Part shown: in pieces, positions 1-35,235 of the stretch
Numbering within the stretch: position 1 is the stretch's first letter
Layout of the letters: every line of letters starts with the position of its first letter
Origin: Acidobacteriota bacterium
Lineage (GTDB): Bacteria > Acidobacteriota > Terriglobia > Bryobacterales > Bryobacteraceae
Length of the DNA stretch: 35,235 nt
NCBI GenBank assembly: GCA_026394015.1
Contig: JAPKZA010000253.1
Coordinates: 22,605 to 57,839, forward strand
Direction of reading: 5' to 3'
Notes under the pieces: model-generated
Told to the model about the DNA's origin: nothing
What the model saw: the letters and a program-made list of their open reading frames with translations, nothing else
Databases searched by the model: none
Position numbers and translations under genes: made by a program

Positions 1-1
1 C

Positions 2-130
2 CCCGGAGCCCGCGTCGTCTCCCACGATTACGGCATCCGCGGCTGGAACCCCATCGACGTCCAGGAAGTCTTCGTCCACAATCGTCGCCACAAAATTTAC
101 CTCTATCAAATCGGACCCAGAAAAAAATAG
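2..130 (+). CDS. C-terminal end of a SAM-dependent methyltransferase (partial)
   Basis: The window opens inside a reading frame that ends at TAG 128-130, leaving 42 residues. The fragment begins PGARVVSHDYGIRGW and ends in a strand-like segment (KIYLYQI). The pattern 'PG-x-RVVSH-[DE]' followed by a Trp and a terminal hydrophobic strand is typical of the last third of small class I methyltransferases found in Acidobacteriota and Proteobacteria. The SAM-binding motif lies outside the window, so the family call rests on this tail only. The next gene starts 23 bases downstream on the same strand. Confidence 0.5.
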   Translation, partial: PGARVVSHDYGIRGWNPIDVQEVFVHNRRHKIYLYQIGPRKK

Positions 131-153
131 TCGCTTCGCGGTAGCCTGAGAGA

Positions 154-1101
154 ATGTCCAAATTTGATGTAGTCGGTGTTGGCCTCAACGCGACCGACAC
201 CCTCCTGCTCGTCCCCAAGTTCCCTGCCTATGCCGGCAAAGAACCCTTTGTCGAAGAGATGTTTTCGCCTGGCGGTCAGGTTGCCAGTGCCATGGTCGCC
301 TGCGCCAAGCTCGGCCTCCGCGTCAAATACATCGGAACCATGGGCGACGACGAGCGCGGCCGCATCCAGTGGGACAGCCTCCTCGGCACAGGCATCAACC
401 TCGACGACGTCCAAGTCCGAAAAAATTGCGCCAACCAATCCGCCTACATCGTCATCGATCAATCCACCGGAGAACGCACCGTCCTCTGGCGCCGTCCTGA
501 TGGCCTGCGCCTCGAACCCGAAGAGATCCGTCCCGAAATGATCATCGGCGCCCGTCTCCTCCACATCGATGGCCACGACACCCCCGCCGTCGCCCGCGCC
601 GCCGAAATCGCCCGTGCTCACGGCATCCCCGTCACCGTCGACGTCGACACCGTCTACCATGGCTTCGATCGCGTCCTACCCAACATCGATTACCTCATCA
701 CCAGCTCTGAGTTCCCGCCCCAGTGGACCAACGAGCGCGACCCCTTCCGCGCCCTCATCATGATCCAGGAAGAGTTCGGCATGAAGGTCGCCGCCATGAC
801 CCTCGGAGCCTTCGGGGCCATCGCCCGCATGAACGGCGAATTCGTCTACTCCCCCGCCTTCGTCGTCGACTGCCTCGACACCACCGGCGCCGGTGACGTC
901 TTCCACGGTGCCTTCTGCTACTCCGTCCTCGAAGGCTACAGCCTCCGCGACTCCCTCGACTTCTCCAACGCCATGGCCGCCCTCAACTGCACCGAAATCG
1001 GAGCTCGCGGAGGCATAAAAGACGCCGCCGCCGCCCGCGCCCTCCTCGCCTCCGGCCAGCGCCGCAGCAAAAAGGACTTCGTCCAAAGAGCCTCCTCCTA
1101 A
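154..1101 (+). CDS. PfkB-family carbohydrate kinase
   Basis: A 315-residue sugar or nucleoside kinase of the ribokinase/PfkB fold, expected to phosphorylate a sugar hydroxyl with ATP in the cytoplasm. An N-terminal [11 protein letters not shown] segment and a [15 protein letters not shown] segment (about residues 40-54) form the sugar-binding part. The C-terminal signature [13 protein letters not shown] starts at residue 242, with the catalytic base Asp248 in GAGD. Length matches the family. The ATG at 154 follows a purine-rich gagaga. Substrate cannot be assigned; ribokinase-like and sulfofructose-kinase-like members look similar at this level. It is followed after 2 bases by the rhomboid gene, so the two are probably cotranscribed. 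Confidence 0.93.
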
Positions 1102-1103
1102 TC

Positions 1104-1772
1104 ATGATCCCCCTCCGCGACACCCAACCGAGCTACTCCTTCCCGCTGGTCACCATCAGCCTGATCGCGCTCAACGTGCTCGCGTTCCTCTACGAATTCT
1201 CCCTCGACGAATTCTCCCTCAACCATTTCCTGCTCGAATACGGCTTCGTCCCCCGCCACTTCCAGTGGGTCGATATCATCACCGGCATGTTCCTCCACGG
1301 CGGATGGATGCACCTCATCGGCAACATGTGGTTCCTCTGGATCTACGGCGACAACGTCGAAGACATCCTCGGCCACTTCAAATACCTCCTGTTCTATCTC
1401 CTCTGCGGGGTCGCCGCCACGCTCCTCCAATACCTGTTCACCCTGGACTCCCGCATCCCTACCATCGGCGCCAGCGGGGCCATCGCAGGCGTCATGGGGG
1501 CCTATCTCGTCAAGTTCCCCCACTCCAAGGTCCTCACCCTCGTCCCCATCATCATCTTCTTCACCACCATGGAAATCCCCGCCTGGCTCATCCTCGCCTA
1601 CTGGTTCGTCCTCCAGTTCTTCAGCGGCGTCGGCTCGGTCGGCCAATCTCATCTCAACCAAAGCGGTGTCGCCTGGTTCGCCCACATCGGCGGCTTCGTG
1701 GCCGGCATCCTGCTCATTCGCCTCCTCCGCCCCAAAGCACGTTACGGCTCCCGCCCAGACCTCGCATGGTGA
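1104..1772 (+). CDS. Rhomboid-family intramembrane serine protease
   Basis: A 222-residue polytopic membrane protein with about six hydrophobic segments. The rhomboid catalytic dyad is visible: Ser124 in GASGAIAG and His194 in AHIGGFVAG. The [23 protein letters not shown] block (from residue 65) matches the conserved loop and second transmembrane segment of bacterial rhomboids, including the GN-M-F-L pattern. These enzymes cleave transmembrane substrates inside the bilayer. The substrate is unknown. The ATG lies 2 bases after the PfkB stop, and the 3' end overlaps the glutaredoxin-like gene by 7 bases, indicating a polycistronic + strand unit. Confidence 0.95.
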
Positions 1773-2005
1773 CCATCCTCTTCTACACCCGCGCCGGCTG
1801 CCACCTCTGCGAAGTCGCCGAAAAAACCCTCCGCCAAGCCCAAGCCGAACTCCACTTCGCCGTCACCGTCATCGACATCGATTCCGACCCCGCCCTCCGC
1901 GCTCTCTCCAACGACGACATCCCCGTCACCCTCCTCCCCAACGGCCGTCGCTTCTGTAACTTCTTAGACACAAACGAACTTCGACGACAACACTCCCGCC
2001 TCTAA
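1766..2005 (+). CDS. Glutaredoxin-like small thiol protein (DUF836 type)
   Basis: A 79-residue protein beginning [15 protein letters not shown]. The Cys12-x-x-Cys15 pair after a first beta strand and before a helix, then a second strand (VTVIDIDSD) and a cis-Pro-like IPVT segment (about residues 53-56), reproduce the minimal thioredoxin fold of glutaredoxin-like proteins. The likely role is thiol-disulfide exchange in the cytoplasm; the partner is unknown. The frame is open far upstream, but the ATG at 1766 is chosen because homology begins there and it overlaps the rhomboid stop by 7 bases, as in translational coupling. Confidence 0.85.
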
Positions 2006-2030
2006 TCGCATCCGTTCTCAATAGAACCTA

Positions 2031-3053
2031 ATGCGACCCGCCAACTTTCTCACGGCCTGGGGCAAAATTCTTCGCGGCCGAATCCCCTTACTCTCTATCG
2101 AGATCACCCGCGAATGCCCGCTGAGTTGCCCCGGCCGCTACGCCTATGGCGATAGCCACCTCGCCGACGGTGCCAAACTCGTCGATCTTACCGATTCAAA
2201 AGGCGACGAACTCGTCGCCAACATCCTCCGCCTCGTCGACCAGCACCAGCCCCTCCAGGTCTCCCTCGTCGGCGGCGAACCCATGATGAGGCATCGCGAA
2301 CTCGAACGCGTCCTCCCCATCCTCAGCCAACGCGGCATCTACACGATGATCGTTACCAGCGCCGTCATCCCCATCCCCCCCGCCTGGACCAAGCTCCCCT
2401 TCGTCACCGTTGCCGTCTCCGTTGACGGTCTGGCGAAGGATCACGACATCCGCCGCAAACCCGCCACCTACGAACGCATCCTCAAGAACATAACCGACTC
2501 GCGCGTGAACATCCACTGGACCGTCGTCAACCAGCACAGGCAACAGCCCGGCTACCTCGACGAGTACGTCGCCTTCTGGAACGCCCGCCCCGAGGTCAAC
2601 AAAATCTGGCTCAGCGTTTATACCCCCCAACGCGGCGAAGTCAGCCCCGAAATCCTACCCCCCGCCAGCCGCGTCAGCCTTGTTGAGCAAATCCCCGCCC
2701 TCTCCCGCCGCTACCCCAAACTCCTCGTCCCCGACGGCATGGCCAAAGCCTTCCTCGCCCCGCCCTCCAGCCCCGCCGACTGCATCTTCTCCCGCATGTC
2801 CGCCAACTACACCGCCGACTTCAAAACCCAGGTCGAACCCTGCGTCTTCGGCGGAGACCCCGACTGCAGCCAGTGCGGATGTTCCATGTCCGCCGCCCTT
2901 CACTGGGTCGGCGGAATCAAAGCCCTCGGCCCCCTCCGCATCAAACACCTCGTCCGCGGCTCCATGGCCGTCGGCTCCCTCGTTAATTCCATCGCCCGCT
3001 GGGAACAGAAGCCCCCTGTCCCCACGGACCTCGTCCAAATCAAACAGCCCTAG
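2031..3053 (+). CDS. Radical SAM family protein with an altered CxxxCxxC motif
   Basis: A 340-residue protein with the layout of a radical SAM enzyme: the cluster motif early (residues 29-36), a GGEP SAM-binding motif at 81-84, a VAVSVDG strand near 127-133, and a C-terminal cysteine group (Cys251, 271, 279, 282, 284) that could hold an auxiliary Fe-S cluster or zinc. The cluster motif reads C29-PLS-C33-PG-R36. The third cysteine, needed to ligate the [4Fe-4S] cluster, is Arg encoded by CGC at 2136-2138, one base from TGC. As written, the protein should not assemble a normal radical SAM cluster. No product can be named. The 3' end overlaps the convergent MFS gene by 4 bases. Confidence 0.85.
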   Translation: MRPANFLTAWGKILRGRIPLLSIEITRECPLSCPGRYAYGDSHLADGAKLVDLTDSKGDELVANILRLVDQHQPLQVSLVGGEPMMRHRELERVLPILSQRGIYTMIVTSAVIPIPPAWTKLPFVTVAVSVDGLAKDHDIRRKPATYERILKNITDSRVNIHWTVVNQHRQQPGYLDEYVAFWNARPEVNKIWLSVYTPQRGEVSPEILPPASRVSLVEQIPALSRRYPKLLVPDGMAKAFLAPPSSPADCIFSRMSANYTADFKTQVEPCVFGGDPDCSQCGCSMSAALHWVGGIKALGPLRIKHLVRGSMAVGSLVNSIARWEQKPPVPTDLVQIKQP

Positions 3054-4345
3054 CTCTCATTCTCCAGCGGAGTCACCGGATCAATAAACGGCCAAGTCAA
3101 CATCCCCAGCACGTAAACCCCCGCCATTATCGAGATGAACAGGTTCCAATCGTTGTTCGTGTTACGAAGGATCAGCCCCCCCATCACCGGAGCCACAAAC
3201 CCGGCGATATTGCCCATCATGTTCATCGATCCCGACAACGTCCCGGCGTACTTCCCACCCACGTCCATGCAAGCGCCCCACGCGTTCGGCATCACCAAGT
3301 CGTTGCAGAAGCTCGACAGCCCCAGCCCTACCATCGCCCACAGCGGATCCTTTACCTGAATCGCGATAAACATCATCACCGCCGCCCCGCCGAAGCCAAA
3401 CGTCGAAATCGTCCGCCGCGACTTGCCGATGTTGTTCCACCGCTTCGATAGCTTCGTCGAAAGGAACCCGCACGTCAAAGACCCCACGCCGCCCAGAAAC
3501 AGCGGCAGAATCGCGTAGTAACCGCTCGTCATCCGGTCCACGCCGTGATACTCCTGCAAGTACGTCGGCAGCCACGTCGGGTAAAAATACCAGGGGAAGC
3601 TCAACAGGAAATACTGCAACCACAGCAGCCAAACACTCTTCGAACTCAGCATCTTCCCCCACGGCACATCGCCATGGCCGGACGAAGGGTGCGCCGTCGC
3701 CGCAATCAACTTCCGCTCCGCCGCGTTCACTTCCGGATGCTCCTGCGGGTTGTCCCGGAACCAGCGGTAGAAGAAAATCGCCCACACGCTCCCCACCAAC
3801 CCAAACAACGTAAACGCCATCCGCCAATCCATCACCTTAAAAATCCAGTTCACGAGGGGCGGCGTAAACGCCCCGCCCCACCGCGCCGCCATCCAAAGAA
3901 TTCCTTGTGCCCGCACCCGCTCTTCCAGCGGCAGCCAAGTCGAAAATGCCTTCGTGATGTTCGGGAAACAACCCGCTTCGCCCGCCCCAAACAAGAACCG
4001 CGTCGCCAGCATCGACCAGTAGTTGAACATCCATCCCGTCGCCGCCGTAAAGAAGCTCCACCAAACCACGATCCGCATCAATACCTTCCGCGGACCCATC
4101 CAGTCGCCCAACCACCCGCCCGGAATCTCAAACAGCGCGTAGGCCACCGCAAACGCCCCAAACACGTATCCCATCTGAGCCTTGTCCAAACCCAGGTCTT
4201 TCGATATCTCGGGCGCGGCCATCGATATGCAAACACGGTCGATATAAGCCAGAATCGCCAGCGTTACCGCAAACCAGATCACCTTCCGTCTGGCGTTGCT
4301 CGCGGGCATCGCGGTTTCCCGCGGAGTTTGTGTTGTGGGTTGCAT
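3050..4345 (-). CDS. MFS transporter, anion:cation symporter (ACS) type
   Basis: A 431-residue integral membrane protein with about twelve hydrophobic segments and the ACS-type signature between helices 2 and 3 (GGWLGDWMGPRKVL, a variant of the MFS G-x-x-x-D-R/K motif). ACS members import hexuronates, glucarate, phthalate or other organic anions with a cation; the substrate here is not determinable. I start at the ATG at 4345, with GAGG about 10 bases upstream, rather than the TTG one codon earlier. A second ATG 12 codons in is also possible. The leader on this strand carries a weak 5-bp hairpin (4376-4380 with 4388-4392). It converges on the radical SAM gene. Confidence 0.9.
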   Translation of the reverse strand: MQPTTQTPRETAMPASNARRKVIWFAVTLAILAYIDRVCISMAAPEISKDLGLDKAQMGYVFGAFAVAYALFEIPGGWLGDWMGPRKVLMRIVVWWSFFTAATGWMFNYWSMLATRFLFGAGEAGCFPNITKAFSTWLPLEERVRAQGILWMAARWGGAFTPPLVNWIFKVMDWRMAFTLFGLVGSVWAIFFYRWFRDNPQEHPEVNAAERKLIAATAHPSSGHGDVPWGKMLSSKSVWLLWLQYFLLSFPWYFYPTWLPTYLQEYHGVDRMTSGYYAILPLFLGGVGSLTCGFLSTKLSKRWNNIGKSRRTISTFGFGGAAVMMFIAIQVKDPLWAMVGLGLSSFCNDLVMPNAWGACMDVGGKYAGTLSGSMNMMGNIAGFVAPVMGGLILRNTNNDWNLFISIMAGVYVLGMLTWPFIDPVTPLENES

Positions 4346-4477
4346 CAATAGCGCCTCAGTTCCTTAATCTCCCCCCTCGCAAAACAAGCGAGAGAAGAAC
4401 CAGCAGACAAGAGCACAATCTTATCAGTGATCCGGGTAGCTTTTTTAGCAAAAGCAGTTTATAACCAATAGGTAGGT

Positions 4478-4810
4478 ATGGCAGCGCGAAGTTCTCGAGC
4501 AGTACAAGTGTATAAGCGGTTCGGCCTCGTCTTGGTTCTAACGGTTTTCGGCGTATACGCGGCGGTGAATCTCACCGGACCGCAAGGCGTCTCCGCGCTC
4601 TTCGGCAAGTGGAACGAGCTCGAAAGAATCCAACACGAAAACGCCGCCCTCGCCGGCAAACTCGAAGAACGCAAAGATAAGCTCCGCATTCTCAAAGAAA
4701 GCGCCGTCCAGCAGGAACTCGAAATCCGTCGCAAGTTGAAACGCCTCAAAAAAGGCGAAACCATCTACGACGTCCCCGACCCCGAGCCCTTACCCGAACT
4801 GAAAAAGTAG
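4478..4810 (+). CDS. FtsB/DivIC-like septum formation initiator protein
   Basis: A 110-residue bitopic membrane protein: a short basic N-terminus, one transmembrane helix at about residues 15-33, then a charged heptad-rich coiled coil at about 48-93, ending with the L-K-K-G-E-x-I-Y-D motif characteristic of the FtsB/DivIC family. Such proteins bridge FtsL and FtsQ in the divisome. The acidic/proline tail (DVPDPEPLPELKK) is short, as in other members. It stands alone between two minus-strand genes. A TTTATAA at 4456-4462, upstream of the ATG, may be its -10. The start follows an ataggtaggt purine stretch. Confidence 0.75.
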   Translation: MAARSSRAVQVYKRFGLVLVLTVFGVYAAVNLTGPQGVSALFGKWNELERIQHENAALAGKLEERKDKLRILKESAVQQELEIRRKLKRLKKGETIYDVPDPEPLPELKK

Positions 4811-4811
4811 C

Positions 4812-6170
4812 CTAGTTCGTCAACTGCCGCCAGGCGTCGTCAAACAGCGCCTGCGCCGCCTCCGCCGTCCGTGCCTCCACCGCCAACCGCAGCAGCGGCT
4901 CCGTGTTCGAACTCCGTACATGCAGCCAGCGGTCCGCCCAGCTCAGCTTTAACCCATCCATCCGGTTCGTCTCCGCATCCGGAAAACCCTCTTCCAGACT
5001 CTGCATCAGAGTCCCCAACCGCCCGTGCTCAAACGCCACCTTCCCGCTCAATCGCGTATACCGCGGCAACTCCGCCACCAACTGCGACACCGTCTTCCCT
5101 GTCTCCGCCATCAAATCCAGCACCAGCGCCATCGCCGTATAGCTATCCCGACACAAATGCACCGCCGGATAGATAATCCCCCCCGACGAACCCTCCCCCC
5201 CGATCGCCGCTCCCACCGCCTGCATCATCTCCACCACGTTCGCCGCCCCCACCGGCGTCCGATAAACCTTCCGCCCATGCGCCATCGCAATGTCATCAAT
5301 CGCCGCCGATGTCGTCAAGTTCACGACCACATCCCCCGGCGTAAACGCCAGCGCCCGATGCACCGCCAACGCCAGCACATCGTCGTTGTCGAGCACCCGC
5401 CCCGTCTCATCGCACACCGCCAACCGGTCCCCGTCCGGGTCCTGCCCAAACCCCACGTCGGACCCGCTCCGCCGCACCAGCTCCGCCAACTCCGTCAACG
5501 TGTCCGGCCGCGGCTCCGCAATCCGCGGAAACACCTTCGTCGGGTCCACCGAAATCGCCTCCAACTGCGTCCCTAAAACGCCCTGCAAAAAACGAACCGA
5601 CAGCTCCGACCCCGCCCCGTTCACCCCATCCAAAGCCACCCGAAATCGCCGCCGCCGAATCGCGTCCGCATCCACCTTGCTCAACACCCGCGCCAGATGC
5701 AGCGCCGGCGCCGTCGTCAAATCCTGTCTTACCCCCCGAATCTCGTCGTTCCCCGCCCGCGCGAAATCGCTCTGATGAAACAGGTCCAGCAACTCGGTCC
5801 GCTCGTACTGGTTAAAAAACTGCCCCTCCCGGTTGAACAACTTCAGCGCGTTGTACTCCGGCGGATTGTGCGACGCCGTCAACGCCATCCCTCCCCGCGC
5901 CCGCGTATGCGCAATGTAAATCTGAATCGTCGGCGTCGGAATCACCCCCAGATCAATCACCTCGCACCCCGCCGCCAACAACCCGCAGTTCACCGCATGC
6001 GTCAACATCTCCCCCGACGTCCGCGTATCCCGCCCAATCACCACCCGGCCTTTCCCCACATACGTCCCAAACGCCTGCGCATAACTCGCCCCCAGCGCCG
6101 GCGTCAAAAACCCGCCAATCACCCCCCGCACCCCCGAAACCCCCACCTTCAGCAAATGTTGACGCGCCAT
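4812..6170 (-). CDS. Phosphoglucosamine mutase / phosphomannomutase family protein
   Basis: A complete 452-residue alpha-D-phosphohexomutase, interconverting sugar 1- and 6-phosphates in the cytoplasm for nucleotide-sugar synthesis. All four active-site elements are present: phosphoserine loop TASHNPPEYNALK with Ser100, metal loop DPDGDR at 244-249, sugar-binding loop GGEGSSGG at 324-331, and phosphate-binding loop RSSNTEP at 419-425. The loop composition (GEGSSGG, ASHNP) resembles bacterial GlmM-like enzymes, but I would not separate GlmM from ManB activity by eye. Its ATG overlaps the stop of the disrupted paralogue upstream by one base (TAATG), so translation was probably coupled to it. 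Confidence 0.92.
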   Translation of the reverse strand: MARQHLLKVGVSGVRGVIGGFLTPALGASYAQAFGTYVGKGRVVIGRDTRTSGEMLTHAVNCGLLAAGCEVIDLGVIPTPTIQIYIAHTRARGGMALTASHNPPEYNALKLFNREGQFFNQYERTELLDLFHQSDFARAGNDEIRGVRQDLTTAPALHLARVLSKVDADAIRRRRFRVALDGVNGAGSELSVRFLQGVLGTQLEAISVDPTKVFPRIAEPRPDTLTELAELVRRSGSDVGFGQDPDGDRLAVCDETGRVLDNDDVLALAVHRALAFTPGDVVVNLTTSAAIDDIAMAHGRKVYRTPVGAANVVEMMQAVGAAIGGEGSSGGIIYPAVHLCRDSYTAMALVLDLMAETGKTVSQLVAELPRYTRLSGKVAFEHGRLGTLMQSLEEGFPDAETNRMDGLKLSWADRWLHVRSSNTEPLLRLAVEARTAEAAQALFDDAWRQLTN

Positions 6171-7481
6171 TAGTTCAAGCTCCTTACCCGCTCCAGCAAG
6201 CTCTCAAACAGCTCCCGCGGTTCCGCCCCTCGCTGCTCCGCAATCACCCGAATAATCGGCTCCGTCTGGCTCACCCGGACATGGAACCAACGGTCCGGCC
6301 ACGAAACCCGCAGCCCGTCGCTCCGGTCCATCTGCCCATCCGGATACAGCCCCTGCAACTCAATCAGCAGCGCTGGAATATTCGAACTCGTCAGCGGAAT
6401 CTCGGCCTTCAGAATCTGGTGTCGCGGATAACCCGCCAAAATCTCGCTCACAGATTGCCCCCGCTGCCGCATCATCGTCAGAATCGCCAACATGCTCGCA
6501 ATCCCGTCGTAAACAAACCGGAACTGCGGCATCATCACCGCCCCCATCAATCGCCGCCTGCCGCCCCACCGGCACCCGCAACACCCGCCCCCCATGCCGC
6601 GCCACCACGTCCTCTAACAGCGCAGTACTCGACAAATTCGCAATCACCAACTTCCCCGCGCTCAACGGCAGCAAATGGTCCGCCAGCATCGGCAAAATCA
6701 GCTCCTCGCTGATCCCCCGCCCCTGCTCGTCCGCCAGCGCCACCCGGTCCGCGTCCATGTCAAACAGAAACCCCGCATCCGCCCCCAGCGGCTTCATCAA
6801 CGGCCCCAACTGCAACTCCACAATGCTCGCGCTCGTATTCGGCGTATGCGCCACCGTCCGCCCATCCACCCGTTCATTGATCAGAATGAAGCCACACCCA
6901 AACCGCTCATTCATCCGCCGCAAAATCAACGCGCTCGTCCCGTTGCAGCAATCCACCACCACCTTCAGCGGCCGCAACGACTCCAAATCAAACACCCGTG
7001 CAATTTCGTCCAGATACGCATCAATCGCCGTATCCACCACCTTCAATTTCCCCAACCGGTTCCATTCCTCATACCGGAACCGCCGCAGGTGGTAGATGTC
7101 CAGCAACTCCCCCGCCTCCGCCGTATTCAGATAGATCCCGCTCGGCCCAAAGAACCGCAGCGCATTCCAATCAATCGTGTTGTGCGACGCGCTAATCGCA
7201 ATGCCCCCCGCCGCGTCCAACCGCTGAATCGCGTGCTGCACCACCGGCGTCGACACCACCCCCAAATCGATCACGTCGTGCCCGCAACCCAGCAGCGACG
7301 CCACCACCCCTTCCCGAATCATGTTCCCGCTCAACCGCGGATCCCGACCCAGCACCACCGGTCGCCCCGGCTCCAAAAACGTCCCAAACGCCGCGGCAAA
7401 ATCCATCACATGGGTCGCCGTCAGCCCCTTCCCCACGATGCCGCGCAGACCAACGTGAGAGATCCGAAGTGCGCTATTCAC
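6170..7481 (-). pseudogene. Second phosphohexomutase, disrupted by an out-of-frame deletion
   Basis: Two overlapping frames together make one phosphohexomutase. The 5' part (GTG start at 7481) has the phosphoserine loop ASHNTIDWNALR, a metal loop DMDADR (Ala for the usual Gly), and runs to RVPVGRQAAID. The 3' part resumes at GAVMMPQF in another frame, contains RVSQTEP, and stops at 6170. Compared with the intact paralogue downstream, about 15 residues including the GGEG sugar-binding loop are missing at the junction (near 6550). A deletion of about 44 bases would explain both the missing loop and the frame change. The product cannot be a normal mutase. The start overlaps the upstream stop as GTGA. 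Confidence 0.85.
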
Positions 7482-8173
7482 TCGCCTACCAGTCTAATCT
7501 TCCCAAACGCTTCCGGCACGTGGTTGTTCAAAATCCCCGTCTTCTGCCAAACAATGTAGTTCCGCTTCGGCCCCGGACCCTGAATCCGAAATAGATTCAC
7601 CCGCATCTCGTTCCCCGCCTTCGCCGGCCGACTATCGAACGAAGCAATCGGAATCTTAAACTCGCCGTACCAAATCTTCTTGTCCCGATCCAGCCGAGCC
7701 TTCACCGTGAACCCGGAATTCCAATCCGCCCCGGCATTCGGCAGCGGCTTCTTCCGATCAATGTCCAAATCGATATACTCCCCCAACGGCGAAATCTGAT
7801 ACTCCCGATACTTCCAAATCGATTCAAAATCCGCCCCGATGAAAATCTCCGCCACGTCGTGGTCCCAAAGCTTCATCGTCTCTGCATTCGTCACCGGAGC
7901 CGAGTTCAAATGCAGCTCCTCAAACGGGCAGCTGAACAAAAAGTAGATATGGTCTTTCGTCCACCGAGACCGGATCTCCGTCCGATGCTTAGGCACCGGC
8001 TTGCCCCAGTGGTCACCCTCCGCCACCGCCGGAGCGATCTTCTTCCACTGCCCCACGCTCGGATCCGCCGACAAAGCGAACTCGCTCTTCGAGAACGTGC
8101 TCGTCATCAAGCCGCCATCGGCCGCCATCGCCGCCGACGCCAGCAGCAACCCCATCATTAGATTCGTTTTCAT
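7478..8173 (-). CDS. Secreted CBM9-like carbohydrate-binding family 9 protein
   Basis: A 231-residue protein with a clear signal peptide (MKTNLMMGLLLASAAMA, cleavage near residue 18). The remainder is a single beta-sandwich like the CBM9-like domain of Acidobacteriota and Bacteroidota, with W-K-K, SRWTKDHIYFLFSC, the D-V-A-E-IFI-GAD block and the EF-KIPIASF strand. Such domains bind sugars at the cell surface or in the periplasm; no catalytic module is attached. The ATG at 8173 overlaps the aminotransferase stop (ATGA), and its own stop overlaps the next GTG (GTGA), placing it inside a tightly coupled four-gene chain for sugar metabolism. Confidence 0.85.
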   Translation of the reverse strand: MKTNLMMGLLLASAAMAADGGLMTSTFSKSEFALSADPSVGQWKKIAPAVAEGDHWGKPVPKHRTEIRSRWTKDHIYFLFSCPFEELHLNSAPVTNAETMKLWDHDVAEIFIGADFESIWKYREYQISPLGEYIDLDIDRKKPLPNAGADWNSGFTVKARLDRDKKIWYGEFKIPIASFDSRPAKAGNEMRVNLFRIQGPGPKRNYIVWQKTGILNNHVPEAFGKIRLVGE

Positions 8174-9297
8174 TTGGATTCTCCCTGTAGTGTACGGCCT
8201 CGAACCACATCCGCAATGCGGGCCGTCATCGCCTCATCTCCCATCAACAACCGAAACGGCAGCCAAAACGCGTCCCGCACGCAAGCCTCGGCGTTCGGAC
8301 ACGGCAACACCCTGTGCGGCAACCCGCCCACATACATCGGGTTCTGATAAAGCGTGTGCGGATAAAACGGCGTCACCGGAATCCCACTCGCCTGCAGCCT
8401 CGCGCAAAACTCGTCCCGCGTCTCTCCAAGCTCTGCCGCGTCAATCCGCCCCAACAGCAGATACCAAGGGTTCCGATTCACCGCCGCCGGAACCTCCTGC
8501 CATCGAATTCCCGGCAGCCCTACCAAAATCGGCGAATTCCGCATCCGCCGTTCAATCTGCTCGTCCAGCCGTTCCAACTGCGCTAACAGAACCGCCGCAT
8601 GCAACGCCGACATCCGATAGTTATTCCCCGCCTCAAAATGGTGAAAGAACGAGTACCCCGGCCGCCGCCCCTGGTTCATAAAACTCCGCATCCGCTCGGC
8701 AAACGCGGCGTCATTCGTCGACACGATTCCCCCCTCCCCCGCCGTCATCACCTTGCCGTTTTGAAAGGAAAAGCTACTCGCCAGCCCAAACGAACCCGCC
8801 CGTTTCCCCTTCCACTCCGCCCCGTGCGCATGCGCCGCATCTTCCAGCAGCATCACCCCCGTCTCCGCCGCCAAAGCCATCAAAGCATCCATATCCGCCA
8901 ACGGCCCCCCGAAGTGGACCGCCATAATCGCCTTCGTCTTCGCCGTCACCGCCCGCCGAGCCTGCTCCGGGTCCATGTTGAACGAGTACGGTTCGATATC
9001 CACAAACACCGGCACCGCCCCCACCCGCGACACCGCCGAGGCCGTCGAAACGAACGAGACCGCCGGTACAATCACCTCATCGCCCGGCCCGATCCCCGCG
9101 GCCACCAGCATCATCTCCAACGTCACCGTCCCATTCACCGCCGCCACCCCATGCGCGCAATGCTGATAGGCAGCAAACTTCTGTTCAAACTCCCCGATCA
9201 TCGGGTTGAAGCCACCCCACTGCGGGCTCGCCAAAACTTGATCCAGCAGCTCGCGTTCTCGATCGGTCGACACGGGCCAGGACGGAAGATCTCTCAT
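8170..9297 (-). CDS. DegT/DnrJ/EryC1/StrS family aminotransferase
   Basis: A 375-residue fold-type I PLP enzyme of the sugar aminotransferase family, which transfers an amino group to keto-sugars bound to nucleotides. The PLP lysine is Lys182 in SFQNGKVMTAGEGG; Asp153 in LEDAAHAHGA would contact the pyridine nitrogen; the SFVSTASAV and N-G-T segments fit the cofactor phosphate site. Length is usual. It is the first gene of the minus-strand chain down to 4812. The divergent small gene begins 17 bases upstream, so the promoters of both must lie in or beyond the coding starts. The exact substrate cannot be told from sequence. Confidence 0.93.
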   Translation of the reverse strand: MRDLPSWPVSTDRERELLDQVLASPQWGGFNPMIGEFEQKFAAYQHCAHGVAAVNGTVTLEMMLVAAGIGPGDEVIVPAVSFVSTASAVSRVGAVPVFVDIEPYSFNMDPEQARRAVTAKTKAIMAVHFGGPLADMDALMALAAETGVMLLEDAAHAHGAEWKGKRAGSFGLASSFSFQNGKVMTAGEGGIVSTNDAAFAERMRSFMNQGRRPGYSFFHHFEAGNNYRMSALHAAVLLAQLERLDEQIERRMRNSPILVGLPGIRWQEVPAAVNRNPWYLLLGRIDAAELGETRDEFCARLQASGIPVTPFYPHTLYQNPMYVGGLPHRVLPCPNAEACVRDAFWLPFRLLMGDEAMTARIADVVRGRTLQGESK

Positions 9298-9314
9298 CCC
9301 TCTAGAGTAAAGGA

Positions 9315-9566
9315 ATGGACATTTTTCAGGAACGGCAAGAAGAACTCGAGCGCCTCGAATTTCAAATGGGGCCCGCCCGCGGCAAACTCGCCCTAGCCCT
9401 CGACGTCCTCACCGACGCTTTAGTCCTGGTCGGCCAGCACGGCGTCTACTGCACGAGCGTCCGCAACCCCTCCAAGCCAGCCATGGATATTCAAATGGTG
9501 CTCGCCGGCTTGGTCGGCGCCAAGGATCTCATCCAGGGCGCCATGCAGGAAATCAAGAAGCCGTAA
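9315..9566 (+). CDS. Small conserved-looking protein of unknown function
   Basis: An 83-residue soluble protein with no signal peptide or transmembrane helix. It starts at ATG 9315, 4 bases after an aaagga ribosome-binding stretch. The first 20 residues are a charged amphipathic helix, followed by a hydrophobic helix (ALALDVLTDALVLVGQHG) with one Cys at residue 46, and a second helix towards the end. I do not recognise the family. It is divergent from the aminotransferase, and its 3' end overlaps the convergent methyltransferase by 14 bases. The good start signal and normal composition support it as a real gene. Confidence 0.65.
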   Translation: MDIFQERQEELERLEFQMGPARGKLALALDVLTDALVLVGQHGVYCTSVRNPSKPAMDIQMVLAGLVGAKDLIQGAMQEIKKP

Positions 9567-10206
9567 CGAACCAGCATCCCAGCATCTTTTTCTCATCGCT
9601 GACGACGGCCGTCTCGATCCGTTCCCGCCGAAACCCGGCCTCGGCCATCGCCGCCGTCAACTCCTCGACCGGAATCAGATGCGGAGCCGCGCGTTCCCGA
9701 AACACGTTCATCGTCCCCGGCACGGTCCGCCCCGGCGTGACGGCGCCAGCGATATGCGTCGGATTCTCCTGAATCACCAGCAGCACCCGCTCCGCCCCCC
9801 AGCGCACGAGGCTCCGCAGCGCCAACCGCCACTCAACGTGCTCCAGCACCAGCGTAATCGCGACGTTCGAGTAAGGCCCCACCAACCCGGTCTGTTCGAT
9901 GTTATCGACGACCGTCTCCCCCGGCCTCCGACCCGTCCTCTCCAACCGTCCCCGCAACTCTTCCAGAAACCGAGGATTCCAGTCGGAAAAGACCATCTCT
10001 TCCGGCCGAACTTGCTCCGCCCCCAAAAAATCGAACATCTGCCCCGTCCCCGCCCCCGCCACGAGCACGGCCCCCGGGCCAGCCCCCGCCGCCAGCCAAG
10101 CGGCCATCAGCCCGGCGTTAGCCTGAGCCTGCCCGATCCCCGCCATATGCTTCTCATAGTCGCCAGGCTCCACCGTCAGCCAGGCCTCGCGCAACAATAC
10201 ACTCAT
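9553..10206 (-). CDS. Class I SAM-dependent methyltransferase-like protein
   Basis: A 217-residue protein with motif I VLVAGAGTGQMFDFLG in the N-terminal third, an acidic residue after the second strand (VFSDWNP), and the motif II-like strand SNVAITLVLEHVEW. This is the Rossmann-like methyltransferase fold; the acceptor is unknown. The ATG at 10206 has GAGGG about 10 bases upstream. It lies 12 bases after the antitoxin stop on the same strand and may share a transcript with the MBL hydrolase and PIN genes. Confidence 0.8.
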   Translation of the reverse strand: MSVLLREAWLTVEPGDYEKHMAGIGQAQANAGLMAAWLAAGAGPGAVLVAGAGTGQMFDFLGAEQVRPEEMVFSDWNPRFLEELRGRLERTGRRPGETVVDNIEQTGLVGPYSNVAITLVLEHVEWRLALRSLVRWGAERVLLVIQENPTHIAGAVTPGRTVPGTMNVFRERAAPHLIPVEELTAAMAEAGFRRERIETAVVSDEKKMLGCWFVTAS

Positions 10207-10218
10207 CGCTAAACACCC

Positions 10219-10443
10219 TCAAAACCGATCAAATTCGTCCGCCTCAACATCAGGCACCTTTGCAAGGACCTCAAGAAACTTCGTCCGATCCGCCCGCCCA
10301 GCCCGGCTCTCCAATCGCTCCCAAGCCTCAATATGCTCAATACACGCACTGGCAAACACGTCGCCCACACTCAAATCTTGCGACGCCGCAATCTCAGAAG
10401 CTCTTGCAAAAATATCCGCCGGGACTTCCACGTTCACGATCAC
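10219..10443 (-). CDS. Antitoxin-like partner of the PIN gene
   Basis: A 74-residue protein starting at GTG 10443, which overlaps the stop of the PIN frame as GTGA and has TTGGAG 8-13 bases upstream. It opens with a beta strand (VIVNVEVPADIF) followed by two helices (ARASEIAASQD, SVGDVFASACIEHIEAWERLE) and an acidic tail. That strand-helix-helix start is the pattern of ribbon-helix-helix antitoxins. Its size, acidic C-terminus and coupling to a PIN gene make an antitoxin role likely. Toxin-first order is known for PIN proteins of the TIGR00305 type. The frame is intact although the toxin is interrupted. Confidence 0.65.
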   Translation of the reverse strand: MIVNVEVPADIFARASEIAASQDLSVGDVFASACIEHIEAWERLESRAGRADRTKFLEVLAKVPDVEADEFDRF

Positions 10444-10874
10444 TGAAAATCTCCAATCTGGTACAAGAATTCGATCGGCCGAAGAACCTGAACGCCATAC
10501 GCCGACGCGCCAACAAAATCCCGCGTGTTGAACGTAATGATTGCCGCCCCGGCCCGGGCCGCTGCTTCGCTGCCAACTCATAAGATACGATCATCATCCG
10601 GATCACGCAACGTCGGCCGTAGCCGAAATCGTACCGCAACAAGATCCGCTACCCCGAACAAGTAGTCCAGCAACACGTCTACGTCGGTTGCACTGATGAC
10701 CGAGTGCATGAACTCGCGCTTCAAAACATCCTCGGATTCGAGCGCCACCGGCACCGATAAACAGGGTCGCCACCGAGGATCACCCAGAAGCTCCAGGAGC
10801 CGAAACGACGCACCCCGGCGAGAACGCAGCCCAGACACTAATACGTTCGTATCGATCACCGCACGATGGACCAT
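10440..10874 (-). pseudogene. PIN-domain toxin with an internal in-frame TGA
   Basis: From ATG 10874 (AGGGGG upstream) the frame reads VIDTNVLVSGLRSRRGASF, a PIN ribonuclease start with Asp8, then acidic residues at 46-48 and RDPDDDRIL at 90-98. It meets TGA at 10578-10580. The same frame continues for 45 codons with recognisable PIN C-terminal sequence, AAARAGAAIITFNTRDF and GVQVLRPIEFL, ending at TGA 10440. So the gene is full length (144 codons) apart from one stop. The truncated product lacks the final strand and the last Asp, and should be inactive unless the stop is read through. PIN toxins cleave RNA. It follows the MBL gene by 9 bases. Confidence 0.85.
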
Positions 10875-10883
10875 CGTCGCCCC

Positions 10884-11525
10884 CTACAACCCCCGCAAAT
10901 GCGGATTCCGCTTCGCCTCCCGCCCAATCGTCGTATTCGGCCCATGCCCGCAAATCACTTCCGTATCCTCCGGCAGCACCAACAACTTCGTCTTGATGCT
11001 CGTCAAAATCTTCCGCCCATCGCCCCCCGGCAAATCCGTCCGCCCAATACTATCCCGAAACAAAGTATCCCCCGCAATCAACGTCTTCTCCGCCGGAATG
11101 TACAAACTCGTGCTCCCCTGCGTATGGCCCGGCGTGTGCAACACATGCACCCGGTAATCCCCGAACCGCAGCGTATCGCCGTCTTTGGCTTCTGTATCAA
11201 TCGTCGTCTGCTCCGGCGTCTCCATCCCCAACCAGCCCGCCTGCACCGACATCGCGTCGTAAAGCTCCTGGTCTTTTGGATTCATAATCACCGGCGCCTG
11301 CGTGATCGCCTTCAGCTTCGCCGCCCCGCCAATATGGTCAATATGAGCATGGGTAATCACGATCATCTTCACCGTCAACTGGTGCTTGGCCAGGATCGCC
11401 AGAATGTCCGCGATATCATCGCCCGGGTCCACCACGATCGCCTCCCGCGTCACCTCGTCACCCAAAATCGAGCAGTTGCACTGCAGCGCCCCAACGGGCA
11501 AAACCTCGTGGATCATGCCCTTCAT
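10884..11525 (-). CDS. MBL-fold metallo-hydrolase (glyoxalase II-like)
   Basis: A 213-residue metallo-beta-lactamase-fold hydrolase. Metal ligands are visible: T-HAHIDH (His59, His61, Asp63, His64), HTPGHTQGS, the bridging Asp in AGDTLF, and CGHG near the end. This arrangement matches the glyoxalase II/YcbL group of cytoplasmic thioester or related hydrolases; the substrate is not assigned. The frame extends further upstream, but homology starts at the ATG at 11525 (a second ATG three codons later is possible), because the divergent membrane-protein gene starts at 11544. It precedes the PIN gene on the same strand. Confidence 0.88.
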   Translation of the reverse strand: MKGMIHEVLPVGALQCNCSILGDEVTREAIVVDPGDDIADILAILAKHQLTVKMIVITHAHIDHIGGAAKLKAITQAPVIMNPKDQELYDAMSVQAGWLGMETPEQTTIDTEAKDGDTLRFGDYRVHVLHTPGHTQGSTSLYIPAEKTLIAGDTLFRDSIGRTDLPGGDGRKILTSIKTKLLVLPEDTEVICGHGPNTTIGREAKRNPHLRGL

Positions 11526-11543
11526 TGTAGAGTAGTAGGAGAA

Positions 11544-11942
11544 ATGATCGATCCCATTGCTTATCTCGTCCGCTTCCTCCACATCGGCTCGGCCGTCTCC
11601 CTCCTCGGCGGAATCTTTTACGCCTGGAACCTCACGAAGGCCGGCAAGCTCCCCGGCTCCCCTGCCGACGGCTTCCAGCCCTCGATGCTCATCTCCGTCG
11701 GCCTCCTCCTCGCCTCCGGCCTCTACCAACTCATGAACCGCATGTCCGGCGGCGTGCCCAAGTTCTACCACATGATCTTCGGCATCAAATTTCTCCTATT
11801 CCTCCACATCGCCGCCGTGTCCATCATCTTGGTCAAGCCCCAGACCACCCCCGAAAAACGCGCCCGCCTCCTCACCGGACTCGTCTATTCCGGCCTCGGC
11901 GTCCTCCTCCTCGGAACGGCTCTCCGCTCGCTGGGTGCCTAA
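11544..11942 (+). CDS. Four-helix integral membrane protein of unknown function
   Basis: A 132-residue membrane protein with four hydrophobic segments, at about residues 5-27, 45-63, 74-95 and 108-129. A histidine sits in the first helix (RFLHIGSAVSLLGG) and another in the third (LLFLHIAAVSII), as in CopD-like and other small putative haem or metal membrane proteins, but I do not assign a family. The ATG at 11544 has a strong gtaggaga ribosome-binding site 3-5 bases upstream. The stop overlaps the start of ygfZ as TAATG, so the two genes are translationally coupled. Only 18 bases separate its start from that of the divergent MBL gene. Confidence 0.8.
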   Translation: MIDPIAYLVRFLHIGSAVSLLGGIFYAWNLTKAGKLPGSPADGFQPSMLISVGLLLASGLYQLMNRMSGGVPKFYHMIFGIKFLLFLHIAAVSIILVKPQTTPEKRARLLTGLVYSGLGVLLLGTALRSLGA

Positions 11943-12835
11943 TGGCCGTTCTCTTCGAACTTGAAAACCGCGGCCGCATCCGCGCGAGCGGCGAGGACTG
12001 CAAACGCCTCCTCCACGCCATGACCTCGAATCATGTCGAGCAACTAGCCCCCGGCCAAGGCTGCTATGCGTTTTTTCTCAACGCTAACGGCCGCATCCTC
12101 TCCGACGTCAACATCCTCGCCGCCCCGAACTCTCTCCTCCTCGACGTCGAGCCCAACAGCCGCGACTTCGTCCTCGCCCATCTCGACAAGTTCATCATCG
12201 CCGACGACGTCACCCTCTCTGACGAGACCACCCAGTGGACCACCCTCGCCGTCGAGGGTCCCGACGCCGCCGACATCCTCGCCGCCGCCGAAATCCCCGT
12301 CCCCTCTGCCGAACTCGATTCGCTCCCTTGGGCCGGTCGTCTCGTTGTCAAGGCCAGCTACACCGGACAACCCGGCTACTGGATTCTCGTCTCTCCCCTC
12401 GATGCGCCCATCGTCCGCGAGGCGCTCCTTCTAGCCGGAGCCGCCGAAATCACCTTCAACCAAGCCGACTCGACCCGTATCATCCACGGCAAACCCCGCT
12501 ACGGCGTCGACTTCGGCGAGGCCCATCTCGTCCAGGAAACCCAGCTCATGCACGCCGTGCATTTTCAAAAGGGATGCTACCTCGGCCAGGAGATTGTCGA
12601 GCGAGTTCGTTCCCGCGGCCAAGTCCACCGCCGTCTAGTTGCGCTCCGCATCACAGGCGAAGCCCCCCTCGCCCCCCACACCAAAATCATGGCCGGAGAA
12701 AAAGAAGCCGGCGAAATCACCTCGGCAACGCCACTCGACAACGAGACCGCCGCCATCGGCATCGTCCGCGCCGAACTCTTGTCCGGACCCCTCACCGCCG
12801 ACACCCGCGCTGTAACTGAGTACAAAGCGATCTGA
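11942..12835 (+). CDS. ygfZ: YgfZ/GcvT-family folate-binding Fe-S repair protein
   Basis: A 297-residue homologue of YgfZ, a tetrahydrofolate-binding protein that supports iron-sulfur enzymes. The signature K-G-C-Y-L-G-Q-E is present with the key Cys212, followed by RVRSRGQVHRRLVALR, as in the family. The N-terminal half has the GcvT-like fold (LHAMTSNHVEQLAPGQGCYAFFL). Length is typical. The ATG overlaps the stop of the upstream membrane-protein gene by one base (TAATG), which argues for a shared operon and gives a lead for that protein's role. Confidence 0.92.
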   Translation: MAVLFELENRGRIRASGEDCKRLLHAMTSNHVEQLAPGQGCYAFFLNANGRILSDVNILAAPNSLLLDVEPNSRDFVLAHLDKFIIADDVTLSDETTQWTTLAVEGPDAADILAAAEIPVPSAELDSLPWAGRLVVKASYTGQPGYWILVSPLDAPIVREALLLAGAAEITFNQADSTRIIHGKPRYGVDFGEAHLVQETQLMHAVHFQKGCYLGQEIVERVRSRGQVHRRLVALRITGEAPLAPHTKIMAGEKEAGEITSATPLDNETAAIGIVRAELLSGPLTADTRAVTEYKAI

Positions 12836-12936
12836 CCCCAGCACCGTCACCGTCCCGCCAACCTGGACCCTTCGTCCTTAACCCTCGGGACGGCCCATAT
12901 CATTCAGTGCGTGACGGGTGTATACTCCGCCTCGAG

Positions 12937-12954
12937 GTAGACCGAAAAGTCTAC
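12937..12954 (+). other. Small perfect hairpin in the leader of the 12978 gene
   Basis: GTAGAC at 12937-12942 and GTCTAC at 12949-12954 form a perfect 6-bp stem with loop cgaaaa, 23 bases before the ATG at 12978 and about 9 bases before its aaagga ribosome-binding stretch. It could be a 5' stabilising hairpin or a protein-binding site. There is no T-run, so it is not a canonical terminator. Confidence 0.4.
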
Positions 12955-12977
12955 ATTCAACTCAAAGGAAACACGTA

Positions 12978-13799
12978 ATGAAACGCTCAACCACGTTCGC
13001 GTTGACGGCACTAATTTTGGGGGCCGCGGTGCTTGCCGCCGCTCCCACTCCCGTGGTCAAAGTTGCCTATCCTGGAAACCTACAAGGATGGTTCTTCTAT
13101 AACGACGTCACCGACGCCGTCGACAACTCCCTCGGGTCGTTTGTCTTCGGCCCCGGCACTCCCCCGCTCGGCTAGGGCGGCGTCCGCATCCAGACAATTC
13201 TGAATCAACGCCCCAACCTTGCCACCTATCAGTTCAGCGGCACCAAACTCGCCGACATCACAACGCTGCGCTTCAGCACCTACAACCCCTCGGCGGGGAA
13301 TGGCGGTTCCGCTAGCCGATCCGGTTACCTCCACTTCAACGTTGACTTCAACGGCTCCGACACCTACCAACGACGCCTCGTCTTCGTACCCGCTCTCAAC
13401 GGTGCCGTCACCCAGGACAACTGGAAAGAATGGGATGCTATCAACGGCGGCAACGCCCTCTGGCTCTACTCCGGAGCCAACTGGCCGAACAGTGGCGGTC
13501 CCGGAACCACCCCGAAAACCTGGGCACAAATCCTCGCCGAGTACCCCGGCGTCCGGGTCCTAGTGACAGATTCCTTCCTGGGGATCCGCGTCGGAGAACC
13601 TTAAACTGACGGCTACACCGAAAACATCGACGCCTTCAAATTCGCCACCGCCGCCTCAGCCACAACTTTTGATTTCGAACCCCTCATCGGACCGCCCACC
13701 AGCAAGGACGATTGTAAACAGAATGGATGGCAAGTCTTCAACTACCCGCCGTTCAAAAACCAAGGCGATTGCATTCAATTCTTCAATACGGGCAAATAG
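12978..13799 (+). pseudogene. Secreted protein gene with two internal stop codons
   Basis: ATG 12978 (caaagga upstream) begins a signal peptide (KRSTTFALTALILGAAVLAAA). The frame hits TAG at 13173 after PGTPPLG, continues for 142 codons of coherent sequence (DITTLRFSTYNPS, WKEWDAINGGNALWLYSG, TWAQILAEYPGVRV, SFLGIRVGEP), hits TAA at 13602, then continues TDGYTENIDAFKFATA, TTFDFEP, DDCKQNGWQVF and FKNQGDCIQFFNTGK to TAG 13797. The D-G-Y-T-E-N-I-D and DFEP motifs are common in secreted proteins of environmental bacteria. The absence of any frameshift over 274 codons suggests recent inactivation or a base-calling problem. The function is unknown. Confidence 0.8.
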
Positions 13800-13864
13800 C
13801 TAGTGCTCCAGGGTCCGCTAACGTACTTCCCAAAAAGCCCCAACGGATCAACAGAAACCAAATA

Positions 13865-13954
13865 CCTCGGATCTCCTCCTCCGCCGACTTCATCCTCGGT
13901 ACTCTTGCCAACGCGGGATCGGCCCGTATCGGTAGAGGAGGAGGGGATCCGAGG
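13865..13954. repeat. 18-bp inverted repeat between convergent genes
   Basis: Arms 13865-13882 and 13937-13954 (cctcggatc...cctcctcc and its complement) match at 17 of 18 positions, the exception being a T-G wobble; 54 bases separate them. It lies in the 176 bases between the broken secreted-protein gene and the convergent PHP gene. It could act as a bidirectional terminator, or be a dispersed palindromic element. I see nothing else in this gap. Confidence 0.6.
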
Positions 13955-13975
13955 CTGACTCTCCGCCGGCGACGC

Positions 13976-14878
13976 CTAAACCATCCCCTTCACCCCCCGA
14001 TACCCCCGCAGCCTCTCCAAAAATTCATCCGGAACCCGCACATTCCCCCGCCGTCCCGCCCCCAACTCAATATCCGGTTTATTCCCCCCATGATGATCCG
14101 ACCCCCCCGTCTCCAGCAACCCGTACTTGTCCGCATAGCCCCGATACCGCTCCACGTCCGTCGTCGAATGGTCCGAATGGATCACCTCAATCCCCGCCAA
14201 ACCCAGCCCCACCGCCTCCGCAACCAGCGCCTCCTCCTCACTCGCCTTCCGCTTCCCCAACCGAATCGGATGCGCCAACGACGAAATCCCCGCGCTCATC
14301 GCCACCCGCTGCAAAGCCTCCGCCAGCGCCACCTCTTCCCGCTGCACAAACGCCCGCCCGTCCTCCGCCAAGTAGGAATCGAACGCCTCCTGCGTCGTCC
14401 CCACATAGCCCTTATTCATCAAAACCTTAGCAAAATGCGGCCGACCCGTCATCGTCTTCCCAATCGCCTCGACCTCCGCCAAGGTAATCGCCACCCCCAC
14501 CTCATTCAACTTCGCAATCAATCGCACGTTCCGATCCCGCCGATACGCCTGCTGCTCCCGCAGCCACTCCCCAAACTCCTCCGTCGGCGCCGCGTTCGGA
14601 AAATACGCCAGCAAATGCACCGTCTTGCCATGGAACTTCGTCGACAGCTCGATTCCGCAAACCAGATCAAAACCCAAACTCTCCGCGTATGGCAAAGCCT
14701 GCTCATACCCAAAAAGCGTGTCGTGATCCGTAATCGCTAGCGCCCGCAACCCAACCGCCCGCGCCCGATCTATCAACTCGTGAGGGGTATCGGTCCCATC
14801 CGAGGCATCCGTATGGCTATGTAAGTCGATCAACCTATAGGTTACTCGATCAGCCCCAACTCTTCTAGCTTCGCCCAC
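13976..14878 (-). CDS. PHP-domain phosphoesterase, YciV type (3',5'-bisphosphate nucleotidase-like)
   Basis: Up to 300 residues. Metal-binding motifs of the PHP fold are present: [11 protein letters not shown] (His20, His22), AITDHDT, a conserved [15 protein letters not shown] block, [10 protein letters not shown] and GGSDHH. This combination matches YciV (RNase AM) and its Chromobacterium relative, which removes the 3'-phosphate from pAp and short RNAs. The ATG at 14878 would overlap cysC by 37 bases; an in-frame TTG at 14833 just before LIDLHSH is an alternative that starts where homology starts. Coming after cysH and cysC, it is well placed to recycle pAp formed in sulfate reduction. Confidence 0.88.
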
Positions 14879-15369
14879 ACTTTCGCCTCGCTCTCCGCAA
14901 TCGGCTCGCTCGCCGTATCGCAGCGAACATCCGGGTCAACCGGTGCCTCGTACGGATCCGAAACCCCCGTAAAGTGAGCAATCTCCCCCGCCAGCGCTTT
15001 CTTATACAACCCCTTCACGTCCCGCTCGGCCAACACGCTCACCGGCGCATCCATGAAAACTTCCACGAAATTTTCAATCCGCGCCCGCACCTCCCCCCGC
15101 GCCTCCCGATACGGCGAAATCGCCGCCGTAATCGCAATCACCCCGTTCCGCGCCAGCAACTGCGCCACAAATCCAATCCGCCGGACGTTCGTATCCCGGT
15201 CCTCGCGCGAAAAGCCCAACCCTTTCGAAAGATGCTCCCGCACCTCGTCCCCGTCCAATAGCTCCACCCGCGCCCCCTGCGCCTTCAGCCGATCATAAAT
15301 TCGCTGCGATAGCGTCGACTTCCCCGCCCCGCTCATCCCCGTAAACCACAACGCAAATCCCTTATGCAT
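14842..15369 (-). CDS. cysC: Adenylyl-sulfate (APS) kinase
   Basis: A 175-residue APS kinase phosphorylating adenosine 5'-phosphosulfate at the 3' position to give PAPS. It has the P-loop GMSGAGKST at residues 11-19, [26 protein letters not shown] (the DGD and GFS-x-x-DR-x-x-N signatures), the lid segment AISPYREAR, and DVKGLYKKA. It is free-standing, not fused to ATP sulfurylase; no sulfurylase gene is in the window. The ATG at 15369 overlaps the end of cysH by 8 bases, so the two are coupled. Confidence 0.95.
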
Positions 15370-16105
15370 GCGCTTGCAACACCTGTTCCAGTAACACGTC
15401 CACCGTCCTCATCACCTTCCCCGCCGGCGTAAAGTGCAGCCCGCACTCTTTGTCCGCCGAATCTTCCCACCACCACCGACCCGCCCGCTCCCCCTCGCCC
15501 ACCTTCGTCGCCCGCGTACACGGCCCACACCCAATCGACGGATAACCCTGCCCGTACAACGAATGCTCCGGCACCGCATTCGCCGCCAGATACTCGCTCA
15601 CCTGCGCCGAACTCCACTCCGCCAACGGACTCAACTTCACCTTCCCATCCACCTCGCTCACCGCCACCACACTCTCGCGCGTCGCCGATTGCTCCCGCCG
15701 CAAACCCACCGCGAAAGCGTCCAACTCCGCCAACTTCCGTTCGAGCGGACGAACCTTCCGAATCTGACAACACAATTTCCGCGACGCTACCCCTTCGTAG
15801 AAAAGATTCGGCCCGTGCTGCGTCACCATCGCCTCCACCTCACGCCCCTCCGGCTGAACCATCTCCACCAAAATCTCGTACCGCTCCCGCACACGCTCAA
15901 TCATCGCGTACGTCTCTTCCGGCAACCGACCCGTATCCAGCGTCAAAACCCGCACCCGACGGTCCAAACGCACCGCCATGTCCAACAAAACCATACCCTC
16001 TCGCTGAAACGAGGTCGTGATCGCAAAGCGATCCCCATATTGCGACATCGCCCATCGCAGCAAATCCTGAGGCGGAGTCCCGGGGGCGGGAAAGGAGCTA
16101 ATCAT
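15362..16105 (-). CDS. cysH: (P)APS reductase with [4Fe-4S] ligands
   Basis: A 247-residue thioredoxin-dependent reductase converting PAPS or APS to sulfite. It has an [13 protein letters not shown]-loop-related segment, the cluster cysteines Cys112-Cys113 and Cys193-x-x-Cys196, and the catalytic KECGLH with Cys221. The four-cysteine cluster is typical of APS reductases and of dual-specificity enzymes such as Bacillus CysH, so the motif alone does not settle the substrate. The neighbouring APS kinase and PHP phosphatase would suit PAPS. The ATG at 16105 has GAGGTGA 6 bases upstream. An 18-base palindrome lies just before that. Confidence 0.94.
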
Positions 16106-16115
16106 GGAATCACCT

Positions 16116-16133
16116 CTAATCCTATCAGATTAG
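16116..16133. promoter_or_regulatory. cysH: Palindrome upstream of cysH (possible operator)
   Basis: CTAATC at 16116-16121 and GATTAG at 16128-16133 are perfect inverted repeats separated by 6 bases. They sit in the 40-base gap between the serine hydrolase stop and the cysH ATG, 11 bases upstream of that ATG and overlapping its ribosome-binding region. The AT-rich dyad is in the range expected for Rrf2- or LysR-type regulators of sulfur genes, or could be an mRNA hairpin. No regulator is encoded nearby. Confidence 0.4.
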
Positions 16134-16145
16134 TATGGATTCGCT

Positions 16146-17159
16146 CTACCGCCGAATTCGCGGCTTCTTGTACACCATCGGTCGATGCTTCTTCGGGTTG
16201 TACACCGGCGGCTTGAACTTTTTCGTCCGACTCCGCCGCATCCCAGCCCCTTCTCCCTCCCCCACACTCGCTTCCATCCACCGCTCCCGGCTTCCCATCG
16301 CCGCCAAAATGGCTTCCTGCGCCTCCGCCCGGAAATCACCATCCACCGGCGACGAATCCACCGCCCAGGCCACGGAAATGCCATCGACGCCCCGGTACAT
16401 CCAAGCCAACCCGTGGTCATGCAACGCCCCGCTCTGCGCCCATCCCGCCTCCCCCACGCTGTCGACGAAGCGAACCAAATCCGGCATCGAAGCCGCCAAT
16501 CCCGCCGCCCCGCCCCACTGCCGTACCGCCGCCGTCGCGCTCAAACTCGCTCCCTTCAGTACATGCTCCCGCACAAACGCCTCATACTCCTGCCCACTCA
16601 CCTTCTCCACAATCGCCCCAAGCAACAGAGCCCCCACGTTCGAATACACCCGACGCGACCCCGGCGCAAAATCCAACGGCTGCCCCGCGATCTCCCGCAG
16701 AATCTGTCCAGTCGAACGACCGGGGCGCATCGCCTCCACAACAATATCCCCGTCCCTCCGATCCCATCCCCCGGAATGCTCCATCAGATCCCGCACGGTA
16801 ATCAAATCCAACCGACCATCGCGCCGCCAAGGCACCAACTCCGGCACAATCGCCCACGCCGGCTCATCCAACCGGAGCCGACCTTCGCCCACCAAAACCA
16901 TCGCCGCCGCCGCCGTAATCGCCTTCGTACAGCTCGCAATTGGAAAAACGTCGTCGCTCGAAGCCCCGCCAAATCCGCGACTCACCACCAACTGCCCATC
17001 CCGAGCCACCGCCAGAGCCCCACCCGAAACCCCGTATTTCGCCAAAACCCCAGCAAAAGCCCGCTCCACCGCGGCTCCGTCCGGCTTCCCGGCCCAAACC
17101 GGCAAAGAAATCATTGCAATAGCGGCCAGATTGCGGAAAATAGGCGAAAGGCTTTTCAT
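16146..17159 (-). CDS. Serine hydrolase, class C beta-lactamase-like
   Basis: A 337-residue exported protein with a signal peptide (about residues 1-23, ending VWA). The catalytic S-x-x-K is Ser76-Cys-Thr-Lys79 and the second motif is Tyr172-Ser-Asn174, as in the beta-lactamase/DD-peptidase family (COG1680). The last 25 residues are a strongly basic tail (KFKPPVYNPKKHRP, KKPRIRR) not usual in the family; it might bind anionic envelope polymers. The ATG at 17159 has GAGGGA 4 bases upstream. Its start codon overlaps that of the divergent nucleoside hydrolase by two bases. The cysH gene follows 40 bases downstream on the same strand. Confidence 0.88.
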   Translation of the reverse strand: MKSLSPIFRNLAAIAMISLPVWAGKPDGAAVERAFAGVLAKYGVSGGALAVARDGQLVVSRGFGGASSDDVFPIASCTKAITAAAAMVLVGEGRLRLDEPAWAIVPELVPWRRDGRLDLITVRDLMEHSGGWDRRDGDIVVEAMRPGRSTGQILREIAGQPLDFAPGSRRVYSNVGALLLGAIVEKVSGQEYEAFVREHVLKGASLSATAAVRQWGGAAGLAASMPDLVRFVDSVGEAGWAQSGALHDHGLAWMYRGVDGISVAWAVDSSPVDGDFRAEAQEAILAAMGSRERWMEASVGEGEGAGMRRSRTKKFKPPVYNPKKHRPMVYKKPRIRR

Positions 17160-18132
17160 GCGTCCCTCAAGTAGCTATCGGCTCGTTGTGGCTTTCACTT
17201 TAGGCCTTTGCCTATGGGCCCAGCAACCCCGTCGCGTCATCGTCGATACCGACGCCGGCACCGACGACCTCCTCGCCCTCCTCTTCCTCCTCCAGCGCTC
17301 CGATATCCAAATCGAAGCCATCACCACCGTCCACGGCCTCGCCAACCCCGCCGCCGGAGCCGAAACCGTCTCCCGACTCCTCGCCTACTGCAACCGTCCC
17401 AAAATCCCCGTCTTCATCGGGGCCACCCGCCCCCTCGAAGGCGCCGCCGCCTTCCCCGCCGACTGGCGCGCCGCCGCCGACCGCCTCCTCCGCCAACTCC
17501 CCGTCTCCACTGTCCCCCCCCAAAACGAACCCGCCGCGGCTTTCCTCAAACGACGCCTCCTCCAAGGCCCCCCCGTCGACCTCCTCGCCCTCGGCCCCCT
17601 CACCAACTTCGCCCTCGCCCTCCGCGACGAACCCCGCCTCGGCTTTGCCGTCCGCGAACTCACCTGGATGGGTGGCGCCCTCCGCGTCCCCGGCAACGTC
17701 CCCGCTGCCCCCGACGCCGAATGGAACGCCCACCTCGACCCCATCGCCCTCGAACGCGTCCTCGCCACCGGCTGGAAACTCCGCTTCGTCGGCCTTGACG
17801 CCACCAGCCAAGTCCCCGTCACCATCGCCGACCTCGAACGCATGGAGGCCCTCCGCCTCAATCCCGCCACCTGGCTCGCCGTCGAACTCCTCCGCACCGA
17901 AGCCGATTCCATCGCCAAAGGCCAATACTTCGCCTGGGACCCCCTCGCCGCCGCCATTCTCGTCGCCCCCTCCCTCGCCCAATTCGAAAACGTCGCCATC
18001 GACGTCCGCAAACGCTCCCGCCAACGCGGACGCCTCATCCGCGTCCCCGCCATCAAACCCAATATCACCTTCGCCACCTCCGCCGACGCCGCTCGATTCA
18101 AGCGGCTCTTCTGGTCTGCATTACTTCTGTAA
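17158..18132 (+). CDS. Exported inosine-uridine-type nucleoside hydrolase
   Basis: A 324-residue N-ribohydrolase that cleaves nucleosides to base and ribose. It starts with a short signal-like segment (LVVAFTLGLCLWA), then the calcium-binding DTDAGTDD at residues 30-36, ALGPLTNFALAL, and MGGALRVPGN followed by EWNAHLDP. Near the end the usual catalytic 'H-D-P' is W-D-P (Trp260, Asp261). A tryptophan at this place is known from purine-specific (IAG) hydrolases, which points to purine preference. The frame is open far upstream but homology begins here; the ATG at 17158 has gaaagg 6 bases upstream and shares the CATG palindrome with the divergent start. Confidence 0.88.
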   Translation: MRPSSSYRLVVAFTLGLCLWAQQPRRVIVDTDAGTDDLLALLFLLQRSDIQIEAITTVHGLANPAAGAETVSRLLAYCNRPKIPVFIGATRPLEGAAAFPADWRAAADRLLRQLPVSTVPPQNEPAAAFLKRRLLQGPPVDLLALGPLTNFALALRDEPRLGFAVRELTWMGGALRVPGNVPAAPDAEWNAHLDPIALERVLATGWKLRFVGLDATSQVPVTIADLERMEALRLNPATWLAVELLRTEADSIAKGQYFAWDPLAAAILVAPSLAQFENVAIDVRKRSRQRGRLIRVPAIKPNITFATSADAARFKRLFWSALLL

Positions 18133-18137
18133 CAGAA

Positions 18138-18166
18138 TTGACACGATTGTGGCATCCTATTGTAAA
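18138..18166 (+). promoter_or_regulatory. Candidate promoter of the TonB receptor gene
   Basis: A perfect -35 TTGACA at 18138-18143, only 6 bases after the nucleoside hydrolase stop, is followed 16 bases later by TTGTAA (18160-18165), a weak -10. Transcription would begin close to the ATG at 18171, implying a leaderless or near-leaderless mRNA. No ribosome-binding sequence precedes that ATG. Confidence 0.45.
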
Positions 18167-18170
18167 CCGC

Positions 18171-21100
18171 ATGGGAGAGACTAGGACCAATATAAACTAT
18201 TCCAGACTTTGGCAGGGCATCGCTTTAACCCTCCTCGCTGCAACCGGAATCGCCCACGCCCAATCGACTTTGGGCGTGGTCGTCGGAACCGTAAAAGATG
18301 CTTCTGGCGCCGTCGTCACCGCCGCCACCATCCGCCTCACCAACTCCGGCGAAGGCACCACCCGCGACGGGAAAGCCACCGCCGATGGCAGCTTCGAATT
18401 CCAAAACGTCAAGCCCGGCGTCTACGCCATCAAAGTCTCCGCCCCCGGCTTCCGCGCCTTCGCCGCTTCCGATATCCGCGTCGCCGCCCGCCAAACCGTC
18501 CGCTTCGATGCCGACATGCAACTCGGCGACGTCACCCAGGTCGTCGAGGTCTCCTCCTCCGCCGGCGTCATCGCCACCGACTCCCCTATCATCTCCTCCA
18601 CCCTCTCCGCCGAAAACGTCCTCAACCTCCCCGGCAACGTCCGCGGCGTCAGCACCAGCCCCTACGCCCTCATCGCCACCCTCCCCGGCGTCCAAGCCGA
18701 CAATGGCGGCGGCTACTCCATCCAGGGCGGCCTCCCCGCGCAGAGCGAGTCCTCTGTCGACGGCATCTCCATCACCGCCGCCACCGGCAACTCTCCCCAA
18801 CGGAACCTCTTCCCCAGCGTCGAATCCATCGCTGAGATCCGCGTCCAAGGCGTCGGCAACAACGCCGAATTCGGCCAACCCGGCGACGTCACCGCCATCT
18901 CAAAAGGTGGCTCCAACCAACTCCACGGCGCCGGCTACTGGTACCACCAGAATCGCGCCCTCGACGCCCGCTCCTTCGGCCAAGCCGCTCTCCCCTCCAA
19001 AATTTCCAACGTCTTCGGCTTCACCGTCGGCGGCCCGGTCGTCATCCCCAAACTCTACAACGGCAAGAACCGGACCTTCTTCTTCTTCACTTATGAAGCC
19101 CTCCGCCTCCCCCGCCAGTTGACCATCCAAAACACGGTCCCCACCGCCGCCATGAAAGCCGGCAACTTTAACGGCGAACCCGGCGTCATCGTCCGCGACC
19201 CCCTCACCGGCCAGCCCTTCCCCAATAACACCATCCCCACCAACCGCATCAACCCCGTCGCCCGGGCCATTCTGCCGTTCTACCCGGACCCCAACCAAGG
19301 CAACTCGACCCGCGTCGCCAACGCCAACTACATCAACAACCTCGACGGCACCACCCGCAGTAATCAATTCGATGTCCGCCTCGACCACCAGTTCACCTCC
19401 AAGCACATGATCTTCGGTCGCCTGTCGCAGAAGCAGAACCCCTCTCAGTCCACCAACAGCCTCCTGCTCCCGAACGACACCACCTTCAACGACCATCGCC
19501 AAGCCGTCGTCAGCTATACCTGGACCATCTCCCCCACGCTCCTCAATGAGTTCCGCGGCGGTATCTCGTTCTCGAAAAGCGGCTCCGAGTTCCTCTTTGA
19601 CGGCCGTAGCTTTACCAACGCCCTCAACCTCCAGGACATCCAGAAGGACATCTTCTTCAACGCCCTACCCGCCTTCAGCATCCAAAATCTCACCGGCTTC
19701 TCGAAGGGTCGCCCCGGCCGCGGAGCCAGTTGGAACACCCAATACATCGATAACCTCACCTGGAGCAAAGGCAAGCACACCGTCAAGTTTGGCTTCGCCA
19801 TTCGCCAGCTCCGCGCCGAAAGCAACCTCGGCTTCACCACCGGCGACAACTACGGCAACTACAGCTTCTCCGGCAACTTCTCGAACGCCCCGTTCGGCGA
19901 CTTCCTCCTCGGCGCGCCCATCCAAACCAGCGTCTCCGTCGTCCAGTCCGACAACGATGGCCGCGGCACGCACTACCAGGCCTACGTCCAGGACACCTTC
20001 CGCGCCACCTCCCGCCTAACCCTCGACCTCGGCCTCCGCTACGAGTTCCAGCCCGGCTACAGTGACGCTGGCTTCAACATCGCCAACTTCGATCGCACGG
20101 TCCCGGTTACGGGTCGCGTCGTCACGATGTCCGATCCGCAAGCCATCAAGCTCGTCGCGCCGGCCACCCTCCTCAGCGTCAACGCCTGCCCCGCCGCCGC
20201 CATCGGTGGCGTGCCTTGCACCCCGTTTGTCACCGCCAAGGAAGCCGGCCTCCCCGAAGCCCTCCGCCAAACGTACAAAACCCAGTTCCTCCCCCGCCTC
20301 GGTTTCGCCTATCGCCTCGGCGACAAGACCACCGTCCGCGGCAGCTACGGCATCTACAACATGGCCCTCCTCGGCTCCGTCTTCTTCTCCCTCACCGGCA
20401 CCGTCCAGAGCGACGTACGCCAGTTCAACAACGCCGGCTCCGACGGTCGCCCGCTCTTCTATCTCCCCCAAACCCGCCCCTCCGGCGTCGCCGGCGTCCG
20501 CGGCGGTTCCCTCGGCACCTTCGAGTTCCGTACCGCCAACCAGATCGATTTCCGCCCCCCGTACATGATGCAGTGGGGCCTCTCGATCGACCGCCAAGTC
20601 ACGAACTCCATGGGCCTGCGCGTCTCCTACATCGCCAACAAATCCACCAACCTTCCCTGGGCCCCGGACTTGAACCAAGCCCAGCCGTCCACCAACTTCT
20701 TCACCCAGCGTCCTTTGACCGATCGGCCCTTCCCGAACTGGGGCCTCATCTACAGCCGCGATGCCGGTGCCAATTCCATCTATCAGGCCTTCCAAACCGA
20801 ACTCAGCCGCCGCTTTTCGAAGGGTCTCACCTTCAACGCCGCGTATACTCTAGCCAAGCACCTCGGCGACAACGCCGGCCCCGCCAACACCAGCTTTGCC
20901 GGCGAAACCGGCGGCGGTCGCGTCACCGATTCCTACAACCGCCGCGGCGACCGCGGCGACGTCTACGCCACCCGCCGCCACCGCAGCATCAACACCCTCG
21001 TCTACGAACTCCCCTTCGGGAAAGGCCGTCAGTTCATGGCCTCCGCCAACCGCGCCGTCGACGCCGTCCTCGGCGGCTGGCAGATCTCCTCCATCCTCAG

Positions 21101-21599
21101 CCTCCAAAGCGGACCGTTCCTCACCCCGATCTTTAGCGGTGGCGATCCCTCCGGCACCAACGCCCCCGCCCGCGGCACCCAACGCCCCGACCGTCTCGGC
21201 GATGGCTCGGTCGCTAACCCGGACCGCAACGTTTGGCTCGACCGCAACGCCTTCGTCTGCCCCGGCCGCACCGTCGGAGCCACCCAGTTCAACTGCGCCG
21301 TCGGCGCCGTTCCCAACCGCGACCCCAACCCCATCGGCCGCTTCGGCAACTCCGGCGTCGGCATCATCACCGGACCCGGAACCTTCGGCTGGAACATGGG
21401 CATGGCCAAGACCTTCTCGCTCATCGAACGGGTCACCCTCCGCATGGAGGCCTCCTTCACCAACGTACCGAACGCCGTCAACCTCGGCGACCCGGATACC
21501 AACATCACCAACAACAACTTCGGCCGCAGCACCGGCACCCGCGGTGTCGATTTCGGCGGCGGCCGCACCGGTCAGGTTGGTCTCCGCCTCCAGTTCTAA
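18171..21599 (+). CDS. TonB-dependent receptor with N-terminal carboxypeptidase-like domain
   Basis: A 1142-residue outer-membrane protein of the Oar/CarboxypepD_reg TonB-dependent receptor type, expanded in Acidobacteriota, taking up large or complex substrates with energy from TonB. A signal peptide ends at AHA-Q (residue 30). About 32-115 is a carboxypeptidase regulatory-like fold (GTVKDASGAVV, DGSFEFQNVKPGVYAIKV, FDADMQLG). About 125-260 is the plug (LPGVQADNGGGYSIQGG, SSVDGISI, ISKGGSN). The rest is a beta-barrel ending VGLRLQF with the terminal Phe needed for barrel insertion. ATG 18171 is chosen because it gives a normal signal peptide; a TTG at 18138 lies inside the -35 box. The substrate is unknown. 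Confidence 0.93.
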   Translation: MGETRTNINYSRLWQGIALTLLAATGIAHAQSTLGVVVGTVKDASGAVVTAATIRLTNSGEGTTRDGKATADGSFEFQNVKPGVYAIKVSAPGFRAFAASDIRVAARQTVRFDADMQLGDVTQVVEVSSSAGVIATDSPIISSTLSAENVLNLPGNVRGVSTSPYALIATLPGVQADNGGGYSIQGGLPAQSESSVDGISITAATGNSPQRNLFPSVESIAEIRVQGVGNNAEFGQPGDVTAISKGGSNQLHGAGYWYHQNRALDARSFGQAALPSKISNVFGFTVGGPVVIPKLYNGKNRTFFFFTYEALRLPRQLTIQNTVPTAAMKAGNFNGEPGVIVRDPLTGQPFPNNTIPTNRINPVARAILPFYPDPNQGNSTRVANANYINNLDGTTRSNQFDVRLDHQFTSKHMIFGRLSQKQNPSQSTNSLLLPNDTTFNDHRQAVVSYTWTISPTLLNEFRGGISFSKSGSEFLFDGRSFTNALNLQDIQKDIFFNALPAFSIQNLTGFSKGRPGRGASWNTQYIDNLTWSKGKHTVKFGFAIRQLRAESNLGFTTGDNYGNYSFSGNFSNAPFGDFLLGAPIQTSVSVVQSDNDGRGTHYQAYVQDTFRATSRLTLDLGLRYEFQPGYSDAGFNIANFDRTVPVTGRVVTMSDPQAIKLVAPATLLSVNACPAAAIGGVPCTPFVTAKEAGLPEALRQTYKTQFLPRLGFAYRLGDKTTVRGSYGIYNMALLGSVFFSLTGTVQSDVRQFNNAGSDGRPLFYLPQTRPSGVAGVRGGSLGTFEFRTANQIDFRPPYMMQWGLSIDRQVTNSMGLRVSYIANKSTNLPWAPDLNQAQPSTNFFTQRPLTDRPFPNWGLIYSRDAGANSIYQAFQTELSRRFSKGLTFNAAYTLAKHLGDNAGPANTSFAGETGGGRVTDSYNRRGDRGDVYATRRHRSINTLVYELPFGKGRQFMASANRAVDAVLGGWQISSILSLQSGPFLTPIFSGGDPSGTNAPARGTQRPDRLGDGSVANPDRNVWLDRNAFVCPGRTVGATQFNCAVGAVPNRDPNPIGRFGNSGVGIITGPGTFGWNMGMAKTFSLIERVTLRMEASFTNVPNAVNLGDPDTNITNNNFGRSTGTRGVDFGGGRTGQVGLRLQF

Positions 21600-21611
21600 G
21601 TCCCCCCCACC

Positions 21612-21641
21612 GACGGCGCGACCCACTGCAACCGCGCCGTC
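21612..21641 (+). terminator. GC-rich hairpin after the TonB receptor gene
   Basis: GACGGCGCG at 21612-21620 pairs perfectly with CGCGCCGTC at 21633-21641 around a 12-base loop, 12 bases after the receptor stop. No T-run follows, so it is a terminator-like or 3'-protective hairpin. The remaining gap to 21808 holds only the leader and AGGGAG ribosome-binding site of the next gene. Confidence 0.6.
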
Positions 21642-21808
21642 AGTACTATCCAACCTTCCGCACACCCCCTCCGGGCTGAGTCACCCCTCGCCTTGCCGTT
21701 TACGCCGCGAATCAATGCCTCATCACTGCCCTATCGCCTCCACCAAGTGGTGCCTCCAGTGCCATCTGTAGCCGCGGCCGTGTTACCTTGCTCTAGGGAG
21801 CCGTCGCT

Positions 21809-23074
21809 TTGAAAATAGCCGTTTGTGGCCTCTGGCATCTGGGCACCGTCACCGCGGCCTGCCTCGCCTCCGCCGGACATACAGTAGTGGGCCTGGATGA
21901 CGATCCAGCCTTAATCGATCAACTCTCGGCCGCCGTCCTACGGGTGGCCGAGCCCGGCCTCGCCGATCTCTCCGCCGCCCAGCTCGCCGCCGGCCGATTG
22001 CGCTTCTCGACCGACTTTGCCGAGACCGCCGACGTCGACCTCGTCTGGATCGCCTACGACACCCCCGTCGACGAAGCCGACCGCGCCGACACCCAATTCG
22101 TCCAGGACCGCGCCCTCCGCGCCATCGCCGCGATGCGACCCGGCGCAGTCCTCCTCGTCAGCTCCCAAATGCCCGTCGGCTCTGTCGCCCGCATCGCCGC
22201 CGCCGCCGATCGCCCCGATATCCACTACGCCTGCTCTCCGGAAAACCTCCGCCTCGGTAAAGCCATCAGCGTCTTCCTCCAGCCCGACCGCTTCGTCATC
22301 GGCGTCCGCAACCAAGCCACCCGCGACATCCTCACCGCCGTCTTCGCCCCCATCACCGACCGCCTCGAATGGATGTCCGTCGAATCCGCCGAGATGACCA
22401 AACACGCCATCAACGCCTTCCTCGCCACCTCCATCTGCTTCATCAACGAGATCGCGACTTTGTGCGAAAGCTCCGGTGCCGACGCCCTCGAAGTCGAGCG
22501 CGGCCTGAAGTCGGAGCAGCGCATCGGACCCCAATCCTACCTCCATGCCGGCGGCGCGTTTTCCGGCGGCACCCTCGCCCGCGATATCGCCTTTCTCCGC
22601 ACCCTCGCCACCCAAACCGGCGTCGGCATTCCCCTCGTCGAAGGCGTCTTTGCCAGCAACGAGTTTCACAAAACCTGGCTCCCGCGCTGCATCGCCGGGG
22701 TCTTCCCCTCGCTCGTCGGCCGCCGCGTCACCGTCCTCGGCCTCACGTACAAACCCGGCACCGACACCCTCCGCCGCTCCGCCGCCGTCGAAGCCGCCCA
22801 ATGGCTCCACGCCCAAGGCGCGGAAGTCCACGCCTTTGATCCTCAGGTCCACACCCTCCCACCCGGACTCGCCAGCCAAATCACCCTCCACGATTCGCTC
22901 GCCTCCGCCCTCGCCGATACCGAAGCCATGGTCGTCATGACCCCCTGGCCCGAGTTCCTCGTCATGGATCCCGCGCTCGCACCTTCGGTTGTCTTCGACG
23001 CCGCCCGGTTCCTCGAACCGGTGTTGCTCAGCCAACCCCGCCTACGTTATTTTTCCATTGGGAGAGCTCTTTGA
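21809..23074 (+). CDS. UDP-glucose/GDP-mannose dehydrogenase family protein lacking the catalytic Cys
   Basis: A 421-residue protein with the three-domain layout of nucleotide-sugar dehydrogenases: Rossmann start MKIAVCGLWHLG, YACSPENLRLGKAI near 140-153, Lys198 and Asn202 in EMTKHAINAFLA, and a C-terminal domain with LGLTYKPGTDTLRRS. In normal enzymes the loop GFGGSCFPKD carries the Cys that forms the thiohemiacetal. Here it is AFSGGTLARD, with Thr255 at that place. The protein may stop at the aldehyde, use another nucleophile, or do different chemistry. It starts at TTG 21809 with AGGGAG 9 bases upstream. Its stop overlaps the SDR start (TTGA). Confidence 0.9.
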   Translation: MKIAVCGLWHLGTVTAACLASAGHTVVGLDDDPALIDQLSAAVLRVAEPGLADLSAAQLAAGRLRFSTDFAETADVDLVWIAYDTPVDEADRADTQFVQDRALRAIAAMRPGAVLLVSSQMPVGSVARIAAAADRPDIHYACSPENLRLGKAISVFLQPDRFVIGVRNQATRDILTAVFAPITDRLEWMSVESAEMTKHAINAFLATSICFINEIATLCESSGADALEVERGLKSEQRIGPQSYLHAGGAFSGGTLARDIAFLRTLATQTGVGIPLVEGVFASNEFHKTWLPRCIAGVFPSLVGRRVTVLGLTYKPGTDTLRRSAAVEAAQWLHAQGAEVHAFDPQVHTLPPGLASQITLHDSLASALADTEAMVVMTPWPEFLVMDPALAPSVVFDAARFLEPVLLSQPRLRYFSIGRAL

Positions 23075-23934
23075 AACTGCAAGGGAAACGAGCCGTCGTC
23101 ACCGGCTCCAGCCAAGGCCTCGGCCTCGCCATCGCCCGCCAACTTTTGGCCGACGGAGCCAGCGTACTCATCTGTGCGCGCAGCGCAGCCGACCTCTCGG
23201 CCGCTCACGCCGACCTCAACGCGGCCTACCCCGGCCGAGTCTTCGCCGCCCCCTGCGATATCGCCCAGGAAGCCGCCGTCGAAGCCCTCGCCGCCAGCGC
23301 CTCGAGCCTTCTCGGCGGCGTCGATATCCTCGTCTGCAACGCCGGGGTCTACGGCCCGAAGGGCGCCATCGACTCGCTCGATTGGGGGGCCTGGGTATAC
23401 GCTTTGCAGGTGAATCTGATCGGCACCGTCTACTGTTGCAGGGTTTTCCTCCCCCTCCTCCGCCAAGCCAAGCGCGGCAAAGTTCTCATCATCTCCGGAG
23501 GCGGAGCGACCAAACCCCTACCCTTCCTCAGCGCCTACGCCGCGTCGAAAGCCGGAGTCGTCCGCTTCGCCGAAACCCTCGCCGAAGAGTTGAAAACCGA
23601 AGGCATCGACGTCAACGCTATCGCCCCCGGCGCGCTCAACACCCGCCTTCTCGACGAAGTCCTCGCCGCCGGACCGCAAATCTTCGGCGACGCCTTCTAC
23701 CAAGGATTGATCAAACAGCGCGATAACGGAGGCACCCCGTTATCCGTCGGGGCCGAACTCTGTTCTTACCTCGCCTCCGCCGAAAGTGACGGGGTGACCG
23801 GCAAGCTGATCAGCGCCCAGTGGGACCCCTGGCGCCGCATCGCCGACTTCCAGAACGAGCTGATGGCCAGCGACATCTGGACCCTGCGACGAATCATCCC
23901 CGCCGAGCGCGGCCAGGACTGGGACCAGTCCTAA
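23071..23934 (+). CDS. Short-chain dehydrogenase/reductase
   Basis: A 287-residue classical SDR: NAD(P)-binding TGSSQGLG at residues 11-18, CNAGVYG at 89-95, Ser142, and the Tyr156-x-x-x-Lys160 pair in AYAASKAG. A C-terminal extension (WDPWRRIADFQNEL, DIWTLRRI) resembles SDRs found with carbohydrate gene sets. It begins at TTG 23071, overlapping the previous stop as TTGA, with GGGAG 8 bases upstream. The strict coupling to a dehydrogenase homologue suggests both act on one sugar-like substrate; this is inference. The 3' end overlaps the convergent AAA ATPase by 4 bases. Confidence 0.93.
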   Translation: MKLQGKRAVVTGSSQGLGLAIARQLLADGASVLICARSAADLSAAHADLNAAYPGRVFAAPCDIAQEAAVEALAASASSLLGGVDILVCNAGVYGPKGAIDSLDWGAWVYALQVNLIGTVYCCRVFLPLLRQAKRGKVLIISGGGATKPLPFLSAYAASKAGVVRFAETLAEELKTEGIDVNAIAPGALNTRLLDEVLAAGPQIFGDAFYQGLIKQRDNGGTPLSVGAELCSYLASAESDGVTGKLISAQWDPWRRIADFQNELMASDIWTLRRIIPAERGQDWDQS

Positions 23935-25202
23935 CTCTTCGCAAAATAAAGCGCCGTCGCGCGCTCCAAATCCGGCTTCGTCATCTGAATCGTCCGGTTC
24001 TCATACTGCGAAATCGACGACAGAATATTGCAAATGTCGCTCGGGTAGCACGCCCGTAGCTCCGTCCGGCCCTCCCGCAGGCAAAGCTTGCGCAGGTACT
24101 CCGCGCTGTCGGCTTCGGTCGGAACCCGCCGACTCGCCACCACCCGATCAAAAATCTGATCGAACACTTGGCTCGTCACACTCTCCACATAAATCTTGTT
24201 CGGAATTCGTCGCAAAAACGCTTCATCCGCCAGATCGCTAGGATCCAGGTTCGTCGAAAAAACGACCAGAAGCTCAAACGGAATCTGGAACTTCACCCCA
24301 TACCGAAGCGTGAGGTAGTCAACCCGACGGTCCAGCGGGACGATCCAACGGTTCAGCAGGTCGCGAGGCGACATCAGCTGCCGACCAAAGTCGTCAACGA
24401 TGAACAAACCATTGTTCGCCTTCATCTGCAACGGAGCGGAGTAGATGCCACTCGCCTCGTCCAGGCGCAGTTCCAGCATGGAAGGGATCAATTCGCCACC
24501 GACCACAATGCAGGGACGGCGGCAGAGCACCCAACGCGGATCCATTTCACCGTCCTCGGTGTGGATCGCGTCATGCACGACCGGGTCGTAGATACTGATG
24601 ATCTGGTTATCCACTTCCACCGCGTACGGGATCATCACCGCATCCTGGTAAACGCGGAGCATCCGTTCGGCGATGCTGGTCTTGCCGTTTCCGGACGGAC
24701 CATAGATGAAAATCGAGCTTTGGGCGATCAGCGCCGGGCCCAGTTGGTCCAGCAACCGGTCCGGAACCACCAGATCGCCGAAGGCACCCCGCAGAGCGCG
24801 ACGGTCGATCTGAATCTTGGCCGCCTGCGCCCGAACCGCCGCGTGATAGTCGGACAACGAGACCGGGCAAGCGCCCGCGTACTGGCTGATTTGGAAGCGT
24901 TCGGTCGCGGTTTGCCGACCCGCCGCGGACAGGACAAAATTGTAGTCGTTACCCGTCATGCCCTTCACTTCCACCATCTGCTGGGAGCGCATGTGGCGGA
25001 AAATGTGGTCAATAATCGGGATCGAAACCCGCAGCTTTTGCGCCATCGACGAAAGACTGGTCGTCCCTTCCAGCATCAGCCGCCGAAGGACGAGGTCGAG
25101 AACCAGGTTCTCCCGAATCCCCAACGCAGCGAAATTTGTCGGGGTCGGTGGAGCGAAGCCCGTAGGCACAGCCGCACCCGTGGAAAGCGGTTGCATCGAC
25201 AT
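23931..25202 (-). CDS. AAA-type ATPase with N-terminal winged-helix-like domain
   Basis: A 423-residue cytoplasmic ATPase. Residues about 30-100 look like a winged-helix domain (LDLVLRRLMLEGTTSLSSMAQKL, then a helix and wing ending in NFVLSAAG). The ATPase part has Walker A GPSGNGKT at 168-175, Walker B LFIVDD at 266-271 and a sensor-like FSTNLDP. It is of the kind often annotated simply as ATP-binding protein in Acidobacteriota and found near pilus or secretion genes. The start at 25202 (or the ATG two codons later) abuts the divergent secretin frame. Codon and base use are less C-skewed than in neighbouring genes. Confidence 0.82.
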   Translation of the reverse strand: MSMQPLSTGAAVPTGFAPPTPTNFAALGIRENLVLDLVLRRLMLEGTTSLSSMAQKLRVSIPIIDHIFRHMRSQQMVEVKGMTGNDYNFVLSAAGRQTATERFQISQYAGACPVSLSDYHAAVRAQAAKIQIDRRALRGAFGDLVVPDRLLDQLGPALIAQSSIFIYGPSGNGKTSIAERMLRVYQDAVMIPYAVEVDNQIISIYDPVVHDAIHTEDGEMDPRWVLCRRPCIVVGGELIPSMLELRLDEASGIYSAPLQMKANNGLFIVDDFGRQLMSPRDLLNRWIVPLDRRVDYLTLRYGVKFQIPFELLVVFSTNLDPSDLADEAFLRRIPNKIYVESVTSQVFDQIFDRVVASRRVPTEADSAEYLRKLCLREGRTELRACYPSDICNILSSISQYENRTIQMTKPDLERATALYFAKS

Positions 25203-25281
25203 GTACCAAATCTATCGGGCCTCGCGAACAGAAACTTTAGTCCACGAAATACGCATCGATCGCGTCAGTAACTATTTGGCC

Positions 25282-26862
25282 GTGCTGCGTTTACTTTTAG
25301 TCGCGTTGAGTCTGGCCCTCGGAGGGTTATCCGCCGAGGAATCCGCCCGCAGTTTTGGCCGACGCGCCGCCCAGGCGGAGAAGGCCGGCCACATCGCCGA
25401 GGCGATCTTACTCTACAACCAAGCCAGCGCGAAAGCCCCCCGCAATCCCACCTACGCGTTCAAGAGCCGGAGCCTCACCGATAAAGCCCTGCGCCAGAAC
25501 CTGGCCCCCGCCTCAGTAGAACAAACCCCGCCCCCGCCAGCTACCAACAGCGTCATCCTCGATAAAGACCTGCGCGAGGCAGAATCCTTTCGCCCCCCTC
25601 CCGAGCTAGCGTTTGGCCCGGGCCCGTTCTCCTTCCGCCTCCGCGGCGAGCCACGCGAGGTCATCGAGAAAGCCGCGCGGGCTTTAGGAATCGAGGTGCA
25701 GTTCGATAATGATTTCCCCACCGGCGCGGCGGCGGTCCGTTTTGAACTCGCCGACGCATCCGGAGTCGAAGCGATTGAAGCCTTAGGTGCCGCCACTGGA
25801 ACCTTCTTTGTCTCCCTCCAGCCCAAACGGATGATGGTCGCTAAGGACACTGCCCAGAAGCGGCAGGAGTTCGAACCCAACGTCGCCGTGATCCTCTCCC
25901 TACCCGAACCAACATCGGTTCAGGAAATCCAGGAATTGGGGCGCGCGGTGCAGCAGACGATGGAGCTGCAAAAGTTCTCCATCGACAACGGACGGCGCCT
26001 CGTGCTCATCCGCGACAAAATCTCCAAAGTCCGCCCCGCCCAGCAGATGTTCGAACAGATGATGGGAGCCCGACCAGCCGTCGCCATTGAGATCGAAGTG
26101 TACGAACTGCGGCGCAACCGCACCCTCGCCGCCGGGCTCCGCCTGCCCACCTCCACCGAGCTATTCGCCTTAGCGCGCAACCCCATCACCGGGGCCGACG
26201 TCCGGCTCCCCGCCCTGCCCCTCTCCTCCGCGCGCATCGGGACGCCACAATTGGGCATCACCCTCGGAGACGCCCAGCTTGTGGCCAGCCTCTTAAACAC
26301 CCTCGGCAGTCGAGTCCAGCGCGCCGAAATCCGCACCATGCACGGCATGCCCGCCCAGTTCGTCGTCGGCGAGCGCTATCCCATCCTCACCGCCGGCTTC
26401 TTCGGCGGAAATGCCAGCCCCGACGGCACCACCTATCGCCCCCCCCCGACGTTCCAATTCGAGAACCTCGGACTCACCTTGAAAGCCACCCCTTACACCC
26501 ATTCGATCAACGAAATGACCGTCGAGATCGAAGCCGAATTCAAGGTACTCACCGGAGCCCAAATCAACGGCATCCCCATTCTCGCCAACCGAAAGTTCAA
26601 CTCCACCGTCCGCCTCACGAACGGCGAATGGGCCATGATGGCCGGCGTCGGCAGCTCCAGCCAAACGTTGACCAAAGCCGGCCCGGCTGGCCTCATTCAG
26701 ATCCCCTGGATCGGAGCGCTCTTCCGCCGAAATGCCGTCGAACTCGACGAGTCCGAAACCATCGTCATGCTCCGGCCCCGCGCCCTCGCCCTACCCCCGT
26801 CCGAAGTGGTCACCCATGCCATCCGCCTCGGCAGCGAAACCCATCCCCGCATCCCCCACTAA
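25282..26862 (+). CDS. Secretin-domain outer-membrane protein (type II/IV pilus/Tad type)
   Basis: About 526 residues. After a signal-like stretch (LLLVALSLALGG) comes a TPR-like helical piece (SFGRRAAQAEKAGHIAEAILLYNQA), a short secretin N-domain (about 125-250), and the C-terminal secretin domain with EIEVYELRRN, VGERYPILTAGFFGG, LTNGEWAMMAGV and GLIQIPWIGALFRR. Secretins form outer-membrane gates for type II/III secretion or type IV pili. The start is uncertain: GTG 25282 (used), TTG 25276, or ATG 25201, which would share CATG with the divergent ATPase but put 27 extra residues before the signal peptide. The stop overlaps that of the convergent aspartate kinase. Confidence 0.87.
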   Translation: MLRLLLVALSLALGGLSAEESARSFGRRAAQAEKAGHIAEAILLYNQASAKAPRNPTYAFKSRSLTDKALRQNLAPASVEQTPPPPATNSVILDKDLREAESFRPPPELAFGPGPFSFRLRGEPREVIEKAARALGIEVQFDNDFPTGAAAVRFELADASGVEAIEALGAATGTFFVSLQPKRMMVAKDTAQKRQEFEPNVAVILSLPEPTSVQEIQELGRAVQQTMELQKFSIDNGRRLVLIRDKISKVRPAQQMFEQMMGARPAVAIEIEVYELRRNRTLAAGLRLPTSTELFALARNPITGADVRLPALPLSSARIGTPQLGITLGDAQLVASLLNTLGSRVQRAEIRTMHGMPAQFVVGERYPILTAGFFGGNASPDGTTYRPPPTFQFENLGLTLKATPYTHSINEMTVEIEAEFKVLTGAQINGIPILANRKFNSTVRLTNGEWAMMAGVGSSSQTLTKAGPAGLIQIPWIGALFRRNAVELDESETIVMLRPRALALPPSEVVTHAIRLGSETHPRIPH

Positions 26863-28268
26863 GCGCCCATCCGGCACTCCGCATGGATCGCCTTCACGGC
26901 TTTTTCGATGCCATGACGAGGCACCACGAGGTTGATCGTCAGTTCGCTCGACCCCTGCGCAATCGCGATGATATTCACTTGCTCCCGGCTCACCGCCGTG
27001 AACACCCTTCCCGCCAACCCCGCGCTACCCCGCATCCCTTCCCCCACCACCGCGATCAGCCCCACGTTGTCATCCACCTCGATCGGCCGCAAATAGCCGT
27101 GCTCAATCTCCAGCGTCAGCGTCTCCCGCAGCGCCTGCAGCACCAGCGCGAGTTCATCCTGCCGGATCAGAAAACAAAAACTCTGCCGATAACTCGAGCT
27201 CGAAAACGTCAGCACCTCCGCGCCCACCATCGCCAGCGCGTCCAGCGCGCGAGCCATAATCCGCGTCCCGGTCACCTCAGCGCTCGCCGGTTCCAGCGAA
27301 ACCATCGCCACGTTCGCCATCGAGGTCACCGCCCGCGCCCCCTGGCCCGGCGAGGTCAGCGCCGGCGCGATGTACGTACCCGGAGCGGCCGTATTAAAGG
27401 AGTTCTTGCTCCAAACCGGAATCTTCTTTTCTACCAGCGGTGCCAGCGTCCGCGGATGCAGCACCTTCGCCCCGTTGTAAGCCAGTTCGGCGGCCTCGGC
27501 ATAGGTCACCTCCGCCAGCACCTTGGCGTCATGCACCAGCCGCGGGTCCGCCGACATGATGCCGTCCACATCGGTCCAGATCCACAGCTCTGACGCGTCC
27601 AGCGCGTACGCGAAAATCGAAGCGGAAAAATCGCTCCCCCCGCGGCCCAGCGTCGTCGGCTTCCCGTTCGCCGTCGCCCCGTTGAAGCCCGTCAGCACCG
27701 GAACCACCCCGTCGGCCAGCAACGGTGCAAGGTGCTCAGCAGCCTTCTGCCGCGTCAGGTCGAGCAGCGGCGTGGCGTTGCCGAACACCGCATCGGTCAC
27801 AATCACCCGCGCGGAGTTCACCGCCGCCGCCGCCGTGCCCTGGCTATTCAGATACGCCGCCAGCAGCAGCGCCGACAGCCGCTCCCCCACCGCGATCGCC
27901 TCATCCACCGAGCGGGCCGGCCGATCGCCCAGCAACTGCATCCCCTTCGCGATCCGTTCAAACTCCGCCAGAATCGAGTCAACTTCCACCAGAACACCAT
28001 TAAGGAGCCCGGCCGGAAGCAACTCCTCAGCCGTCGTCTGGTGCCGCACACGCAGCGTGGCCACGTTCCGGCCCACGGCCTCGGAGTCGTTATTCTCGGC
28101 GTGCCGCAGCGTATCCAGCAGCAAGTCGGTCACCTTGCTCATCGCCGAAACCACCACCGCCGTCGGGCGCTGGCACTGCTGCTCCGCCGTCAATTTGGCG
28201 GCCACACGGATACGATCAGCCGACCCCATACTGGAGCCGCCGAATTTCATCACAAGAAGGGTATTCAA
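26859..28268 (-). CDS. lysC: Aspartate kinase
   Basis: A 469-residue aspartokinase catalysing the first step towards lysine, threonine and methionine. It starts with KFGGSS (residues 8-13), followed by VVSAMSKVTDLLLD, the GRGGSDFSASIFAYALDA active-site block and WTDVDGI. The C-terminal third holds two ACT domains (MARALDALAMVGAEVLTFSS, and VGLIAVVGEGMRGSAGLAGRV), the place of feedback inhibition. The start is TTG 28268, overlapping the cmk stop as TTGA; an ATG six codons later is an alternative. It is monofunctional, with no homoserine dehydrogenase domain, and is coupled to cmk rather than to amino-acid genes. Confidence 0.94.
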   Translation of the reverse strand: MNTLLVMKFGGSSMGSADRIRVAAKLTAEQQCQRPTAVVVSAMSKVTDLLLDTLRHAENNDSEAVGRNVATLRVRHQTTAEELLPAGLLNGVLVEVDSILAEFERIAKGMQLLGDRPARSVDEAIAVGERLSALLLAAYLNSQGTAAAAVNSARVIVTDAVFGNATPLLDLTRQKAAEHLAPLLADGVVPVLTGFNGATANGKPTTLGRGGSDFSASIFAYALDASELWIWTDVDGIMSADPRLVHDAKVLAEVTYAEAAELAYNGAKVLHPRTLAPLVEKKIPVWSKNSFNTAAPGTYIAPALTSPGQGARAVTSMANVAMVSLEPASAEVTGTRIMARALDALAMVGAEVLTFSSSSYRQSFCFLIRQDELALVLQALRETLTLEIEHGYLRPIEVDDNVGLIAVVGEGMRGSAGLAGRVFTAVSREQVNIIAIAQGSSELTINLVVPRHGIEKAVKAIHAECRMGA

Positions 28269-28933
28269 CTGGTAACAGCCTTTCCGTTCGAAGTGCGAGC
28301 GCGGACGATCTGCAGGATCGCCTCCACCACTTCATCGGACGAGAGATTGGAGGAATCTAGGTAGATCGCGTCGGGGGCCTGCAGCAGCGGGGCCTCCGCG
28401 CGGGTCCGGTCGCGATGATCGCGGACTTGGATCTCTTGGGTGACGGCAGCCAGATCCCCGCCCAGTTGGTCCACCCGCCGCGCCGCCCGCACATCCGCCG
28501 CCGCATCCAGGAAAATCTTCACCTGCGCGTCCGGGAATACGTGCGTCGCGATATCCCGCCCTTCCATCACCACGCTGAGCCGAGCCCCCAGGGCCCGCTG
28601 CTTTTCCACCAAAGCACGCCGTACCCCGGCCACAACCGACACCTGAGACGCGCTACTGGCAATTTCCGGAGTCCGGATCGCCGCGGACACATCTTCACCG
28701 TTCAGAAACACCTGGTCCGGACCCAGTTCAATCTCGGCGGCCAGCGCCAATTGGGTGAGATTCAAGTGGTCATCGAACGAGGTCCCTTGCCGGGACGCCC
28801 ACAGGGCCACCGCTCGATACATTGCGCCCGTATCAATATAAAGAAATCCCATGCGTTCAGCCACTTGCCGGGCAACCGTGCTTTTGCCCGCACCGGCTGG
28901 ACCATCTATGGCCACGACGATTCGTTTTTCCAT
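28265..28933 (-). CDS. cmk: Cytidylate kinase
   Basis: A 222-residue CMP/dCMP kinase with the P-loop DGPAGAGKST at 10-19, YIDTGAMYRAVAL, VVMEGRDIATHVFPDA and the RRVDQL/RDHRDRTRAEAPL segments that define bacterial Cmk. The frame continues 26 codons upstream, but the ATG at 28933 has GAGGG 8 bases before it and begins where Cmk homology begins. It lies 41 bases after the ABC exporter stop and is followed with a 4-base overlap by lysC, so the three minus-strand genes could form one transcript. Confidence 0.95.
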   Translation of the reverse strand: MEKRIVVAIDGPAGAGKSTVARQVAERMGFLYIDTGAMYRAVALWASRQGTSFDDHLNLTQLALAAEIELGPDQVFLNGEDVSAAIRTPEIASSASQVSVVAGVRRALVEKQRALGARLSVVMEGRDIATHVFPDAQVKIFLDAAADVRAARRVDQLGGDLAAVTQEIQVRDHRDRTRAEAPLLQAPDAIYLDSSNLSSDEVVEAILQIVRARTSNGKAVTS

Positions 28934-28974
28934 GCTGTAACCCTCTATTTTGACAGAGGTCGCTAGTCTCCTGC

Positions 28975-30723
28975 TCAGACCGCCGCCGGCTCCCCCACCT
29001 GCTGCCGCCACATCGCATAGTAAAGCCCCTTCCGCCTTAGCAACTCCTCATGCGAACCCTGCTCCACAATCCGCCCCCGCTCCAGCACGTAAATCCGGTC
29101 CGCATGCATCACCGTCGATAGCCGATGCGCAATCAAAATCGAAATCGCCTCCCGCCGCTCCGCCACCTCCCGAATCGTCGCGCTCACCTCCTCTTCGGTA
29201 ATCGAATCCAGCGACGACGTCGCCTCGTCAAACACCATCAAATCCGGCTGCCGCAACAAACTCCGCGCAATCGAAAGCCGCTGCTTCTCCCCGCCCGAAA
29301 CCTTCACCCCGCCCTCCCCAATCCGCGTCCCCAACCCCTTATCCGCCCGTTCCAGCAGCGTCAGCGCCGACGCCTGCTGGAGCACTTGCAAGCACTCGGC
29401 ATCGGTCGCCCCCGGCCGCACAAACCGTAGATTCTCCGCGATCGTCCCCGAAAACAGTTGCGTATCTTGCGTCACAAAACCAATCCGTTCCCGAAAGGTC
29501 TCCAAATCAATCTCGGTATTCGGAATCCCGTTCAGCAACACCCGCCCCTCGCGAGGAGGATACAGCCCGACCAGTAGCTTAACCAAAGTCGACTTCCCCG
29601 CCCCCGAAGGCCCCACAAAAGCCACCGTCTCTCCCCGCCTCACCGTAAACGCGATATCGGACAGCGCCGCCTTCGTCGCGCTCTGGTGTTGAAACGTCAC
29701 CCCATCAAACGCCAACGATTCCAGCTTCCCCACCGCCCGCGGATTCTCCGGCGCTTGATCCGGCCGCATGGCCAGAATATCGGCAAAATTCTTCAGCGAA
29801 ACCTCCGTCTCCCGATAGACGTTGATCACATTCCCCAACTCCTGCAACGGCCCAAAGATAAAGAAGGAGTAAATCAACAAACTAAAGAACTGCCCCACCG
29901 TAATCTGCTGCGCGAAAATCAGATACAGCATAAAGAACAGAATGCTCGTCCGCAGAAAGTTCACGCACGTGCCCTGAATAAAGCTAAGGCTCCGCAGATA
30001 CTTCACCTTCTTCAGCTCCAGTTTCAAGATCGACCCCGTCGTCGCATTCAGCCGCGCCACCTCCTGCTTAGCCAGCCCCAGGCTCTTCACGAGTTCAATA
30101 TTCCGCAGGCTCTCGGTCGTCGACCCCGCCAGCGCCGTCGTCTCTTTCACGATCTCAGTTTGAATCTTCTTGATCCGTTTGCTGAGCACGGAACTCAAAG
30201 TCCCCAAAACCGGAATCGTCAGAAAGAACGCCGGCGCAATCGCCCAATGCACGTTAAACGCGTAGATCATCACGAACACCACCCCCACCAAGGTGCTGAA
30301 CAGAATGTTGATCGCCACCTGGATAAACTTCTCGACGTCCGTCCGAACTTTCTGCAATTTGCCCAGCGTCTCGCCGCTCCGCTGGTCTTCAAAAACCTGA
30401 TACGGCAAGCTCAGCGAATGGCGAATCCCGTCCGAGTACATCTGCGCGCCCACCTGTTGGGTGATCAAACTGATGACGTAATCCTGGAAATTCTTAGCGA
30501 CCCGCGAAACGAACGCGACCCCCACGGTAGCCCCCAAAAGCAGCGCCACCCCACGAAAGAACTGCTCGGTCGTATACTGCTGATACTTCGTCGCGTAGTT
30601 GTCGATCACATGCCGAAAGATCAGCGGATCCAGCAACGAAAACACTTGATTAATCGTCGCCAGCAGCAGCGCGAGCAGCACGAGAGGCAGGAATTTCTTC
30701 AAATAGCCGTAGAGGATGGGCAT
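28975..30723 (-). CDS. ABC exporter, fused permease and ATPase half-transporter
   Basis: A 582-residue half-transporter of the MsbA/MDR type. Residues 1-320 hold six transmembrane helices; the ATPase follows with Walker A GPSGAGKST at 371-379, signature VSGGEKQR at 475-482 (Val for the usual Leu), Walker B LMVFDE at 495-500 and H-loop His533. It would act as a homodimer exporting a lipid or drug-like compound; the substrate is unassigned. The ATG at 30723 directly follows GAGGG, closer than ideal, so the true start may differ slightly. It is the first gene of the cmk-lysC group. Confidence 0.93.
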   Translation of the reverse strand: MPILYGYLKKFLPLVLLALLLATINQVFSLLDPLIFRHVIDNYATKYQQYTTEQFFRGVALLLGATVGVAFVSRVAKNFQDYVISLITQQVGAQMYSDGIRHSLSLPYQVFEDQRSGETLGKLQKVRTDVEKFIQVAINILFSTLVGVVFVMIYAFNVHWAIAPAFFLTIPVLGTLSSVLSKRIKKIQTEIVKETTALAGSTTESLRNIELVKSLGLAKQEVARLNATTGSILKLELKKVKYLRSLSFIQGTCVNFLRTSILFFMLYLIFAQQITVGQFFSLLIYSFFIFGPLQELGNVINVYRETEVSLKNFADILAMRPDQAPENPRAVGKLESLAFDGVTFQHQSATKAALSDIAFTVRRGETVAFVGPSGAGKSTLVKLLVGLYPPREGRVLLNGIPNTEIDLETFRERIGFVTQDTQLFSGTIAENLRFVRPGATDAECLQVLQQASALTLLERADKGLGTRIGEGGVKVSGGEKQRLSIARSLLRQPDLMVFDEATSSLDSITEEEVSATIREVAERREAISILIAHRLSTVMHADRIYVLERGRIVEQGSHEELLRRKGLYYAMWRQQVGEPAAV

Positions 30724-30900
30724 CCCTCAATTGTCGACTAGTTTGCTCAGACGAGCGACTGGCCGTGCCCTGTATCTGTATCAACCCGACCACCGCGTCA
30801 TGCTCCAGCAAACATCCCAGAACCGGGGCCCCGGACGCCCTGCGACCACGGGTTCCCCACCGTCCCGCAAAAGAGCACCGGCCACTTTGACTCGAGTGCG
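30724..30900. other. Non-coding stretch beyond the mazF relic
   Basis: Between the ABC exporter start and the recognisable part of the MazF relic I see no convincing gene, repeat or hairpin. Short frames exist on both strands but lack start signals or homology. It probably holds the exporter promoter and degraded toxin sequence. Confidence 0.5.
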
Positions 30901-31032
30901 CCGTCGCCTCCTTGCTTGAACCGCTCGAAAAGCATGGACGGCGGGCGATACGACCAGCAAGGGCCGGCTGCCGCTCTGCTCACGCCCCGCGGTCGGGTCC
31001 AATTAAACCAGAAAGGTGTCGCCGTGCCTCAA
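30901..31032 (-). pseudogene. MazF/PemK-type toxin relic
   Basis: Directly after the antitoxin, a TTG at 31032 overlapping the antitoxin stop (TTGA) opens the frame RHGDTFLV, a TAA at 31003-31005, then LDPTAGREQSGSRPLLVVSPAVHAF. Apart from the stop at codon 10, this is the N-terminal third of a MazF endoribonuclease (usual form RGD-I-x-LV-x-LDPT-x-G-x-EQ-x-G-x-RP-x-LVVSP). Beyond that the reading frames give no clear MazF sequence, so the 3' part is also lost or scrambled; the end given is approximate. The toxin cannot be made. Confidence 0.75.
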
Positions 31033-31307
31033 AGCAACTCGCTACCTACGGCGGGAGCGTCCACCCATTCGCGTTCCTCCGCCGGCTGCGGCCGCGAATA
31101 GTCCGACACGGCCAACAACTCGGCGAGCGTGTAGCGCAGCCGAGGTTTGGGCTCTACCACCAAGCGACCGTCATCGACCGTCAAACCGACAGTTGCCCCG
31201 GCTTCCAGGTGCGGCTGATCTAGAAACGCGGGCGGGACCGCCAACACGACCGAGCCGCCCAATTTGTGCAGCTTGGCTGTATGCATGGAGGAAGAGCCAA
31301 CAGACAT
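31029..31307 (-). CDS. AbrB/MazE-type antitoxin
   Basis: A 92-residue protein. From MHTAKLHKLGGSVVLAVPPAFLD onward it shows the swapped-hairpin AbrB/MazE fold: a strand, L-G-x-S-V-V-L-AVPP, then GATVGLTVDDGRLVVEPK, and a helical, acidic tail that normally binds the toxin. I start at ATG 31307, which has GGAG 4 bases upstream; the ATG at 31286 has no ribosome-binding site. The gene is complete although the toxin gene after it is broken. It could still repress its promoter or neutralise related toxins encoded elsewhere. Confidence 0.8.
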   Translation of the reverse strand: MSVGSSSMHTAKLHKLGGSVVLAVPPAFLDQPHLEAGATVGLTVDDGRLVVEPKPRLRYTLAELLAVSDYSRPQPAEEREWVDAPAVGSELL

Positions 31308-31381
31308 TTCTCTCCAACGGTAGCGCAACTGCCTGCGGGCCGGGAATGGGTGATGTGGACCCACCGAACGAACAACCAGGC

Positions 31382-32638
31382 TCATCGCGTCGCCCCCGTT
31401 CTTCGCGAGTTCTCTCCCGTGGCCCCGATCCTGCCCGCAATCTCCTTCGTGGATTTCGCGGTCACGCCCGCCGCCGCGGCATGTTGCCGCCAACGGGAAA
31501 CGGCCTCTTGTACCTTCGCCAAAATGCCCGGAGCGTTCTTTAGAATATGTTCCTTACCCAGCGCCTTCAGTTGCTCAACGCCGGGATTCCTTCCTTCGCC
31601 CATCACCATCGAACTCTGCTCCCCGCCGGGACCGTCCGAGAACGTCAGGTCGTACGCCGGAGCAAACGCCCACGCAACGGCGTCATACAACACGAAAGAA
31701 AAATTCTTGGCATGATCATCACGATTGTGCGCCAGCACATTAAAACACGCCAAAGCGTAGGCCTTTTCCACCTCCGCGATGTTCTTCGTCAACACCCAAA
31801 CCACCCGCAAGATAAGGTTGTAGTCAAGGGCGGGGACGCGGTGATCAGCATGAATCAAGCCAGACAGACTGTGCATGTGGATGCGTTGGCCGCCCCGCCG
31901 GTCAAAACGCTTCACCCCGAAATAACCGCGCTTTCGAGTCCGAAAAAGATGGGTCTCCGGAACTTCTACTCCGGCCTCCCTTGCCATCAGGCTGTAAGCG
32001 TACTCGATCGGGCCGATGTCACGCGGATCCTGCGATGAGCCAAACTTGATCATCCAGTGCTCGAAGCCGGGTCTCAGGTCCGAATGTCCGTGAACAATCC
32101 GTGCCTTGTTGGCACTCACCTGAGCCACAATCTTCGGCCGCGCGCCCGCCGATGAGCCGTTGAGCCGCAGCAGGTCTTCAAAGACATCTTCGGTCTCCCC
32201 AGCCAGCACGATCGCCGATTCCTCGGCCAGCCGGTCGAGCGCCAGCGGCGCGTCATCGCCAGCCTCAAGGCTCCGGTCTGGTTCATAGCTCAACGCGCCC
32301 ATGCCGCTCCGGCCCACATAGGCCAAGCGATCCAAGGCGTTCAACTGGCCCCGGCGGACCCCATGCTTCTCGACGGTTCGTTCCAGCAGCAGACGTCCCC
32401 ATCCATCCGGCAGGCTGTCATTGAAGACACCATGGAGACCGTCGAAGATCGTGTCCGGGGCGGTGAACACGCCCGCCTGCAGGGGTAATTGAAACGGTGA
32501 AATCTCGAAGCCGGAGGCAAGAAACCCGGGGTCGTATTCGAACAGGATCCGCCGCTGCCGGAGCGCCAGACGCCCCACCTTCCGGCGCTCCCCGGCCTCC
32601 CAGTAGACGCTTAGCAGATCGGTTGCGGAAAACGTCAC
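31382..32638 (-). CDS. hipA: HipA-type serine/threonine kinase toxin
   Basis: A 418-residue HipA-family kinase. HipA of E. coli phosphorylates glutamyl-tRNA synthetase and arrests growth. An N-terminal domain (VGRLAL, FEYDPGFLASGFEISPFQLPL, FNDSLPDGWG at 72-81) precedes the P-loop-like GSSAGARPK at 161-169, the catalytic HNRDDHAKN with Asp307, and YDLTFSDG with Asp330. All kinase elements are present, so the toxin looks functional. The Arg/Thr-rich C-terminal end is not conserved. The GTG start at 32638 overlaps the hipB stop as GTGA. Confidence 0.93.
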   Translation of the reverse strand: MTFSATDLLSVYWEAGERRKVGRLALRQRRILFEYDPGFLASGFEISPFQLPLQAGVFTAPDTIFDGLHGVFNDSLPDGWGRLLLERTVEKHGVRRGQLNALDRLAYVGRSGMGALSYEPDRSLEAGDDAPLALDRLAEESAIVLAGETEDVFEDLLRLNGSSAGARPKIVAQVSANKARIVHGHSDLRPGFEHWMIKFGSSQDPRDIGPIEYAYSLMAREAGVEVPETHLFRTRKRGYFGVKRFDRRGGQRIHMHSLSGLIHADHRVPALDYNLILRVVWVLTKNIAEVEKAYALACFNVLAHNRDDHAKNFSFVLYDAVAWAFAPAYDLTFSDGPGGEQSSMVMGEGRNPGVEQLKALGKEHILKNAPGILAKVQEAVSRWRQHAAAAGVTAKSTKEIAGRIGATGENSRRTGATR

Positions 32639-32958
32639 TTGATCCGTCCCTTCTGGCGAACCTTCGGCTCTCGCAGGATCTCGTCGAGCGATTTCCTGCC
32701 CAAGCCGGGTCCGTCATCGGCGGCCACCCGGTCGAAATCTCTCAGGCAACCCAGAACCAGCGCCAGCCTGAGCAACGCCTCCAGCGCAATCAAGCCGGTG
32801 TGTTCAAACCGCTTGAGCGAGCTCCAACTCACTCCCGCTCGCGCCGCCAGCCCCTCTTGCGTCAGGTTCAAGGCCAAACGCCGCGTCTTGAAACGCCTAG
32901 CCAAATCACGCTGCAATTCCCGGGGTGTCCGCAGCTCAAAAGACATCCTATTGTCCAC
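32635..32958 (-). CDS. hipB: HipB-type HTH antitoxin/repressor
   Basis: A 107-residue XRE-family protein with a helix-turn-helix in LNLTQEGLAARAGVSWSSLKRFEHTG (about 29-56), followed by helices that would dimerise and bind HipA. The start is GTG 32958, with GGAGCGAGA directly upstream; an ATG four codons later is less well placed. It is coupled to hipA by a 4-base overlap. An 11-base direct repeat covers its start and the region upstream and may be its operator. Confidence 0.9.
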   Translation of the reverse strand: MDNRMSFELRTPRELQRDLARRFKTRRLALNLTQEGLAARAGVSWSSLKRFEHTGLIALEALLRLALVLGCLRDFDRVAADDGPGLGRKSLDEILREPKVRQKGRIK

Positions 32959-33000
32959 TCTCGCTCCGATTCACATTGTACAGCTAATATATTGTCCACT
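32949..33000. promoter_or_regulatory. Direct repeats at the hipBA start (candidate operator)
   Basis: tattgtccact occurs exactly at 32949-32959 and 32990-33000, 41 bases apart (about four helical turns), with a diverged copy (attgtacagc) at 32975-32984. The proximal copy contains the hipB GTG. Between them lies AT-rich sequence suited to a promoter. HipB proteins repress their own operon from several sites, so these are likely binding sites. Confidence 0.55.
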
Positions 33001-33072
33001 GCAAAACAGGACGATGCTGAAGAAACCATCCGGCACCCTCGCGCCCGGTCCATCAGCGAGTCTCCTCGACCA

Positions 33073-33591
33073 TCAGAACAGATACGGCGAAACGGCGAGA
33101 AGTCCATCCGCTCGGAACGACCGGGCGTCCCCCTGGACAAACTTGCTTTGCAGCGCGTTCGAACTCACCGGCAGGTCCGGCGACAACGTGCTGCCCACCA
33201 TCCGAATCCGTCCGTCACTTCCCAAGTGAACGGCCAAAGCAAGCTCCCCCGCCGCCGCCCCGAGCCATGTCGCTTGCAGAACTTGGCTAAGATCCGGCGC
33301 AATCGTCATCCAAAGCGCATCGCTGGTGCCGCCCGCAAACCTGCCGCGAACCGGCGCCACTCCTTCCGCCAGATTCGAAGGGCTCGCCGGGGCCGCGAAG
33401 CCCGTCACAATCGCGCGTCCCCGCAAATCCACCTGAATTCCCGAGAACCCTCCCCCACCCGCACCTCCGAGCAACATGCTCCACTTGATCTCGGGTCTCG
33501 CCATCCACCGAGCGTCGTCTTCGCCCGGACCGCCAATGTAAGTCAAGTACGGCCAAGTCTCCTGCGCTCGAGTGAGTCCGGCCACCAGCAA
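33073..33591 (-). CDS. Short SBBP-repeat (beta-propeller) protein, probably truncated
   Basis: 172 residues from TTG 33591, starting with a signal-like LLVAGLTRAQ and then ETWPYLTYIGGPGEDDARWMA, the usual opening of secreted SBBP-repeat proteins in Acidobacteriota. Two repeats are visible, the second being the span from DALWMTIAPDLSQVLQATWLG to VGSTLSPDLPVSSNALQ. Family members normally have many repeats and hundreds of residues; here a stop follows SPYLF. The frame is open for another 36 bases upstream without a standard ATG, so the start is uncertain. I read it as a remnant of a longer gene. Confidence 0.5.
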   Translation of the reverse strand: MLVAGLTRAQETWPYLTYIGGPGEDDARWMARPEIKWSMLLGGAGGGGFSGIQVDLRGRAIVTGFAAPASPSNLAEGVAPVRGRFAGGTSDALWMTIAPDLSQVLQATWLGAAAGELALAVHLGSDGRIRMVGSTLSPDLPVSSNALQSKFVQGDARSFRADGLLAVSPYLF

Positions 33592-33774
33592 CAGCGGAAC
33601 GCCCCGTCGGATACCCAGAATCGTCGCTTAGATCGAAGGACAACCCCTCGTTTGCCGGTTTTTCACCTCTCCGGCCAACGCGTTCACAGATCATTCAGAT
33701 TTATTTTCGACCACCTAAGCCTCTTGTTTACAACACACGATACCCGCCAAGCCCCCCACCGGCCGCCCAATTCC

Positions 33775-33803
33775 TTGACACCCCTGTGCTAGATTTTTAC
33801 TGC
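33775..33803 (+). promoter_or_regulatory. Candidate promoter for the terminase-like unit
   Basis: A perfect -35 TTGACA at 33775-33780 is followed by 17 bases and TACTGC at 33798-33803, a weak -10. It lies just before a hairpin leader and 100 bases before the ATG at 33880. Confidence 0.35.
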
Positions 33804-33804
33804 G

Positions 33805-33857
33805 AAAGGCGCTCTTCCCCATCGGCTGCTCAACACCGATTCGGATCAGCGCCTTTT
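33805..33857 (+). promoter_or_regulatory. Nested hairpin leader, possible attenuator
   Basis: aaaggcgct (33805-33813) pairs perfectly with agcgccttt (33848-33856), and inside it ATCGG (33821-33825) pairs with CCGAT (33836-33840). The outer stem ends in TTTT at 33854-33857, like an intrinsic terminator, only 23 bases before the ATG of the next gene. It could attenuate the operon, end upstream transcription, or be a structured protein-binding leader. Confidence 0.5.
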
Positions 33858-33879
33858 CCATTTCCAACGGAGAAATCTC

Positions 33880-34656
33880 ATGTCGAACCAACCAACGGAT
33901 GAACAAAAACAGCGTCGTGCCGAAGCCTCTCGGCAGAATGGCCGGAAGAGTAAAGGCCCCGTCTCGCTCGCAGGTAAGTACCGCAGCTCCATGAATGCGA
34001 TCACGACCGGCCAACATGTCGAGTTACACAAAGAAGACCTTCCGTCTTTCTATAACTTGCTTTCCCTCGATGATCGGGAAGACTACGTCCGCAGCATCCA
34101 AGCGCACTACCGAAAATTCAAGCCGGATTCGGAAGTCGAGCAAGGTTACGTCCGCCGCATGGTCTCGGAAATGTTCAGCTTCGATCGCAACACGTCGCTA
34201 TATACTCGAGCCATGCAGGAAGAAATCGATACCGTCCTCCGCGAGTATCCGGATATCGACGTCGACACCCTGTTTCTCAATGGCAACAAACGGTCGATCA
34301 CCCAAAAGGAACTCCTCCGAACGATCGAGCGGAACAAAAAGGCCCATCTCGCGGCCTACGAAAAATTGATGAAGCTGCTGGCGCAATCACGAAAGTTGTT
34401 CCCGTTACAGCCGCCGGAGCCTGTGGATATCTCAGCCGACACGAAGACGTTGGAGGACCCCGGTCCCACGCCGGAAGTCGTCGCCGAACTGCTCGCCTTG
34501 GCCGACCAAGCCAAAAAGGAACCTAGCTTTGTGCCGCCGGCCTATGTCCTCAACTTCTTGGAGGATAAGGACTTTATGCAACGCTTGGCCCCAAATTACG
34601 ATGTTGAGGATTTGCTCGTCCGCTTCGGTCGGGTCAAGCCCCCAATTGCGGCTTAA
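33880..34656 (+). CDS. Protein with 'QNGRKSKGP' N-terminus, upstream partner of a terminase-like gene
   Basis: A 258-residue hydrophilic protein. The N-terminus is basic and contains QNGRKSKGPVSLAGKYRSSMN, a form of the 'NARKSTGPRTPEGKARS' motif seen in proteins of Acidobacteriota and Planctomycetes. The middle is helical and charged (VRRMVSEMFSFDRNTSLYTRAMQEE, LRTIERNKKAHLAAYEKLMKLL); the end is acidic and proline-containing. No enzyme motif is seen. The ATG has GGAGAAA 4 bases upstream. The next gene, a terminase-like ATPase, starts 14 bases later, so this may serve as its DNA-recognition (small-subunit-like) partner; that is inference. Confidence 0.75.
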   Translation: MSNQPTDEQKQRRAEASRQNGRKSKGPVSLAGKYRSSMNAITTGQHVELHKEDLPSFYNLLSLDDREDYVRSIQAHYRKFKPDSEVEQGYVRRMVSEMFSFDRNTSLYTRAMQEEIDTVLREYPDIDVDTLFLNGNKRSITQKELLRTIERNKKAHLAAYEKLMKLLAQSRKLFPLQPPEPVDISADTKTLEDPGPTPEVVAELLALADQAKKEPSFVPPAYVLNFLEDKDFMQRLAPNYDVEDLLVRFGRVKPPIAA

Positions 34657-34667
34657 ACGCGGTTTAA
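34653..34667. repeat. Short dyad between the two genes of the terminase-like unit
   Basis: TTAAAC (34653-34658) and GTTTAA (34662-34667) flank gcg; the dyad includes the stop codon of the first gene and ends 3 bases before the ATG of the second. It may be a translational control hairpin or chance. Confidence 0.3.
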
Positions 34668-34670
34668 ACA

Positions 34671-35235
34671 ATGTCGTCTCCGTCTCCAAATCGAAAAACA
34701 GTCCCTCGGGTACTCGCCCAATGCCGTTCCACGGCCGCGAGTACACTCGATCTCTGCCTATCGGTCGACCCGGTAGTCTGGGCCAAACAGGCACTCCACT
34801 TCATCGCCGATCCCAAGCAAGCCGAAATACTCAGTTGCGCCGCCGCCCGGGTCATAGTCGTCACCTCGCGCCAGGTCGGCAAGAGTACCATCGCGGCCTT
34901 ACGAGCGCTCTACCTAGCGCTGCATCAAGCCAATTCGCTCATTCTCATGATCGGCCCCGTCGGCTCTCAAGCTGGCGAAATCCTCGGCAAAGCCACGCAT
35001 TTTGCCGCCGAACTGGGTCTGCCCATCCGCGGCGACGGTATCAACGAACGGTCGCTCCAGTTACCCAATGGCTCTCGCCTCGTAGCCCGGCCCGCCGTGC
35101 CCCAGTCGCTCCGCGGTTACTCCCAAGCCCGGCTCATCATCGTCGATGAAGCCGCCTACGTCCCCGAAGCGACTTACCGCGCCATGTCGCCCATCTTAGC
35201 CACCGGCGACGGAGCCCTCTGGGTCATCTCCACAC
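34671..35235 (+). CDS. Terminase large subunit-like ATPase (partial, cut by window end)
   Basis: 188 residues are visible from ATG 34671; an in-frame TAA two codons upstream fixes the start region. PKQAEIL at 48-54 precedes a Walker A-like SRQVGKST (66-73) after a hydrophobic strand; LIIVDEAA at 155-162 is Walker B with the catalytic Glu; LRGYSQA before it and WVIST at the end correspond to terminase ATPase motifs. Large terminases package phage DNA and carry a C-terminal nuclease, which would lie beyond the window. No capsid or portal gene is seen upstream. It follows the 'QNGRKSKGP' gene by 14 bases. Confidence 0.82.
   Translation, partial: MSSPSPNRKTVPRVLAQCRSTAASTLDLCLSVDPVVWAKQALHFIADPKQAEILSCAAARVIVVTSRQVGKSTIAALRALYLALHQANSLILMIGPVGSQAGEILGKATHFAAELGLPIRGDGINERSLQLPNGSRLVARPAVPQSLRGYSQARLIIVDEAAYVPEATYRAMSPILATGDGALWVIST

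Follow-up and report, generated by a model that had tools for sequence, protein, structure and literature searches.

A clade of nucleotide-sugar dehydrogenases with threonine in place of the catalytic cysteine, its partner short-chain dehydrogenase and a probable link to octose metabolism

Three described systems come closest to the nucleotide-sugar dehydrogenase (NSD) studied here: the Cys-type UGDs (BceC, TuaD and human UGDH), LmbL/CcbL of the lincosamide producers and, for some of the neighbouring genes, the GDP-D-glycero-D-manno-heptose pathway (GmhA, HddA, GmhB, HddC). According to the excerpted text of PMC3184952, Asp280 of human UGDH is predicted to act as the base when the first oxidation takes place, Cys276 serves for the thiohemiacetal, and NAD and the catalytic water are coordinated by Thr131 and Asp280. 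In the same excerpt, the C276A mutant does not complete the reaction from UDP-glucose and still oxidises added aldehyde, while the C276S mutant accumulates a covalent adduct. LmbL has its place in the lincomycin octose pathway, as given in a review. Among the matches listed by our literature search, in which subscription papers are thinly covered, there was no description of such a cluster outside lincosamides.

The window (i.e., the whole stretch of 35,235 nucleotides that was analysed, from a 574-contig MAG of an Acidobacteriota bacterium) carries an NSD gene followed by a gene for a short-chain dehydrogenase/reductase (SDR) (Table 1). The NSD is full-length, possesses all three UDPG_MGDP_dh domains of Pfam and lies above the cut-off of TIGR03026 (nucleotide sugar dehydrogenase; 276.6 vs. 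189.8 bits). None of the UGD equivalog models is reached (TuaD: 244.3 for a cut-off of 700; AglM: 225.2 for 670; others lower), and an identity as UDP-ManNAc dehydrogenase was considered, its equivalog scores lying far under the cut-offs. Its AF2 model (mean pLDDT 95.1) adopts the UGD fold, the top Z score of 41.6 being obtained with 3gg2 (409 residues, 35%). In the alignment with BceC (2y0e), Thr255 sits on the loop Cys, in agreement with the first-pass annotation, which had read Thr for the catalytic Cys in this loop. The window NSD shares with the Cys-type UGDs the three-domain fold and the residues Glu145, Lys198, Asn202 and Asp259, but in it Thr replaces Cys, Gln replaces Thr, His replaces Tyr, Arg replaces what is mostly Lys, Asn replaces Phe146 and Leu replaces Glu149. 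His10 aligns with the residue mutated in the Y10K variant of BceC; going by the titles of the PDB entries 2y0c, 2y0d and 2y0e, Tyr10 may be linked to the last step catalysed by UGD.

Table 1. Features of the NSD/SDR pair, in window coordinates (Thr-type and Cys-type rows are those of the joint residue table).
Feature	Position	Strand	Details
Thr-for-Cys nucleotide-sugar dehydrogenase (NSD, probable LmbL type)	21809..23074	+	421 aa, TTG start, AGGGAG at 21795-21800
His10 in GLWHLG	21836..21838	+	His in 46/46 Thr-type rows; Cys-type rows Tyr 48/49, Phe 1/49
Gln120 in SSQMPVG	22166..22168	+	Equivalent of human Thr131; Gln in 46/46 Thr-type rows (partly selected, see text), Thr in 49/49 Cys-type rows
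Glu145	22241..22243	+	Human Glu161; Glu in 95/95 rows
Lys198 (22400-22402) and Asn202 (22412-22414)	22400..22414	+	Human Lys220 and Asn224; both in 95/95 rows
Loop AFSGGTLARD, residues 250-259	22556..22585	+	Thr255 codon 22571-22573, Arg258 22580-22582, Asp259 22583-22585
TTGA overlap, NSD stop/SDR start	23071..23074	+	Likely ribosome-binding site GGGAGAG at 23060-23066
Short-chain dehydrogenase/reductase (SDR)	23071..23934	+	287 aa, TTG start; Asn115, Ser142, Tyr156, Lys160 kept; Arg37

When 84,980 species genomes were scanned with NSD patterns located outside the Cys/Thr loop, 64 loci were obtained, all of which have Thr at the place of the loop Cys. With the window and a second copy in the source genome (contig C148) added, the loop Thr is found in 66 of 67 rows, the last one (L006) being an ordinary Cys enzyme, which rules out a sequencing error, a random loss of the Cys or a pseudogene. 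Both the Thr loop and the SDR are present on C148 and in the sister genomes G014 and G002. Carriers of the family are bacteria of many phyla, among them Methyloglobulus morosus (L038) and Rhizobium tubonense (L053), along with two archaeal MAGs. In phage records, the matches were all UGD-like, at 27–32% identity. The joint residue table and the tree comprise 46 of 70 Thr-type loci (45 alignment rows and, for L139, the part of its protein that could be read), together with 49 Cys rows and a single Asn row. In this quick tree, which has long branches, the 46 Thr rows and the Asn row form a single clade apart from the 49 Cys rows (SH-aLRT 99), the Asn row lying inside the Thr rows, which by themselves therefore require two changes.

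At the level of residues, Thr255 is found in 46/46 family rows and Cys at the equivalent place in 49/49 Cys-type rows, while Asp259 (human Asp280) occupies its position in 95/95. His10, Gln120 and Arg258 accompany Thr255 in all 46 rows, a combination seen in none of the 49 Cys-type rows, though the fixation of Gln120 is partly selected, since one search pattern of the scan covered its motif. The loss of the Cys alone does not exclude the second oxidation, because human C276A still oxidises added aldehyde. Nevertheless, ordinary acid formation appears unlikely from these sequences, as the first-pass annotation had expected in the absence of the Cys, because the loss is real, clade-wide and coupled with other active-site changes. 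One might suppose that the NSD is still a two-step enzyme, with Thr255 as an oxygen nucleophile (an ester replacing the thioester), that a uronic acid is made and that the SDR acts elsewhere. The covalent adduct of human C276S indicates that an oxygen nucleophile can attack, but that adduct stalls (excerpt of PMC3184952), the equivalents of Thr131 and Tyr10 are replaced too, and a secondary C6 alcohol, as implied by the octose-type gene context described below, gives no acid. We regard this reading as highly improbable.

The first-pass annotation had also pointed out that the SDR starts on the TTGA that ends the NSD, which is correct, and a 4-base overlap exists at the sister locus L004 as well. 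Its proposal to look for a conserved SDR neighbour across the family gave a positive answer: the SDR lies directly 3' of the NSD, on the same strand, in 59 of 70 loci, and the same SDR occurs in 58 of the 62 scan loci having 1 kb downstream. Because the four others lack it in spite of having room, the partner SDR is not required for whatever the Thr-type NSD does. The SDR rows display TGxxxGxG, Ser142 (43/44) and, in 44/44, Asn115, Tyr156, Lys160 and Arg37, an NADP(H)-type Arg after beta-2. These features are common to classical SDR ketoreductases (FabG/gluconate 5-dehydrogenase-like), from which the partner SDR nonetheless stands apart as a subfamily of its own, with SGGGA, WDxW and LRR motifs in 42 to 44 of the 44 rows where counted. 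Among the best 25 of the 230 NCBIfam models matched, none attained its cut-off. Judging from its sequence, the NADP(H)-type Arg would be more in keeping with a ketoreductase than with an enzyme that oxidises aldehydes, and we know of no classical SDR that converts an aldehyde into an acid.

Across the family, the neighbouring genes encode a transaldolase, a SIS isomerase, a HAD phosphatase, a GHMP kinase, a nucleotidyltransferase, an epimerase and a Gfo/Idh protein, which correspond to R, N, K, P, O, M and Z of the octose gene set for lincomycin, the NSD being L (for lmbR, N, K, P, O, M, L and Z, see PMC4351081 and PMC12945683). These families were named on a single cluster (L031, using NCBIfam and Pfam) and then traced with profiles having hand-set thresholds. 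Among the 29 of 64 scan loci with at least 5 kb upstream and at least 8 kb downstream (hereafter loci with room), the complete set of nine (the NSD and SDR together with Gfo/Idh, kinase, epimerase, nucleotidyltransferase, SIS, HAD and transaldolase) was found in 21, the kinase and Gfo/Idh in all 29 and the transaldolase in 26. No neighbour-profile match reached the thresholds in the Cys-type control loci (mostly Actinomycetes plus ten genomes also holding a Thr-type gene, mostly with 1.5 kb flanks), where weaker matches attained at most 152 bits for the epimerase, 140 for Gfo/Idh and 74 for the SDR. The L031 transaldolase passes TIGR02134 (315.2 vs. 281.95 bits). For the L031 nucleotidyltransferase, the match to MurU (UDP) is stronger than that to HddC (GDP), so that either nucleotide may be the activating one. 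L023, L060 and L073 have no transaldolase, SIS or HAD nearby, and the octose reading may therefore not hold for each cluster.

The same genes could also be read as serving an NDP-heptose, with LmbL-type chemistry at its C6, the kinase, HAD, SIS and nucleotidyltransferase acting as HddA, GmhB, GmhA and HddC-like enzymes, and the SDR setting the C6 stereochemistry. Indeed, heptose-pathway names appear among the NCBIfam matches of these four L031 genes, the C6 of a heptose is a secondary alcohol as well, and 3 of the 29 loci with room have no transaldolase. However, the L031 matches to the HddA, GmhA, GmhB and HddC models are under cut-off, and the family clusters add to the GDP-D-glycero-D-manno-heptose pathway a transaldolase, an NSD, an SDR and a Gfo/Idh protein. 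The transaldolase, kept in most loci with room, would be superfluous if a heptose were to be formed from sedoheptulose 7-phosphate, and the epimerase, NSD and Gfo/Idh match M, L and Z of the lincosamide clusters. We consider a heptose substrate unlikely.

The comparison with LmbL/CcbL rests on one celesticetin-type homologue (L156/L157, in a genome of the genus Streptomyces), a long branch in the tree, and not on LmbL of S. lincolnensis. This cluster, found via the kinase rather than the NSD, holds the same eight octose genes, and its NSD loop reads GAAFSGSTLQRD, with Thr at the Cys place. When nine L156/L157 proteins were compared by BLASTP with the sister-genome cluster L008, each L008 counterpart had its best match, among the nine, in the corresponding L156/L157 protein (31–46% identity), and the window NSD is 39% identical to the celesticetin-type NSD over 423 columns. 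Through this homologue, LmbL/CcbL have in common with the family the UGD fold, the clade, the loop Thr, GLWHLG and the neighbours R, N, K, P, O, M and Z. Within the genus Streptomyces, the kinase query matched in 4 of 392 genomes (drawn from a larger group), one of which (G580) has a lincosamide-like set; the three others gave no NSD match within the 18 to 20 kb read. In contrast to the lincosamide clusters, the family has an SDR beside the NSD in place of the LmbS aminotransferase, and related loci have glycosyltransferase-like rather than antibiotic genes nearby. Reciprocally, the celesticetin-type cluster contains the aminotransferase and, by the profile used, no partner SDR. Among the 66 loci of the window and the scan, four gave a match to this aminotransferase (window: 161 bits, L070: 60, L071: 137, L072: 305); the one in the window is on the opposite strand, at a distance of 12.5 kb from the NSD, and L072 holds the SDR plus a DegT aminotransferase. 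No amino-acid condensation gene is among the nine named neighbour families (rarer families were not all named). Lincosamide biosynthesis, which would call for LmbS aminotransferase and condensation genes beside the octose genes, is thus not supported for these loci.

At face value, the conserved pairing and the missing Cys fit the idea, advanced in the first-pass annotation, that the pair replaces the one-enzyme four-electron oxidation; the NSD would then halt at the C6 aldehyde of a UDP-hexose, which the SDR would oxidise or otherwise process. A Cys-less enzyme may stall after its first step, as human C276A does from UDP-glucose (excerpt of PMC3184952). Yet a two-enzyme route to a uronate finds no support here, because the gene neighbourhood is that of lincomycin octose synthesis, where C6 is a secondary alcohol that cannot become an acid. 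Moreover, the Thr loop exists without the partner SDR, both in the celesticetin-type cluster and in the four SDR-less loci, Arg37 is invariant in the SDR, and nothing that we found points to a UDP-hexose. Uronic-acid formation by two enzymes was thus set aside as the main reading, and we judge the aldehyde route very unlikely.

In the window, the NSD/SDR pair stands alone, the remaining octose genes being on other contigs of the MAG (C169, C148 and C289), whereas the sister genome G014 has the pair and the octose genes within one cluster. Contig C169 bears orthologues of the sister's kinase (69%) and transaldolase (75%); its Gfo/Idh gene is split into four ORFs and its nucleotidyltransferase gene into two, while the second copy of the pair, on C148, is accompanied by the epimerase and Gfo/Idh. 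The window pair might accordingly be a detached or decaying remnant of a pathway kept intact on the C148 copy, a view compatible with any of the other readings. It is countered by the full length of both window ORFs, in which all family residues are present. In addition, C148 may be of foreign origin (GC 0.525 vs. about 0.61), even though its tetranucleotide profile (correlation 0.81) comes close to the bottom value among stretches of the window itself (0.82), and the frame breaks on C169 may be MAG errors. On balance, we hold a remnant to be unlikely.

By analogy with the lincosamide clusters, it is fairly probable that the window NSD is an LmbL-type enzyme acting on an NDP-octose, the C6 alcohol of which it oxidises to a ketone that the SDR probably reduces. 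We infer its substrate, both reactions, the product and its use along the following lines. The substrate would be an NDP-activated octose (a C8 aldose) rather than a hexose, the C6 of which would be a secondary alcohol bearing C7 and C8. Using NAD+ and the kept Asp259, Lys198, Asn202 and Glu145, the NSD would take the C6 hydride, leaving a 6-ketone. As a ketone is not oxidisable to an acid, the Cys of the thiohemiacetal and thioester and the residues of the second half-reaction would therefore have been replaced (Thr255, Gln120, His10). The exact step of LmbL is reportedly a 6,8-dehydration; if the analogy extends to the family, the 6-ketone probably lets the C8 hydroxyl leave and the hydride return, to give a 6-keto-8-deoxy octose. 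The SDR, an NADPH-type ketoreductase by its residues, would then probably reduce the 6-ketone at the point where lincosamide producers use LmbS, and the finished sugar nucleotide would enter a surface glycan.

More tentatively, bacteria of many phyla and the organisms of the two archaeal MAGs may build an NDP-octose by means of the lincosamide gene set and, with the SDR in place of an aminotransferase, convert it into an 8-deoxy octose for surface glycans. The Cys-to-Thr NSD would be the marker of this pathway, and lincosamide producers may have taken over an older glycan pathway. If true, this 8-deoxy octose would be the hydroxy analogue of the lincosamide sugar, made by a widespread and undescribed pathway. 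Eight-carbon aldoses would be indicated in bacteria of many phyla, and an origin would be suggested for the sugar pathway of the lincosamide antibiotics. Annotations such as “nucleotide sugar dehydrogenase”, carried by a family member in a Lawsonia plasmid record, mask what are probably octose-type enzymes. The motifs GLWHLG, SSQxPVG and GGTLARD would separate the enzymes forming a C6 ketone from similar proteins annotated as nucleotide sugar or UDP-glucose dehydrogenases.

The stretch lies on contig C54 of a 7.9 Mb MAG (G000), and its nucleotide-sugar dehydrogenase (NSD) scores 276.6 against TIGR03026 (cut-off 189.8), while it falls far short of the cut-offs of the equivalog models for UGD, AglM and ManNAc dehydrogenase. 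Residues 250–259 read AFSGGTLARD, with Thr255 aligned opposite the Cys of BceC, and an AF2 model built from 43 sequences (mean pLDDT 95.1) comes nearest, among solved structures, to UGDs: 3gg2 at Z 41.6 (409 residues) and 2y0e at Z 40.6. GGGAGAG precedes the start of the SDR. The Cys-less loop and the TTGA-sharing SDR described in the first-pass annotation are thus confirmed by ORFs and alignment. Elsewhere in the window, the AAA_16-like and secretin ORFs, which run in opposite directions, share 245 bases; one of the two starts has probably been set too early. The DegT/DnrJ aminotransferase, which could act on other keto sugars, and two mutase genes lie at least 12 kb upstream of the pair, on the opposite strand.

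Features of the window and of related loci (window positions unless a contig is named)
Feature	Position	Strand	Remark
NSD	21809-23074	+	421 aa; all three UGD domains
SDR	23071-23934	+	start shares TTGA with the NSD gene end
ORF	23931-25202	-	weak AAA_16 match, below cut-off
ORF	24958-26862	+	secretin domain
DegT/DnrJ aminotransferase	8173-9297	-	
Phosphoglucomutase/phosphomannomutase	4815-6170	-	
Phosphoglucomutase/phosphomannomutase	6363-7481	-	
HipA-like kinase	31385-32638	-	PF07804, PF13657
Small ORF	32635-32958	-	overlaps HipA-like gene upstream, at HipB antitoxin position
Gfo/Idh pieces (four ORFs) and nucleotidyltransferase pieces (two)	G000:C169 (L146) 6830-7762 and 5153-5874		
Asn-type NSD, Skermanella (L099)	G066:C1:218890-220023		loop GLAGGNIERD

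At E 1e-60 or better, NSD matches occur in four of 61 genomes (G000 and 60 relatives): the Thr-type gene in G000 and in two genomes of the same genus (G014 and G002), a Cys enzyme in G057. Two peptide patterns, both placed outside the loop, were run once against 84,980 species genomes and matched 64 loci, all with Thr in the loop, as in the window and in a second G000 copy. By record title, these 64 come from 17 named phyla of bacteria and two of archaea, the phylum of two loci being unnamed; since many are MAGs, an isolated odd placement, particularly an archaeal one, may stem from mis-binning. The clusters on contigs labelled Nitrosopumilaceae (L063) and Nanoarchaeota (L076) MAGs reflect either transfer to archaea or mis-binning.

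In a joint alignment of 46 Thr rows and 49 Cys rows, positions 255 (Thr vs. Cys) and 120 (Gln vs. Thr) separate the two sets without exchange. The Thr rows further have Trp9 (Gly in Cys rows), His10 (Tyr 48, Phe 1), Asn146 (Phe 45, Arg 4), Leu149 (Glu 46, Pro 3) and Arg258 (Lys 46, Val 2, Ile 1), whereas Glu145, Lys198, Asn202 and Asp259 are present in 95/95 rows. The fixation of Gln120 is partly selected, because it sits in one of the search patterns; Thr255 and His10 lie outside both. A tree computed by a quick method places the Thr rows together with one Asn-type row in a single clade (SH-aLRT 99), opposite the Cys rows. The Skermanella NSD with Asn at the Cys place, encoded 11 kb from the same genome's Thr-type NSD, shares His10, Gln120 and Arg258 with the Thr family and is, by its residues, another Cys-less variant. 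At L014/L005 (G002:C64), an in-frame gap removes about 35 residues after GGTLA, including Asp259, from a Thr-type NSD, while the SDR is intact.

In a study on human UGDH (PMC3184952), Cys276 forms the thiohemiacetal and Asp280 is the predicted acid/base accepting the C6 hydroxyl proton, with Thr131 and Asp280 coordinating the movements of cofactor and water; the C276S variant accumulates an adduct, and C276A does not complete the reaction from UDP-glucose, yet is able to oxidise the aldehyde, so that the absence of Cys alone is no proof against a second oxidation. PDB titles suggest that Tyr10 of BceC is linked with the reaction's final step. Read against these roles, what the Thr family has kept is the set that serves the first hydride transfer, and what it has altered belongs largely to the second half-reaction.

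The SDR neighbour is conserved: with genes called by hand-set score thresholds, it lies immediately 3' of the Thr-type NSD, on the same strand, at 59 of 70 loci (62 within 1.5 kb). In the analysed flanks of 50 other-NSD loci (49 Cys, one Asn), neither this SDR nor seven other cluster genes rise above threshold, though weaker broad-family matches (epimerase, Gfo/Idh, SDR) do occur. Where a scan locus extends 1 kb or more downstream (62 loci), the SDR is found somewhere in 58 and has no match at L043, L051, L062 and L070. Its Asn115, Tyr156, Lys160 and Arg37 are present in 44/44 rows and Ser142 in 43/44, an Arg at this place being an established mark of NADP(H) preference among SDRs.

Clustering of 969 ORFs around 66 loci yielded nine families, each in 27 to 56 loci and named from one cluster (L031), one typical order being NAD-epimerase, NSD, SDR, Gfo/Idh dehydrogenase, HddA-like GHMP kinase, nucleotidyltransferase, GmhA-like SIS isomerase, GmhB-like HAD phosphatase and 238-aa transaldolase. 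All nine co-occur at 21 of the 29 scan loci with enough flank. A named carrier of the set is plasmid 3 of Lawsonia intracellularis (L107; source of the record, pig), whose annotated genes are SIS, HAD, transaldolase, a lysylphosphatidylglycerol-synthase-like protein, nucleotide sugar dehydrogenase, SDR, Gfo/Idh, galactokinase and nucleotidyltransferase; no epimerase was found in this stretch.

The window holds only the pair, other octose-set genes being absent, whereas G014 has pair and octose genes in one cluster. Contig C169 of G000 carries the orthologues of G014's kinase and transaldolase (69 and 75%, respectively), intact like the SIS and HAD genes beside them; the broken Gfo/Idh and nucleotidyltransferase reflect either decay or assembly errors. 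Epimerase copies lie on C148 and C289. C148 (L007, 6780 bases) also carries the second NSD (52% identical) with its own SDR, Gfo/Idh and glycosyltransferase-like pieces; its GC is 0.525 vs. about 0.61 for the window's contig, with a tetranucleotide profile not clearly different, and it may be foreign DNA, a misplaced contig or a second copy of older origin.

The set resembles that of the lincosamide clusters lmb/ccb, whose octose genes are listed in PMC4351081 as R transaldolase, N isomerase, P kinase, K phosphatase, O guanylyltransferase, M epimerase, L dehydrogenase, Z oxidoreductase and S aminotransferase; a 2025 review (PMC12945683) has LmbM, LmbL, CcbZ and CcbS converting GDP-octose into GDP-lincosamide. 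A kinase query matched four of 392 Streptomyces-genus genomes (genus judged by chaplin genes), one of them (G580) with a lincosamide-like, celesticetin-type cluster comprising R, S, O, P, Z, N, M, L and K along with TldD/PmbA-like, N-methyltransferase-like, adenylation, mycothiol-amidase-like, salicyl-AMP-ligase-like and salicylate-synthase-like genes; the 'celesticetin-type' label and the non-octose names are our reading of translations against the gene table of PMC4351081. Its NSD carries GLWHLG as well as GAAFSGSTLQRD. In BLASTP, eight of the nine octose proteins compared from this cluster pair best with the eight of G014 (31–46% identity). A DegT-like aminotransferase is present, and the profile used found no partner SDR in the cluster. 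A second actinomycete, G242, has the eight octose genes and an IlvE-like aminotransferase (translation reading), and no SDR there reaches the partner threshold, the one found scoring 75 bits. Its Thr-loop loci (L139 and L145, G242:C38) also adjoin methyltransferase, LuxC/LuxE-like and luciferase-like monooxygenase genes, as read from translations, and perhaps encode an undescribed octose natural product. Thr loop and octose genes thus go together, and in the place of the aminotransferase of these two clusters stands the SDR; L072 departs from this by having both.

The earlier interpretation, a Cys-less NSD and an SDR replacing a one-enzyme four-electron oxidation, is therefore supported as to the pair but redirected: the window NSD is best read as an LmbL-type member of the superfamily in an octose pathway variant with an SDR. 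This assignment rests on the observed residues, clade, pairing and gene set, whereas the substrate, the site of oxidation, the dehydration, the reduction and the product are predicted. It is weakest in its lincosamide reference, which is the G580 enzyme, in the activity, in the scattering of the cluster over the G000 MAG, and at the four SDR-less loci. In an octose, the predicted substrate, C6 is a secondary alcohol, and a single hydride transfer gives a ketone, after which no Cys chemistry is possible. A 2020 paper on LmbM, LmbL, CcbZ and CcbS reportedly describes 6-epimerisation, 6,8-dehydration, 4-epimerisation and 6-transamination. If LmbL is the 6,8-dehydration step, the window NSD would use its NAD+ as a cofactor regenerated in the reaction and yield a 6-keto-8-deoxy octose, whose ketone the SDR would then reduce. 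Because glycosyltransferase-like genes lie close to several Thr-type loci, the resulting sugar may serve in a surface glycan.
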